DNA of 64,000 nucleotides, taken from contig NZ_CP032762.1 of the NCBI RefSeq assembly GCF_003641205.1, positions 3,596,001-3,660,000 on the forward strand, read 5' to 3'. This DNA comes from Rhodococcus sp. P1Y (GTDB lineage Bacteria; Actinomycetota; Actinomycetes; Mycobacteriales; Mycobacteriaceae). Both the position numbers and the translations under genes were made by a program. How positions within the stretch are numbered: position 1 is the stretch's first letter; the number at the start of each line of letters is the position of its first letter. Of this stretch, positions 1 through 64,000 are shown one piece after another. The notes beneath the pieces were generated by a model that ran no database searches, was not told where the DNA came from, and saw only the letters and a list, made by a program, of their open reading frames with translations.

Positions 1-1586
1 AACGGCAGATACTCGCTGCCGTTGGGCATGAGGATGACGCTGACGATCGACGAAAAGATGATTGCGGGTCCACGGAATGCCCGCGTGGTTGCCCACGCCG
101 CGAGCGGGGTCACCGCCCACAGTAGGTACCAGGGCTGCACGACGGGGAACAGCAGGACCAGCGCTCCGAGGGACACCCCGAGCGCGCCGACCGGATGCAG
201 CCGCCCCTTCAGTACTGCGACCAACATGCGGAGCGAGACGAATCCCGCAACGACCGCGGCGATGGGCCGTGTGAGGCTGAGCACAGCTGTGGTGTGGTCG
301 CCCAATCCCAGAAGCACTCCGGTGAACCCGGTGCCGAGGCCGAGGATGGTGGGGATCGACATCCAGCTACGTACGACCCCTGCGGTGCCGAGCGTGTGGA
401 CCCAGCCGATCCCGAGTCCGCTCGCGACGCTGACACCACCGATGATGACGAGGGCAATGGCGCCGAGCAGCGCAGCCGACGATCCGACCGCCTTGAGCGA
501 TCCTCCCCACCGCCTGGCGAGCGCCATGCCCACGAAGCCGAGGGCGATCAGCGACGGAATCTTGACCGTCGAGGACAGCGCTATGAGCGCTGCGCCGGAG
601 ACCAGAAGCATGAGCGATGTACCGCGCAACGGCGAAGCGGACTCGATTGCCCGCAGCGCAAGTTCGGTGCCGGCGAGCATCAGGCCGATCATGAGAGCTT
701 CGTTGTGTATTCCGGCTACCAGGTGGAACAGAAGTAGTGGGTTCGCGGCGCCGAGCCACAGCGCACTGACCGCGGCGACGCCGCACCTGCGGGCGAGGCG
801 GGGGAGCGCCCACACGATGAGCGCCACCCCGGCGAGCGCGAGCAGGCGGTGCAGGAATATTCCGGCAACGATGTTCTCCCCGGTCAGCCAGGTGATGCCC
901 TTGCCCATCCAGAGAAACAGCGGACCGTAGGGTGCCGGGGTGTCTCGCCAGATGTTCGGAACCGTACGGGTGAGAACGTTGTCCACGCCGAGTGCACCAG
1001 CCGGTCCGATCGCGTACGGATCGAGCCCTCGCGCGGTGATCTCGCTCTGCGCCAGGTACGAGTACACGTCGCGACTGAACATCGGCGGCGCCACGCATAG
1101 CGGCAGAATCCATAGAAGCAGCGTTCGATCGAGTTGCGACCTGGTCAGGCGCCGCGGGACATTGCCGTCGCGCAGACGACCTACTGCGAATCTGCCGAGC
1201 AGCAGCCACGCGAGGACCACCATGACGGTTCCGATCATGGTGACGGTCAACGCTGTCGTCGCCATCCGTGACGGAAGGCTAAGTATGCGAATCCCGACAA
1301 CCGGGTTCTGCAGGACCGGCTGCGCACCCGCGCCGAGCGCGCCGGCGGCCATCAGGATGGCGCCCGCAGCGCCGAACCGTCGGATTCCCCGCAACTGACC
1401 GGTCTCGGATTCGTTCAGACCGGGAGCCTCGGCTTCGTCGCCGTGCAGAATCGCGACACTCGATGCTGGCTTGTTGGTGTCGAGGCCGACAAATCGCCTT
1501 ATCGAACCGACCGTACGTAGCCGGAGGGACTGGGCCGCATCCGGCGTGATGTCGTCGGCATTCTGTTCGTCTGCGGTCGCTGGCAC
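1..1586 (-). CDS. mptB: alpha-(1->6)-mannopyranosyltransferase, MptB-like (3' end cut by window edge)
   Basis: Polytopic membrane GT-C glycosyltransferase. MptB-type enzymes use polyprenyl-phosphomannose to extend the alpha-1,6-mannan core of lipomannan and lipoarabinomannan at the outer face of the membrane. I translated the minus strand by hand from GTG at 1586. It stays open to base 1, giving about 528 residues of a family usually near 590, so roughly the last 60 residues lie outside the window. Seen in the sequence: a hydrophilic N-terminus of about 70 residues, many hydrophobic segments, and an early loop with RDVYSYLAQ followed by GLDPY, typical of these GT-C proteins. It is divergent from sufR, the same pairing as Rv1459c/Rv1460. 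The family call is firm; MptB versus a paralogue such as MptA rests on synteny. Confidence 0.85.
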   Translation of the reverse strand, partial: MPATADEQNADDITPDAAQSLRLRTVGSIRRFVGLDTNKPASSVAILHGDEAEAPGLNESETGQLRGIRRFGAAGAILMAAGALGAGAQPVLQNPVVGIRILSLPSRMATTALTVTMIGTVMVVLAWLLLGRFAVGRLRDGNVPRRLTRSQLDRTLLLWILPLCVAPPMFSRDVYSYLAQSEITARGLDPYAIGPAGALGVDNVLTRTVPNIWRDTPAPYGPLFLWMGKGITWLTGENIVAGIFLHRLLALAGVALIVWALPRLARRCGVAAVSALWLGAANPLLLFHLVAGIHNEALMIGLMLAGTELALRAIESASPLRGTSLMLLVSGAALIALSSTVKIPSLIALGFVGMALARRWGGSLKAVGSSAALLGAIALVIIGGVSVASGLGIGWVHTLGTAGVVRSWMSIPTILGLGTGFTGVLLGLGDHTTAVLSLTRPIAAVVAGFVSLRMLVAVLKGRLHPVGALGVSLGALVLLFPVVQPWYLLWAVTPLAAWATTRAFRGPAIIFSSIVSVILMPNGSEYLP

Positions 1587-1722
1587 TTGGGCAGCGTAAC
1601 CGTGACACGTTCCGCTACAGCGAACGCCGTTGGTCGCAGGTCCGTCGGTCGCCAGTGTGTAACCGGCGGTGCGGGCTCGATATTCCCTGGTCCGGCCTTC
1701 GGGTGAAGAAGGGCACCCTTGC

Positions 1723-1761
1723 TGGACCGGTGATCGCAATTCCGTCACACTGGTGTTGTGA
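1723..1761 (+). promoter_or_regulatory. candidate sufR promoter with overlapping SufR operator; leaderless start
   Basis: A -35-like TGGACC (1723-1728), a 17-nt spacer and a -10-like CACACT (1746-1751) place transcription start at or next to the sufR GTG (1758). No Shine-Dalgarno is seen before this GTG. An inverted repeat, TCACA (1745-1749), 7 nt, TGTGA (1757-1761), overlaps the -10 and the start codon. It also reads ACACT-N5-TGTGA, the form I recall for mycobacterial SufR sites. Inference: autoregulated, leaderless suf transcript. Confidence 0.55.
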
Positions 1762-2594
1762 AAACAGCAACGAGTACTGAGCGCGCGGAAGTGAGCGCCG
1801 TAGGCGGCACGCCTTCGTTTGCCGAGTCCTCGTCTGCCGCGGGCATGTCCGTCGCAGGTCAGGCTACCGCAGGCCCGGAAGGTCACACTCGATCCGCGGT
1901 CGTCACTTTGCTCCTGGAGGAAGGCCCGATCACCGCTTCCGACATCGGCAACAGGCTCGGTCTGAGCGCGGCCGGCGTGCGGCGACACGTCGAGGCGCTG
2001 ATCGACAACGGCGAAGCTCGGGTAGCTCCAGCTGCGGCCTTACGTCAGCGAGGGCGAGGGCGCCCCGCGAAACACTTTCAACTGACTGCGGTCGGCCGAA
2101 ACAGGCTCGGGCACACGTACGACGATCTTGCCGGGGCGGCCATGCGGCAGCTCCGCACGATCGGTGGAGACGCCGCCATCGAAGCGTTTGCTCGTCAGCG
2201 CGTCGACGCGATCGTCGCCGATGTCGAACCTGCTTCGGGGGACCGTCCGGCTGACGTCGAGGAAGCCGCCGACCGAATTGCCGACGCGTTCACAGCCGCA
2301 GGTTTTGCTGCTTCGACCAGGGTGGTGGGAAATGGCGTACAGATCTGCCAGCACCACTGCCCGGTGTCGCACGTGGCGTCGGAGTTCCCCGAGCTGTGCG
2401 ATGCAGAACGTGCAGCGTTCGCCGAATTGCTCGGAACCCACGTACAACGCCTGGCGACCATCGCCAACGGCGACTGCGCCTGCACCACCCACGTTCCACT
2501 GAACACCCCCTCCACACTGAACACCCCCTCCACAACGTCCGGCGCGCAGCCCCGTGCCGGAAAACGCACAAGCCTCCGGAAGGAGCTCGCATGA
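1758..2594 (+). CDS. sufR: SufR, Fe-S-sensing repressor of the suf operon
   Basis: DeoR/ArsR-like winged-helix regulator of about 278 residues that heads the suf operon. Residues about 45-105 hold the wHTH, including [19 protein letters not shown] and a basic [10 protein letters not shown] wing. Cysteines C197, C201, C214, C240 and C242 lie in the C-terminal half, where SufR proteins bind a [2Fe-2S] or [4Fe-4S] cluster. Loss of the cluster is expected to relieve repression. The GTG start has no ribosome site and sits inside a candidate operator, suggesting leaderless translation. The stop overlaps the sufB ATG by 4 bases (ATGA). Oddity: the C-terminal tail contains an exact duplication of LNTPST from an 18-bp tandem repeat. 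Synteny with Rv1460 supports the call. Confidence 0.93.
2498..2533 (+). repeat. 18-bp perfect tandem duplication inside sufR
   Basis: Two exact copies of an 18-bp unit (2498-2515 and 2516-2533) beginning ACTGAACACC lie head to tail. The unit is a multiple of three, so SufR gains an in-frame second LNTPST hexapeptide in its tail after the last cysteine. This is typical of a replication-slippage duplication. Confidence 0.95.
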
Positions 2595-4036
2595 CCGTCA
2601 CACCAGACCAGGTGACACCCGCGGTGCCGATGACTCAGGACGAGACCATCGCGTCGCTCGGTAACTACGGTTTCGGCTGGGCCGACTCCGACGTGGCCGG
2701 TGCCAGCGCGAAGCGCGGACTGTCCGAAGCCGTGGTCCGAGACATCTCTGCCAAGAAGAGCGAGCCCGAGTGGATGCTCGAGGCGCGCCTGAAGGCTCTG
2801 AAGACGTTCGATCGCAAGCCCATGCCCAACTGGGGGTCGGACCTCGACGGCATCGATTTCGACAACATCAAGTACTTCGTTCGTTCGTCCGAGAAGCAGG
2901 CCGCCACCTGGGACGACCTACCCGAAGACATCAAGAACACCTACGACAAGCTCGGCATCCCCGAGGCCGAGAAGCAGCGTCTGGTCTCGGGCGTTGCAGC
3001 TCAGTACGAGTCCGAGGTCGTCTATCACTCGATCCGTGAGGATCTCGAGGCACAGGGCGTTCTGTTCCTCGACACCGATACCGCCCTGAAAGAGCAGCCC
3101 GAGCTGTTCCGCGAGTACTTCGGCACCGTCATTCCGGCTGGTGACAACAAGTTCTCCGCGCTCAACACGGCCGTGTGGTCGGGTGGCTCCTTCATCTACA
3201 TCCCGCCGGGCGTCCACGTCGACATTCCGCTGCAGGCGTACTTCCGAATCAACACCGAGAACATGGGCCAGTTCGAGCGCACGCTGATCATCGTCGACGA
3301 GGGTGCCTACGTGCACTACGTCGAGGGCTGCACCGCGCCGATCTACAAGTCCGATTCGCTGCACTCGGCGGTCGTCGAGATCATCGTCAAGAAGGGTGGT
3401 CGCTGCCGGTACACGACCATCCAGAACTGGTCGAACAACGTCTACAACCTCGTGACCAAGCGCGCCAAAGCAGAAGCGGGCGCCACGATGGAGTGGGTCG
3501 ACGGCAACATCGGTTCCAAGGTCACCATGAAGTACCCGGCAGTGTGGATGACCGGTGAATACGCCAAGGGCGAGGTTCTGTCGGTCGCGTTCGCAGGACC
3601 GGACCAGCACCAGGACACCGGCTCGAAGATGCTCCACCTCGCGCCGCACACCTCGTCGAACATCGTCAGCAAGTCGGTTGCACGTGGCGGCGGTCGCACC
3701 TCGTACCGCGGATTGATTCAAATCAACAAGGGTGCCTACGGATCGCGATCGACGGTGAAATGCGACGCGCTTCTGGTGGACAACATCTCGCGCTCGGACA
3801 CTTACCCGTACGTCGACATTCGCGAGGACGACGTGTCGATGGGTCACGAAGCCACGGTCTCCAAGGTCAGTGACGATCAGCTCTTCTACCTCATGAGCCG
3901 TGGCCTGACCGAGGACGAGGCAATGGCCATGGTCGTTCGCGGATTCGTCGAGCCGATCGCTCGCGAACTCCCGATGGAATACGCGCTCGAGCTCAACCGG
4001 CTCATCGAGCTTCAGATGGAAGGATCGGTCGGATAA
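2591..4036 (+). CDS. sufB: SufB, Fe-S cluster assembly scaffold subunit
   Basis: SufB forms the SufBC2D scaffold on which Fe-S clusters are built from SufS/SufU sulfur. The protein is 481 residues, the normal length for an intein-free actinobacterial SufB. It carries the conserved beta-helix core and C391 in [11 protein letters not shown], equivalent to the scaffold cysteine of the family, followed by [21 protein letters not shown]. The ATG at 2591 overlaps the sufR stop; an in-frame open extension upstream of it is only read-through of the sufR region. No intein is present, unlike M. tuberculosis SufB. It abuts sufD with no gap. Confidence 0.97.
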
Positions 4037-5254
4037 GTGAGCAACCAAGCGGTACCCGTCGATGGAGTGATCGGCGCAGTCGTGTCCGAGAATCCGTCCA
4101 GGGAAGACAAGACGAAACTGGTCGCGAACAAGGGCGCGCAGTTCACCTCGTACGACGTGAACGCGTTCGAGATCCCGTCAGGCCGTGACGAGCTGTGGCG
4201 GTTCACACCCCTACGCCGTCTGCGCGGTCTGCACGACGGCTCCGCTGTCGCCACCGCGGAAGCCGATATCGCGGTGGCCAACACCGAAGGTGTGACAGTG
4301 GAAAAGGTGGCACGCGACGACGCGCGCATCGGTGTCGCAGGTGTACCCGCAGATCGTGTTGCTGCACAAGCCTATTCGTCCTTCGGCGAGGCAACGGTCG
4401 TGACTGTCGGTACCGAGAAGGAAATCGCGGAGCCGATCGCGATCACCGTCACCGGGCCTGGCACCGATGCGGTGTCCTACGGGCACCTTCAGATTCGCCT
4501 CGAGAAGTTCGCCAAAGCCACCGTCGTCATCGATCAGGTCGGTAGCGGAACGTACGCCGAGAACATCGAGTTCGTTCTCGACGACACCGCCAATCTGACC
4601 GTGGTGGTCATCCAGGACTGGCAGTCCGACGCAGTGCACGTCGGGGCACACCACGCCCGACTCGGTCGGGACTCGGTACTTCGGCATTTCAATGTGAGCC
4701 TGGGCGGCGATCTCGTGAGAGTCAGCCCGACCGTGCACTACGACGCGCCGGGTGGCGACGCCGAGCTGCTGGGGATTTACTTCGCCGACGCGGGTCAGCA
4801 CTTGGAACAGCGTCTGCTGGTCGACCACACCGCACCGAAGTGCAAGTCCAACGTGCTCTACAAGGGCGCCCTTCAGGGCGAGACCGGCCCGGGCAAGGTC
4901 GATGCGCACACCGTATGGATAGGCGACGTGCTCATTCGAGCCGGAGCCGAAGACACCAGTACGTTCGAGTTCAACCGCAATCTGGTGCTGACGGATGGTG
5001 CTCGTGCGGACTCCGTTCCCAACCTCGAAATCGAGACCGGTGAGATCCTCGGCGCCGGACACGCAAGCGCCACCGGCCGATTCGACGACGAGCAGCTCTT
5101 CTATCTGCGCGCCAGGGGAATCTCCGAGCAAGCTGCCCGCAGGCTGATCGTTCGCGGTTTCTTCCACGAGATCATCGACCGCATTCCGGTTGCAGCAGTG
5201 CGTGATCGTCTCGACGCAGCTATCGAGACCGAACTCGCCGTCACCGGCGCTTAG
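4037..5254 (+). CDS. sufD: SufD, Fe-S cluster assembly subunit
   Basis: SufD is a paralogue of SufB and completes the SufBC2D complex; it is linked to iron entry. The 405 residues carry the family C-terminal signature (GHASATGRFDDEQLFYLRARGISEQ, then RRLIVRGFFHEI). The GTG start follows the sufB stop directly, so translation is probably coupled. The early DELWRFTPLRRLRGL segment matches the N-terminal region of SufD proteins. Confidence 0.96.
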   Translation: MSNQAVPVDGVIGAVVSENPSREDKTKLVANKGAQFTSYDVNAFEIPSGRDELWRFTPLRRLRGLHDGSAVATAEADIAVANTEGVTVEKVARDDARIGVAGVPADRVAAQAYSSFGEATVVTVGTEKEIAEPIAITVTGPGTDAVSYGHLQIRLEKFAKATVVIDQVGSGTYAENIEFVLDDTANLTVVVIQDWQSDAVHVGAHHARLGRDSVLRHFNVSLGGDLVRVSPTVHYDAPGGDAELLGIYFADAGQHLEQRLLVDHTAPKCKSNVLYKGALQGETGPGKVDAHTVWIGDVLIRAGAEDTSTFEFNRNLVLTDGARADSVPNLEIETGEILGAGHASATGRFDDEQLFYLRARGISEQAARRLIVRGFFHEIIDRIPVAAVRDRLDAAIETELAVTGA

Positions 5255-5283
5255 ACATTCATCGAACTTCGTAAGGAATTTTC

Positions 5284-6087
5284 ATGTCCACGCTCGAAAT
5301 CCGTGACCTGCACGTCAGCGTCGCAAACTCGGACGCTACCGCCGACCCGATCGACATTCTGAAAGGCGTGGACCTGACGGTCCGCTCCGGCGAGACTCAC
5401 GCCATCATGGGCCCCAACGGGTCCGGCAAGTCGACGCTGTCGTACGCGATCGCGGGCCACCCGAAGTACACCGTCACCTCCGGAACGATCACGCTCGACG
5501 GTGAAGACGTGCTCGAGATGAGTGTCGACGAACGCGCACGTGCAGGCCTGTTCCTCGCGATGCAGTACCCCGTCGAGGTACCGGGCGTCTCGATGTCCAA
5601 CTTCTTGCGCACGGCAGCCACGGCTGTTCGGGGAGATGCCCCCAAGCTTCGCCTGTGGGTCAAGGAAGTTAAGAACGCGATGGGCGAGCTCGAGATCAAG
5701 GAAGAGTTTGCCGAGCGCAGCGTCAACGAAGGTTTCTCCGGCGGCGAGAAGAAGCGGCACGAGATTCTTCAGCTCGGACTGCTGAAGCCGAAGATCGCAA
5801 TACTCGACGAGACCGACTCCGGTCTCGATGTGGACGCGCTCAGAGTCGTGTCGGAAGGCGTCAACACCTACAAGGAGCGCGGCTGGGTCGACTCCACCGG
5901 CGCGACGGTGGGCGGCGGCGTGCTCTTGATCACCCACTACACGCGGATCCTGCGATACATCAATCCTGATTTCGTGCACGTCTTCGTCGGCGGCAAGATC
6001 GTCCAGTCCGGCGGAGCAGAGCTGGCAGACGAGCTCGAGACAAACGGTTACGCAGCATTCACGCAGGATGCGACGACAGGAGCGTAG
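5284..6087 (+). CDS. sufC: SufC, ATPase of the Fe-S assembly complex
   Basis: Soluble ABC-type ATPase that drives conformational change of SufB-SufD and does not transport. Walker A GPNGSGKST is at residues 43-51, the signature FSGGEKKRHE at 151-160, and Walker B with DETDSGLD at about 172-182. An H-loop histidine follows in LLITHYTRIL. The 267 residues are the usual length. AAGGA precedes the ATG. Spacing is 29 bp from sufD and 3 bp to sufS. Confidence 0.97.
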   Translation: MSTLEIRDLHVSVANSDATADPIDILKGVDLTVRSGETHAIMGPNGSGKSTLSYAIAGHPKYTVTSGTITLDGEDVLEMSVDERARAGLFLAMQYPVEVPGVSMSNFLRTAATAVRGDAPKLRLWVKEVKNAMGELEIKEEFAERSVNEGFSGGEKKRHEILQLGLLKPKIAILDETDSGLDVDALRVVSEGVNTYKERGWVDSTGATVGGGVLLITHYTRILRYINPDFVHVFVGGKIVQSGGAELADELETNGYAAFTQDATTGA

Positions 6088-7376
<1,289 letters not shown>

Positions 7377-7377
<1 letters not shown>

Positions 7378-7856
7378 TGCGGATGGAACAGATGTACCAG
7401 GAAGTGATCCTCGATCACTACAAGCATCCGCACGGTCGCGGACTTCGGGAACCGTTCGGCGCTGAGGTGCACCACGTAAACCCGACCTGCGGTGACGAGG
7501 TGACGCTACGCGTGCATATCGACGACGCAGGCACGATCGCCGACGTCTCCTACGACGGGCAAGGCTGCTCGATCAGCCAGGCATCCACGTCGGTGCTGAC
7601 CGATCAGATTATCGGGCAGTCCGTGGAGGAAGCCATGCGAATCGTGGAATCGTTCAGCGAGATGGTCGGTAGCCGCGGTACCGTCGAAGGCGACGAAGAT
7701 GTCATCGGCGATGGAATCGCATTCGCCGGAGTGGCGAAGTATCCCGCACGCGTCAAGTGTGCACTGCTCGGGTGGATGGCTTTCAAGGACGCGGTTGTTC
7801 GCATAGTAGAGGCGCCCACCGACGCACCAGCAATTTCCGGAGGACAGCAAGCATGA
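7377..7856 (+). CDS. sufU: SufU, zinc-dependent sulfurtransferase partner of SufS
   Basis: SufU accepts sulfur from SufS and hands it to SufBCD. It is IscU-like but is mainly a zinc-bound transfer protein. The 159 residues show C38 and D40 (TCGDEV), C64 (GQGCSIS) and C128 (RVKCALLGW), the zinc-ligand set, plus the insertion between the second and third ligands that marks SufU against IscU. The ATG at 7377 overlaps the sufS stop; a second in-frame ATG at 7383 is possible. Confidence 0.96.
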
Positions 7857-8251
7857 CCGACACACCAGTCACCGAAACCCCGGTTCCCGCAGCTGCGGGA
7901 ACCGAGACAACGCCGGTCGCCTTGACCGTCGAGGAAATCAAAGTTCTCGAAGACCTCGAAGAAGCGATGCGCGACGTCGTCGACCCGGAGCTCGGCATCA
8001 ACGTCGTCGATCTCGGTCTGGTCTACGACATCAAGATCGACTCGGAGGACATCGTCACAGTAGACATGACGCTGACATCGGCGGCATGTCCGTTGACCGA
8101 TGTCATCGAGGATCAGGCTCGCGGCGCGCTTGTGCGTAGCGGTCTGTGCTCGGACCTGAAGATCAACTGGGTCTGGCTACCGCCATGGGGTCCGGACAAG
8201 ATCACCGACGACGGCCGCGAGCAGCTCAGAGCGCTCGGCTTCACGGTGTAG
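7853..8251 (+). CDS. sufT: SufT, MIP18/DUF59 Fe-S maturation protein
   Basis: Last gene of the suf operon, starting in an ATGA overlap with sufU. The 132 residues contain a disordered Thr/Pro/Ala N-terminus of about 22 residues and a MIP18 domain with DPELGINVVDLGLVYDI and the TSAACP motif (C79). SufT-type proteins help maturation of Fe-S target proteins; the exact biochemical role is not settled. Synteny with Rv1466 agrees. An open frame reaches farther upstream, but the overlap start fits operon spacing best. Confidence 0.93.
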   Translation: MTDTPVTETPVPAAAGTETTPVALTVEEIKVLEDLEEAMRDVVDPELGINVVDLGLVYDIKIDSEDIVTVDMTLTSAACPLTDVIEDQARGALVRSGLCSDLKINWVWLPPWGPDKITDDGREQLRALGFTV

Positions 8252-8259
8252 AACGGGTC

Positions 8260-8319
8260 GATCCATACGGCGGCACGCCCGGGTGCGCACTACACGCGGG
8301 GCGTGCCGCCGTATGGATC
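8260..8319. terminator. long perfect hairpin between convergent sufT and ku
   Basis: A 21-bp perfect inverted repeat (arms 8260-8280 and 8299-8319, left arm starting GATCCATACGG) with an 18-nt loop lies between the two convergent genes. The right arm reaches into the ku stop codon (8318-8320). There is no clear U-tract on either strand. It probably acts as a bidirectional terminator for suf and ku. Confidence 0.75.
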
Positions 8320-9289
8320 AGGCGCTCTTGCTTTCGGTGCTCTTGGCGGCAGTCTTCTTGGCAGCCGCCTTTTTTGCTGCTGTCTTCTTCGCGGGAGCCT
8401 TCTTCGCTGCGGCTTTCTTGGCTGGCGCCTTCTGAGCGCCGCCCCCGGACGAGTTCTCACCCGAAGACTTGCTTCCGGAAGAACTATCCCCGGATTTGGC
8501 GTTCTTGCCTGCGGCCTCGACGCTTCGCTGCAACGCAGCGACCAAGTCCACTACTTCTGCATCCTCACCGTCGTCCGAGGACTCCTCCTCGGTGTGGATG
8601 ACCTTCTCGCCGCCGTTCGCGATGGTGTCGTCGATGAGTTTGCGCAGTTCGATCTGGTAGTCGTCCGTGTACTCGGTCGGATCGAAGTCCGCGGACATAC
8701 TTTCCACCAGCGATGTCGCCATCTTGACTTCCTGTGGCCTGGCGTCGGGTGCGTCGTCGAGCGACGGAAACTCCGCGGCACGCACCTCGTCGGGCCACAG
8801 AAGCGTCTGTATCACCAACACATCGTCACGCACACGAAGTGCTGCCAGCCGGGTCTTCTGACGCAACGTGAAGTGGACAAGGGCTGTTCGTTCGGTTTCC
8901 AGCAGGGTTTGGCGCAGCAGAACGTAGGCCTTCGGCGAGGACGAATCGGGTTCGAGGAAGTAGCTCTTGTCGAAGAGAATCGGATCGATCTGATCAGTGG
9001 GAACGAACTCGAGAACCGGAATTTCGTGCTTCTCGGCGGCAGGGAGCTTGTCGAAATCCTGGTCGGTGAGGATCACTCGCTCGCCATCGGGGGAGTCGTA
9101 CGCCTTGTCGATGTCAGCGAACTGGACGGACTTGCCGCACTCGGAGCAGATGCGGTCGTACTTGATCCGTCCACCGTCCTTCGCGTGCACCTGGTGGAAC
9201 CTGATGTCGTGGGTCTCGGTCGCGGAGTACACCTTGACCGGGACGTTGACCAGCCCGAAGGCGATCGAACCCTTCCAAATGGAACGCAT
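8318..9289 (-). CDS. ku: Ku, non-homologous end-joining DNA-binding protein
   Basis: Bacterial Ku forms a homodimeric ring on double-strand DNA ends and recruits ligase D. The protein is 323 residues. It starts MRSIWKGSIAFGLVNVPVKVY, the classic Ku opening, and has a CSECG element near residue 50. Residues about 1-260 form the Ku core. The remaining 60 or so are Ser/Gly-rich and then Lys/Ala/Pro-rich with repeated AKKAAAKK and APAKK units, the basic DNA-binding tail found in many actinobacterial Ku proteins. No ligD is nearby. It is the last gene of a minus-strand set, 52 bp after the cyclase-like gene. Confidence 0.96.
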   Translation of the reverse strand: MRSIWKGSIAFGLVNVPVKVYSATETHDIRFHQVHAKDGGRIKYDRICSECGKSVQFADIDKAYDSPDGERVILTDQDFDKLPAAEKHEIPVLEFVPTDQIDPILFDKSYFLEPDSSSPKAYVLLRQTLLETERTALVHFTLRQKTRLAALRVRDDVLVIQTLLWPDEVRAAEFPSLDDAPDARPQEVKMATSLVESMSADFDPTEYTDDYQIELRKLIDDTIANGGEKVIHTEEESSDDGEDAEVVDLVAALQRSVEAAGKNAKSGDSSSGSKSSGENSSGGGAQKAPAKKAAAKKAPAKKTAAKKAAAKKTAAKSTESKSA

Positions 9290-9341
9290 GGGGTCAATGA
9301 TTCCTCACGATGTGAGTGTGAGTCGACCCCCAGCGCGAAAT

Positions 9342-10460
9342 TCACCGCCCGATTACAGAACGCGCGATGGCGAGTCGGGCCGAGGTGGGGAGTGTGGGGA
9401 ACATGCGTGTCATGGCAAGTGCGGTACCCAGCGCGTCGGAGCGACCGGACAGATACGCCTTCTGAGCCGCAACAGGTAGGTCGAAGAAGCTTGCGAAGAA
9501 TTGCGGCACCAACGCCGGATCGAGACCGAGTGCGGTCCTCAATCCGAGGTTTCGGAGCCGCTGCACAGTCCACGCCGACAGCGTCCCGATCTTCTTTCCA
9601 CGTCGGACGGCGTCGACCATGTCGTCTGCCGATGCGAGTGACGCCGCGACGCTGTAGCCGGTGGCAGGATGCATCATCGACGATCGTGCACCGAAGCGCT
9701 CGACACGGCCGTCTCCTCGTTCGCGACGAGGTGGCTGTACGGGGAACCGAACACGTTCGACCGTCTCGTTCCCGGACAACGTCAGTCCTCGACCTGCAAG
9801 TCGAGTGTGCAGCCGTTGTCGCAGCTCCCGGTACTCGAGAGCCGGGGTACCGACGAGGCATGTCTCCTCGAGGAGAATGTCCTGGTGCCCGAGGGCGACC
9901 GCATACAGAAAGCTCGGCGTGTCCGAGGAATCGGCGCCGTTGTCCGGACGCCAGTCCATGAACCAGGCCCCAGCGCCTTCGAGCAACGGTTCGGCAATGG
10001 TCCTCGCAACGACCACGCCGAAGGCGGTTTGCTCGGCGAGCCCATCGATTCCTGCCGTTCCGCGTGCGTCGACGACCGCGCGTGCCAGAACCCGCGTCCC
10101 GTCGACGAGTGCCACCTCGGACGACGTCACCGACTGTGCTGTGGCAGTGAGTGTTCGGGCAGCTGAGATGTCGAGCGCGCGCTGTAGTTCGGAGGTGTCC
10201 AGGACGCAGTACGAACGGGCTATCGACTGACGTCTCGTGGTGAACACGGCCGGGTTCTCGGTGACGGACCCGATGACCGATGTCGGCAGCCACGCAGGCA
10301 ATTCGTCGAGCCACGACGAGTAGGTAGGGGTCCACCGGCGGTGCGGGTGTGGGTCGACAGCAATGACGTCCACACCCGCAGCGCAGGCGCGATTCGTGAG
10401 CGCGCGCCCCGCCGGACCGAGACCGACGACGACGAGGTCCGCGAACAGAGTCGGGTTCAC
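9342..10460 (-). CDS. lycopene cyclase family flavoprotein (CrtL-like)
   Basis: FAD-dependent Rossmann protein of 372 residues. ADLVVVGLGPAGRALTNRA at residues about 7-25 is the dinucleotide-binding motif and VVDARGTAG lies near the middle. PVQPPRRERGDGR, then ARSSMMHPATGYSVAASL in the last third, is characteristic of CrtL/CrtY-type lycopene beta-cyclases. Such enzymes cyclise the ends of lycopene; related Rhodococcus proteins are known as mono- or di-cyclases. No other carotenoid gene is in the window, so the pathway must be elsewhere. The start overlaps the upstream SDR stop by 4 bp (ATGA), implying co-transcription. Confidence 0.82.
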   Translation of the reverse strand: MNPTLFADLVVVGLGPAGRALTNRACAAGVDVIAVDPHPHRRWTPTYSSWLDELPAWLPTSVIGSVTENPAVFTTRRQSIARSYCVLDTSELQRALDISAARTLTATAQSVTSSEVALVDGTRVLARAVVDARGTAGIDGLAEQTAFGVVVARTIAEPLLEGAGAWFMDWRPDNGADSSDTPSFLYAVALGHQDILLEETCLVGTPALEYRELRQRLHTRLAGRGLTLSGNETVERVRFPVQPPRRERGDGRVERFGARSSMMHPATGYSVAASLASADDMVDAVRRGKKIGTLSAWTVQRLRNLGLRTALGLDPALVPQFFASFFDLPVAAQKAYLSGRSDALGTALAMTRMFPTLPTSARLAIARSVIGR

Positions 10461-11245
10461 AGCCCGCCGGTTGCCAGGAGGCCTCCGTCGACGCGAATGG
10501 TTTCACCGGTGATCCAGGACGACTCGTCCGACACCAGGAAGCCGACGAGACTCGCAACGTCCTCCGGCGTCCCGAGTCGCTTCATCGGATAAACCGATGC
10601 GGCCTTCTCCTCGCCTTCGGCGACCAGCGCTTCGGCGAACTTGGTCTTCACAACGCCCGGCGCAACTGCGTTGACTCGGATCGACGGGCCGAGCTGCCAG
10701 GCGAGTTCCTCGGTCAGCCGGATCAGTGCTGCCTTGGACGCTCCGTACGCGGCAATGACACCGGTCGAACGCAGCCCTGCAACGCTGGCAAGGTTGACGA
10801 CAGCGCCGCCGTGCTCGCCCATCCACGCGTGAAATGCTTCCTGCACGAACCCGAGCGTGGCGACCACGTTGGTATCGAAAATTTTCTTGACTCCGTCGAG
10901 GTCGGCGTCCATGAGAGATCCGTACACGGGGTTGATGCCGGTGTTGTTCACGAGGATGTCGAGGGACCCGAACTTCTCCACTGTCTGCGCCACCGCGTCC
11001 CGACGGGAGTCGCCGTCACCCGCATTGCCGGCGACGGCCAGGACTTCTGCGCCCTCGCCGGCACCGGCGAGAAGATCGCGAACCGCCTCCGCGAGAGGTT
11101 CCGGTTTGCGGGCAGTGATGGTTACGCGTGCGCCCCTGGCGAGAAGTTCGGCGGCGATTGCCTTCCCGATTCCTCGGCTGGCGCCTGTGACCAGAGCAAC
11201 TCGTCCGGTCAGGTTCTTGTTCGGTTCGGTGTTCGCAGCGGTCAT
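10457..11245 (-). CDS. SDR family oxidoreductase
   Basis: Classical short-chain dehydrogenase of 262 residues. The NAD(P) motif VTGASRGIGKA lies at about 19-29, NNTG (variant of NNAG) in the middle, a Ser near NLASVAG, and the YGASKAAL Tyr-x-x-x-Lys pair farther on, ending with VDGGLLATGG. FabG-like in sequence, but the chromosomal mycolic fabG is at 23.3 kb, so the substrate is unknown. It overlaps the lycopene cyclase-like gene, so a terpenoid or lipid substrate is possible, but this is inference only. The start is divergent from the ABC-F gene with a 171-bp gap. Confidence 0.88.
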   Translation of the reverse strand: MTAANTEPNKNLTGRVALVTGASRGIGKAIAAELLARGARVTITARKPEPLAEAVRDLLAGAGEGAEVLAVAGNAGDGDSRRDAVAQTVEKFGSLDILVNNTGINPVYGSLMDADLDGVKKIFDTNVVATLGFVQEAFHAWMGEHGGAVVNLASVAGLRSTGVIAAYGASKAALIRLTEELAWQLGPSIRVNAVAPGVVKTKFAEALVAEGEEKAASVYPMKRLGTPEDVASLVGFLVSDESSWITGETIRVDGGLLATGGL

Positions 11246-11416
11246 GGGCGAGACGTTACCGGTGTCACTGTCGAGTGTGTCCGAAGCACACCGTCGGAGG
11301 GGCTAAAATGAGTGGTTGCTCGGGTCGGAAGTCGACCGTCTCTCTTCTCTGGTGTATTGCCAGCGTCTCGGCCGACACAAGTTCTGCACCTCACCCGCAA
11401 TCGCTAGGAGCTTCGT

Positions 11417-13048
11417 GTGATCACCGCCACCGACTTGGAAGTTCGTGCCGGTGTCCGCACGTTGCTCTCGGCGCCAGGGCCTGCCCTCCGTATTCAGGGA
11501 GGTGACCGCATCGGCCTGGTCGGTCGAAACGGCGCAGGAAAGACGACAACGCTGCGCATTCTCGCGGGCGAGGGCGAACCGTACGCGGGTGCGGTAGTGC
11601 GGACCGGTGACCTGGGGTACCTGCCGCAGGATCCGAAGGAGGGCGACCTCGACGTTCTTGCAAAGAACCGGGTGTTGTCGGCTCGGGGTCTGGACACCCT
11701 TCTGAGCCAGATGGAGAAACAGCAGGCGCTCATGGCCGAGGTAGCCGACGAGAATCGGCTCGACCGCGCTGTGCGCAAGTACGGCGAACTCGAGGAACGC
11801 TTCGCCTCCCTCGGTGGATACGAAGCCGAGAGCGAAGCGGCTCGTATCTCCAACAGCCTCGGACTGCCGGATCGCATTCTGGGTCAAGCCCTGCGCACAC
11901 TGTCCGGTGGTCAGAGGCGACGTGTCGAGCTCGCCCGCATCTTGTTTGCGGCGTCGGACGGCAGCGGCGGCCGCTCGAACACGACCTTGTTGCTCGACGA
12001 GCCGACCAACCACCTCGACGCCGACTCGATCACCTGGCTTCGCGGTTTCCTGCAGAACCACGAAGGCGGACTCGTCGTGATCAGCCACGATGTGGAATTG
12101 CTGGGAGACGTCGTCAACCGTGTCTGGTTTCTCGACGCGGTGCGCGGTGAGGCAGACATCTACAACATGAACTGGAAGAAGTACCTCGACGCGCGTGCGA
12201 CCGACGAACAGCGCCGGCGTCGTGAACGCGCGAACGCAGAAAAGAAGGCAGGCGCGCTGCGCGTCCAGGCCGCCAAGATGGGCGCCAAGGCAACGAAAGC
12301 CGTCGCGGCACAGAACATGGCGAAGCGCGCCGACAAGTTGCTTGCCAACCTCGACGCCGAACGGGTGTCCGACAAGGTCGCTCATATTCGCTTTCCCGAG
12401 CCTGCGCCCTGCGGCAAGACGCCGCTCATGGCGAAGAACCTCACCAAGATGTACGGATCTCTCGAAATTTTCGCGGGTGTCGATCTGGCGATCGACAGGG
12501 GCAGCCGGGTGGTGGTGCTTGGACTCAACGGTGCGGGAAAGACGACATTGCTACGCATTCTGGCTGGCACCGAGAAAGCCGACACCGGTGACATCGAACC
12601 AGGCCACGGAATGCGCGTCGGGTACTTCGCGCAGGAACACGACACTCTCGACGACAACGCGTCGGTGTGGGACAACATCAGACACGCCGCTCCGGACACC
12701 GGAGAGCAGGAACTCCGGTCGCTGTTGGGAGCGTTCATGTTCACCGGACCCCAGCTGGAGCAGCCCGCCGGGACACTGTCCGGAGGCGAGAAGACCCGTC
12801 TCGCCCTGGCTGGCTTGGTGTCCTCGGCGGCAAACGTACTGCTGCTCGACGAACCGACCAACAACCTCGATCCAATTTCCCGCGAGCAGGTTCTCGACGC
12901 TCTCCGAAGCTACAAGGGCGCCGTCGTTCTCGTCACGCACGATCCGGGTGCAGCAGAAGCACTTTCACCCGAGCGGGTCATTCTTCTTCCCGATGGCACC
13001 GAGGACCATTGGTCTCAGGACTACCTCGAATTGATTCAGCTCGCGTAA
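11417..13048 (+). CDS. ABC-F family ATP-binding protein (ribosome-associated type)
   Basis: Protein of 543 residues with two fused ABC domains and no membrane segment. Walker A motifs are GRNGAGKTT (about residue 37) and GLNGAGKTT (about 373). Signatures are LSGGQRRR and LSGGEKTR, and Walker B motifs are LLLDEPTNHLD and LLLDEPTNNLD. A charged linker (about 250-320) corresponds to the P-site tRNA interaction motif. Such EttA/Uup-like proteins act on ribosomes; some give antibiotic resistance. The GTG at 11417 follows AGGAG at 11406-11410. Orthologous position to Rv1473. Whether it is a housekeeping or a resistance ABC-F cannot be told from sequence alone. Confidence 0.92.
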   Translation: MITATDLEVRAGVRTLLSAPGPALRIQGGDRIGLVGRNGAGKTTTLRILAGEGEPYAGAVVRTGDLGYLPQDPKEGDLDVLAKNRVLSARGLDTLLSQMEKQQALMAEVADENRLDRAVRKYGELEERFASLGGYEAESEAARISNSLGLPDRILGQALRTLSGGQRRRVELARILFAASDGSGGRSNTTLLLDEPTNHLDADSITWLRGFLQNHEGGLVVISHDVELLGDVVNRVWFLDAVRGEADIYNMNWKKYLDARATDEQRRRRERANAEKKAGALRVQAAKMGAKATKAVAAQNMAKRADKLLANLDAERVSDKVAHIRFPEPAPCGKTPLMAKNLTKMYGSLEIFAGVDLAIDRGSRVVVLGLNGAGKTTLLRILAGTEKADTGDIEPGHGMRVGYFAQEHDTLDDNASVWDNIRHAAPDTGEQELRSLLGAFMFTGPQLEQPAGTLSGGEKTRLALAGLVSSAANVLLLDEPTNNLDPISREQVLDALRSYKGAVVLVTHDPGAAEALSPERVILLPDGTEDHWSQDYLELIQLA

Positions 13049-13163
13049 TCGCCCTCGGTGAGGCGCCGTGGGATTCGGCTGTTCGCTCGTGGCACCGTAG
13101 CGCGTCATCTACCCTGGACAGGCGGGGGGAATTCGGTGAGTGCGGCGCTGACTGGAGGAACCC

Positions 13164-13433
13164 ATGGCGCGTGCGAGGGATGGATCGAAGGGCGTCGCGG
13201 CGGGTCGAGCGCGGGGTTCGGCGTATGCGAAAGGTGCTCGAATTACGGGAGATTCGCGCGATCGTTTGCAGACGACACTGCGCGAGCAGTACGAGGCAGG
13301 CGCCAGCATCCGGTCTCTCGCCGACCGGACCGGCCGATCGTACGGGTTCGTGCACAAGGTGCTCGCGGAGTCCGGCACGGTGTTGCGATCGCGCGGCGGA
13401 CCGAATCGTAAGAAAGTGACCGCGACGACCTGA
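13164..13433 (+). CDS. small helix-turn-helix DNA-binding protein
   Basis: An 89-residue basic protein. Residues about 30-75 form a helix-turn-helix resembling the resolvase/homeodomain-like type (LREQYEAGASIRSLADRTGRS, then YGFVHKVLAESG). The N-terminus is Arg/Ala/Gly-rich and the C-terminus basic. GGAGG lies just before the ATG. It matches the small conserved gene found after the ABC-F gene in mycobacteria (Rv1473A position). The target is unknown. It ends 10 bp before the convergent acnR stop. Confidence 0.85.
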   Translation: MARARDGSKGVAAGRARGSAYAKGARITGDSRDRLQTTLREQYEAGASIRSLADRTGRSYGFVHKVLAESGTVLRSRGGPNRKKVTATT

Positions 13434-13443
13434 CGTCGCTGTC

Positions 13444-14019
13444 CTATCCCGACGAATCCGGTTTCCGCACCGACTCCTCCACAAGATCGAGAACAGCCGA
13501 CAGGTTGTGGCCGCCCTGACCCGAAGCGATGCGCGCGACGACGCCGTCGAGAATGAGATCGAGGTACTCGACCATCACTTCCTGCGCTACGTCGTCGCGG
13601 AGTCGGCCCGCCGTCTTCTGACGGTCCAGCCGCGCAGCTGTGGCGTCGGTCAATTCGGCGGACTGTTCCGACCAGCTCTTTCTGAAATCCGGGTCGGTGC
13701 GCAGTCTTCTCGCGATTTCCAGCCTGGTACCGAGCCACTCGAAGCGGTCCGGTTCTTCGAGCATGTCCCGCATCACCTGAACGAGGCCCTGATTCGCGGC
13801 GACCTCGGCCATGCGGCGGGCATCTTCCTTCGCGAGGGCAAGGAACAGGCCGTCCTTGTCCTTGAAGTGATGAAAGATCGCCCCGCGAGAGAGTCCTGTC
13901 GACTCCTCGAGCCGGCGAACTGTCGCGCCTTCGTACCCGTACTCTCCGAAGCACTTTCGCGCGCCGTCGAGGATTTCACTCCGCCTCGCGGCCAACTGGT
14001 CTTCACTGACCTTGGGCAC
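13444..14019 (-). CDS. acnR: AcnR, TetR-family repressor of aconitase
   Basis: TetR regulator of 191 residues with an N-terminal HTH (GATVRRLEESTGLSRGAIFHHF, residues about 30-51) and an all-helical ligand domain. It lies immediately downstream of acn on the same strand, the same arrangement as AcnR in Corynebacterium glutamicum, where it represses acn. A candidate AcnR operator upstream of acn (17059-17078) supports the assignment. It is separated from acn by a 114-bp gap carrying a strong hairpin, so acnR may receive only partial read-through from acn. Confidence 0.88.
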   Translation of the reverse strand: MPKVSEDQLAARRSEILDGARKCFGEYGYEGATVRRLEESTGLSRGAIFHHFKDKDGLFLALAKEDARRMAEVAANQGLVQVMRDMLEEPDRFEWLGTRLEIARRLRTDPDFRKSWSEQSAELTDATAARLDRQKTAGRLRDDVAQEVMVEYLDLILDGVVARIASGQGGHNLSAVLDLVEESVRKPDSSG

Positions 14020-14054
14020 TGATGCCGTACCTACTCTCAGGAGAGTCCTCGAAC

Positions 14055-14096
14055 GGCGATGGGCCCGGAAGGCACTCGGCTTCCGGGCCCATCGCC
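14055..14096. terminator. 17-bp perfect hairpin between acn and acnR
   Basis: Arms 14055-14071 and 14080-14096 are perfectly complementary, with an 8-nt loop. No U-tract follows. Because acn is transcribed toward acnR, this is either the acn terminator or an attenuator/mRNA stabiliser setting the acn-to-acnR ratio. Confidence 0.8.
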
Positions 14097-14133
14097 GCCA
14101 ACGAGAAGATCACAACATTGGACGTGGAGCTGA

Positions 14134-17037
<2,904 letters not shown>

Positions 17038-17058
17038 TCACGTCTCGACGCCGAGTCT

Positions 17059-17078
17059 AACAGTACGCTTGTCCTGTT
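17059..17078. promoter_or_regulatory. candidate AcnR operator / acn promoter
   Basis: The inverted repeat AACAGTAC-GCTT-GTCCTGTT fits the CAGNAC-N4-GTNCTG pattern I recall for C. glutamicum AcnR. On the acn strand it lies inside a plausible promoter: TTCAAC, 16 nt, TAGACT. The site is about 115-135 bp before the acn GTG. The rest of the acn/17268 divergent region (16945-17267) shows no open reading frame I can support. Confidence 0.6.
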
Positions 17079-17267
17079 GAAACGAAGGGCAGCCTACATC
17101 TCTGCGGTTCTGCCCCGATGATCGATCTTCGTGCAGTTCGCGAACCTGCGCAATGCAGGGCATCCTCAGTCCGGCGCGAGCGGACGGTAAGTCGCGGATG
17201 CGACGGCGGGCTCATCACGTAGGGTTCGGGCCGATGAGACTGCCGCCGCTACTCGACTGGATTCTCC

Positions 17268-17858
17268 GTGACGCCTGAACCGATCCTGTCCATTTCCCCT
17301 CTCGGGGCCACGCTCCCCTTCAAGGCCGACGTACCGGCCGGCGTCGACGTCGACTCCATCGTGGCGGAGGTTGCGGCCGACGGCGTGAGCGCTCCGGCGT
17401 CGATCGAGGGCGACCTCCTTGCAACGGTCCAGCGAGCTCAGGAGAACGGCATCGACCTGGGCATCGTGGTGGTACCGGACAATCCACGCCACGACTCCCA
17501 GTTGCGCGACCTCGCAACCGCGGTAGGAGCCGAGGACGGCGGGACCGTGCTCGTGCTGAGTCCCGGTCAGGTCGGGTCGTTCAGCGACACGATCAGTCGA
17601 GTAACGCTCGAGGCAGGTCAGGACACGACGTATACCGGGAATCCTGTCGTGGCGGCGAACAACTTCGTGGACACACTGGTGGGGCCACAGGCTCCGTGGT
17701 CACTGATCACCGTTGTCCTGATCGTGATCGTCGCAGCGGGCGCGGCGGTCACAGCGGCCGCGAAGGTTCGTCGGCGAAACCGGGTGAAGGCCGTGGACTC
17801 CTCGGATGACGTCGACTCCTCGAACGACGCGAACGCTGCACCCGCCCCACGTACCTGA
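17268..17858 (+). CDS. DUF6676-type membrane protein (Rv1476-like)
   Basis: A 196-residue protein of unknown function. The soluble N-terminal part (about 1-140) has alternating strands and helices. One clear transmembrane segment spans about 144-166 (LITVVLIVIVAAGAAVTAAA), followed by a basic stop-transfer cluster (KVRRRNRVK) and an acidic Asp/Ser tail. It sits directly before the RipA-type hydrolase, as Rv1476 precedes ripA, so an envelope role is likely but unproven. The GTG start is chosen; no strong ribosome site is visible. Its stop codon lies within a 17-bp tandem repeat. Confidence 0.8.
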   Translation: MTPEPILSISPLGATLPFKADVPAGVDVDSIVAEVAADGVSAPASIEGDLLATVQRAQENGIDLGIVVVPDNPRHDSQLRDLATAVGAEDGGTVLVLSPGQVGSFSDTISRVTLEAGQDTTYTGNPVVAANNFVDTLVGPQAPWSLITVVLIVIVAAGAAVTAAAKVRRRNRVKAVDSSDDVDSSNDANAAPAPRT

Positions 17859-17899
17859 CACGACGACGTACCTGACACGACGACGTACCTGACACGACG
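17851..17899 (+). repeat. 17-bp tandem repeat, about 2.9 copies
   Basis: The unit GTACCTGACACGACGAC starts at 17851, 17868 and 17885 (the third copy is short by two bases). The first copy supplies the TGA stop of the upstream gene; the others are intergenic and add further TGA codons. It looks like a recent slippage expansion. Confidence 0.95.
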
Positions 17900-17909
17900 C
17901 CCGGCACCT

Positions 17910-17940
17910 TGCCCCTGGCCCTTCGGTCGGGGGCATTTTG
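17910..17940 (+). terminator. Rho-independent terminator after the DUF6676 gene
   Basis: An 11-bp stem (17910-17920 with 17925-17935, including two G-U pairs) with loop CTTC is followed by TTTT. It would end transcription from the 17268 gene, so ripA needs its own promoter. Confidence 0.7.
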
Positions 17941-18309
17941 ACGTTCGGTCGAAAAAGTCCAAAAAACTGTTTTTGTGGAACGTCCCATTTCAGCGCGTTT
18001 TCGCAGGTCGAATTACATTTGTGTCGTTTGTGACTGGAGTTTCCTTAGGGTGCAAAGTGTCGTACGGTGCCATTGGCACTGCTGGGGAAGGAGTGTCGCA
18101 GAGGGCAGAGGTCTACGCGGGTTCGCTCGCGGGGTCTGTGCTTCGGGTGTGGCTGACGTGGTCGACACCTGAGTTGTCGCTGCGCGCTTTCTCCCTGCCC
18201 GGTGAACGTGACGGTGACATCCGATCCGAGGTGTCTCCGAATTCGTTCGTCCGGCGTCGAAACCCTCCACGGGAGGGCTTCGCGAGAGCCGGGACCGAGG
18301 GAGACATTT
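17941..18309 (+). promoter_or_regulatory. long non-coding leader upstream of the RipA-type gene
   Basis: About 370 nt with no gene I can support. The first 60 nt are unusually A/T-rich for this genome (AAAAAG, AAAAAACTGTTTTTG). Near the end, two overlapping hairpins lie just before the AGGGAG ribosome site: CCCTCC(18263-18268)/GGAGGG(18272-18277), and GGCT(18276-18279)/AGCC(18287-18290). The stems share bases, so they cannot form together. An attenuator or riboswitch is possible, but I could not match a known class. Confidence 0.4.
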
Positions 18310-19794
18310 GTGAGGCGAGCATTTCGCGGCAGCAGCCGTAGCGCGTTCTCGGGCACGACGCGACTTCTGATCGCTGCTGGCGTGGTTGCAGCACTGCTCG
18401 GTGCTGCGACGGGTACCGCCTCTGCCGTTCCGCCGCCTCCGCCGAACCCGTCCGATTCCGACATCGCTGCGGCCGGATCACGCGTCGAGCAGCAACTTGG
18501 AGCCGTCGGCCAGCTCATCAATCAGGTCGCAGCGGCCAACCAGCAACTGGCACAACTCGACGCCGAGGTCGCGATAAAGCGGGAAGACGTGAACAAGGCG
18601 CTCGTCGATCTGCAGAACGCGCGCGACGCGGCCGACATCGCCGCACAGTTCGTAGTGACCGCTCAGCAGGCCCTCGCCGACGCCGGTACCCAAATCCAAG
18701 CTGCGCAACAGAAGTTCAACGAGTTCGCGGTCTCGAGTTACACACAGGGAAGCGGCGTCGCGTCCGTGTCTTCGTTCCTCGGGTCCAGCGGACCGGACGA
18801 CGTCCTGGACAGGGCACAGGTCCTGAAGGTTCTCTCCACCAGCCAGAACGCCGTCCTCGACGGATTGCAGCGCGCGCGCACCGAGCAGGCGAACAAGGAT
18901 TCGGCCGCCCGTGAGTCCAAGCAGCAAGCAGATGCAGCGTCGGCCGACGCCGAATCGAAGAAGGCCGATGCCGAGCAGGCGATCGAAACTGCTCGCGCAG
19001 CGCTCGACGCACAGGCTGCGCAGAAGGCAGAAATCGAAGGCCAGCGGGACTCGGCGCAGAGTCAACTGATCCTCGCGAGATCGGACGTCGCCGGCCTGGA
19101 AGGACAGCGCGACGCATACTCGGCGTGGGAGACCCAGAAGGCGGCCGAGGATGCGGCCATCGCCGCTGCTGCTGCGGCAGCGCGTGATGCCGCGGTACAG
19201 GCAGCCGCGCGGGTGGCAGCGAACCAGGCAGCGTCGGCAGCCGCCGCAGCCGCTGCAGCCGGCCAGCGATCTCACACGGACATCGACGACGACTCCAGTT
19301 CTGCGCCCACGACCACAACAACGCCGAAGAAGCCGAAGAGTTCGAGTCAGGCCAAGCCGTCGGTCACCGGCAGTGCCGCTGTCGAACTCGCGATCGATCG
19401 AGGAATGTCGCAACTCGGTGTCCCGTACTCGTGGGGAGGCGGAGACGAGAACGGTCCGACAAAGGGGATCCGTGACGGCGGCGTCGCAGACAGTTTCGGC
19501 GACTACAACAAGGTTGGGTTCGACTGCTCGGGTTTGATGATCTACGCGTTCGCCGGTCTCGGGATCTCGTTGCCGCACTACACCGGGTACCAGTACACCG
19601 CGGGCAAGCAGGTGCCGTCCTCCGACATGAAACGCGGTGACATGTTGTTCTACGGACCGAACGCGAGCCAGCACGTCGCGCTGTACCTGGGCGATGGAAA
19701 GATGCTCGAGGCTCCGCAGTCCGGCAGTGTGGTCAAGGTATCGCCGGTCCGCTACGACGGTATGACGCCGTACGCGGTTCGCATGGTGTCCTGA
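18310..19794 (+). CDS. RipA-type NlpC/P60 peptidoglycan endopeptidase
   Basis: Secreted D,L-endopeptidase that cuts peptidoglycan peptide stems, needed for cell separation in mycobacteria. I use GTG 18310 (AGGGAG 6 nt upstream), giving 494 residues with a signal peptide cut after about A39 (TASA). A long Ala/Gln/Glu-rich coiled coil covers about 50-325, then a Ser/Thr/Pro linker, then the NlpC/P60 domain at about 360-494. Catalytic C406 is in FDCSGLMIYAF and H455 in SQHVALYLG. The coiled coil likely keeps the enzyme inactive. Only one such gene is present, whereas M. tuberculosis has ripA and ripB in tandem. A longer frame from 18202 is less likely. Confidence 0.9.
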   Translation: MRRAFRGSSRSAFSGTTRLLIAAGVVAALLGAATGTASAVPPPPPNPSDSDIAAAGSRVEQQLGAVGQLINQVAAANQQLAQLDAEVAIKREDVNKALVDLQNARDAADIAAQFVVTAQQALADAGTQIQAAQQKFNEFAVSSYTQGSGVASVSSFLGSSGPDDVLDRAQVLKVLSTSQNAVLDGLQRARTEQANKDSAARESKQQADAASADAESKKADAEQAIETARAALDAQAAQKAEIEGQRDSAQSQLILARSDVAGLEGQRDAYSAWETQKAAEDAAIAAAAAAARDAAVQAAARVAANQAASAAAAAAAAGQRSHTDIDDDSSSAPTTTTTPKKPKSSSQAKPSVTGSAAVELAIDRGMSQLGVPYSWGGGDENGPTKGIRDGGVADSFGDYNKVGFDCSGLMIYAFAGLGISLPHYTGYQYTAGKQVPSSDMKRGDMLFYGPNASQHVALYLGDGKMLEAPQSGSVVKVSPVRYDGMTPYAVRMVS

Positions 19795-19908
19795 CACGGG
19801 GGTTGGGCAGTCGACCGGGGACAACCGGTCGGTACGACTAGGCTCGCGGTCGGGTGTCGGTAGCCTCGGGAGGGACAGTCGGTGTTCGCAGCCCGTCACC
19901 TGGAATAG

Positions 19909-21315
19909 TTGGCGACGGACATGCAGGGACGTGCCCGGCGAAATGTGTCGAGTGAAAGCGGTGGATTCTTGGTGGCATCACGTGACGGCAGCGAACCGAA
20001 CGGCGAAACGGGGAGCGGTTCGGGCCGAGCGGACGTAACCGGACTCGCCTCGGACGTGCAGATTCTCGAGAAGGCCGTCTACGAGGTCAAGCGAGTCATC
20101 GTCGGCCAGGATCGGCTGGTCGAACGCATCCTCGTCGGACTACTGGCCCGCGGGCACGTTCTCCTCGAAGGTGTTCCGGGCGTGGCCAAGACGCTCGCGG
20201 TCGAGACGTTCGCGAAGGTGGTGGGCGGATCGTTCTCGCGAGTCCAGTTCACTCCCGACCTGGTTCCGACGGACTTGATCGGAACTCGCATCTACCGGCA
20301 GGGACGTGAGGAATTCGACACCGAGCTCGGACCGGTCGTCGCAAACTTCGTACTGGCCGACGAGATCAACCGCGCGCCGGCGAAGGTCCAATCCGCGCTG
20401 CTGGAGGTCATGGCCGAGCGGCACGTGACGATCGGTGGCAAAACCTTCTCGATGCCTGACCCGTTCCTGGTGATGGCAACCCAGAACCCCATCGAGAACG
20501 AGGGTGTCTACCCGCTCCCCGAGGCGCAGCGAGACCGCTTTCTCTTCAAGATCGTCGTCGACTACCCGTCGGTCGAAGAAGAGCGAGAAATCGTCTACCG
20601 CATGGGAACCGCGGTGCCGGTGCCGAAGCAGATCCTCGACCCCGAGGAGCTCGTCCGCCTGCAGAAGGTGGCGAGCAGTGTGTTCGTGCATCACGCTCTC
20701 GTCGACTATGTCGTCCGCGTGATCGCAGCGACCCGGACACCGGAACAGCTCGGCCTGGACGACGTCGCCAGTTGGATCGCCTACGGCGCATCACCACGTG
20801 CGACGCTGGGCATCATCTCGGCCTCGCGCGCACTCGCTCTACTTCGCGGTCGTGATTACGTCGTACCGCAGGACGTGTTGGAAGTGATCCCGGACGTGCT
20901 TCGGCACCGCTTGGTCCTGTCGTACGACGCACTCGCAGATGAGGTCACTCCCGAGGACGTCATCACCAAGATCCTGCAGACCGTGGGACTGCCTCAGGTT
21001 GCACCGCAAGCAGTGGGCGGCGTTGCGAACCCAGCCGGTCCTGCCGCGCCGCAGCAGTTCCCGCAGCAACAATTCCCACCGCAGCAGCAGTTTCCACCGC
21101 AGCAGTTCGCGCAGCCGGGTCAGCAATTTGCACAGCCGGGTCAGAATGCGCAGCCGGGTCAGAATGCACAGCCGGGTCACCCCGTCCAACAGCCACCCGC
21201 GGGCCAGTTTCCCGGCAACGGTGGAACGGCAACGCAGGGGCAATACGAGCAACACGCTCCGTCTCTCGACAAGTCGACGACCCCCGAGTCGACCGCGGGT
21301 AGCCAGAAGCAGTGA
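19909..21315 (+). CDS. moxR: MoxR-family AAA+ ATPase
   Basis: AAA+ ATPase that acts as a chaperone with the neighbouring VWA proteins. Walker A GVPGVAKT is at 88-95, Walker [11 protein letters not shown] at about 148-157, and the sensor is in MATQNPIE. The core ends near residue 355. The rest is a low-complexity Pro/Gln tail with QFPPQQ and QPGQ repeats. The start is uncertain: TTG 19909, ATG 19921 or GTG 19972. Orthologous position to Rv1479. It forms an operon with the DUF58 and VWA genes by overlaps. Confidence 0.92.
21051..21180 (+). repeat. Gln/Pro-coding short repeats in the moxR tail
   Basis: Imperfect short repeats code for [11 protein letters not shown] and then [13 protein letters not shown] units. 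The CAGCCGGGTCAGAATGC unit is nearly exact in consecutive copies. The region is likely disordered in the protein and prone to slippage. Confidence 0.85.
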
Positions 21316-22283
21316 GTGCGCGCCGACACGAGCCGAGGCCGCCGTCGTTCCGTGGCGGCGAAATCCGCGACCCCTCGCTTTCTGCTGCGCTGCGAACGCT
21401 CGAGCTGACGGTTCGACGCAGACTCGACGGTGTTCTACACGGTGACCACCTCGGGTTGATCCCCGGACCGGGATCCGAACCGGGGGACGCCAGGGAGTAC
21501 CAACCGGGTGACGACGTGCGTCAGATGGACTGGTCCGTCACCGCTCGGACGACGCACCCGCACGTTCGGCAGTCCGTGGCCGATCGTGAGCTGGAGACGT
21601 GGATGGTGCTCGATTTGTCGGCGAGCCTCGATTTCGGCACCACAGGGTGCGAGAAGCGTGATCTGGCCGTTGCGGCAGCGGCAGCGATCACCCACCTGAC
21701 CAGCGGCGGCGGTAACCGAATCGGTGCCGTCGTCGCGAACGGCGCCACGACGACCCGAATCCCGGCACGAGGGGGACAGGTGCACTCGCAGGCGATGTTG
21801 CGTGCCATTGCCACCACTCCCAGCGCGGCGGACGGTGTCCGCGGCGATTTGAAGGGGGCCATCGAAGCCTTGCGCAGGCCGCAGCGCAGACGCGGAATGG
21901 CCGTTGTCATCAGCGACTTTCTCGGCCCGATCGACTGGGAACGCTCACTGCGAGCGATCTCCGCGCGGCACGATGTGCTTGCCGTCGAGGTGGTCGACCC
22001 CCGTGACCTCGAGCTTCCCGACGTAGGAGATGTGGTGTTGCACGATCCCGAATCCGGGCGCACCCGAGAGTTCAGCACGACGCCGCAACTGCGAGCCGAT
22101 TTCGCCGAGGCCGCGGCCGCGCACAGGTCGGATGTGGAGCGGGTGCTTCGACGGTGTGGCGCGCCCAGGCTCACCCTGCGTACGGATGGCGACTGGATCG
22201 CCGACGTGGTCAGATTCGTGTCCTCGCGCAGACACACCCTCGGATCGAGCGCGGTCAACACGGCACGGGCAGGCCGCCGGTGA
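21312..22283 (+). CDS. DUF58 domain-containing protein
   Basis: A 323-residue protein with the DUF58 signature [18 protein letters not shown] (about residues 64-80) and a VWA-like core beginning [16 protein letters not shown]58 proteins are regular partners of MoxR ATPases; the molecular role is unclear. The GTG start overlaps the moxR stop and its own stop overlaps the next start (GTGA). Orthologous position to Rv1480. Confidence 0.92.
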
Positions 22284-23272
22284 GCCTGTCCGAGTTCACC
22301 GCCCCGTGGTGGTTGCTGTTCCTGCTGGTCGTCGCCGGGCTTGTTGCCGGGTACGTGGTGGTTCAGCGTCGGCGCCACAAGTACACCCTTCGCTTCTCCA
22401 ACATGGAGTTGCTGGAGAAGGTCGCCCCGACCCGTCCCGGGTACTTCCGTCACGTACCCACCGCGCTTGTTCTCGTCGGCCTGTTGCTGCTGACCGTTGC
22501 GTTGGCAGGCCCCACATCCGACCAACGGGTGCCTCGCAACAGGGCGACCGTCATGCTTGTCATCGACGTATCTCTGTCCATGGAGGCAACCGACGTCGAG
22601 CCGTCTCGTCTCGCCGCAGCTCAGGAAGCAGGAAAGTCGTTCGCCGACGGTCTCACTCCTGGCATCAACCTCGGATTGGTGGCGTTCGCGGGCACGGCGT
22701 CCGTGCTCGTGTCGCCGACGGCGAATCGTGAAGCGACCAAAGCCGCGATCGACAAGCTTCAACTGAGTGAACGAACCGCCACCGGCGAGGCGATCTTCAC
22801 GTCGCTGCAGTCGATCGACACACTCGGCGCGGTACTCGGCGGCGGCGACGCCGCGCCGCCTGCACGGATCGTGTTGCTGTCGGACGGTAAGCAGACTGTT
22901 CCCGAGAACCCGGACGATCCGCGTGGTGGCTACACCGCCGCGCGCGCCGCCGCCGAGAAGGACGTTCCGATCTCCACGATCTCCTTCGGTACGAGTTACG
23001 GCACCGTGGACATCGAGAGCGAATCGGGTAGTGAGCGCGTGCCTGTACCCGTCGACGATCCGTCGCTGCGCGAGATTGCCTCGCTGTCCGGTGGCAGTTT
23101 CTTCACAGCCTCGTCACTCGAGGAGCTGAGAGCGGTCTACGACACGCTCGAAGAACAGATCGGATTCGAGATCACCCGAGGTGACGCGAGCCGACCGTGG
23201 TTGATTCTCGGAGTTCTTTTCACCGCAACAGGATTGGGTTCCGCTTTGGTTCTTCGGCAAAGATTGCCCTGA
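22280..23272 (+). CDS. VWA-domain membrane protein of the MoxR cluster
   Basis: A 330-residue BatA-like protein. Hydrophobic helices lie at about 10-28 and 61-77, followed by a VWA domain with MIDAS DVSLS (D96, S98, S100) and a C-terminal transmembrane segment (about 306-325). The MIDAS usually binds a metal and a protein ligand. The GTG at 22280 sits in a GTGA overlap with the DUF58 stop; a longer open frame upstream is rejected. Rv1481 position. Confidence 0.92.
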
Positions 23273-23282
23273 TTCGCTGGTA

Positions 23283-23296
23283 TTACTCACCAGTAA
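23283..23296. promoter_or_regulatory. palindrome upstream of fabG-inhA
   Basis: TTACT-CACC-AGTAA is a perfect 5-bp inverted repeat 42 bp before the fabG start, overlapped by CTGGT/ACCAG (23277-23293). It resembles a generic TetR-family operator. The regulator is unknown. Confidence 0.4.
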
Positions 23297-23329
23297 GTTC
23301 CGCTTTGTCATTCCAGCACGAACAGATAG

Positions 23330-24061
<732 letters not shown>

Positions 24062-24115
24062 TCAGTTCGTACTCGAATACTCGTTGACACCGATCGGTTA
24101 GGAAGAAGACTTCAC

Positions 24116-24940
24116 ATGGGCGGATTGCTCGAAGGCAAGACAATTCTCGTGACGGGCATCATCACCGATGCCTCGATCGCTTTTCACGCGGCTGCGATGG
24201 CGCAGAACCAAGGCGCCAAGGTCATCATCACCGGCTTCGATCGGCTTCGCCTGATCGACCGTATCGCGCAGCGACTGCCGCAGCCGGTGCCGCCGGCCAT
24301 CGAACTCGACGCAACCAACGAGGAACACCTCGCGGCGCTCGCGGACCGTGTTCGCGAGATAGCTCCCGAGGGTGTCGACGGTGTGCTGCACTCGATCGCT
24401 TTCGCGCCGCGCACCCTGATGGGTCCGGACGCCAAGCCGTTCCTCGAAGGACCGGGGCCCGACGCTGCCAAGGCGTTCGAGATCTCGGCATGGAGCTACG
24501 CTTCGCTGGCCCGCGCAGTCCTGCCCGTCATGAACGAGGGTGGATCGATCGTGGGCATGGACTTCGATCCCCGTACCTCGATGCCGTACTACAACTGGAT
24601 GGGTGTGGCCAAGGCTGCACTCGAGTCCGTCAACAGGTACGTCGCCCGCGAGGTGGGCGCCGCGAAGAAGATCCGTTCCAATCTCGTTGCAGCCGGACCG
24701 ATCAAGACGCTCGCGGCGAAGGCCATCGCCGGAACGGCTACCGACGATGCTGCCAAGATGAATCAGCTCAACGTGTACTGGGACGGCGCGGCTCCGATCG
24801 GGTGGGATGTCAACGACCCCACCGTTGTCGCGAAGTCGGTCGTCGCGTTGCTGTCCGATTGGCTGCCCGGCACGACCGGATCGATCATCTACGTCGACGG
24901 CGGTGCAAGCCACAACACGTATTTGCCGGACAACATGTAA
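24116..24940 (+). CDS. inhA: NADH-dependent enoyl-ACP reductase InhA
   Basis: Last step of each FAS-II cycle; target of isoniazid in mycobacteria. The 274 residues include [14 protein letters not shown] at the NAD site, S93 in LHSIAFAP (equivalent to M. tuberculosis S94), and catalytic Y159 and K166 in [10 protein letters not shown] two-residue insertion between these points relative to M. tuberculosis was seen by manual alignment. GGAAGAAG precedes the ATG. A strong hairpin follows, ending the operon. Confidence 0.97.
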
Positions 24941-24963
24941 TCGCTACCAATCTTCCAGCTACA

Positions 24964-25008
24964 CACCGGCCCTGATCGACGGTCTCGTACCGTCTGTCAG
25001 GGCCGGTG
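24964..25008 (+). terminator. branched hairpin after inhA
   Basis: Outer stem of 12 bp (24964-24975 with 24997-25008) encloses an inner GACGGT/ACCGTC stem. There is no long U-run, as often in actinobacteria. It separates fabG-inhA from the ferrochelatase. Confidence 0.75.
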
Positions 25009-25047
25009 CGTTGTCGGTCACATCAAGCGTGAGCGCACAATGGAGAG

Positions 25048-26112
25048 ATGACGACGTCCACCGGGTTCGATGCCCTACTCCTGCTCTCGTTCGGCGGCCC
25101 TGAGGAGCCAGCACACGTCAGACCGTTCCTCGAAAACGTCACTCGCGGTCGCGGCGTACCTCCCGAGAGGCTGGACGCCGTGGTCGAGCACTACATGCAT
25201 TTCGGTGGTGTATCGCCGATCAACGCTCTCAACCGCAATATCATCGCCGCCATCGAGACCGAGTTCGATTCCGCTGGAATCGATTTGCCGGTGTACTTCG
25301 GGAATCGAAACTGGCATCCCATGGTCGAGGACACCGTCGCGGCCATGCAGTCCGACGGCGTCGAACGCGCCCTCGTGTTTCCTACCTCGGCGTGGGGCGG
25401 GTATTCGGGGTGCAGGCAGTACCACGAGGACATTGCCCGTGCGCGCGAGTCGGTCGGCGCCGGGGCGCCGGACCTGACCAAAATTCGTCAGTACTACGAC
25501 CACCCCTTGATGGTCTCGGCCTTCGCCGACGCGATCACGTCCGCGCTCGGCCAACTCCCACCCGATCGACGGTCAGGCGCGCGACTGGTGTTCACCGCGC
25601 ATTCGATACCTTCGGCCGCCGATGCGAACGCGGGCCCTCCCACCGACGGTGGTCACCTCTACAGCCGTCAGGTCGAGGATGCGTCGCGGTTGGCTGCGGC
25701 CGCCGCCGGGATCGACGAGTACGACGTGGTGTGGCAGTCACGGTCCGGCCCGCCGCAGGTGCCGTGGTTGGAGCCCGACATCTGCGACCACCTCGAGGTG
25801 TTGGCGGCCAAGGGCGTCGATGCTGTCGTCGTGTGTCCCATCGGATTTGTCTCCGACCACCTCGAAGTGGTGTGGGACCTCGATACCGAGGCGGAGGAGA
25901 AGGCCGAGGAGCTCTCGATCTCGTTCGCTCGGGCGTCGACGCCGGGAGCAGACGTGCGTTTCGCGAAGATGGTCGTCGAGCTGGTTCGCGAACACATCGC
26001 GGGCGTGAGCGCACGGCGGATCGGCGCCGTGAGGAGCTACGGGGAGACGCTCAACGGTCAGCGGTGCGCGCTCGGGTGCTGTGAGACCCCGGCTCGGCCC
26101 GTTCGCAGCTAG
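25048..26112 (+). CDS. cpfC: coproporphyrin III ferrochelatase (HemH/CpfC)
   Basis: Inserts iron into coproporphyrin III in the actinobacterial haem route. The 354 residues have [22 protein letters not shown] at the start, the TAHSIP motif with the metal-site His, and the late [18 protein letters not shown] with the conserved Glu. C-terminal CALGCC and an internal C in YSGCRQY are consistent with the [2Fe-2S] cluster known in several actinobacterial enzymes. Position matches Rv1485. The start has no well-spaced ribosome site; a -10-like CACAAT ends 6 nt before ATG, so it may be leaderless. Confidence 0.95.
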
Positions 26113-26126
26113 CCAGGAGCCCTGGG

Positions 26127-26948
26127 TCAGCGTCGTGGAACGCTCGACGCCACGCCTGCTGCGATCGCGCTCAACCTGGCTGCTCGGACCGCCGCCCACA
26201 GAGGCCGGATCAGCTCTTCCCGCGCCAGAGCCGCGCCGGCCGTGGGCGCTTCGGTCGGAGCCGAGCTGCGTGCTACGGACAGAATCGCCGAGACCCGGTC
26301 GGCGGACTCCAGGACCCTCAATGCGCGTTCAGGGGTGTCGACCGGGTAGCGGTGACGCATGAGCTCGGCGAGTTCCTCGCCGATACGAGTACGAGCATCG
26401 CCGTGTTCGGCCCTGGTGGGCAACGATTGCATGGAGCCGAGTGCCTCGGCAGCGCCGCGGACCGCGTCGCGCATGGCGTACTCCGCCTCGCCGAGTGTGA
26501 AGTCGCGGGTGTAGTGGTCTTTGACCGGGGTGGAGAAAGCTGTCCAGCGCATGACGTCGGGGCCTTCGACTGTCGGCACGAATGCCAGGCCGCTCGTTCC
26601 TGCTCGGCCGAGAACCACGGCCTGGCCGGCACCGATGGCTGCCCGTGCGAATTCGGTACGCGGAGGTAGGTCCTCGACGGCACCGGCCGTCGGAAGGAGA
26701 AGCTCGATGACGGCATCGACACTCGGACCTGGGATCTGCGCTCTGATCGAGGTGAGCACGGCCGCAATACCGTCGGCCCGCGGGTCCGGCCACGACAAGC
26801 CCGTGAGAAGGGCTGTCGTCTCATCGGCGGCGACGACGAGATGCATCGGCGCCCATTCGGCCATCGCGTCGATGACGTCGTCGGGCGCGCTGATGCCTGC
26901 CAGCCACGAACTGGTCCACACCGCGAGGCTTGCACTTGGAGAACTCAC
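26127..26948 (-). CDS. conserved hypothetical protein (Rv1486c-like)
   Basis: A 273-residue protein with no motif I recognise. It is Ala-rich and mixed alpha/beta with no transmembrane segment or signal peptide. It is convergent with the ferrochelatase gene (14-bp gap), as Rv1486c is with hemZ in M. tuberculosis, which supports a real gene. Function unknown. Confidence 0.75.
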   Translation of the reverse strand: MSSPSASLAVWTSSWLAGISAPDDVIDAMAEWAPMHLVVAADETTALLTGLSWPDPRADGIAAVLTSIRAQIPGPSVDAVIELLLPTAGAVEDLPPRTEFARAAIGAGQAVVLGRAGTSGLAFVPTVEGPDVMRWTAFSTPVKDHYTRDFTLGEAEYAMRDAVRGAAEALGSMQSLPTRAEHGDARTRIGEELAELMRHRYPVDTPERALRVLESADRVSAILSVARSSAPTEAPTAGAALAREELIRPLWAAVRAARLSAIAAGVASSVPRR

Positions 26949-27014
26949 GACTCAAGAGTTTAGGTCGGCGTGGCGACGTGTGCTCGGGGACCGTCATCGC
27001 TACCGTTGTCGGCC

Positions 27015-27836
27015 GTGGCTGATATGTACGGCGGAGACATTCTTTCGGGGCACAGCAGAATGCGTAAGGTCCCTGCGCCTCAGGTTCCAGCGGAGCGTGG
27101 CTTGGTGGTCGAGGACGCTGGGAGCGGGTTCTGTGGCGCTGTAGTCGGGTTCGAGCGAACGTACGACGGCGACTTCGTGCGGCTGGAGGATTCGGCGCGC
27201 ACAACACGTTTGTTCGCCCTGCGCGAAGCTGCGTTCCTCATCGACGGCAAGCGTGTGACTCTGATCCGGCCGGTGGCCGCACCCAAAGCGCAGAACGCCA
27301 CTCGTTCTGCATCCGGATCCACCGCAGTGGTGGGTCTGCGCGCCAGGACGGCCCGCGCCAGCAGGATTTGGGTGGAAGGCGTCCATGACGCAGCTCTGGT
27401 GGAGAGTGTGTGGGGTCACGATCTACGGGTCGAAGGCGTGGTCGTGGAACACCTGGAGGGTCTCGACAACCTCGGCGAACGTCTGGCCGAATTCGAGCCG
27501 GGTCCGAATCGACGGGTGGGAGTTCTCGTCGACCACCTGGTGACGGGATCCAAGGAATCCAAGTTGACGGCATCGCTTGGACCCCACGTGTTGGTGACCG
27601 GTCACCCGTACATCGACGTGTGGGAAGCGGTGCGGCCGAAGGCAGTTGGGATCACGGCATGGCCGAAGATTCCGCGCGGCGAGGATTGGAAGACCGGTAT
27701 TTGCCGTGAACTCGGCTGGGGCACGCCCAAAGAGGGCTGGCGACGTGTGTATTCGTCGGTGTCGTCCTTCAGAGATTTGGAGGCCCCCCTCATCGGCGCG
27801 GTGGAACAGTTGGTCGATTTCGTCACTGAGCAGTAG
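27015..27836 (+). CDS. DUF3097 family protein, TOPRIM-like
   Basis: About 273 residues from GTG 27015 (ADMYGGDILSGH); ATG 27024 is an alternative, and an upstream in-frame start at 26970 is less likely. The region RIWVEGVHDAALVESVWG followed by GVLVDHLVTGSKES resembles the acidic motifs of TOPRIM folds (Glu, then Asp), and the family is described as TOPRIM-like. Possible roles in nucleic-acid cleavage or processing are inference. It lies 46 bp before nfeD on the same strand. Confidence 0.8.
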   Translation: MADMYGGDILSGHSRMRKVPAPQVPAERGLVVEDAGSGFCGAVVGFERTYDGDFVRLEDSARTTRLFALREAAFLIDGKRVTLIRPVAAPKAQNATRSASGSTAVVGLRARTARASRIWVEGVHDAALVESVWGHDLRVEGVVVEHLEGLDNLGERLAEFEPGPNRRVGVLVDHLVTGSKESKLTASLGPHVLVTGHPYIDVWEAVRPKAVGITAWPKIPRGEDWKTGICRELGWGTPKEGWRRVYSSVSSFRDLEAPLIGAVEQLVDFVTEQ

Positions 27837-27882
27837 GTAACTCGGCGCCGGCGCCACCGGCTGATGTCCGAATTGTGGTTGT

Positions 27883-28323
27883 ATGGATGATGTGGCGGCG
27901 ATCATCTGGCTCATCGCAGGAATTGGACTCGCAGCAGCCGAAGCGCTGACGGGGGATTTCTTCCTGCTCATGCTCGCAGGCGGAGCGCTGGCGACGGCTG
28001 GCATTGCCTCTGTCACCGACTTCCCGGTGTGGGCCGACGCAATCGTGTTCGGCGTCGTGTCGCTCGTTCTGATCTTGGGCGTCCGGCCGATCTTGCTGCG
28101 TCGCTTCGCTGCCCCACCCGCGTTGGCGACCAACGCTGCTGCATTGACGGGTAAGAGCGCTGTTGTGCTCGAACAGGTTTCGGCCCACGAAGGGCAAGTC
28201 AAACTCGGCGGCGAGGTGTGGACTGCGCGTCCCCTCGACGAATCCGAGGTCTATGCACCAGGAACCACCGTGACCGTGATGGAAATAGACGGCGCTACAG
28301 CCGTCGTGTGGAGGGGACCTTAG
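27883..28323 (+). CDS. NfeD-family membrane protein
   Basis: A 146-residue protein with two or three hydrophobic helices (about 3-22, 25-45, 51-72), then a small OB-fold-like domain (about 80-146, GKSAVVLEQVSAHEGQVKLGGEVW). Short NfeD proteins work with SPFH/stomatin partners in membrane organisation. The SPFH gene starts 4 bp downstream. Rv1487 position. Confidence 0.92.
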   Translation: MDDVAAIIWLIAGIGLAAAEALTGDFFLLMLAGGALATAGIASVTDFPVWADAIVFGVVSLVLILGVRPILLRRFAAPPALATNAAALTGKSAVVLEQVSAHEGQVKLGGEVWTARPLDESEVYAPGTTVTVMEIDGATAVVWRGP

Positions 28324-28327
28324 TTTC

Positions 28328-29500
28328 ATGGCAGCTCTGATAGTTCTAGGCGTAATCGTTCTACTCGTGGTCGTTCTCGTAGCCAAGTCCGTCTCGATCG
28401 TCCCGCAAGCGGAAGCCGCGGTGATCGAACGGCTCGGCCGCTATGTCCGGACCGTGTCGGGTCAGCTCACCTTTCTGGTCCCGTTCGTGGACCGCATCAG
28501 GGCCAAGGTGGATCTGCGTGAACGCGTCGTGTCGTTTCCGCCCCAGCCGGTGATCACCAAGGACAACCTGACGGTGTCGATCGACACCGTCGTGTACTTC
28601 CAGGTGACCAACCCACAGTCCGCCGTCTACGAGATCAACAACTACATCGTCGGCGTGGAGCAGCTGACCACCACGACACTGCGCAACGTCGTCGGCGGAA
28701 TGACGCTGGAGGAGACGCTCACCTCTCGTGATTCGATCAACGGGCAGTTGCGCGTCGTGCTCGACGAAGCGACAGGTCGATGGGGTCTGCGAGTCGCCCG
28801 AGTAGAGCTCAAGAGCATCGATCCGCCGCCGTCGATTCAGGAGTCGATGGAGAAGCAGATGAAGGCGGACCGTGAGAAGCGCGCCACCATTCTGACTGCC
28901 GAGGGTCATCGCGAGTCTGCGATCAAAACCGCGGAAGGCGACAAGCAGAGCCGGATTCTGGCCGCGGAGGGCGGTAAGCAAGCCGCCATCCTGACCGCCG
29001 AGGGTGAACGTCAGTCGCGCATTCTTCGTGCGGAGGGTGACCGCGCCGCCAAGTACCTGCAGGCGCAGGGGCAGGCCAAGGCAATCGAGAAGGTGTTCGC
29101 GGCGATCAAGAACGGTAAGCCGACGCCGGAACTGCTGGCCTACCAGTACATGCAGACACTGCCGCAGATGGCACAGGGTGACGCCAACAAGGTGTGGATG
29201 ATCCCGAGCGACTTCGGCGACGCGCTCAAGGGCTTCGCGAAAACACTCGGCGCGCCGGGAGAAGACGGTGTCTTCCGGTTCGAGCCAAGTGCGAACAGCG
29301 AAGGACCCGAGTCCGCGGACGATTCGGCCGAGGTCGCCGAATGGTTCGAAACGAGGACGGACCCGGCTGTTGCCGAGGCAGTGGCGGCCGCGGAGGCGGT
29401 CGCGCGGACTCCCGTCGACACGTCGCTTGCGCCCGATCCCAGTCTGACCAAAGGCACCGATGCCGGTCAGTTGTCCTCTGCTCCGCACGAGACGGAGTAG
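28328..29500 (+). CDS. SPFH/band 7 (stomatin-like) protein
   Basis: A 390-residue protein. An N-terminal membrane helix (about 2-20) is followed by the SPFH domain (about 22-185; VPQAEAAVIERLGRY, then PPQPVITKDNLTVSIDTVVYFQV). An Ala/Glu-rich coiled coil contains at least six copies of an 11-12-residue unit centred on AEG (about 195-240). The Ala/Glu-rich tail is probably disordered. It likely forms oligomeric membrane rafts with NfeD. Confidence 0.93.
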   Translation: MAALIVLGVIVLLVVVLVAKSVSIVPQAEAAVIERLGRYVRTVSGQLTFLVPFVDRIRAKVDLRERVVSFPPQPVITKDNLTVSIDTVVYFQVTNPQSAVYEINNYIVGVEQLTTTTLRNVVGGMTLEETLTSRDSINGQLRVVLDEATGRWGLRVARVELKSIDPPPSIQESMEKQMKADREKRATILTAEGHRESAIKTAEGDKQSRILAAEGGKQAAILTAEGERQSRILRAEGDRAAKYLQAQGQAKAIEKVFAAIKNGKPTPELLAYQYMQTLPQMAQGDANKVWMIPSDFGDALKGFAKTLGAPGEDGVFRFEPSANSEGPESADDSAEVAEWFETRTDPAVAEAVAAAEAVARTPVDTSLAPDPSLTKGTDAGQLSSAPHETE

Positions 29501-29526
29501 GCGTCACCAACGGTCGTTCGCTTTGA

Positions 29527-30090
29527 TCAGCTCACCAGTGCGTAACCGACGCCGCACACGGCTACGGCCCAGACGACGCTGGTGAAGGTTCCGATGATGA
29601 ACTGTTCCGATGCCGACGTGGCTGTAGGTGTGGCAGGCGAAGTGGGTGTGGTCGACGACGTGACCGGTTCGGCTGCACGTAGTTCGGGGTAGCGCGCCAG
29701 GCCTTTGACTGCCAGCACGATTGCTATGCCCTCGGGCCAGCCGGCCAGGATCGCGGCAGCCACTGCTGTGCGCTCGAGGACCCCGATGGTCTTGCCGCCG
29801 TGAAGCGGTCCAGCCGAGCTATCGGGATCCGTTGTTCCGCGGCGACGAGCCAAGCGGAACACCGCGGTCACTATCGTCGAACCACCTGCCGCTGCTGCGA
29901 GAACCGTCACCACGTATGTGGCTGCGAGGGAGACTCCGTGCGCGGGGCCAGTCTGCGTTGCTGTGACAGCGGCGAGACCGAGTAGGGCTGCGGCGAGGAC
30001 GGCTGTGGTCCATCGAGGCAGCGGTGCCGCCGATGGCGTGACCGACACCGCAGCGGATGCCGCGAGCAGAAGAAGTGTCGTGACTGTCAT
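29527..30090 (-). CDS. putative small integral membrane protein
   Basis: A 187-residue protein with about four or five hydrophobic segments (roughly 3-20, 29-46, 55-82, 107-133, 165-186) and a Thr/Ser/Pro-rich loop near 143-162. No family is recognised with confidence. The ATG at 30090 overlaps the SatD-like gene stop by 4 bp, so the two are co-translated. The open frame continues far upstream but is antisense-type shadow of the SatD-like gene. Confidence 0.75.
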   Translation of the reverse strand: MTVTTLLLLAASAAVSVTPSAAPLPRWTTAVLAAALLGLAAVTATQTGPAHGVSLAATYVVTVLAAAAGGSTIVTAVFRLARRRGTTDPDSSAGPLHGGKTIGVLERTAVAAAILAGWPEGIAIVLAVKGLARYPELRAAEPVTSSTTPTSPATPTATSASEQFIIGTFTSVVWAVAVCGVGYALVS

Positions 30091-30713
30091 GGATTCCTTC
30101 GCGTGCGTGCGTTCTCCCCGACGTCGGCGAGGAGATGGGTGGCCAGTCTTCGGCCGTCTGTCTCGATGGTCCACCGTGCCACCGACAGTCTTTGCGACAT
30201 TGCCTGCTTGCTGATGCCGAGGTGCTCGGCGGCACTGGTCTGGGTGTGGCCCGCGGTCATCAGGTCGACGGCGGCGTGCCCTTGCTCGGTCCGATCGGTG
30301 ACGAGGAGGCAGACGAGCGCGAGAGCTGTCTCTGCGTCTCGGCATCGGTCCGTCATCGTGTCGTCCGCCACACTCACGGCAACGTTGCCCGGTGCGTTCT
30401 TGGCGCGTGTCACGGCGTCGCGCGCTGCCTCGAACGCCGGTCCGCGTCCCGCGCGCGTGCTGGTCGGTAGCGGTTCTTCGACGGAACCTATGCCGATCCC
30501 GACGCTCCAGGTTCCTTGCCTGACCAGTGCGAGGGCAATATCGATGACCGTGTGTGCACCTAGGTCCGACGTCTCGACCACAGCTTGTACTTCGTCGCCT
30601 GCTGTTCGTTCGAACGGTCTGAGCAGGGGTGCACCTCGCATCGAATCGAGCAGTGCGTCCACCCGGTCGATGTCGCGTCGGCTTCGCCGCTGGTCGACGG
30701 TCATCACGAACAT
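30087..30713 (-). CDS. SatD-family / HTH regulatory protein
   Basis: A 208-residue protein. The N-terminal part (VMTVDQRRSRRDIDRVDALLD, then FERTAGDEVQAVVE and GIGIGSVEEPLP) is typical of SatD-like domains, related in look to nucleotide cyclase folds. The C-terminal TQTSAAEHLGISKQAMSQRL forms a helix-turn-helix. It probably senses a signal and controls the overlapping membrane protein gene. Function otherwise unknown. Confidence 0.75.
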   Translation of the reverse strand: MFVMTVDQRRSRRDIDRVDALLDSMRGAPLLRPFERTAGDEVQAVVETSDLGAHTVIDIALALVRQGTWSVGIGIGSVEEPLPTSTRAGRGPAFEAARDAVTRAKNAPGNVAVSVADDTMTDRCRDAETALALVCLLVTDRTEQGHAAVDLMTAGHTQTSAAEHLGISKQAMSQRLSVARWTIETDGRRLATHLLADVGENARTRRNP

Positions 30714-30765
30714 GCGACAAGGTTATTGCGTTGATCAGCCATAGTCAATGAATTTGACTTGACTT

Positions 30766-31497
30766 CTAGGAATCAAGTTTCGCGGGTTGACGTCGCGCAC
30801 TGCGGGTGGACAGGCGCCAGTCGACCACGAGGCCTACGACACCGAGAGCGATGCAGAACCCCGAAAGAGCGAGCATCCACGGATTCGCGTGCCCGCCGAT
30901 CGCATCGCCCAGCACGACGATGCCGACGGTGCCGGGCACGACACCGACCGCGGTGGCAAGGGCAAACGGTGCCACTCGGATGGAAGAGATTCCGCAGGAG
31001 TAGTTGACGACCGAGAAGGGGACGGGCGCGATCAGCCGAAGCGATCCCACTGCCAGCCACCCACGTCGCACCAAGCTGTCGTCTATCGACCGAACAGCAG
31101 GATGGGTCATTCTGGTGGCGAACCATTCACGCCCGACGACCCGCACCATCAAAAGCGCCAGAACAGCACTCACGGTGGACGCGCCGACCGTTACGGCGAT
31201 CCCGGTGACCGGGCCGAACAGCACGCCCGCTGCGAGTGTGAAAATCGTACGAGGAATGGGTGCGATCGTGACGACGGCATGAACTGCGAAGAACACGAGC
31301 GGGAACGCCGGGCCCACCGACAGTGACCATTGCCGCATTTGTTCGATCGACGGATGTGGTGCGACAGCAGCAGCTACTCCGAGAGCAATCAACAGCAGAA
31401 CGAGGACGATCAGTCGTGGATCTCGAACGCGCCTCATCACGTCCACCGACATTACCGTTGCCCGACCGGTGTAGAACGGCGCGAAACCGCCTCCCAT
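30766..31497 (-). CDS. TVP38/TMEM64 (SNARE-associated/DedA-like) membrane protein
   Basis: A 243-residue polytopic protein. The family core includes PRTIFTLAAGVLFGPVTGIAVTVGAS and RLIAPVPFSVVNYSCGIS, which match the VTT domain with its conserved Gly, Phe and Pro residues. About five or six transmembrane segments. The family is linked to lipid scrambling and envelope homeostasis. The start at 31497 is chosen; an internal ATG at 31452 is also plausible. Rv1491c position. Confidence 0.88.
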   Translation of the reverse strand: MGGGFAPFYTGRATVMSVDVMRRVRDPRLIVLVLLLIALGVAAAVAPHPSIEQMRQWSLSVGPAFPLVFFAVHAVVTIAPIPRTIFTLAAGVLFGPVTGIAVTVGASTVSAVLALLMVRVVGREWFATRMTHPAVRSIDDSLVRRGWLAVGSLRLIAPVPFSVVNYSCGISSIRVAPFALATAVGVVPGTVGIVVLGDAIGGHANPWMLALSGFCIALGVVGLVVDWRLSTRSARRQPAKLDS

Positions 31498-31608
31498 GTG
31501 AACATGAGGTGATCCTCACGATAGTGTCGGAGCAATCGCGGTTAACATCACAAAAGTCGCAAAATGTCGATCGGCTCGTGAGTCGATTGAATCGAGGGAG
31601 CAGTCACC

Positions 31609-33468
31609 GTGTCCATTGCTTCACAAGAGGATGCCTCACGACGCGCGTATACCGCGTGGCAGAAGGCTGTCGCCGGGGTTCTCGCGAAGTCTCGCAGGGT
31701 CGACATCGCGGATCTTCCCGAGGACCCGGAGCATTTGCTCGACGCCACCACGTACGACGGCGTGACCATTGCGCCGCTCTACGGCGCCCTCGACGAAACA
31801 CCCGAGAATTCACTCCCCGGTAGCTTTCCGTTCGTCCGGGGACGTGATGCAACGCGCGACGTGAACGCAGGATGGAAGGTCAGCGCGCGCTTCGGCTTCG
31901 GACAAACCGATCCCGAAGCCGTCAACCGATCCATCCTCGATGGTTTGAACAACGGCGTCAGCGCACTCTGGCTCGTAGTAGGTGAACACTCCCTTCCCGT
32001 AGCCGGGATCTCCCCGGCGTTGAACGGGGTGCTGTTCGATCTGGCTCCGGTCGTCCTCGACGCACGAGCCGACACGGTGGATGCGGCCGAGGCGCTGCTC
32101 TCGGCGGTCGATTCCGCCGAAGTCGGCGATCGCTCCGCGATCGATATTCGGCTCGGCGCAGCCACACTCACCGCCCGATTCGCCGGTGACGAGGCCCCTC
32201 CACTGAACGCAGTCGTAACGCTCGCGAGAACGTCGGCCGAACGAACCGAGCGCGTACGCGCAATCACCGTCGACGGCACCGTCTTCCACAATCGCGGAGC
32301 GAGCGATTCGCAGGAGGTGGGTGCCGCAGTTGCTGCGGGACTCGAATATCTCCGCGAACTGACATCAGCGGGGCTGACCGCCGCGCAGGCGCTGGGCCAG
32401 TTGGAGTTCCGTTTCGCGGCCACCGACGATCAATTCCAGACCATCGCCAAATTCCGTGCCGCACGCACACTGTGGGCACGGGTGGCACAGGTCGTCGGTG
32501 CACCGTCCTCCGGCGGTGCACCGCAACATGGTGTGACGTCGGAAGCAATGATGGCGCAGCGTGATCCGTGGGTGAACATGCTTCGCACGACACTCGCCGC
32601 GTTCGGAGCGGGAATCGGTGGTGCAGACGCGGTCACCGTCCTACCCTTCGATGTGGCACTCGACGGCGGTGCAGCAGGGGTGTCGAAGACCTTCTCCTCG
32701 CGTATCGCTCGCAACACACAGTTGTTGCTGCTGGAGGAATCGCACCTGGGACGTGTTCTCGACCCCGGTTCAGGGTCGTGGTACATCGAGCAGCTCACGG
32801 ACGAACTTGCCGAGAAGGCATGGCAGTTCACGCAGAAGATCGAAGCCGAGGGAGGTTATTCGGCCGCGCTGGAGTCCGGTGCGCTCGCCGACGCGATCGC
32901 TGCAGTCAAGGCTGCACGTGATTCCGACATCGCGCACCGTCGTACACCGCTGACCGGTGTGAACGAGTTCCCCAATCTTGCCGAAGCACCTCTTCCTCCT
33001 CCGACTTCGTCACCGAAAGTGGATCGGTACGGCGCCGCATTCGAGGCCCTGCGTGATCGATCCGACGCCTACCTCGCCGAGAACGATGCACGCCCTCTGG
33101 CCCTACTCGCTCCGATCGGTTCGGTGGCCGAGCACAACGTCAGGACCACGTTCGCCGCGAATCTTCTTGCATCAGGCGGGATTCACTCTGAAAATCCGGG
33201 TCCGTTGACCGCGGACACGATGGCCGATGCAGTGCGTACGTCCGGCGCCCGCATCGCGGTGCTGTGCGGCACAGACAAGCGGTACGGCGACGAGGCAGCG
33301 GCCGCAGTAGCGGCTCTGCGTGCCGCGGGAGTCGAGAGAGTCTTGCTGGCGGGCCCGGACAAGATCTTCGCCGGGGTCACGGGTGAGATGCGTCCCGACG
33401 ACTTCCTCACCGCCAAGGTCGACGCCGTGACCGTTCTGGACGACCTTCTAGAATTTCTTGGAGCCTGA
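31609..33468 (+). CDS. mutA: methylmalonyl-CoA mutase small (beta) subunit
   Basis: Non-catalytic partner of MutB in B12-dependent conversion between methylmalonyl-CoA and succinyl-CoA, used for propionate, odd-chain and cholesterol carbon. The 619 residues share the mutase TIM-barrel ([32 protein letters not shown]) but lack the DxHxxG cobalamin motif, as expected for the beta subunit. GAGGGAG precedes the GTG start. mutB begins 2 bp after the stop. Confidence 0.95.
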
Positions 33469-33470
33469 CG

Positions 33471-35741
33471 ATGACCACTCATGACTCGCGTACGTCACAC
33501 GTCATCGGCAGCTTCGCCGATGTACCGCTGAAGGATCCACACGAACCAGCACCCAAGGCGCCTACCCCCGAGGATGTGGCCGCCCACATCGACGCGGCTG
33601 CGGCTGCGAACAATTACACGGCCGATCAGGTCGTCTGGTCGACGCCCGAAGGAATAGACGTCAAGCCGGTGTTCACCAAGGCCGACCGCGACGCAGCCCA
33701 GGCTGAGGGATACCCGCTGGACAGCTACCCGGGAACTCCGCCGTTCATCCGCGGCCCGTACCCGACGATGTATGTCAACCAGCCGTGGACTATTCGTCAG
33801 TACGCCGGATTTTCGACTGCGGCGGAATCGAACGCGTTCTATCGTCGCAATCTCGCGGCAGGCCAGAAGGGACTGTCCGTCGCGTTCGACCTCGCGACGC
33901 ACCGCGGCTACGACTCCGATCATCCGCGAGTTCAGGGTGATGTCGGAATGGCCGGTGTGGCAATCGATTCGATCTACGACATGCGTCAGCTCTTCGACGG
34001 AATCGACCTCGGCAGTGTGTCGGTGTCGATGACGATGAACGGCGCGGTGTTGCCGATTCTCGCGTTGTACGTCGCCGCGGCGGAGGAGCAGGGAGTCGGC
34101 CCCGAGAAACTGGCCGGAACCATCCAGAACGACATTCTCAAAGAGTTCATGGTCCGCAACACCTACATCTATCCGCCCAAACCCTCCATGCGGATCATCT
34201 CGGACATCTTCGCGTACACGAGCGAGAAGATGCCCAAGTACAACTCGATCTCCATCTCCGGGTATCACATTCAGGAGGCCGGGGCTACAGCAGATCTGGA
34301 GCTCGCATACACCCTGGCGGACGGGGTCGAATACATTCGAGCAGGCTTGGACGCAGGCATGGACATCGATACGTTCGCGCCCCGTCTGTCGTTCTTCTGG
34401 GCGATCGGGATGAACTTCTTCATGGAGGTCGCAAAGCTGCGCGCCGGACGACTTCTCTGGTCCGAGCTGGTACAGCAGTTCGAGCCCAAGAGCGCCAAAT
34501 CTCGCTCACTGCGCACACACTCGCAGACATCCGGGTGGTCGTTGACCGCGCAGGACGTGTTCAACAACGTTGCCCGTACCTGTGTGGAGGCGATGGCCGC
34601 GACGCAGGGACACACGCAGTCGTTGCACACCAACGCACTCGACGAGGCACTCGCGCTGCCGACGGACTTCTCGGCGCGCATCGCGCGTAACACGCAGCTG
34701 TTGATCCAGCAGGAGTCGAACACCGTACGACCTATCGACCCGTGGGGCGGTTCTCACTACGTCGAGTGGCTCACCCATCAGCTGGCGAACCGCGCCCGTG
34801 CACACATCGCCGAAGTCGAAGCCGCGGGCGGTATGGCCCAGGCCATCGGCGAGGGAATTCCCAAACTGCGCATCGAGGAAGCCGCGGCGCGGACCCAGGC
34901 GCGAATCGACTCTGGGCGTCAGCCGCTCGTCGGAGTGAACAAGTATGTGCCCGACGAGCCGGACACCATCGAGGTTCTCAAGGTCGAGAACTCCAAGGTG
35001 CGTAAGGAGCAGATCGAGAAACTCGAGCGTCTGCGCGCGGAACGCAATTCCGAGGAGGTCGAGGCAGCGCTGGCAAACCTGACGCGCGCAGCCGCATCGA
35101 CCGAGACCGGCATGGAGAACAACCTGCTCAATCTCGCAATCGACGCCGCGCGCAAGATGGCAACCGTCGGGGAAATCTCCGACGCGCTGGAGAAGGTGTA
35201 CGGGCGCCATCAGGCAGAAATCCGGACAATCAGTGGCGTGTACCGCGACGAAGCAGGAAAAGCCAAGAACTTGACCCGCGCGACCGAGCTGGTCGAGCGG
35301 TTCGCCGAAGACGAGGGCAGACGTCCACGTGTGCTGGTGTGCAAGATGGGCCAGGATGGGCACGACCGCGGCCAGAAGGTCATTGCTACCGCGTTCGCGG
35401 ATATCGGATTCGACGTCGACGTCGGCCCGTTGTTCCAAACCCCGGAGGAGGTCGCGCGTCAGGCGGCTGACAACGACGTTCACGTCGTCGGAGTGTCCTC
35501 ACTGGCCGCGGGTCACCTGACGCTTGTGCCTGCGTTGCGAGAGGCTCTCGCTGCGGTGGATCGGCCCGACATCATGATCGTCGTCGGCGGTGTCATCCCT
35601 CCGGGTGATTTCGACGAGCTCTACGCTGCGGGGGCCGCGGCGATCTTCCCACCGGGAACTGTCATTGCCGACGCGGCGATCGGTCTGGTCGAAAAGCTGT
35701 CCGAGCAGCTCGGTCACGCACCGCGCGAGGCATCCGCCTGA
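33471..35741 (+). CDS. mutB: methylmalonyl-CoA mutase large (alpha) subunit
   Basis: Catalytic adenosylcobalamin subunit of 756 residues. The barrel domain contains [23 protein letters not shown] and the substrate region. The C-terminal B12-binding domain has [13 protein letters not shown] (the base-off DxHxxG motif), VSSLAAG and [10 protein letters not shown]. It is operonic with mutA and meaB (2-bp gaps on both sides). Confidence 0.97.
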
Positions 35742-35743
35742 GC

Positions 35744-36763
35744 ATGAGTTCTCCGAACAGAACGCGCACGATCGATATCGACGCCGTCGCACAGTCGGTG
35801 CTCGCGAACGAACGCTCCGGTCTGGCTCGCGCGATCACACTTGTGGAGTCGACGAGGACCGACCATCGCAACCTTGCACAGGAATTGCTTCTGCAGCTGC
35901 TGCCGAAGGCCGGAGGGTCACACCGAGTCGGAATCACCGGCGTCCCCGGTGTCGGAAAATCGACGTTCATCGATGCCCTCGGGATGTATCTGATCGAGAA
36001 GGGACATCGCGTCGCGGTTCTCGCCGTCGACCCGTCGTCGACGCGAACGGGCGGTTCGATCCTCGGGGACAAGACGCGCATGGCGAACCTGGCAGTGCAG
36101 CCTGAGGCCTACATCAGACCGTCGCCGACGTCGGGGACGCTCGGGGGAGTGGCGCGTGCAACCAGGGAAACGATCGTGCTGCTCGAGGCCGCGGGGTTCG
36201 ACGTCATCCTCGTCGAAACAGTCGGGGTCGGGCAGTCCGAGGTGACCGTGGCCAACATGGTCGATTGTTTCGCTTTCCTGACTCTGGCACGAACTGGAGA
36301 CCAGCTGCAGGGCATCAAGAAGGGCGTCCTGGAACTTGCCGATCTCGTGGCCGTCAACAAGGCTGACGGCAAGCACGCGATCGAAGCGAAATCTGCTGCG
36401 CGAGAGCTGGCAGGAGCGCTACGGATGATCTATCCGCACGACGCGATCTGGCAGCCGCCCGTGTTGACGATGAGTGCGCTGGAGAAGGTCGGCCTCGAGG
36501 AGTTCTGGAACACCGTCCTGCGGCACCGGCAAGTGCTTTCCGACGCAGGGGAGTTCGCCGAGAAGCGTCGAAGGCAGCAGGTCGACTGGACGTGGACCAT
36601 GGTCAACGATCAACTGCTCCGACGCCTCGCTCAGAATGCGTCGGTCAAGCAGATAAGGGCAGACGTCGAACGCCGAGTTCGAGACGGATCCTCGACTGCA
36701 GCATTGGCGGCGCAGCAACTCCTCGACGCCTTCGACGGTCACTCGCGAGACCTACCCGAGTAG
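35744..36763 (+). CDS. meaB: MeaB/ArgK-type GTPase chaperone of methylmalonyl-CoA mutase
   Basis: G3E GTPase of 339 residues that protects and reloads the mutase with cobalamin. P-loop GVPGVGKST is near residue 66, [20 protein letters not shown] contains the switch I region, [14 protein letters not shown] carries the Walker B Glu, and AVNKADG is the base-recognition motif. It follows mutB by 2 bp. In M. tuberculosis a mazEF4 toxin-antitoxin pair lies between mutB and this gene; here none does. Confidence 0.95.
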
Positions 36764-36779
36764 CTGCCCCCGGTGGGCG

Positions 36780-37826
36780 TCAACTCCGGGTGTGGGGTGG
36801 GTAGAGCCGCGCCGCAAGCGACCCCACTCGGTCTATCAGATCGTCGAAGAATGCGGCCGGATCGGTGGTGGCGGCGACGGCAGCGTTGTGCGGACGTGCC
36901 CACATTCCGCGCCAGTCTGCGACTGTCGTTCCACGAGTGAGGGTTCCGTCGAGTTCGACGTCGACAGTCGCCGCCCGATAGGTCGCAATGGTCGGATCCA
37001 GTGCGACGGCCGCGGCGAACGGGTCATGCATGTGCGCGAGAAATCCCTGGTCATGGTCGCGATGGAACTCCATGTAGAAGCGCACCGCGTCGGAGAAATG
37101 GCGGACGAGGGGGTTGGATGCGTTTGATCTAGTCGTCGACAGGTCCGACTCCGAGATGAGCTCGGGCGGGACACTTCCTGCGCGCTCGGCCAATCGTGCG
37201 ATGTGATCCGGATACATCTCGATCGTTTCGGTGATGTCGAGTGCGCATACGATCGGCAGCCGGTCCTCCGGAAGTCCGGAGAACGCTGCGAATACTTCCG
37301 AGGCTGCCTCGGGGTCGACGGCGACATTCCACTCACTGGTCGGTGTCGTATTTCCAGGGTGCTGAAATGCGCCGCCCATCAAGACCAGCCGCTTCAGTAA
37401 CCGCGGTAGTTCGGGTTCGATGCGTATGGCGGTGGCTAGATTCGTCAACGGTCCGGTGACCAACCCAGTGATCGCGCCGGGGCGCTCGCGGACGAGTTCG
37501 ACCCATGCGGTGGCCGCATCGCGATCGGACAGTTGTCTGCTCGAGATCGGTAGTTCGGCGTAGCCGATTCCCTGAGGTCCGTGCGTGTCCTCGGTGGTCA
37601 TCAGAGGCGCGACAAGCGGCGCGCTGGCACCGAGGGTGACCTCGATGTCCCCGGCGTCACACAGGTCGAGCCACGCGAGGTTGTTGGCGGCTACCTGGTT
37701 CACCGGCACGTTGCCTGCAGTCGACGCGATCGACAGGATTTCGGCCTCAGGACTTGCCAGCAGGTACAGAAGCGCGAGGGAATCGTCGATACCGGTGTCG
37801 ACATCGACGATCAGAGTGACCGTCAC
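36780..37826 (-). CDS. nucleoside hydrolase (IunH-like)
   Basis: Calcium-dependent N-ribohydrolase of 348 residues. Near the N-terminus VDVDTGIDDSLALLYLL is the DxDxGxDD calcium-site motif. NVAVDPEAA and the late DPFAAAVALDP with its His/Asp elements follow the family pattern. It likely cleaves purine or pyrimidine ribosides for salvage; base preference cannot be read. The GTG start overlaps the OsmC-like stop by 4 bp. It is convergent with meaB. Confidence 0.9.
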   Translation of the reverse strand: MTVTLIVDVDTGIDDSLALLYLLASPEAEILSIASTAGNVPVNQVAANNLAWLDLCDAGDIEVTLGASAPLVAPLMTTEDTHGPQGIGYAELPISSRQLSDRDAATAWVELVRERPGAITGLVTGPLTNLATAIRIEPELPRLLKRLVLMGGAFQHPGNTTPTSEWNVAVDPEAASEVFAAFSGLPEDRLPIVCALDITETIEMYPDHIARLAERAGSVPPELISESDLSTTRSNASNPLVRHFSDAVRFYMEFHRDHDQGFLAHMHDPFAAAVALDPTIATYRAATVDVELDGTLTRGTTVADWRGMWARPHNAAVAATTDPAAFFDDLIDRVGSLAARLYPPHTRS

Positions 37827-38293
37827 GACGCCACCACGGTGGTCGGGCAGTGGCGAACAGGAAAGTTCACCGAGCGCGCGATGAAGCACTTCGCCGAGGC
37901 CGGCCCGTGCAGTTTTTCGGCCAGTCCGATCATGTTCGATTCGGCGACGGTGACCGCAGGCGACAGCGTCACCTCGACGAACTGCCCCGAGCCATCGGTC
38001 AGCTCGGTCATGACTCCGCTCGGCGAGTCGACGTACGCCGTCACCACCACCCCTGCCGCGGCCGCTAGTCCCAGAAACCAGAGCATGTGGCAGCTCGACA
38101 GAGACGCCACCAACATCTCCTCGGGATTCCATCGCGCACGGTCGCCGCGAAAACTGGGATCCGAACTCGCCAGAAGGTCCGGCTTGTCGGGGGCGGAGAC
38201 AGTGTGGTCTCGGTCGTAGTCACGGGGGCTCGAAGTTCCGGTTCCACGGTTTCCCGTCCAACTGACCGTCAGCCCGTAATTGTGGTTCGGCAC
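37823..38293 (-). CDS. OsmC/Ohr-family protein
   Basis: A 156-residue thiol peroxidase-like protein. The two family cysteines are visible in SSCHMLWFLGLAAA and AKCFIARSVNFPV, with Arg/Glu of WNPEEML. OsmC-type enzymes reduce organic hydroperoxides. It overlaps the nucleoside hydrolase gene, and the link between their functions is not evident. Confidence 0.88.
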   Translation of the reverse strand: MPNHNYGLTVSWTGNRGTGTSSPRDYDRDHTVSAPDKPDLLASSDPSFRGDRARWNPEEMLVASLSSCHMLWFLGLAAAAGVVVTAYVDSPSGVMTELTDGSGQFVEVTLSPAVTVAESNMIGLAEKLHGPASAKCFIARSVNFPVRHCPTTVVAS

Positions 38294-38460
38294 CCGTCCA
38301 TCGTGCCAGCAACGCCGTGCTCGGTGCTTGCACGCCCTGTTCCACCGCTGTCCGATTTGGGTTTATTGACCGAAATGTGAACAGGCGAAGCATAATTCGT
38401 TCTCAGGTCGCATGGCCTGCGGAAACGGCTTCCGAACTCCCGACTGCGCGACTGGTGCAT

Positions 38461-38490
38461 TTGATAGTCGATCGTTTCGCTGGCTAACGT
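38461..38490 (+). promoter_or_regulatory. candidate promoter for the MHS transporter; leaderless start
   Basis: TTGATA (38461-38466), an 18-nt spacer, then TAACGT (38485-38490) lie 7 nt before the ATG at 38498. TGGGGAA between them is too close to act as a normal ribosome site. This suggests a leaderless or near-leaderless mRNA. Confidence 0.5.
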
Positions 38491-38497
38491 TGGGGAA

Positions 38498-40018
38498 ATG
38501 ACGGTTGCGCACGACTCGGAATCACCTCAGACGCCACCGAACGATCAGCGGTGGGGACACGACCACGTCCAGCACCTCAGGCGCGGTGCGTTCGCGCGAC
38601 TGATGCATCGGAAGCCGAAATTGACCGAAGACGGCATCACAGTCGTCGACCAACCGATGTTGAAGCGCGCGGTGTCCGCTGCAGCGTTGGGCAACACGAT
38701 GGAGTGGTTCGACTTCGGCGTCTACGGCTACCTGGCTGCGACGCTCGGCAAGGTGTTCTATCCCGACGCCTCGCCTGCGGTCCAGTTGATCAGCACGTTT
38801 GCCACGTTCGCTGCAGCATTTGTCGTACGGCCGCTCGGTGGATTGTTCTTCGGGCCGCTGGGTGACCGGATCGGACGGCAGAAGGTGCTGGCGGCGACGA
38901 TGATCATGATGGCCGCAGGAACGCTGGCTGTCGGTCTCATTCCGAGTTATGCGTCCATCGGGATCTGGGCACCGATTCTGCTCCTGGTCGCGAGGCTCGT
39001 CCAGGGATTCTCGACGGGCGGCGAGTACGGAGGCGCGACGACCTTCATCGCTGAGTACTCGCCCGACAAGAGGCGGGGCTTTCTCGGAAGTTGGTTGGAT
39101 TTCGGAACGTTCGTCGGGTACGCGATGGGATCCGGTCTCGTCACGATCCTCAACGCGGTACTCGGAGATGCGACCATGGTCGAATGGGGCTGGCGGATAC
39201 CGTTTTTCATTGCCGGACCGATGGGCATCATCGGGTTGTATCTCAGGCTCAAACTCGAGGACACCCCCGCGTTCCGCAAGCAACTCGACGAACACGACAA
39301 CAAGGTCAAGGAGCAGGAGAGCGGCGCGAGGCAGATCGGCAAAATCTTCACCCAGCACTGGCGGGCGCTGTTGATCTGCATGGGAATCGTGTTGCTGTAC
39401 AACGTGACCAACTACATGGTGACGAGCTATCTGCCCACGTACTTCACCGAGGTCCTCGGCCGCAGTCAGCTCAGCGCGGACCTCTTGGTGCTCTCGGCAA
39501 TGGTCATCGTGGTGTCGATCATCGTCGGGGTCGGCCGGCTGACCGACTGGATCGGGCGTAAACCCGTCTTCGTGTTCGGCGCCATCGCTCAGATCGTCCT
39601 GGCGATTCCGTGCTTCCTGCTGATTCGCCAGACCGGGTGGGTCGGTCCACTCTTCGGATGCCTGATTCTCGGCGTCGTCCTGGCGTGCTTCGCTGCGCCG
39701 AGTGCGTCGACGCTCCCTGCGCTGTTCCCGACGCGAGTGCGGTACGCCGCGCTGTCCATCGGATTCAACTTGTCGGTGTCGCTCTTCGGCGGTACTACGC
39801 CGCTGGTGACCTCGGCATTGGTGAGTTCCACCGGCAGTGCGATGATCCCTGCGTACTACCTGATCATCACAGGCATCATCGGGTTGGTTGCCGTCGGATT
39901 CTTGCGGGAATCGGCAACTCAGCCGCTGGAAGGCTCACCGCCGCAGGTGGATTCACCCAAGGAGGCCTCGGCGTTGTACGCCGAGGTGTCCTCCCTGGGA
40001 GCTCCGGCCAAACCCTGA
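38498..40018 (+). CDS. MFS transporter, metabolite:H+ symporter (ProP-like) family
   Basis: A 506-residue protein with about 12 membrane helices. LGNTMEWFDFGVYGYLA at the first helix and GGLFFGPLGDRIGRQKVL are typical of the MHS branch (ProP, ShiA, KgtP). A long cytoplasmic N-terminus (about 55 residues) and a central loop after helix 6 are present. The substrate may be proline/betaine or a carboxylate; not decidable here. It is convergent with the saccharopine dehydrogenase-like gene. Confidence 0.92.
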   Translation: MTVAHDSESPQTPPNDQRWGHDHVQHLRRGAFARLMHRKPKLTEDGITVVDQPMLKRAVSAAALGNTMEWFDFGVYGYLAATLGKVFYPDASPAVQLISTFATFAAAFVVRPLGGLFFGPLGDRIGRQKVLAATMIMMAAGTLAVGLIPSYASIGIWAPILLLVARLVQGFSTGGEYGGATTFIAEYSPDKRRGFLGSWLDFGTFVGYAMGSGLVTILNAVLGDATMVEWGWRIPFFIAGPMGIIGLYLRLKLEDTPAFRKQLDEHDNKVKEQESGARQIGKIFTQHWRALLICMGIVLLYNVTNYMVTSYLPTYFTEVLGRSQLSADLLVLSAMVIVVSIIVGVGRLTDWIGRKPVFVFGAIAQIVLAIPCFLLIRQTGWVGPLFGCLILGVVLACFAAPSASTLPALFPTRVRYAALSIGFNLSVSLFGGTTPLVTSALVSSTGSAMIPAYYLIITGIIGLVAVGFLRESATQPLEGSPPQVDSPKEASALYAEVSSLGAPAKP

Positions 40019-40045
40019 AATCCGATCGGAAGTCCTGGTCGCTGG

Positions 40046-41311
40046 TCAGGCCTTCTTCGCCCAGATGTCGAAGCCTGCGTGCCGGAGTCGCGTGACGAGG
40101 GCGTCGCCGAGTCCGGTTGCCGGGGTGAGGACGCCCGCCGCGTCCGGCAATTCGCTGCGGTTGTGGACCAGAGCAAGAGCCGATTCGCCCAGCATGACCG
40201 AAGTCGCTTTGTAGCCGGGATCTCCCGAGGCCTTCACCCGCGACCGGTAGTGCGCACCCGAGGTCGTCGTGGTGTAGAGGTCCATCGTGAAGTGACCACT
40301 TTCCTGCGCCTTCGGGCTGGGTCCATCGCCCGGCTTGGGTAACACCCGATCGAGCACCCTCTTCGGCAATACGGTCATTCCGAGTACCAGCGCACCCAGT
40401 CCCGCCGACACCGCTCCGGCGATGAGCGGCGATGCCACCGAGGAGCCGACCGACATCACCTCTCGGTATCGGAATTCCTTCCCGTACGCCCAGTCTCGGA
40501 GCGAGTTCGAGCGCCGAACGACTCGCGTGTTGTACGACGCCATCACGAACGGTGCTTTCCATCCACGCACACCGGGAGCAATGTCCGATCCCTTGACCAG
40601 TGCTACGTCGGACTGCCGTCCGAGATTCGGTTCGAGCGAGCGATCCGGGCTGAGCGAATACGGGCGGGCAGCGAGCCTACGTAGAGCGCCGTCCTTCTTG
40701 ACCTCTTCGATCTGCGTACGCAGTGAGTCGACGGTGCCCCCGCTGACTCCGCCGCGCATGGAACTGACGACGAGCGTGGTGTCGGTCAGTTCGCCCGCAT
40801 CGTCGGCGGCGACTGCCGAATGCAACACGTGCACCCCGATGTCCGACGGGATCGAGTCGAATCCGCACGAGTGGATGATCCGAGCTCCGGTGCGCTGCGC
40901 GACATCGTGATTGGCGTCGATGCTCTTACGTGCGAACAGCACCTCACCGGTGAGATCGACATAGTCGGTTCCTGCTTCCGCGCACACCGACGCAAGGGGT
41001 AGTCCGTACTTCGCGTACGGACCGACCGTGGTGATCACCACGCGTGTCGCCTCGGCGAGGGCGCGGAGCGCGTCCACATCGGCTGCGTCGGCTTCGAGGA
41101 GCGGCCACTCCGCCGCCGCGGCAGGCAATGCCCGCCTCGTGGATTCGAGCCGAGAACGGGTGCGGCCTGCGAGCGCGATCTTGGTTCCGGCCGGCGCGTG
41201 TTCGGCCAGGTAGGCAGCCGTGAGTCGACCGACGAATCCAGTGGCCCCGTAGACCACGATGTCGTAGGTTCGCGATGAGGAGGCGCGCTCGGTCGGGTCG
41301 GTAGAGGTCAT
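40046..41311 (-). CDS. saccharopine dehydrogenase-like trans-acting enoyl reductase family
   Basis: A 421-residue protein with an N-terminal NAD(P) fold (VYGATGFVGRLTAAYLAEH, then LAGRTRSRLE), VITTVGPYAKYG, and SCGFDSIPSDIGVHVL, all typical of the mycobacterial saccharopine dehydrogenase NADP-binding family that includes the enoyl reductase Rv2953. A substrate in lipid metabolism is possible. A hydrophobic stretch (about 300-325) may contact membrane. It lies 20 bp after the DUF2784 gene on the same strand. Confidence 0.88.
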   Translation of the reverse strand: MTSTDPTERASSSRTYDIVVYGATGFVGRLTAAYLAEHAPAGTKIALAGRTRSRLESTRRALPAAAAEWPLLEADAADVDALRALAEATRVVITTVGPYAKYGLPLASVCAEAGTDYVDLTGEVLFARKSIDANHDVAQRTGARIIHSCGFDSIPSDIGVHVLHSAVAADDAGELTDTTLVVSSMRGGVSGGTVDSLRTQIEEVKKDGALRRLAARPYSLSPDRSLEPNLGRQSDVALVKGSDIAPGVRGWKAPFVMASYNTRVVRRSNSLRDWAYGKEFRYREVMSVGSSVASPLIAGAVSAGLGALVLGMTVLPKRVLDRVLPKPGDGPSPKAQESGHFTMDLYTTTTSGAHYRSRVKASGDPGYKATSVMLGESALALVHNRSELPDAAGVLTPATGLGDALVTRLRHAGFDIWAKKA

Positions 41312-41331
41312 GTACTGGACAGTAACGCGTA

Positions 41332-41712
41332 TCAGTGTGTGAGTCGAAGAACCGCCCGTGAGCGGACACGAATCAGTACGAAACCGGCCCAGGAGATCAC
41401 CACTGCGCTGGCTGCAGCGAGCCGGACGACGCCGAGCGCGCTGTCCGGATAGATCACTCCGGTCAGGTAATGATCGATGAATCCGGTGGACGGCAACGCG
41501 GCCCCACCGCTACCGCTGCGTGCCCAATTTTCCAGCGCGGTCAGTGGGCAGTCGATGCCAACCACGATCGATGCGAATCCCCACGCCGCAGCGCACGCGT
41601 GCAGCCAGATCGTTCCCGGCCACCGCCAGGCCACGAACCCGCCCACCACCACGTAGACGATGAAGGCGAGATGCACCACGACGGTTACATCTGCGAGCGC
41701 TCGATACAGCAT
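41332..41712 (-). CDS. DUF2784 membrane protein
   Basis: A 126-residue protein with three or four transmembrane segments (about 7-28, 33-52, 95-118) and a DCPLTALENWARSG motif characteristic of DUF2784. Function unknown. It is 16 bp after the glutamate-cysteine ligase-like gene, in the same probable operon. Confidence 0.88.
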   Translation of the reverse strand: MLYRALADVTVVVHLAFIVYVVVGGFVAWRWPGTIWLHACAAAWGFASIVVGIDCPLTALENWARSGSGGAALPSTGFIDHYLTGVIYPDSALGVVRLAAASAVVISWAGFVLIRVRSRAVLRLTH

Positions 41713-41728
41713 GCGTGAATCGTAAGCC

Positions 41729-43255
41729 TCAGAACGGCCAGGTGTGCACCGGTCGGCCCTCGTCCATCAGGGTCACGTAGTCGGACAACATGCCTGCCAG
41801 GGCCGCCTCGCGGTCTTCTCCGGCTCGCTGCCGTGCGACGACGGCGTCGCGTTGCCACACCGACCCGGACCTCTTGCTCAAGCACCGTCCCTCGATGACA
41901 CCCAGGTATCGATCGCGGACGGCTGAATCCACGCCGTAGGCAGCCAGTCCCGCGTCCGCCATCGGCAGTAGTCGGCGAAGTACCAACTCCTGTGGGCTCA
42001 CCCAGCCCACCTCCGGCCAGTACAGGCGGGAATCGAAACCCCCGCGCGCCGCGGAATGGAGGTTCTCGACCGCTGCGTCGTAGGACATCTGGCTCCAGAG
42101 CGGTCGATCGGCGTCGGCTAGCGAGCGGACAGTTCCGTAGTAGAAGGCAGCGTCGGCCAGTGTGTCCACGATCGACGGGCCGGCGGGAAGTACGCGGTTC
42201 TCCAACCGAATGTGGTGTCCACCGCCGGAGCGGTCGTAGATCGGTCGGTTCCACCGGTAGACCGTTCCGTTGTGCATTCTCAGCTCCGACAGGTCCGGCG
42301 TTCCGCCCTCTGCGAGAACAGCTTTCGGATCCTCCTCGCTGCACACGGGAAGCAGTGCGGGAAAGTATCGCGAGTTTTCCTCGAACAGGTCGAAGATCGA
42401 GGTGATCCACCGCTCGCCGAACCAGACCCGCGGCCGGACTCCCTGGTTCTTGAGCTCCAGGGGACGTGTGTCGGTAGCTTGTTCGAAGAGCGGGATGCGT
42501 GTTTCGTGCCAGAGGGCGCGTCCCGCAAGGAACGGCGAATTCGCGGCGAGCGCCACTTGCACACCCGCCAGAGCCTGCGCTGCGTTCCAGTACGACGCGA
42601 ACTCGTCGGGAGCCACCTGCAGGTGCAGTTGCACGGAGGTGCACGCGGCCTCGGGAAGGATGGTGTCGGTGATCGTCGACAGTTCCTCTGCCGCATCGGC
42701 ACCGGGGAGGCGAACTCCGGTGATCTGCAATTCGATGTCTTCGCCGCGCGCGGCGAAGATCTGCTGATTCAACAGGTCGTATCGGGGGTTGGCCGACAGC
42801 CACCGGTGCTCGAAGTGCTTTTCCTCCAACGTCGGAAGCATGCCGATCATGACGAGGCGGCTCCCGGACGAACGTGCCCGTTCGTCGGCGGCATTCAGCG
42901 ACCGACGGAGGTCGTCCTCGAGGTCCCGAACATTGTTGCCGTGGAGGGGACGGGGAGCAACGTTGATCTCGATGTTGAATTGGCCGAGTTCGGTTTGATA
43001 GTCGGGATCAGCGATGGCGTCGAGCACGGCGGCGTTCGCCATCGACGGTGCCATGCTGTCGTCGACGAGGTTGAGCTCGACTTCCATGCCGATCTTCGGC
43101 TCACCGACGTCGAACGTCTCATCGGCAAGCATGATCGCGAGGGCGTCCAGACAGTCCTGCACTTTCTGCCTGAACCGATGTCGATCCTGCCGAGTGAACT
43201 TGCGTTGTTCGACGTCGTCGCCCATCTGTGACCACCGTTCTCGACTGCTGCTCAC
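41729..43255 (-). CDS. glutamate-cysteine ligase family protein (GCS2-like)
   Basis: A 508-residue protein of the carboxylate-amine ligase/GCS2 group. Early GMEVELNLVD carries the family Glu residues, FNIEINVAPRPL and SVQLHLQV follow, and HHIRLENRVLPAGP lies in the C-terminal half. It likely forms a gamma-glutamyl bond; gamma-glutamylcysteine for ergothioneine is one possibility, but no other egt genes are nearby. The start is uncertain: GTG 43255 or ATG 43225. Confidence 0.82.
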   Translation of the reverse strand: MSSSRERWSQMGDDVEQRKFTRQDRHRFRQKVQDCLDALAIMLADETFDVGEPKIGMEVELNLVDDSMAPSMANAAVLDAIADPDYQTELGQFNIEINVAPRPLHGNNVRDLEDDLRRSLNAADERARSSGSRLVMIGMLPTLEEKHFEHRWLSANPRYDLLNQQIFAARGEDIELQITGVRLPGADAAEELSTITDTILPEAACTSVQLHLQVAPDEFASYWNAAQALAGVQVALAANSPFLAGRALWHETRIPLFEQATDTRPLELKNQGVRPRVWFGERWITSIFDLFEENSRYFPALLPVCSEEDPKAVLAEGGTPDLSELRMHNGTVYRWNRPIYDRSGGGHHIRLENRVLPAGPSIVDTLADAAFYYGTVRSLADADRPLWSQMSYDAAVENLHSAARGGFDSRLYWPEVGWVSPQELVLRRLLPMADAGLAAYGVDSAVRDRYLGVIEGRCLSKRSGSVWQRDAVVARQRAGEDREAALAGMLSDYVTLMDEGRPVHTWPF

Positions 43256-43309
43256 CCCGGAGTGATCTTGTATATCCGTGAGTATTGCAGCACAAACGTC
43301 GCCGCACCC

Positions 43310-44785
43310 CTACCAAGGAGAAGGCGCGAAGTCCTTGAGGAACTGTCCGTGCAGATCGACACCCTGCTCGCCCTGCACGATGGGGTCGTAGACGCGCGCT
43401 GCTCCGTCCACGAGGTCGAGCGGCGCGTGAAAACCCTCGTCCGCAAGACGCATCTTGGTCGGGTGCGGTCGTTCGTCGGTGATCCATCCGGTGTCGACTG
43501 CAGTCATGAGGATGCCGCTGCCCAGCATTTCCTTCGCGCTGGTGCGAGTCAACATGTTCAACGCAGCCTTTGCCATGTTGGTGTGGGGATGTCCCGGCCC
43601 CTTGTAGGCCCTGCTGAACTGACCCTCCATCGCCGAGACATTGACGACGTACTTGCGCCGGGCAGCGGAGGCCTCCATCGCCGAACGCAAGCGTGAGACG
43701 AGGATGAAAGGCGCGACCGAGTTGCACAGTTGCACTTCGAGCAATTCGACGGGATCGACTTGCTCGACGGTGTGAATCCAACTGTTCGTGTCCGCAAGGT
43801 CGGGAACCAGTCCGCCTGCGTCGATTGCGATGCCCTTCTCGATTCGTTCCGCCGTGGCCGAACCTGCGATCAGCGCGAGCGAACTCACCGCTTCGGCCGA
43901 CAGGACATCTCCCGTCACCGCGCCTTCGTCGGTGCGGGGGAGTGCACTCGTGAGCGACGCCGGGTGTGCCTCGCTCGTTTTTCCGAACGTGATCACGTCC
44001 ACCTGATCACCGGACGGCAAAGCCTCAGCCTCGGCATCGACCAGCGCGGCGTAGGAACCGGCCGAACGCTTGACCGTCTGCGCAGCATTGTTGATCAGAA
44101 TGTCCAGTGGTCCTTCTGCAGCGACGGAATCGGCGAGGGCCACCACCTGGGCAGGGTCACGCAGGTCGATTCCCACGACACGAAGTCGATGCAGCCACTC
44201 GTCGCTGTCGTCCATCGCGGAGAAGCGACGAATCGCATCGTTCGGAAATCGTGTCGTGATCGTCGTATGAGCACCGTCTCGCAGCAACCTGAGCGCGATG
44301 TACATGCCGATCTTCGCTCGACCACCGGTGAGCAGTGCACGACGCCCCGACAGGTCGGTGCGAGCATCTCGCTTGCTCCGATTGAGTTGGGCGCAGTCCG
44401 GGCACAGCTGGTGGTAGAACGCATCGACGAGCGTGTACCGCTGCTTGCAGATGTAACAGGGCCTGGCTCGAATCAAGGTTCCTGCGTACTCACCCGCTGC
44501 ACGAGTCATCAGTGCGAGGCCTGCGGTCTCGTCGTCGATACGGTCGGGAGATCCCGTAGCGGTGGACTCGACGACGGCGCGGTCCGCCTCGGATTTCAAA
44601 TTGCGTGCCGCGATGCGTCGCGACCGCTTGAGATCCTTGAACAACTGTCCGGATGCTCGCTGCACGACAATCGAATCAGGATGATTCTTGTCGAGCGATC
44701 CGGCGATTCTCAACACCCGAAGGGCCGTCTCCAGGTCTGCCGAATCGATGCCCTCCGCGGTCACGTCGTACTCGGGGTCGGTCAT
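43310..44785 (-). CDS. SDR-family protein with N-terminal four-cysteine (zinc-ribbon-like) domain
   Basis: About 491 residues from ATG 44785 (AAAGGA 8 nt upstream; GTG 44812 is less likely). Residues about 1-100 are helical and unrecognised. Two CxxC pairs follow, in CYICKQRYTLVDAFYHQLCPDC. The C-terminal two thirds is an SDR fold with LLTGGRAKIGMYIAL, DILINNAAQT and a late VNVSAMEG; the usual YxxxK seems replaced by HTNMAKAALN, lacking the Tyr. The metal site and altered catalytic site suggest an unusual or non-catalytic function. Confidence 0.82.
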   Translation of the reverse strand: MTDPEYDVTAEGIDSADLETALRVLRIAGSLDKNHPDSIVVQRASGQLFKDLKRSRRIAARNLKSEADRAVVESTATGSPDRIDDETAGLALMTRAAGEYAGTLIRARPCYICKQRYTLVDAFYHQLCPDCAQLNRSKRDARTDLSGRRALLTGGRAKIGMYIALRLLRDGAHTTITTRFPNDAIRRFSAMDDSDEWLHRLRVVGIDLRDPAQVVALADSVAAEGPLDILINNAAQTVKRSAGSYAALVDAEAEALPSGDQVDVITFGKTSEAHPASLTSALPRTDEGAVTGDVLSAEAVSSLALIAGSATAERIEKGIAIDAGGLVPDLADTNSWIHTVEQVDPVELLEVQLCNSVAPFILVSRLRSAMEASAARRKYVVNVSAMEGQFSRAYKGPGHPHTNMAKAALNMLTRTSAKEMLGSGILMTAVDTGWITDERPHPTKMRLADEGFHAPLDLVDGAARVYDPIVQGEQGVDLHGQFLKDFAPSPW

Positions 44786-44828
44786 CGGTCTCGTCCTTTC
44801 GGCCTGGCTCACTCAATCGCTGCCACAA

Positions 44829-44870
44829 CGACATAGACCCCGATTCCAAAGGGAATCGGGGTCTATGTCG
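44829..44870. terminator. 19-bp perfect hairpin downstream of tRNA-Leu
   Basis: Arms 44829-44847 and 44852-44870 are perfectly complementary with a 4-nt loop (AAAG). It lies between tRNA-Leu and the SDR gene, both on the minus strand, and would terminate or process the tRNA transcript. There is no T-run on the minus strand beyond it. Confidence 0.75.
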
Positions 44871-44928
44871 TCTGTCTCAACTCAGAAACGGTGGATCTTG
44901 GGTAGGTACTTTTCCTACTGCCGATCTC

Positions 44929-45017
44929 TGGTGTCCGAGGGGGGACTTGAACCCCCACGTCCGTTAATAGGACACTAGCACCTCAAGCTAGCGCGTCTGC
45001 CATTCCGCCACTCGGAC
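44929..45017 (-). tRNA. tRNA-Leu (anticodon GAG)
   Basis: The minus strand folds as a class II tRNA. Acceptor GTCCGAG pairs with CTCGGAC, then discriminator A and encoded CCA. The anticodon loop is TTGAGGT between CTAGC/GCTAG arms, giving anticodon GAG. A long variable arm (GTCC..GGAC) and a T arm with GGTTCAAGTCC are present. The body is 44932-45017, plus CCA. Confidence 0.95.
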
Positions 45018-45169
45018 CAGTTGCGACGCACCTGGCGCCGCACAGTGTTCTTCTGTTGTTCGCACACCTGCTCGCTGCGTGCTGGACAAAGATATACGAC
45101 GTGCACCGGATCGCCCAAATCCGCACGTCAGTTCGGCCGACAGGCCGGAACGAATGGTAGGAAAGTGGT

Positions 45170-46531
45170 GTGTCCTCAGTGAAAAGCTCCACGAACGACC
45201 CTGCCCGCACGACCGCTCTGGCCGAGGTCGTCGACCTCGTCAGCGCGTTGATCCGATTCGACACCTCGAACACCGGTGAGCTCGAGACCACCAAGGGCGA
45301 GAAGGAATGCGCCGAATGGGTCGCGAGCAAACTCCAGGAGGTTGGATACGAGACCGTCTACGTCGAATCGGGTGCTCCCGGACGAGGAAACGTCTTCGCC
45401 ACCCTCCCCGGAGCGGACCCGCAGCGCGGCACGCTGTTGATTCACGGACACCTCGACGTCGTCCCGGCCGAGCCCGCCGATTGGAGCGTGCATCCCTTCT
45501 CCGGCGCCGTCGAGGACGGTTACGTGTGGGGCCGCGGGGCCATCGACATGAAGGACATGGTCGGGATGGCACTCGCGCTGGCACGTCAGTTCAAGTCGAA
45601 CGGGACCGTGCCGCCGCGAAACATCATGTTCGCCTTTCTCGCCGACGAGGAAGCCGGCGGGAAGTACGGATCGCAGTGGCTCGTCGAACACCGTCCCGAT
45701 CTGTTCGAGGGCGTCACCGAGGCAGTCGGTGAAGTCGGCGGGTTCTCGCTCACCGTCGCGCGGCCGGACGGTACGGAGAAGCGGCTCTACATGGTGGAGA
45801 CAGCCGAGAAGGGTCTCGGCTGGATGAGGCTCACCGCAAAGGCCCGTGCGGGGCACGGATCGTTCCTGCACGACGAGAACGCGGTGACGTATCTGGCCGA
45901 AGCGGTTGCGCGGCTGGGAAACCACACGTTCCCGTTGGTGATCTCGGATTCGGTCGCGGAATTCCTCTCGGCGGTGGCTGAGGAGACCGGACTCGACTTC
46001 GACCCGAAGTCGCCGGACTTGGAGGGGACACTGGCCAAGCTCGGGAGCATCGCCAGGATCGTCGGAGCGACCCTGCGTGACACAGCCAATCCCACGATGC
46101 TCAAGGCAGGCTACAAGGCGAACGTGATCCCGCAGACCGCAGAGGCGGTCATCGACTGCCGCGTCGTTCCGGGCCGTCAGGCCGAATTCGAACGTGAGGT
46201 CGACGAACTCATCGGTCCCAACGTCCAACGCGAGTGGATCACGAAGCTCGATTCCTACGAGACCACCTTCGACGGGGATCTCGTGGACGCCATGAACGAC
46301 GCCGTCCTTGCGCACGACGAGAACGGCAGGACCGTGCCCTACATGCTGTCCGGTGGTACCGACGCGAAAGCTTTCGCGAAACTGGGTATCCGTTGCTTCG
46401 GCTTCGCACCGCTCAAGCTCCCACCCGAGCTCGACTTCGCCGCGCTCTTCCACGGCGTCGACGAGCGCGTACCGGTCAGTTCGCTCGAGTTCGGTACACA
46501 GGTGTTGGAACACTTCTTGCTTCACAGCTGA
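45170..46531 (+). CDS. M20/M25/M40 family metallopeptidase (Rv2141c-like)
   Basis: A 453-residue dinuclear zinc hydrolase. [10 protein letters not shown] and [10 protein letters not shown] carry metal ligands, [10 protein letters not shown] has the catalytic Glu and neighbouring ligand, and SGGTDAKAF lies late. The M20 dimerisation domain occupies the middle. It is annotated in relatives as DapE-like or a general peptidase; substrate unclear. The GTG start is chosen. It is followed at 17 bp by the PEBP gene, as in M. tuberculosis. Confidence 0.92.
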
Positions 46532-46548
46532 CTAGAAAGGGCTTCTTG

Positions 46549-47076
46549 GTGACTTACGACCCGTACACCGCACTTCCCGAACTTCCGACCTTCACGCTGT
46601 CCTCCGAGGATCTGACGGAGGGTGCCACGCTCGGAAATCAACAGGTCAGCGGAATCATGGGCGCAGGTGGGCACGACAACTCGCCGCAACTCTCGTGGTC
46701 GGGATTCCCGGAGGGCACGAAAAGCTTCGCTGTCACGATGTACGACCCCGACGCTCCTACGGCATCCGGTTTCTGGCACTGGGCGGTGGCGAACATCCCC
46801 GTCTCGACCACGTCGCTGGTGTCCGGAGCAGGCGACGACGGCGGCACCGGCATCCCGAGCACCGCGGTGACGTTGAAAAACGACGCCGGGCTGTTTCGCT
46901 ACATCGGAGCCGCCCCGCCCGCAGGACACGGACCACATCGATACATCGTCGCGGTGCACGCGGTGGACACCGAACGCCTCGAGGTGGACGAGACGGCGAC
47001 ACCGGCCTATCTCGGGTTCAACCTCTTCACGCACGCGATCGGTCGCGCGCTCCTCACCGGCGTGTACGAAGCCTGA
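46549..47076 (+). CDS. YbhB/YbcL PEBP-family protein (Rv2140c-like)
   Basis: A 175-residue phosphatidylethanolamine-binding protein-like fold with the family elements [21 protein letters not shown] and [18 protein letters not shown]. The ligand is unknown. GTG 46549 follows GAAAGGG; an in-frame upstream extension overlapping the peptidase gene is rejected. It is convergent with pyrD across a hairpin. Confidence 0.92.
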
Positions 47077-47083
47077 TACCGAC

Positions 47084-47118
47084 GTCGGCGCCGACCCCAC
47101 GCAGGGATCGGCGCCGGC
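47084..47118. terminator. hairpin between convergent PEBP gene and pyrD
   Basis: Arms 47084-47097 and 47105-47118 pair over 14 positions with one mismatch and one G-U pair around a 7-nt loop. Likely a bidirectional terminator. Confidence 0.65.
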
Positions 47119-47130
47119 CCGTGCGGCCCT

Positions 47131-48198
47131 TCATCGGTTCTCCGAGCCCACGGCGTCCGACAGTGATTCGAAGCCTGCTGCTCGGGCACGCTGCGCGATG
47201 CCCCTGTTGATCGAACGCATCCAGAACGGGCCACCGTAGATGAACCCGGTGTAGCCCTGCACCAGCGACGCGCCGGCCGTGATTCGTTCCCAGGCTTGAT
47301 CGGCAGTCTCGATTCCGCCCACCGATACCAAGGCGACGCGGGTCCCCACCCGCGCGTACAACCGTCGCAGAACCTCGAGTGAGCGGTCTGCCAGCGGGGC
47401 ACCGGACAGACCACCCGCTCCGGCGCTCTCCACGACGGCGCCGGCTGTGGCCAGGCCGGACCGCGAGATCGTGGTGTTGGTCGCGACGATGCCGTCGAGA
47501 CCCAACTCGACGGCCAGATCGGCTACCGCGTCGACATCTTCATCGAGAAGATCCGGTGCGATCTTGACCAACACTGGGACTGTCACCACGCTCTGGACCG
47601 CGACCAGGATCGGTCGGAGGGACTCGACCGCCTGTAGATCCCGCAGTCCAGGGGTGTTGGGAGAGCTGACGTTCACTACCAGGAAGTCCGCGAGTGGACC
47701 GAGCAGAGTGGCACTCGCGGTGTAGTCGGCCGCGGCATCCTCCACCGGAGTGACCTTCGTTTTGCCGATGTTCGCACCGATGGGTATTCCGGGCCGACGA
47801 CCGCGGAGCGCGTTGGCGGCACTGCCGGCACCGTGATTGTTGAAGCCCATCCGGTTGACCAGGGCGCGGTCCTGGGGGAGTCGGAAGAGTCGAGGCTGCG
47901 GATTCCCGGGCTGAGCCTGAGCGGTTACCGTGCCGATCTCGGCGAAGCCGAATCCGAGCGGACCCCACGTGTCGACACCGTCGGCGTTCTTGTCGAAACC
48001 CGCAGCGAGGCCGAGGGGAGCTGGAAACTCGACTCCGAACACCCGACTCCGCAACACCGGATCGTCGACAACGAGAAGACGTTGTGCAAGACCTCGAAAA
48101 GGAGGAAAGGCCGTCACTGCTCGCATTGCGAAGAACGCAAGGTGGTGAATGCGTTCAGGCCGAACGAGGAACATCAGGCGAAGCAGTGCGTGGTACAC
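47131..48198 (-). CDS. pyrD: quinone-dependent dihydroorotate dehydrogenase (class 2)
   Basis: Membrane-associated FMN enzyme of pyrimidine synthesis passing electrons to quinone. The 355 residues have an N-terminal amphipathic helical extension (about 1-40) of class 2 enzymes, then [20 protein letters not shown] and [11 protein letters not shown] with the catalytic Ser. VKIAPDL and [30 protein letters not shown] complete the barrel. Rv2139 position. Confidence 0.96.
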
Positions 48199-48213
48199 GG
48201 TCTCTCTTTCGAA

Positions 48214-48462
48214 CTAGATACCTGGCTCGGGAATATGGTGCGCGGACTTCTTGCGTTTGAGCAGTACCTTTCTGCTCCCGTCCGTGTAGAGCCGGACGCG
48301 GGACAATTCCCAACCGCCGAATTCGGCCTGAATGGCCAGGCGCATGGAGGCGGTCACTCTGGTTACGTCCGGTGGCAACCGGAGCGGTACGTACTCCCAG
48401 TCATCGGAAGTGGACTCCCACTCCGACGGCATCCGACTCCGTGCGCTGTTGTTCTTCGACAC
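48214..48462 (-). CDS. DUF5703 family small protein
   Basis: An 82-residue protein with SDDWEYVPLRLPPDVTRVTASMRLAIQAEFGGWELSRVRLYTDGSRKVLLKRK typical in parts of DUF5703. Probably a small beta-rich cytoplasmic protein; function unknown. It lies 15 bp upstream of pyrD on the same strand, so both are likely co-transcribed. Confidence 0.85.
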   Translation of the reverse strand: MSKNNSARSRMPSEWESTSDDWEYVPLRLPPDVTRVTASMRLAIQAEFGGWELSRVRLYTDGSRKVLLKRKKSAHHIPEPGI

Positions 48463-48507
48463 AGGGGCCTTTCTCGCGTGGTGATGTTCACCGCCTCGGC
48501 GCCGACT

Positions 48508-49530
48508 TCAGGGCCGTGCCGGTATCCGCTGCAGACCATCGCCGGCGGCCGATCCGACGTAGACATCGCCCGTGCCGGGGTCGACGGCGATCGAATCCGG
48601 TTGCTTCACCGAGGTGAACCTCGCGGCTTCGACAGGAATTCCTGTGTCGAGCGTGTACCCGACCACCCCGTTGTCTCCCGGAGTGCTTACCCACACGATG
48701 TCGGACTTGTCATCGTAGGTGACTGCCCACGGCTGTGCACCGACCGGAAATCGTTGCCGTAGAAGTAGGTCGTCGGACGAGTAGACGAGCAGCTCGCCGC
48801 CGGCAGCGTCGGTGACGAGAATTCGACCGTATTCGTCGGTGTCCAGCCGTGCGGCCCCCGTACCCGCTCGCAGTGCCACCCCGAGAGATCCCCCGTCGGC
48901 GTCGATCTTGGTCAGCGACGTCTGGTGGCGATCCAATGCTGCGAGCCCGTGTTCGGTTTCGGCCAAAGCGTCCACGGAGGACAGCCCATCGATTCTTTGT
49001 GACTCGTTCGCGTCTGCGTCGAGGATGTGAATGGTGCCACTGCTGTCTCCCACGGCAATTCGACCACCGTCCAGCGGGGCAGCACTGAGCAGTGTCCCGT
49101 CGACCGGAAGGGTCCTGACCTCCGAGCTGCGAACATCGAGGAGTGCGAGCTGTCCATCCATGGGCAGCAGGAGTGTTCCGTCGCCTGCGCTGACGATGTC
49201 GGCGGCCGCGGCGGGAAGCGGCACACTGCGCGGCGCAGTCTCGAAAGCGTCCGTATCGAAGACGAGCGCAGAGGTCGAGGCGTCGTCGAGTGCCACGACC
49301 GAGCGCGTCGAGGCTTCGAATGTGATGGAATGCAAGCCGGAGGGGGACGGCGCAACCGAACCGCTCGGGGGAGTGGAGGTTTCGGGAGACGAGACCGAAG
49401 ACAGCGGCTCGACGTTGACCGAGTTGGCGTCCTCGGGAGAGCTGTTGTCGGAGCATCCCGACACGAGCAGACATGCCGATGCAGAGGCGACCGCGACGAC
49501 TGTTCGCCACGGGGTACGTCGGTCGTTCAT
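48508..49530 (-). CDS. secreted lipoprotein with beta-propeller-like repeats (LppL-like)
   Basis: A 340-residue protein from ATG 49530. The signal peptide has a lipobox LLVSGCSD, so it should be lipid-anchored at the cell surface. After a Ser/Pro-rich linker, the chain shows repeated blade-like segments (GRIAVGDSSGTIHILDAD, then IAVDPGTGDVYVGSAAGDG) typical of WD/NHL-type propellers. Position matches lppL (Rv2138) next to pyrD. Ligand unknown. Confidence 0.88.
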   Translation of the reverse strand: MNDRRTPWRTVVAVASASACLLVSGCSDNSSPEDANSVNVEPLSSVSSPETSTPPSGSVAPSPSGLHSITFEASTRSVVALDDASTSALVFDTDAFETAPRSVPLPAAAADIVSAGDGTLLLPMDGQLALLDVRSSEVRTLPVDGTLLSAAPLDGGRIAVGDSSGTIHILDADANESQRIDGLSSVDALAETEHGLAALDRHQTSLTKIDADGGSLGVALRAGTGAARLDTDEYGRILVTDAAGGELLVYSSDDLLLRQRFPVGAQPWAVTYDDKSDIVWVSTPGDNGVVGYTLDTGIPVEAARFTSVKQPDSIAVDPGTGDVYVGSAAGDGLQRIPARP

Positions 49531-49686
49531 GGATCCGCCAGTTCTGTGTTTCGAGTTTTCCGGTGCGACTTCGTTTGCGCCCAGCCTGCCTGATGGGTTC
49601 GGCGAGGAGCGCGCCGGACCTCCTGATCGGCTGACCGCCGCCGCGGCGGTACCGTGTTCGAGGGGAAACGACGAGGAGTTTTTCAG

Positions 49687-50061
49687 TTGATCACCGACGA
49701 CAGTGTCTTCCACGCAGGTGTAGAGCGCGGATTCGCCATCGAGCAGGTCACCACCGGAGCGCAGGCCAGCGGGTTCGGGACGACCGAGGACAACCGGCCT
49801 TTCGCGTTCCGCGTTCACAAATCCACGCTGTATCTGGAAATCTATCGGAGAAACCTTCCGACTCCCGTGCCGGACAAGTCCGATGTAACAGCGGTATCCG
49901 AACAATCGGTGACGGAAATCGATCTGACCGACGAACGAAGCATCGTAGCGGCGGTCCGCGACGCGGTCACTCATGCCGGCGATCTCAGCACGGGCACGAG
50001 AGACTCGTCGGCGGTTCGGTCGTTCTTGGGTCGAGTCGGGTCGGTCATCGAGAGCATCTAG
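49687..50061 (+). CDS. small hypothetical protein
   Basis: A 124-residue protein of unknown family. I prefer TTG 49687, with AGGAG 8 nt upstream; an in-frame GTG at 49654 would add 11 residues. It is mixed beta/alpha without signal or membrane segment. It is divergent from the lppL-like gene and its stop overlaps the hmuV stop by 4 bp on the opposite strand. It may belong with the inserted haem-uptake block. Confidence 0.65.
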   Translation: MITDDSVFHAGVERGFAIEQVTTGAQASGFGTTEDNRPFAFRVHKSTLYLEIYRRNLPTPVPDKSDVTAVSEQSVTEIDLTDERSIVAAVRDAVTHAGDLSTGTRDSSAVRSFLGRVGSVIESI

Positions 50062-50882
50062 TCCCCGCGACACGGCAGCACCACTTGCGCTCCGGTCCGT
50101 GGGTGGTCGAACACTTCCACGGGATGGTTGTACACCCTGGTCAGTACGTCGGCGTTCAATACCAGGCGCGGCGGGCCGACCGACACGATCTGTCCCTGCG
50201 ACATTATCGCGACTCGGTCTGCATACGCGGCGGCGAGAGCCAGGTCGTGAAGCACGACGACGACCGCGTCCGCACGCATGGCTCGTCCGGCGGCCACCGC
50301 CATCACCGACTCCTGGTGACCGATGTCGAGCGCTGCAGTCGGTTCGTCCAGGAGCACTGTCGACGCCCGCTGAGCGAGTACGCGCGCGAGCGAGACCCGT
50401 GCGCGTTCGCCACCGGACAAGCTGGCGAACGGACGATGTCCGAACCCGGTCACATCGCACTCGGACATCGCGGACGAGACTGCGACCTCGTCTTCGTCGG
50501 CCTGCGGGGTGCCGTGCCACGGGGAGCGGCCCATCCGGACGACCTGCTCGGCGGTGAACGCGAACCCGACGGTGTGCTCCTGCGGCAACACGGCGCGCCT
50601 GCGCGCAATCTTGCTGCGCGACCAGTCCTCGAGCGGTCTGCCGTGCAGCTCGACGGTCCCGGAACGAGCTGGGAGTTCGCCGGCGAGCGCAGCGAGCAGG
50701 GTCGACTTGCCTGCGCCGTTGGGGCCGACCAGAGCCAGGACCTCACCCGAGATCACGTCGAGGTCGATGCCACTGAGAATTGTTCGGCCCGAGCGGACCA
50801 CATCGACACCGCGGGCGCGCATCGTTGCCTGACCGCGATCGGGTCTCTCGACCGGATCGGGCCGCCGCGCGAAAAGACTCAC
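50058..50882 (-). CDS. hmuV: haem/iron ABC transporter ATP-binding protein (HmuV-like)
   Basis: A 274-residue ATPase. Walker A GPNGAGKST, signature LSGGERARVSLARVL, Walker B TVLLDEPTAALD and H-loop LHDLALAA are all present. The QEHTVGFAFTAEQVV segment and overall pattern fit haem importers of the FecE/HmuV group. The GTG at 50882 overlaps the permease stop. Substrate (haem versus siderophore) is inferred from the three-gene set. Confidence 0.9.
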   Translation of the reverse strand: MSLFARRPDPVERPDRGQATMRARGVDVVRSGRTILSGIDLDVISGEVLALVGPNGAGKSTLLAALAGELPARSGTVELHGRPLEDWSRSKIARRRAVLPQEHTVGFAFTAEQVVRMGRSPWHGTPQADEDEVAVSSAMSECDVTGFGHRPFASLSGGERARVSLARVLAQRASTVLLDEPTAALDIGHQESVMAVAAGRAMRADAVVVVLHDLALAAAYADRVAIMSQGQIVSVGPPRLVLNADVLTRVYNHPVEVFDHPRTGAQVVLPCRGD

Positions 50883-52006
50883 GCCCACCCGCCCTGCCTC
50901 GCGCGCGTCCTTCTCAACATCCAGAAGAAAAAGGGCGCACCGACGAGCGAGGTGATCATTCCGAGCGGCATGTCGACATTGTCGACGAGGCTTCGAGCAA
51001 CGAGATCCGAAGCGAGCAGGACCACCGCACCGCAGAGCGCGCTCGCGGGGACCAAGGTCCGGTGCGCAGGTCCGAGCATCATGCGCATCAGGTGGGGAAC
51101 AACCAAGCCGACGAACAAAATGATGCCGGTGAAGGCCACTCCCGATGCAACGAGAACAGCGACGATCACGATCGCAGTCTGGCGTAGTCGTTCTACATCG
51201 ACGCCGAGGTGTCGCGCGACGTTCTCGCCGAGGGCGAGCAGGTCGAGCCGTGTGGCGATGACCATCGAGGCGCATATTCCCACCAGAGCGAGAGGCGCGA
51301 CCACCGACACGGCCTGCCACGTGGCGCCTGCCAGCGAACCGAGTTGCCAGAACACGATCTGATCGCGGGCAGCCGGCGAGGCGACGAAGGTGAAGAAGGC
51401 GATCAGGCCTCCCGCGAACGCGTTGACAGCCACGCCCGTCAGGATCAGGGTCACCACTTCGGTTCGGCCGCCTCCGCGCGCCAGCACGTAGACGGCAACA
51501 GTCGTGATCAACCCGCCGACGAACGCTGCCGCCGCTACCCACCACACGCCCGCGAACGCTCCGCCGAGAACGATCATCGAGGATGCGCCGACCGCTGCTC
51601 CCGACGACACCCCGATCACCCCGGGCTCGGCGAGGGGATTGGCGAACACGCCCTGTAGCAGCGCACCCGCGCATCCCAGACTCGCGCCGACAACGGCGCC
51701 GAGGGCTATGCGGGGAAATCGAACTTGCCACAGCGTGACGTCGCCGCTCGGATGAGCAGGCATGGGCCCCACATCGAGTCCGAGTCGATGGAACACACTG
51801 CCGAGCACCTCGAACGGAGTGGTCGGGACCTGGCCGACACAGGCCGAGAACACAGCAAGTGCACACGTCAGTACGACGAGTGCGGCGAACACCGATACCG
51901 GCCGTACGCGAGACCGCCGCTTCGTTGTCGTGCCCGACCTTTCCGGAGCAGACGGTGTCGCCCCGGACGGTGTCGCACCGGGAGGCGTGGCGTCGGTCTT
52001 CGTCAT
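50879..52006 (-). CDS. hmuU: haem/iron ABC transporter permease (HmuU-like, FecCD family)
   Basis: A 375-residue FecCD/BtuC-type permease with about ten helices. RFPRIALGAVVGASLGCAGALLQGVFANPLAEPGVIGVSSGAAVG is the family signature in parts, and GVAFTGIILFVGLVVPHLMRM is the late conserved region. A Thr/Pro/Ser-rich cytoplasmic N-terminus of about 30 residues precedes the first helix. It overlaps hmuT and hmuV by 4 bp each. Confidence 0.92.
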   Translation of the reverse strand: MTKTDATPPGATPSGATPSAPERSGTTTKRRSRVRPVSVFAALVVLTCALAVFSACVGQVPTTPFEVLGSVFHRLGLDVGPMPAHPSGDVTLWQVRFPRIALGAVVGASLGCAGALLQGVFANPLAEPGVIGVSSGAAVGASSMIVLGGAFAGVWWVAAAAFVGGLITTVAVYVLARGGGRTEVVTLILTGVAVNAFAGGLIAFFTFVASPAARDQIVFWQLGSLAGATWQAVSVVAPLALVGICASMVIATRLDLLALGENVARHLGVDVERLRQTAIVIVAVLVASGVAFTGIILFVGLVVPHLMRMMLGPAHRTLVPASALCGAVVLLASDLVARSLVDNVDMPLGMITSLVGAPFFFWMLRRTRARQGGWA

Positions 52007-53025
52007 TGCTGGGGTTCGTAGACGGCTTTCGCCAGCGCCGTCAGCACTTTCCCGGTGTTGGGCCCGAAACTCAGTACGACACCGTCGGCCATGTCCACGA
52101 CGCGCTCGTCTCGCCCGGCGGGCGTCTGAGCGATACCCGGTACCTCTTCGAGACCGTCGATTCCGCCGATCGATTCCAGGCCACCGGTCATCATCAGGAT
52201 GACATCGGGCGACGCGGCGATGAGAGCTTCGCTGGTGATCGGAACGAACTGCTCGGACAACCCGGACACGGTTCCTGCGTCCTCGGCTCCGAGGGCCTCG
52301 ACTAGCTCGTCGGCTCCGGATCCCGGTCCGGCGAGCATCTTGACTGCGGGTCCTCGCATGTACAGGAAGGCAATTTTCAGCGGTGGGCCGTCGGTCGGCG
52401 CAAGATCACGGGCCTCGGCGATCTCCTGGGTTGTTCGCTCGGCCAGCCGCGCGCCTTGCTCGGCCACACCGAGAGCCGCTGCGACAGCGTTGATCTGATC
52501 GGTGACGCCGTTCATCGTACGGGTCGGATCGAAGAAGACGACGGGAATGCCTGCTGCGCGAAGCTGGTCCTGGACTGCGCGAGGTCCGATGCTCGTGTCC
52601 GTGAGCACCACGGTCGGGTTCAGGGCGAGAATCCCCTCGGCGCTCAATGAATGGCCGCCCGGTGTCACATCCGGAACGCCTGCCACGGCAGGAAACTCCG
52701 CGGAGGTGTCGCGACCGACGAGGTTGTCGCCGAGACCGAGGGCATAGACCGTCGTGGTCAACGTGCCGTACTGGTCGGCCGTGACGATGCGGCTGGCGTC
52801 GGACACCGTCACGTCGACTCCGTCGAAACTCCGGACGGTCGCTGGCAGAGCCGGAACAGGCGCCGACTGGATCGGGTCGGGGTCGGGATCGGAGATCACG
52901 GCCGTGCGCGGCCCGACTACCGAACCGGCATCGCTACCGGACTCTTCCGGACCGGAACAGGAGACGAGCGTCATGGCAAGAGCCCCGGATACCCCGAACA
53001 CCACGATTCGCGAACACAACTTCAC
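52003..53025 (-). CDS. hmuT: haem/iron-binding lipoprotein (HmuT-like)
   Basis: Substrate-binding lipoprotein of 340 residues from GTG 53025, with lipobox TLVSCSG. Class III binding-protein fold with SRIVTADQYGTLTTTVYALGLGDNLVGRD and SAEGILALNPTVVLTD. An in-frame start at 53112 would place the signal sequence inside the protein, so it is rejected. First gene of hmuTUV; a candidate iron box lies directly upstream. Confidence 0.9.
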   Translation of the reverse strand: MKLCSRIVVFGVSGALAMTLVSCSGPEESGSDAGSVVGPRTAVISDPDPDPIQSAPVPALPATVRSFDGVDVTVSDASRIVTADQYGTLTTTVYALGLGDNLVGRDTSAEFPAVAGVPDVTPGGHSLSAEGILALNPTVVLTDTSIGPRAVQDQLRAAGIPVVFFDPTRTMNGVTDQINAVAAALGVAEQGARLAERTTQEIAEARDLAPTDGPPLKIAFLYMRGPAVKMLAGPGSGADELVEALGAEDAGTVSGLSEQFVPITSEALIAASPDVILMMTGGLESIGGIDGLEEVPGIAQTPAGRDERVVDMADGVVLSFGPNTGKVLTALAKAVYEPQQ

Positions 53026-53032
53026 GAAGACG

Positions 53033-53042
53033 AGGTTAGCCT
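53033..53042 (-). promoter_or_regulatory. candidate DtxR/IdeR half-site over the hmuT -10
   Basis: AGGTTAGCCT matches ten consecutive positions of the DtxR/IdeR consensus; the other half is poor (about 11 of 19 overall). On the minus strand the same bases contain TAACCT, 7 nt before the hmuT GTG, so it could be the -10 of a leaderless promoter. This would give iron-dependent repression. Confidence 0.45.
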
Positions 53043-53050
53043 GTGCAGGG

Positions 53051-53983
53051 TCAGCTGCTGACGTCGTCGAGTGCGGCAGCGATCGCGGGCGGTAGCTCGA
53101 GTTCCTCGGCAACCAGGATGCCGGTCAGCTGCGCCAGGTCGCGAGCACCGACGATCGCCGCCGCAACACCTGGACGATCTCTCGCCCACGCGATCGCAAC
53201 GGTCAACGGCGACGTCGCCAGCCCGCTTGCAGCAGTCACGACGGCGTCGACGACGCCCATGGCCGAGTCGGTCAGGTACGACGCGATCGACTGCGCGTGA
53301 GCGTCGTCGGCTCCGCGGGAGTCCGCGGGTGTTCCCGAGGTGTACTTGCCGGTCAGAACGCCACCGGCAAGAGGGACCGCAGCAAGGACGCCCGCGCCGT
53401 GGTGCCTGGCAGCAGGCAGCAACTCGTCCTCGACACCACGCGCGAGAAGCGAGTACTCGGCCTGGGTGGCGACGATCCGGCCGACGCCTGCGGACCCAGC
53501 GGCCGTCGCCAACTGCCATCCGAGGTAGCCGCGAGCCCCGACGTATCGAACCTTGCCGCTGGTGACCGCGTAGTCGAGTGTTGCCGCGATCTCATCGACG
53601 GGAGTGTGCTCGTCCCACGCGCCGACTTGCCACAGGTCGAGATAGTCGGTTCCCAGCTCACGCAGCGTGGTCTCGAGCTGGTTCAGAAGGGACCGCCTCG
53701 AGCAATCGATGCGGTAGCGGCCCGCCCAGGTCGTGACTCCGGCCGATCCACTGACGACCAGTTCACGTCGCGGTACGACGTCGTCGAGAACCTCGGCGAG
53801 CACACGCTGCGCCCGTCCCTCGCCGTACGACGGAGATGTGTCGACGAGAGTGCCACCTGCTTCGGCGAACGCCGACAGCTGCGCCGCCGCGTCGTCGCCG
53901 TCCGTTCCACTGCCCCAGCCGAGGGTTCCCAAGCCGAGACGGGACACTCGTAGTCCGCTGGAGCCGACTGATCTCTGCTTCAT
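53051..53983 (-). CDS. aldo/keto reductase-family protein, apparently lacking two catalytic residues
   Basis: A 310-residue AKR TIM-barrel. [10 protein letters not shown] supplies the usual Asp (D48) and Tyr (Y53). However, the strand where AKRs carry ATK reads VVSGSAG, so the Lys is replaced by Ser (S80), and the YQIHRPD position reads WQVGAWD, so the His is replaced by Gly (G121). It may bind NADPH without reductase activity, or act on an unusual substrate. It is on the same strand as hmuTUV, 25 bp upstream of hmuT, and divergent from uppP. Confidence 0.85.
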
Positions 53984-54178
53984 GGTGTCGAGGGTTCCTC
54001 ACGTTGTCTCGGACGCGTGCGGCGCCAGGTGAGCAGAGTAGTGCGGTGGGCAGCCGGGTGCGAGCCTGCCGCGCCGAACACGTATGTCCGAGCTGACCGC
54101 GATGCGGCTGCCGGGTACGGTCAGGCCCGTGAAACGTGTACTCGGAGCAGCGAAGGCCAGTTCGTGATCGGCGAATCG

Positions 54179-55009
54179 ATGACCTGGTTGCAGGCAATTG
54201 TCCTCGGGGCGGTGCAGGGCCTGACCGAGTTTCTCCCGATTTCGTCCTCAGGCCACCTGCGCATCGTGTCGGAGGTGTTCTTCGGTGACGACGCCGGTGC
54301 GTCCTTCACCGCGGTCAGCCAGCTCGGCACCGAAGCCGCAGTGTTGCTGTTCTTCTGGCGCGACATCGTTCGGATCGTGCGCGCGTGGTTCGCAGGGCTG
54401 CTGGACAAGGCGAAACGCGATCTCGACTACCGACTGGGCTGGTATGTGATCATTGCCACTATTCCCATCGGCGTGCTCGGCCTTGCCTTCAAAGAGCAAA
54501 TTCGGACGGGCGCTCGCAATCTGTGGCTCATCGCGACGATGCTCATCGTGTTCGCGATCGTCATCGCCGTTGCCGAATTCGTGGGTTCGAAGCAGCGGCC
54601 GATCGAGAAGATCACGACGAAGGACGGGCTCATAATGGGTGCCGCTCAGTGTCTGGCCTTGATTCCGGGTGTATCTCGATCCGGCGCCACGACCAGTGCC
54701 GGCCTGTTCATGGGTCTCGAACGCGAAGCGGCCGTCCGGTTCTCGTTCCTGCTCGCCATCCCCGCCGTCACCGCATCGGGTTTGTTCTCGCTTCCCGACG
54801 CGTTCGAACCGGCAGGGGAAGGATTGAACGCGTCGGCGCCGCAGCTGGTGGTTGCGACCGTCATTGCGTTCGCACTCGGCTATGCGTCCATCGCGTGGCT
54901 TCTGAAGTTCGTCGCCAACCACTCGCTGTACTGGTTCGTCGGATATCGCATCGTGCTCGGAATCGGCGTCATGGCCCTGTTGTCGGCAGGCGTCGTCTCG
55001 GCAACCTGA
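54179..55009 (+). CDS. uppP: undecaprenyl-diphosphatase UppP
   Basis: Integral membrane phosphatase that recycles the C55/C50 lipid carrier for peptidoglycan; loss raises bacitracin sensitivity. From ATG 54179 (TWLQAIVLG) it has 276 residues, the length I recall for M. tuberculosis Upp[15 protein letters not shown] and [14 protein letters not shown] are the two catalytic loops. GTG 54164 is an alternative start with a better ribosome site. Confidence 0.96.
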
Positions 55010-55026
55010 TCTCCGGCTCCGCCGGT

Positions 55027-55060
55027 GACTCTCGAGCTCGACCGACTCTCGAGCTCGACC
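55027..55060 (+). repeat. 17-bp tandem repeat, two full copies plus a fragment
   Basis: GACTCTCGAGCTCGACC occurs at 55027-55043 and 55044-55060, followed by a diverged third start (55061). It lies in the short gap between uppP and the mutase-like gene. The unit contains CTCGAG and GAGCTC palindromes. Confidence 0.95.
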
Positions 55061-55088
55061 GACTCCTGACCGCTATTAGGGTGGTGTC

Positions 55089-55799
55089 ATGACGGTGATC
55101 TTGCTGCGGCACGGCCGCTCGACCTCGAACACAGCAGGAACACTCGCGGGACGATCGCCGGGAGTCGACCTCGACGACAAGGGCAGAGAACAGGCCGCGC
55201 TGGTTGCAGAGCGCTTGGGATCGCTGCCGATCGAGGAAATCGTGAGGTCGCCCATGCAGAGGTGTGAGCAGACTGTCGGGCCACTGTCGGAGAGACGCGG
55301 GCTCACGCCTGTCGTGGAGGACAGGCTCGTCGAAGTCGACTACGGGACGTGGACCGGACGAACGATCAAGGAACTCTTGGCGGAGCCTCTGTGGAAAGTC
55401 GTCCAACAGCATCCGTCGGCGGCAGTGTTCCCCGGCGGTGAGGGACTCGCGCAGGTTCAGGCACGTGCCGTGGCAGCGGTCCGCGAGCACGATGCGCGAC
55501 TCGCCCAGGAATACGGCCGCGACGTACTGTGGGTTGCCTGCTCGCACGGCGACGTCATCAAGTCGATCATCGCCGATGCCGTCGGGTGCCACCTCGATGC
55601 CTTCCAGCGGATCGTGGCCGATCCGGCGTCGATAAGCGTGGTCAAATACACGAACACCAGATCGTTCGTCCTGCGCACCAACGACACGGGGCTGGACCTT
55701 TCGTCCCTCGTACCGCCACCGAAACCGGTGGACGAGTCTGCGAATGTTCCGACGGATTCCGAATCCGACGCCGTTCCCGGTGGCGGTTCCGGGACCTAG
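55089..55799 (+). CDS. histidine phosphatase superfamily protein (Rv2135c-like)
   Basis: A 236-residue phosphoglycerate mutase-like phosphatase. LLRHGRSTSN carries the phosphorylated His (H8), a second His appears in WVACSHGDVI, and the Arg/Glu of VEVDYGTWTG are conserved. True mutase versus phosphatase activity cannot be told. The family member is annotated MSMEG4-type conserved next to DUF3090 in actinobacteria. Confidence 0.9.
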   Translation: MTVILLRHGRSTSNTAGTLAGRSPGVDLDDKGREQAALVAERLGSLPIEEIVRSPMQRCEQTVGPLSERRGLTPVVEDRLVEVDYGTWTGRTIKELLAEPLWKVVQQHPSAAVFPGGEGLAQVQARAVAAVREHDARLAQEYGRDVLWVACSHGDVIKSIIADAVGCHLDAFQRIVADPASISVVKYTNTRSFVLRTNDTGLDLSSLVPPPKPVDESANVPTDSESDAVPGGGSGT

Positions 55800-55884
55800 G
55801 GCCGATATAGCGGATAATGAACACCGGGGTCCGACGCTCCGGATGCTCGGAACCACAGCAGGAACTACATTTGCAGGAGGTGCA

Positions 55885-56478
55885 ATGCCACGCGCAATAC
55901 ATGTTTTCCGCACCCCTGATCGATTTGTCGCGGGAACCGTGGGTGAGCCGGGCGACCGATCGTTCTTTCTTCAGGCCGTTCACGACGCTCGTGTGGTCTC
56001 GGTGGCGCTGGAGAAGCAACAGGTCCAGGTCCTTGCGGACCGGATGGGTCTGTTACTGGAAGAGGTCCACCGGCGGTTCGGAGCCGACGTACCTCCGGAG
56101 GAGACCGAGGTGGGCGATACAAGTCCACTGCTGACGCCGATCGACACCGAGTTCAGAGTGGGCACCATGGGGCTCGGCTGGGACGCGGATGCGGGTGCGG
56201 TCGTCGTCGAACTCCTCGCCGTATCGGAGTCCGAGATCGACGAATCCGTCGTTCTCGACGACACCGAGGAGGGCCCAGACGCGGTCCGCGTTTTCCTGAC
56301 GCCCGTTCAGGCGCGCGAATTCGCTTTGCGCTCCGAACGTGTCATCGCGGCGGGACGTGCACCGTGTCCGCTGTGCGGCCAACCGCTCACCCAAGACGGT
56401 CATATCTGCATCCGAACGAACGGATATCGGCGGGACGCGACATTCGGCTCCGCATCCGAACTCGGAGAAGAGCTTTGA
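55885..56478 (+). CDS. DUF3090 family protein
   Basis: A 197-residue protein. ATG 55885 has an excellent AGGAGGTG upstream; a longer frame from 55744 is rejected. The C-terminal CPLCGQPL.GHIC arrangement suggests a zinc site. Conserved with SCO1664-type proteins in actinobacteria (Rv2134c-Rv2133c). Function unknown. Confidence 0.92.
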   Translation: MPRAIHVFRTPDRFVAGTVGEPGDRSFFLQAVHDARVVSVALEKQQVQVLADRMGLLLEEVHRRFGADVPPEETEVGDTSPLLTPIDTEFRVGTMGLGWDADAGAVVVELLAVSESEIDESVVLDDTEEGPDAVRVFLTPVQAREFALRSERVIAAGRAPCPLCGQPLTQDGHICIRTNGYRRDATFGSASELGEEL

Positions 56479-57299
56479 CCGAAGGCCGACCGCCGGTCGA
56501 CGGGCGCCGGGTGATGGAACAGGGCGAGCTGACGGTCGTTGGACGTGTCGTGTCGGCGAGCAATGCGACCCTCGTGTGCGAAGCCGCCACAGACAGCGAC
56601 CCAACGCCCGTCCGGTGCGTGTACAAGCCGGTTCGTGGGGAGGTACCACTCTGGGACTTCCCGGATGGAACCCTTGCCGGCCGCGAGGTGGCGTCGTTCG
56701 AGATTTCCGACGCACTCGGGTGGGATGTCATTCCGCCGACGGTTCTTCGTGACGGTCCGTTCGGTCCCGGCATGGTCCAGCGGTGGATCGACACGCCGGA
56801 ACGTCACGGCGAGCACGGCGATCGCGTCGAATTGGTGGATCTGTGCCCACCCGACCTGGTTCCTGCAGGGTGGATCCCTGTCCTGCAGGCCTACGACGGG
56901 GACGGCGAAGAGGTCTCCCTCATTCACGCCGACGATCCTCGCCTCAACCGAATGGCCGTACTCGATCTTTTGCTCAACAATGCCGATCGCAAGGGCGGTC
57001 ATGCGTTGGAAGGTCTCGACGGATATGTCTACGGGGTCGATCACGGAATCTGCTTGCACCGCGAGGACAAACTTCGCACCGTGCTGTGGGGGTGGGCAGG
57101 CACTGCCGTCGACGATGTCCTCATGGCCGACGTGGTCGAATTCGTCGATGGTTTCGCCGATCGCGTCGAGCCTCGTGTGCGGGGGCACATCACCGAATCC
57201 GAAATCGAGGCGTTGCTGGGGCGTGCGTGCGCACTCGTCGCGAACCCGGTGATGCCGCAACCGATGTCCAGTAGGCCGATACCGTGGCCCGCGTTCTGA
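56475..57299 (+). CDS. SCO1664-family protein
   Basis: A 274-residue protein from TTG 56475, overlapping the DUF3090 stop (TTGA). The fold resembles PI3/PI4-kinase-like or HipA-like enzymes: CVYKPVRGEVPLWDFPDGTLAGREVAS early, VLDLLLNNADRKGGHAL in the middle (an Asn/Asp loop) and YGVDHGICLH (a DHG metal-like site). Kinase activity is inference. ATG 56514 is an alternative start. Confidence 0.9.
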   Translation: MTEGRPPVDGRRVMEQGELTVVGRVVSASNATLVCEAATDSDPTPVRCVYKPVRGEVPLWDFPDGTLAGREVASFEISDALGWDVIPPTVLRDGPFGPGMVQRWIDTPERHGEHGDRVELVDLCPPDLVPAGWIPVLQAYDGDGEEVSLIHADDPRLNRMAVLDLLLNNADRKGGHALEGLDGYVYGVDHGICLHREDKLRTVLWGWAGTAVDDVLMADVVEFVDGFADRVEPRVRGHITESEIEALLGRACALVANPVMPQPMSSRPIPWPAF

Positions 57300-57321
57300 G
57301 CTGTGGAGTGGAGCCTGCGGA

Positions 57322-57348
57322 ATGACCGGGTAGGGATTCGGATAGGCT
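57322..57348 (+). promoter_or_regulatory. candidate mshC promoter; leaderless start
   Basis: ATGACC (57322-57327), 15 nt, TAGGCT (57343-57348) lie 7 nt before the mshC ATG. No ribosome site is visible between. Confidence 0.4.
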
Positions 57349-57355
57349 CGACCGC

Positions 57356-58597
57356 ATGCATTCTTGGTCCGACACAGCTGTACCGTCGATCCCGGGTCAG
57401 GGCCCGCCGCTTCGGTTGTACGACACAGCGGATCGTCAGGTCAGGCCGGTCACACCTGGTACGGAAGCGAAGATGTACGTCTGCGGAATCACACCGTACG
57501 ACGCCACTCACCTCGGCCATGCTGCCACCTATCTCACGTTCGATCTGGTCAACCGCTTGTGGCGTGATGCGGGTCATTCCGTGCACTACGTGCAGAACGT
57601 CACCGACGTCGACGACCCTCTGTTCGAGCGGGCCGATCGAGACGGGGAGAACTGGGTCGATCTGGGCCAGCGTGAGATTCAGCTGTTCCGCGAAGACATG
57701 GAAGCGCTGCGGGTACTGCCGCCGCGCGACTACATCGGAGCGGTCGAGTCGATCGACGAGGTGATCCAGTTGGTCGAGAAGCTTCTCGCCTCCGGCGCCG
57801 CGTACGTCGTCGACGACGCGGAGTTCCCCGACGTCTATTTTCGCGCTGACGCCAACACCCAGTTCGGATACGAGTCCGGGTACGACCGAGCGACGATGGA
57901 CAAATTCTTCGCCGAACGTGGTGGCGATCCGGACCGAGCAGGAAAGCACAATCCGCTGGATGCACTTCTGTGGCGTGCTGCACGGCAAGGCGAGCCCTCG
58001 TGGCCGTCGCCGTTCGGACCGGGCCGGCCGGGGTGGCACATCGAATGTGCGGCGATCGCGCTGAACCGCATCGGCGCCGGATTCGACATCCAGGGCGGCG
58101 GTAGCGACCTGATCTTCCCGCATCACGAGTTCTCCGCAGCGCACGCTGAGGCTGCGACGAGCGGTGATCGATTCGCTCGTCACTACGTGCACACGGGCAT
58201 GATCGGACTCGACGGCGAGAAGATGTCGAAAAGCCGGGGCAACCTGGTGTTCGTGTCGAAACTCCGCGCCGCAGGGGTCGATCCCGCCGCGGTACGCCTC
58301 GGGCTTCTGTCGGGGCATTACCGTCAGGACCGCGCGTGGACGGACGAGGTTCTGGAACGTGCACACACCAGGCTCGCAACGTGGCGACGCGCGGCCGCAT
58401 TAGAGTCCGCAACCAGCGCCGATGATGTCATCGTCCGTGTGCGTCAGCATCTCGCGGACGACCTGGACACACCCAAGGCGCTCGACGCGCTCGACGCATG
58501 GGCGAGCTTCGCAGTCGAGCGCGGCGGGTCGGACGCATCTGCGCCCGGTGAATTCGCCGCCGCGGTGGACGCGCTACTGGGAATTCCACTGCGCTGA
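57356..58597 (+). CDS. mshC: L-cysteine:1D-myo-inosityl 2-amino-2-deoxy-alpha-D-glucopyranoside ligase
   Basis: ATP-dependent ligase of mycothiol synthesis that joins cysteine to GlcN-Ins; a paralogue of cysteinyl-tRNA synthetase. The 413 residues show the class I HIGH-type motif HLGH (52-55), zinc ligand C43, and KMSKS (289-293). It is shorter than CysS at the C-terminus (no anticodon-binding extension), as MshC is. Its stop is 32 bp from the convergent jetD stop. Confidence 0.95.
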
Positions 58598-58629
58598 AAA
58601 TCGGCACCGATCGTCGCCGGCGCGAGAAT

Positions 58630-59871
58630 TCAGGCCAAGTCCGCAAGTAAGTCCGGGATGAGTCGTTCTTCCATGACAGCGCGGCCGGACTCGTGCATTG
58701 CGGAGGCGAGTTCGGGGTCCCATGCGCTGGTGGCCGGAAAACCCTTGAGAGGCTCCGAGTTACGGGTATCGAGGGCACGGCGGTATGCGCCCTCGTCCAT
58801 CCGCCACGGGGTTGCTCCGTACCGGGCGACGGCGCGCGACGTCATCTGCAGCCCCGGCCAGTCGAAATCGTTCCGCCAGTGCAGGGCCGTACCAGGGCGT
58901 AGACCGCCCAGAAGTCTGTGCACGGCGGCGGACGGCTGACCGTCGGTGCATACGATGGCTGCCGAATCCTTGCCGAGTGTTCGAGCTGCGGCGGCCACCA
59001 CGGCGATGTTCTCGCACACGAACACTCGATCGGCAGTATTGGTGAGCGCGGCGCGCCCGATCATGTCGAGTGTGAGCGGAAACGGTATGCCCACATCCGC
59101 TGCCTCGTTCAACCACCGTGCGACAACGTGGTCCTCCTCGACTCGGAACCCGAGTAGAACGACCCTGCTCGACAATGCGTCGACCGAGACACCCGCTGTC
59201 TCCCACAGCAATCGAATACCGACGGGATCCACCGGCCGCGGGATACCTTCGCGAAGCGACAGTGCGTCGAGAACGAGTTTCGGTGCGCCGCCCGAGGACA
59301 GCGCCTTGGTGTCGCCGCAGGCATTTTCAGCCAGTTCGGTCAGCGACAAACCGTCGACCGGCAGCAATGAGAGCACGTGCGCTGCGGTTCTCAGCGCATC
59401 GACGGCGACTCTGCCGCCGAGAGTTCCATCCTGGTTGAGCAACGAGGAGAGCCAGTGGTCGATCCAGTCCCCGTGAACCGACGCGTTCAGCAGACTGCGC
59501 GCATCTGCGAGTGCCGTGGCTTTCATCTCGGCCTTGTCCGCAGCGAGTCGCTTCTTGTCCTGCAGGGGAGCCTGTGCGTTCAGCGTGTCGATCAAGCCGA
59601 GGCCGCCGTTGAGCGGATGTGCGAGCCACTCGTCGAGCCTCGCCAGATCGAGCCTGCTGGTCTTCGCCCTGCTGTGCAGACCTGCGTTGGATCGCGAGAT
59701 CGCACTGCACAGGCGCCACAGATCCGGCGGATCGCCGAGATGAACGGTGATGTTGCCACCGATTCTCAGCCAATTGGATTCGAGTTTCTTTCGCGCAGCG
59801 GAGAGTAGAGAGTCGAGTTCGGGTGTACCCCGCCAGCCGGAGGCTCTGTCATCGGACAAACTCGAGACCAC
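58630..59871 (-). CDS. jetD: JetD, DUF2399 TOPRIM-type nuclease of a type II Wadjet system
   Basis: A 413-residue TIGR02679-like protein. The C-terminal DUF2399 domain (about 275-413) shows FVCENIAVVAAAARTLG, a conserved Glu; CTDGQPSAAVHRLLGGL; and the DxD metal motif in HWRNDFDWPGLQ. The N-terminal part (about 1-180, DUF3323-like) is helical. In Wadjet systems JetD is the nuclease that cuts circular plasmids held by the SMC complex JetABC. The GTG at 59871 overlaps jetC by 23 bp; TTG 59859 is an alternative. It is last in the operon and convergent with mshC. Confidence 0.9.
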   Translation of the reverse strand: MVSSLSDDRASGWRGTPELDSLLSAARKKLESNWLRIGGNITVHLGDPPDLWRLCSAISRSNAGLHSRAKTSRLDLARLDEWLAHPLNGGLGLIDTLNAQAPLQDKKRLAADKAEMKATALADARSLLNASVHGDWIDHWLSSLLNQDGTLGGRVAVDALRTAAHVLSLLPVDGLSLTELAENACGDTKALSSGGAPKLVLDALSLREGIPRPVDPVGIRLLWETAGVSVDALSSRVVLLGFRVEEDHVVARWLNEAADVGIPFPLTLDMIGRAALTNTADRVFVCENIAVVAAAARTLGKDSAAIVCTDGQPSAAVHRLLGGLRPGTALHWRNDFDWPGLQMTSRAVARYGATPWRMDEGAYRRALDTRNSEPLKGFPATSAWDPELASAMHESGRAVMEERLIPDLLADLA

Positions 59872-62800
59872 CTTCGGTACGCGTCGGTACTCTCCTCGTC
59901 AACGGTGACCCCAGCGCGGCCGCCAAATCCGTCCCGTCGTGTTCGGCCAGAAGTTCCCCGTTCTCCCACACCAGCAATGCGGCGCTGACGGTGTTCTCCG
60001 CGGTCGAATGTGCGAGATCGTAGTGCGCACAGCCGGGCACATCGGAATAGGTGATCCAGAGGTCGTACCCCGTCATGAACAGATCGAGATCGAACTGCAC
60101 GCTCAACCCGAGCAATTCGCTTCTGCCGTTGTCGTCGACACCCGCGAACGCCTCGTCGAGCGCGAGCAAACGAGGGGAGTGTGGGTCGGCCGAGGACAGC
60201 ATCACGTGCGCCGCAGCGAACAATGGAAGGTGGAGTGACACCGATTGTTCGCCGCCGGACAGTGCGCTGTGCCGTGCGACGGTGAGCCGATCCTCGGTGC
60301 CGTCACCGCGAATGAGGCTGAATGCGAACACTCGCCATCGACGGTAGTCGAGAGTCGTGGCCAGGATCTCCGGGTACGAACGCTCGGGATTGGCGGCGCG
60401 TGCGATTCTGATTTCGGATGCGAAGTGCGCACGCATCTTCGCGAGATCGTCGGCGCCGAGGGCGGAGGCGTCGCGATCGAGCAGCTTGGAGATTTCGCGA
60501 GCACCGTCGTCGAGGTTGTCCGCGAGTACCCAATGCACTCCGATCGTGTTGCCCGAGGACATCTTTCGCTGCTTCATCTCCGCGGCCATCTGGGCGATGA
60601 GCTCGCGGGCGTCGACGGTTCGCTCGTGGATCTGCTGCGCGAGCCCGGTGAGCAGAGCATCCTCCAGAATGCGTCGTTCGTGTTCGGTGAGCAGTGTCTC
60701 CTGGTTGGAGCGGGCGTCACCGATGCGGTTCGCGAAGTCGCCGACCGACGAATAACCCTGTTCGTCCTGGATTCTCACCACCGTGAGTCCGTCGGGCGCG
60801 TCCCACTGCAGCCGATAGTCCTGGCCGGACGACGCCAGCTGCGAGTCGAACTCCTGGAGCGCACCGGTCAGTGCAGTGCGTGTGCTCTTGCGATAAGTGT
60901 CACTCGCCTTGACCGAGCTGGTCGCTTCGTCGAGAGCGCTGTGAAGGCCGGACACGGCGGTGGGTAGGACGGCGATCTCCTCCTCCGGTGAGCGCGCGTT
61001 CTGAATCCGATAGAGGATCTGTTCGACACTGAGCCAAGCGGATTCGCTGGAGGGCCAGGAATACACGGTCTGTACGCCAAGTATGGCGAGAAGGTCGACC
61101 CGTGCATATGGGGCCAATCTGGCGGCATCCCCCAGGGCTTCGGTCAGCGCGGCACGCAGACCCTCCTGCGCAGTGTTGCATGCGCCTTCCGCCTTACCGA
61201 TCGCTTCTCCGGCTTCCTTGTCCGACTTGCGCGCTGCGCGCTGCTCGACCTTGCATGCCTCGATCCTGTCTCGGGCCTTGTCGAGGTCTGCGGTGATCTG
61301 GTCTGCGGTCGAACCGAGCTTCTCGCTGAGTATCTCGAGACGCTGGACCTGCTGGAGGTAGTTTTCCTCGGCGATAGCCGCTTCTTCTGCCAATTCCTCG
61401 GCGAGACCGGTCGACTCCTCGAGTCGGTTCAGTGCTTCCCGTCCGCGCTCGGTTTCCCGCACGTGCTCTCCGCGCCTGCGCAGCACGAGCTCACCCTGGT
61501 TCTCGAAGTGACGGATCGATGCGGCGAGCGAGTCGATGTCCCGAGCAATGTGCGGAGTCCGGTGTGCGACTGCAGTTGTCCTTAGGTGCTTCTCCTTGGC
61601 AGACAATTCTGCGATGGCCTGATCGAGTTCGCTGTCGGCTGTTCTCGCGCCTGCCTGAGACGTACGAAGTGCACCCGCCGCCTCGGTCACTGCCTTCTGC
61701 GCCTTGATGATTCCCGACGCCTTCGGCAATCTCTTCGCAGCTGCGGCCAGACTACGAAGCAGCTCGGTCGCTGCGCGCTCCTCGTGCTGGGTGGCATCGA
61801 GGGTGCCGGACGTCGCGTCGATCGATGCGTCGAGTTCTTCGATTCGGGCGGCACGCCGTCGGGCTCGTGCGGTGGCCCCGATGTATTCGGCGTCGGGTTT
61901 GACGTGGCGGCCCTGTTGCACACCTTGGCGGAAACGACCGTCGACGCCGATGACCGTCACCCCGTGGTCGCCGTGTCCGAGCGCAATGGAGGACAGAATG
62001 TCGTGGACGACATCTTCGGCCACATCGGTCCCCGGCTCCGGGGTGAGGACATCGGCGAGTGTGCGCCCGGCGGGTCGCTCGCTCGGTGCGGCAGGCACGA
62101 GGTAGTGCTCGGACTCGATTGCCGCAGGCACGGACGTCGGCGAAATCCAGCCGTCGAGGATGTTCGCGGCGTGAAGCGCCGCTTCGACTCCGGCTGCCTC
62201 GGCAGGCTCGATTCCGTCGAGGAATCGGACCAGTTGCCACAGGGGCGCACCGGCGAGGCCGTCGCGCGACGATGTTCGCGCGGCGAACGGCGGGGGAGCG
62301 TCGTCGTGTTGAGCCTCGATCACCCTGCGTTCGGCGCGGAGCGTGGACAATTCTTCGGACAGTGCCGCTGCGCGCACCGAAGCCTGCGCCTTCTTGGCGC
62401 GGACCAACTCGAGGCCTTCCGTGGAGGCCTCGGCCAAGACCGTGTCCGAGCTGGGTGCGTCGTCCTCACCGATGTGGGGAACCGCCGCATCGAGCAGCTC
62501 GAACGCCGAGACGGAAATTCCCGCGTCCTGGTAGATCGAGGAATGCTCCGACCACCACGACCGGAGTGCGGACGAGTACTGTGCCCGTGCCAGCTCGACT
62601 GCTGCTTCGGCTTCGATGACCGAGGCTCGTGCGGCTTCGAGCAGCTCACGTGAACGTGCGGCGCTCTTGTCTGCGCGGGCTCTCTCGGTCGCCGCTTTCT
62701 CGACGGTGCCCAGTGCCTCACGAACGGCGCGCACATCGCCGTCCCGTTCCTCTGCATGACCTCGGAGAGCGGTGCTGAACTGATCGCTGCGTGAGGACGT

Positions 62801-64000
62801 CGGCATCGATGCCCAGGCGATTCCTGCGTCGTCTGCGGCGGACTGGAGATCGTCCTCGGCGCGAGCCAGCGCGCTCACCGCGTCTTTCACCGCGGCCTCG
62901 GCGCGTGCCGATTCGGTCGTACGCTGCTCGAGGTCGGACTGCGCCTTGCGTGCTCGTTCGGATTGCTGAGCCGCTGAAATCTTCAGTTTGCCTGCCGATT
63001 CGGCCAAGTCATCGAGTTGCTGTTTACCCTCGTACGCGCTCGAGCGCTGCAGGGTCTCTCGATCGGCCAGCGCCTGATCCAGAGCGCGCTCGGCATCGTC
63101 GAAGCGCTTCTCCGCTGCCAACCGCTCCTGCAGCCGACGTTCTTTCAGTGCGGCAGCGGCGAAATGGGCGGTGGTGGCGTGAGTGACTGCCTCGAGTCGA
63201 CGGGAGACCTGTTCGACGTCCGAACGCGCCTGAACTCGAAGGTACTTGGAGTAGACGCCGACGAAATTCTTGGCCGCGAGATCGGCCTGCGCGAGCCCTT
63301 CGAGCGCGCGGCCGACTTCTTCCATGTCGCTGAAGGACCGTGCGGCCTCGAGAACGAGTTGATCGTCGAGCGGACGTAGCCCGTCCGTCAGTGCCTGCGA
63401 CAGACCTTTCGGATCGAGATTCTTGGCCAGTTGTGGACGACGAAGCGTCAGGATGAGATTGATGAGCTGGTCGTATCGCTGCACGCCGAGTCCGAACATG
63501 CGGGCGTCGATCGCGGCTCGGTAGTCGACGGGGCGATCGGTCAGCGCGTCGGTCCCGAGCTGTTCGGCCAGTTGCTTCTTGGTGAGCGGGCGGTCATCGG
63601 ACCCCAGGAGCGAGAAATCGACCCCAGCACGGCCTTCGGCAACGAAGTACCAACGTGTGACCTTGTCGTTCTGGCGACTCGCGCGCATTCCGATTCCCAC
63701 GGTGACCGATTCCGGGTTCTCCCGTGTGCCACGCCCGAACTCCATCCACACGTACGAGTGAGCGCTCTCCTGCCCGCGATAGAGCAGGTTGGACTTCATC
63801 GTGCGTTCCTCGCCTGCGAACGGATTGAGGCGACGCGGTTCGATTCGGCCGTCCAACACGAACGGGAACAGCACCTCGAGCGCTTTGGTCTTGCCCGATC
63901 CATTGGGGCCGCGCAGCACCAGACGGCCGTCGGCGAACGAGAACTCTTGATCGCGGTAATCCCAGAGGTTGATGATCCCTGCTCGCGTCGGTCGGAAACG
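59849..64000 (-). CDS. jetC: JetC, SMC/MukB-like ATPase of a type II Wadjet system (5' end cut by window edge)
   Basis: At least 1,383 residues, still open at the right edge. The first visible residues are RFRPTRAGIINLWDYRDQEF, the opening of TIGR02680 proteins, so only about 10-30 residues are missing. Walker A GPNGSGKT follows within 40 residues. Long Ala/Glu/Arg-rich coiled coils fill most of the middle. Near the C-terminus lie the ABC signature LSGGEQSVSLHLPLFAAAH and Walker B RLLALDEAFAGVDD. JetC with JetA (kleisin) and JetB forms a loop-extruding condensin-like complex that recognises plasmids. jetA and jetB are expected just beyond 64000. Confidence 0.92.
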   Translation of the reverse strand, partial: RFRPTRAGIINLWDYRDQEFSFADGRLVLRGPNGSGKTKALEVLFPFVLDGRIEPRRLNPFAGEERTMKSNLLYRGQESAHSYVWMEFGRGTRENPESVTVGIGMRASRQNDKVTRWYFVAEGRAGVDFSLLGSDDRPLTKKQLAEQLGTDALTDRPVDYRAAIDARMFGLGVQRYDQLINLILTLRRPQLAKNLDPKGLSQALTDGLRPLDDQLVLEAARSFSDMEEVGRALEGLAQADLAAKNFVGVYSKYLRVQARSDVEQVSRRLEAVTHATTAHFAAAALKERRLQERLAAEKRFDDAERALDQALADRETLQRSSAYEGKQQLDDLAESAGKLKISAAQQSERARKAQSDLEQRTTESARAEAAVKDAVSALARAEDDLQSAADDAGIAWASMPTSSRSDQFSTALRGHAEERDGDVRAVREALGTVEKAATERARADKSAARSRELLEAARASVIEAEAAVELARAQYSSALRSWWSEHSSIYQDAGISVSAFELLDAAVPHIGEDDAPSSDTVLAEASTEGLELVRAKKAQASVRAAALSEELSTLRAERRVIEAQHDDAPPPFAARTSSRDGLAGAPLWQLVRFLDGIEPAEAAGVEAALHAANILDGWISPTSVPAAIESEHYLVPAAPSERPAGRTLADVLTPEPGTDVAEDVVHDILSSIALGHGDHGVTVIGVDGRFRQGVQQGRHVKPDAEYIGATARARRRAARIEELDASIDATSGTLDATQHEERAATELLRSLAAAAKRLPKASGIIKAQKAVTEAAGALRTSQAGARTADSELDQAIAELSAKEKHLRTTAVAHRTPHIARDIDSLAASIRHFENQGELVLRRRGEHVRETERGREALNRLEESTGLAEELAEEAAIAEENYLQQVQRLEILSEKLGSTADQITADLDKARDRIEACKVEQRAARKSDKEAGEAIGKAEGACNTAQEGLRAALTEALGDAARLAPYARVDLLAILGVQTVYSWPSSESAWLSVEQILYRIQNARSPEEEIAVLPTAVSGLHSALDEATSSVKASDTYRKSTRTALTGALQEFDSQLASSGQDYRLQWDAPDGLTVVRIQDEQGYSSVGDFANRIGDARSNQETLLTEHERRILEDALLTGLAQQIHERTVDARELIAQMAAEMKQRKMSSGNTIGVHWVLADNLDDGAREISKLLDRDASALGADDLAKMRAHFASEIRIARAANPERSYPEILATTLDYRRWRVFAFSLIRGDGTEDRLTVARHSALSGGEQSVSLHLPLFAAAHVMLSSADPHSPRLLALDEAFAGVDDNGRSELLGLSVQFDLDLFMTGYDLWITYSDVPGCAHYDLAHSTAENTVSAALLVWENGELLAEHDGTDLAAALGSPLTRRVPTRTEGGLEFVR

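Follow-up and report, generated by a model that had tools for sequence, protein, structure and literature searches.

In Wadjet systems generally, a dimeric JetABC motor extrudes DNA and activates the nuclease JetD once a circle has been extruded in full; linear DNA and circles larger than about 100 kb escape (PMC10586767, PMC12647877). One Wadjet-II system, nvJET of Neobacillus vireti, cleaves circular DNA (PMC12647877) and shares both JetABC and JetD with the operon described here. Loss of EptABCD, the JetABCD homologue of Mycobacterium smegmatis, raises plasmid uptake in that species, and the accessible parts of the sources describe no unarmed (nuclease-free) form of it (PMC10586767, PMC12287153); it is set beside the present operon by description, and jetD-less forms were found here in relatives. 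MksBEF of Pseudomonas aeruginosa likely derives from JetABCD through loss of JetD and contributes to chromosome organisation (PMC10586767). The type I system MksBEFG of Corynebacterium glutamicum likewise combines an SMC core with a TOPRIM nuclease, in that case a DUF3322-DUF2220 protein (PMC10123090) in contrast to the DUF2399 protein found here. That Wadjet is common in Rhodococcus is already in print: in a survey of 97 genomes, 73 % carried Wadjet together with an RM system and either Eleos or PD-T4-3, and the word JetD is not used in the accessible text of that survey (PMC10482375).

The operon lies at the right edge of the window, that is, the whole 64,000 nt stretch of Rhodococcus sp. 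P1Y DNA that was analysed, and continues past it. Its species belongs to the same order of bacteria as M. smegmatis. All four genes are on the minus strand: jetA (DUF2397, 515 aa, window-equivalent positions 65395–66942), jetB (DUF2398, 459 aa, window-equivalent positions 64019–65398), jetC (a TIGR02680 SMC-like ATPase, 1389 aa, 59849–64018 in window-equivalent positions) and jetD (a DUF3323-DUF2399 TOPRIM nuclease, 413 aa, 58630–59871). These four genes make up the type II Wadjet set and stand together, in this order, as a single operon. The overlap of jetA with jetB is 4 nt and that of jetC with jetD 23 nt, jetC begins directly after jetB, and all four frames are free of stops. The start of jetC falls 18 nt outside the window edge at 64000, jetB and jetA lie wholly past it, and a nirB-like gene follows beyond jetA (67263–69740, minus strand). 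On the other side, 32 bp separate the jetD stop from the end of the convergent mshC (57356–58597, plus strand), a mycothiol ligase gene (TIGR03447, 735.8 bits, over cut-off) and the conserved neighbour that marks the locus. The original prediction, drawn from the window, had been of a type II Wadjet with an SMC ATPase gene overlapping a DUF2399 TOPRIM nuclease gene, adjoining mshC, and with jetA and jetB immediately past 64000. Reading on along the single 5.87 Mb contig that contains the window located both genes there, full length and on the same strand, with no frameshift in jetC; the overlap and the mshC junction are also as first described.

The Pfam and NCBIfam models proposed at that stage for checking the identification (PF09660 for JetA, PF09661 for JetB, TIGR02680 for JetC and PF09664 for JetD) were each matched over their curated cut-offs. 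JetC scored 748.9 bits against TIGR02680 (cut-off 462.85) and 1415 bits against PADLOC JetC2, and JetD scored 142.4 bits against PF09664 DUF2399 (cut-off 23.4) and also matched PF11796 DUF3323 and PADLOC JetD2. JetA and JetB matched PADLOC JetA2 and JetB2, and the NCBIfam cut-offs were passed by JetA, JetB and JetC. Against TIGR02679 JetD reached 186.2 bits, slightly below the cut-off of 196; its family call holds because Pfam DUF2399 and PADLOC JetD2 match strongly and the TIGR02679 cut-off is a single model's threshold, not a defining trait. The ATPase motifs of JetC are intact (Walker A GPNGSGKT, signature LSGGEQ and Walker B LLALDEAF). In a PDB sequence search, JetC (E 4e-73) and JetA (E 4e-15) matched chains named JetC and JetA in 9qe0/9qe1, homologous over large parts and distant in sequence; these chains are presumably of the nvJET kind. 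No PDB chain was found by sequence alone for JetD or JetB.

Residues E287, D335 and D337 of JetD are invariant across an alignment of 15/15 JetDs and are taken, from established knowledge of the family, to be the TOPRIM metal ligands. A structure model built from the 15-row alignment (mean pLDDT 88.3, pTM 0.72) found its best PDB matches in 8b7f (C. glutamicum MksG), 7til (P. aeruginosa JetD) and 1d3y (topoisomerase VI A), with 8b7f the best of them, at low whole-chain TM-scores of 0.30–0.40. JetD here combines TOPRIM acidic residues with a JetD/topoisomerase VI A-like predicted fold, as in type II Wadjet. The operon is a new and correctly recognised member of that type, borne out by the four-gene order and by the Pfam, NCBIfam and PADLOC matches, and the copy at the window is an armed Wadjet of the ordinary kind. 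The jetA-jetB-jetC-jetD operon is complete and unbroken, and its predicted action, very probably, is to reel small circular plasmids in and cut them. By analogy with the studied systems, JetABC would load on DNA and use ATP-driven loop extrusion to draw in such plasmids, and the JetD nuclease would cut the plasmid after extrusion is complete. Since all parts for extrusion followed by cutting are present, this mechanism is adopted as the presumed activity of the operon.

Unlike nvJET, this locus is a fixture of the sampled genus, and its JetD is optional. TIGR02680 and MshC are each present in 37/37 genus genomes, and jetC is near mshC in 37/37. In the 36 genomes other than the window's, the jetC stop is followed by the opposite-strand mshC after 59–1291 bp, and jetD lies inside this gap in 28. 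A DUF2399 JetD is found in 29/37 genus genomes, the window's own included, and is absent from 8. Unexpectedly, the sampled genus shares a chromosomal motor whose nuclease is optional: what varies is the nuclease, not the motor. A motor found in all 37 sampled genomes, with a cutter missing from eight of them, may have a cutter-independent job. It is tentatively proposed that JetABC could be a core chromosomal SMC complex with its own job in the Rhodococcus/Nocardia family, and JetD a detachable warhead that is lost or swapped. Put more broadly, JetABC might in this family be primarily an SMC motor that works on the chromosome or otherwise without need of a nuclease, and JetD an add-on effector that has been retained in the window's species. 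This possibility, held a shade more loosely still, adds to the Wadjet reading and does not exclude it.

The wider distribution of DUF2399 also favours this proposal. For the family, 251 genomes were sampled evenly out of a larger group; JetC was matched at better than 1e-60 in 106 of them, and 100 exceed the curated JetC cut-off. DUF2399, at 60 bits or more anywhere in the genome, was present in only 28 of these and absent from 78. Neither DUF2399 nor DUF2220, the nuclease of other Wadjet types, was found anywhere in 66 of the 106, and DUF2399 genes at that score were confined, within the family sample, to genomes with JetC. Sensitivity was controlled with 217 genomes from across the phylum, 15 of them with JetC (the window's own included): DUF2399 was found in 14/15, the exception (G454) having a partial JetC, and two JetC-less genomes gave weak DUF2399 matches (46 and 38 bits). 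Frequencies among JetC genomes of 28/106 in the family versus 13/14 in the rest of the phylum differ with a Fisher p of 2e-6, kinship ignored. The plasmid replicase PF03090 occurs in 3/28 JetC genomes with DUF2399 versus 14/78 without (p 0.55), with no plasmid effect visible in these counts. With DUF2399 missing from 78/106 JetC genomes, Wadjet counts made from JetA, JetB and JetC alone would overstate plasmid defence in the family.

Named loci were collected by a scan with the window's JetB, and the best 80 of 211 were kept. An iterated JetD profile found jetD at 21 of the 80 and none at 53; 6 were uninformative owing to a contig end or a broken jetC, leaving 74 informative. Divergent JetDs are within reach of this profile, which also recovers those of four distant type II loci. 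Twenty of the jetD-positive loci lie in the Rhodococcoides clade of the JetC tree and the other is from Antrihabitans; the jetD-negative loci include R. erythropolis, R. opacus, Prescottella and Nocardia. At the 21 jetD-less loci where mshC was found (one of which, L053, has a broken jetC), mshC begins 13–122 nt past the jetC stop in 13 and 508–3379 nt past it in 8. At one jetD-less locus (L100, genome G007), JetC is intact to its last residues, is 83 % identical to the window's and is followed by only 58 bp to mshC, a gap with a strong predicted hairpin (−34.6 kcal/mol, z −5.8), as for a shared terminator. The locus of R. kyotonense KB10 (L023) is jetD-less in the same way, with a gap of 61 nt, and its nearest row in the JetC tree is Rhodococcoides kyotonense JCM 23211 (L022), which has jetD; both sit inside the jetD-bearing clade. 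A tblastn search (E 1e-3) of eight jetD-less genus loci gave no JetD match in any. SMC, kleisin and KITE genes have been kept without the nuclease in 8/37 genus genomes and 53/74 informative named loci. These relatives resemble MksBEF of P. aeruginosa, an SMC core without a nuclease; the window's copy keeps jetD and is not a core of this type. MksBEF is not itself a type II system. The unarmed cores suggest a role that needs no nuclease, and may be the type II counterpart of MksBEF.

A JetC tree of 103 rows (FastTree, with flagged long branches) shows at least six changes of jetD state; one row (L070) was scored as jetD-less with only 443 bp after its jetC. Four lineages of the mshC-type clade carry jetD, each time immediately behind jetC, and their JetDs group together to the exclusion of other type II JetDs (support 100/99), which fits common descent with repeated loss. 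JetC suggests that Rhodococcoides and Antrihabitans belong together; the JetD data reject this grouping (p-AU 0.005), likely reflecting at least one exchange, or long-branch error. The history of jetD was therefore likely one of common descent, repeated loss and at least one exchange, with direction not proven. The JetABC motor appears constant and JetD appears to have been lost or exchanged between lineages.

Selection on the motor is also consistent with an independent job. Where JetD is absent, JetABC remains full length. Simple patterns applied to 133 full-length JetCs (75 without jetD and 58 with, some genomes being counted twice) recovered all three ATPase motifs in all but 4 and 2, respectively; these six belong to distant JetCs outside the mshC type, and the mshC-type cores are intact. 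Pairwise Nei-Gojobori dN/dS was calculated for hand-chosen pairs, some of which share a member. Medians over 8 jetD-bearing pairs were 0.052 for jetA, 0.084 for jetB, 0.059 for jetC and 0.096 for jetD. For jetD-less pairs (14 chosen, one dropped for too few changes, 13 used) they were 0.063, 0.112 and 0.084 for jetA, jetB and jetC. The medians for mshC were 0.047 (8 jetD-bearing pairs) and 0.044 (7 jetD-less pairs). By these medians, jetABC without jetD is constrained nearly as strongly as with it, although the values without jetD are slightly higher, which counts somewhat against the proposal. The jetA pair L065/L066 gave a dN/dS of 0.239, perhaps from a wrong start. Columns invariant in 17 jetD-bearing rows and conserved in less than 50 % of 62–63 jetD-less rows numbered 0/243 in JetA, 2/189 in JetB and 4/588 in JetC, short rows and the long-branched jetD-less L135, L141 and L149 having been excluded beforehand. 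No released JetD docking surface is visible in jetD-less JetA, JetB or JetC in this comparison. This near-absence of relaxed columns favours a motor under its own constraint; however, a conserved JetABC surface could also reflect a partner that still binds.

Precedents for a motor role independent of JetD point both ways. According to the accessible text of a review, P. aeruginosa MksBEF, which acts on the chromosome, likely arose by JetD loss (PMC10586767). Against this, the available portion of a C. glutamicum study describes an mksB deletion without chromosomal phenotype and an MksBEFG that is not chromosome-acting (PMC7083940). Canonical SMC is also present in 37/37 genus genomes, so JetABC fills no SMC vacancy. 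If JetABC does have a chromosomal job, the change from cutting plasmids to organising the chromosome would have been made a second time, independently, and would be visible between armed and unarmed sister species. No report of jetD-less type II systems in the Rhodococcus/Nocardia family appeared among the literature matches listed, subscription papers being outside the scope of that search. The R. kyotonense strains JCM 23211 (armed) and KB10 (unarmed) are a close pair with the same motor at the mshC locus, and armed and unarmed sister strains of this kind make a nuclease-free role of the Wadjet motor directly testable.

An unrecognised nuclease encoded elsewhere could instead dock on JetABC in the jetD-less relatives, so that plasmids are still cut. 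Retention of nearly all jetD-associated invariant columns in JetA, JetB and JetC would fit such docking, as would a 510-codon open frame without Pfam or PADLOC match that starts 4 nt past a distant JetC (L134). Among the loci listed, however, no co-directional gene after jetC is shared. No replacement nuclease was found by Pfam among 28 ORFs beside jetC (20 co-directional and 8 convergent, taken from 18 of the 53 informative jetD-less loci and from 10 other family loci), the matches being to unrelated families; 10 of these ORFs were rescanned with PADLOC and with Pfam at a looser threshold. A type I or III nuclease acting in trans was rejected as a general substitute, DUF2220 occurring in just 12/78 JetC genomes without DUF2399. 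An unrecognised docking nuclease is unlikely, and a JetABC motor with a role of its own is the preferred reading of the jetD-less loci.

Decay or missed annotation is a highly improbable account of the loci without jetD: among the four jet genes jetD does show the largest median dN/dS, and jetA is split or its best match cut short at two loci, but the iterated profile finds no jetD at 53/74 informative loci, at L100 an intact jetC is followed by just 58 bp before mshC, and selection on JetABC is strong.

The mshC junction had also been suggested as a possible defence-island insertion point. A recently inserted accessory island is scarcely credible here, even though patchiness is common among the rare defence systems of these genera (PMC10482375) and jetD changes state repeatedly on the JetC tree: within the genus presence and position are constant (37/37), with no empty junction, and pairwise divergence of the Jet proteins follows that of MshC closely (r 0.940 for JetA, 0.948 for JetB, 0.963 for JetC and 0.951 for JetD). 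The neighbourhood argues in the same direction. Twenty-eight neighbouring ORFs were picked by length, 21 from 29.5–57.3 kb of the window and 7 past it, and among them PADLOC matched only the AAA ATPase models IetA and TRIP13, one member each, and no other defence genes; the IetA and TRIP13 matches are probably to the proteasome ATPase. By NCBIfam (25 of 41 matches listed) the neighbours belong to housekeeping families such as methylmalonyl-CoA mutase, PyrD, UppP, the proteasome and pupylation. A newly arrived island was rejected on these grounds, and synteny and co-divergence point to a vertically inherited chromosomal locus. The variable item at the mshC junction is the nuclease gene.

Genome G035 carries a second JetABC set (L129:2726–8942) which is distant in sequence, with identities of 28 % for JetA and 30 % for JetC over the best-matching pieces. 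DUF2399, the domain of the nuclease JetD, was not found in this genome. One gene adjoining this JetABC set resembles a RelA/SpoT-type (p)ppGpp synthetase, a name that we presume from its sequence; a DUF2079 membrane protein gene probably adjoins the set as well. In genome G163, an open frame of 510 codons, counted from stop to stop, begins 4 nt past a distant JetC (L134:3685–5214, minus strand). Pfam and PADLOC scans of this frame returned no match, and it is a possible candidate for an unknown effector. At the corresponding place beside the second copy in genome G101 (L132) lies a convergent thiolase gene.

Where jetD is absent in the relative G007 (locus L100), a strong hairpin is located in the 58 bp separating jetC from mshC. 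The two convergent genes could share this hairpin as a bidirectional terminator. In two relatives jetA appears interrupted or short: in Rhodococcus sp. AW25M09 (L035:7897–10001) two frames share the gene, and in G011 (L104) the best jetA match ends early. Both are draft assemblies, in which either sequence error or real breakage may be responsible.

Within the window, the sole Rfam match at gathering thresholds is a tRNA gene at 44932–45017 on the minus strand. Among the 28 ORFs neighbouring the operon, the PADLOC models for IetA and TRIP13 each matched one ORF. The ORF matched is probably the proteasome ATPase at 82318–84231, in window numbering continued past its right edge (L003:6318–8231), and the matches false positives due to its AAA domain.
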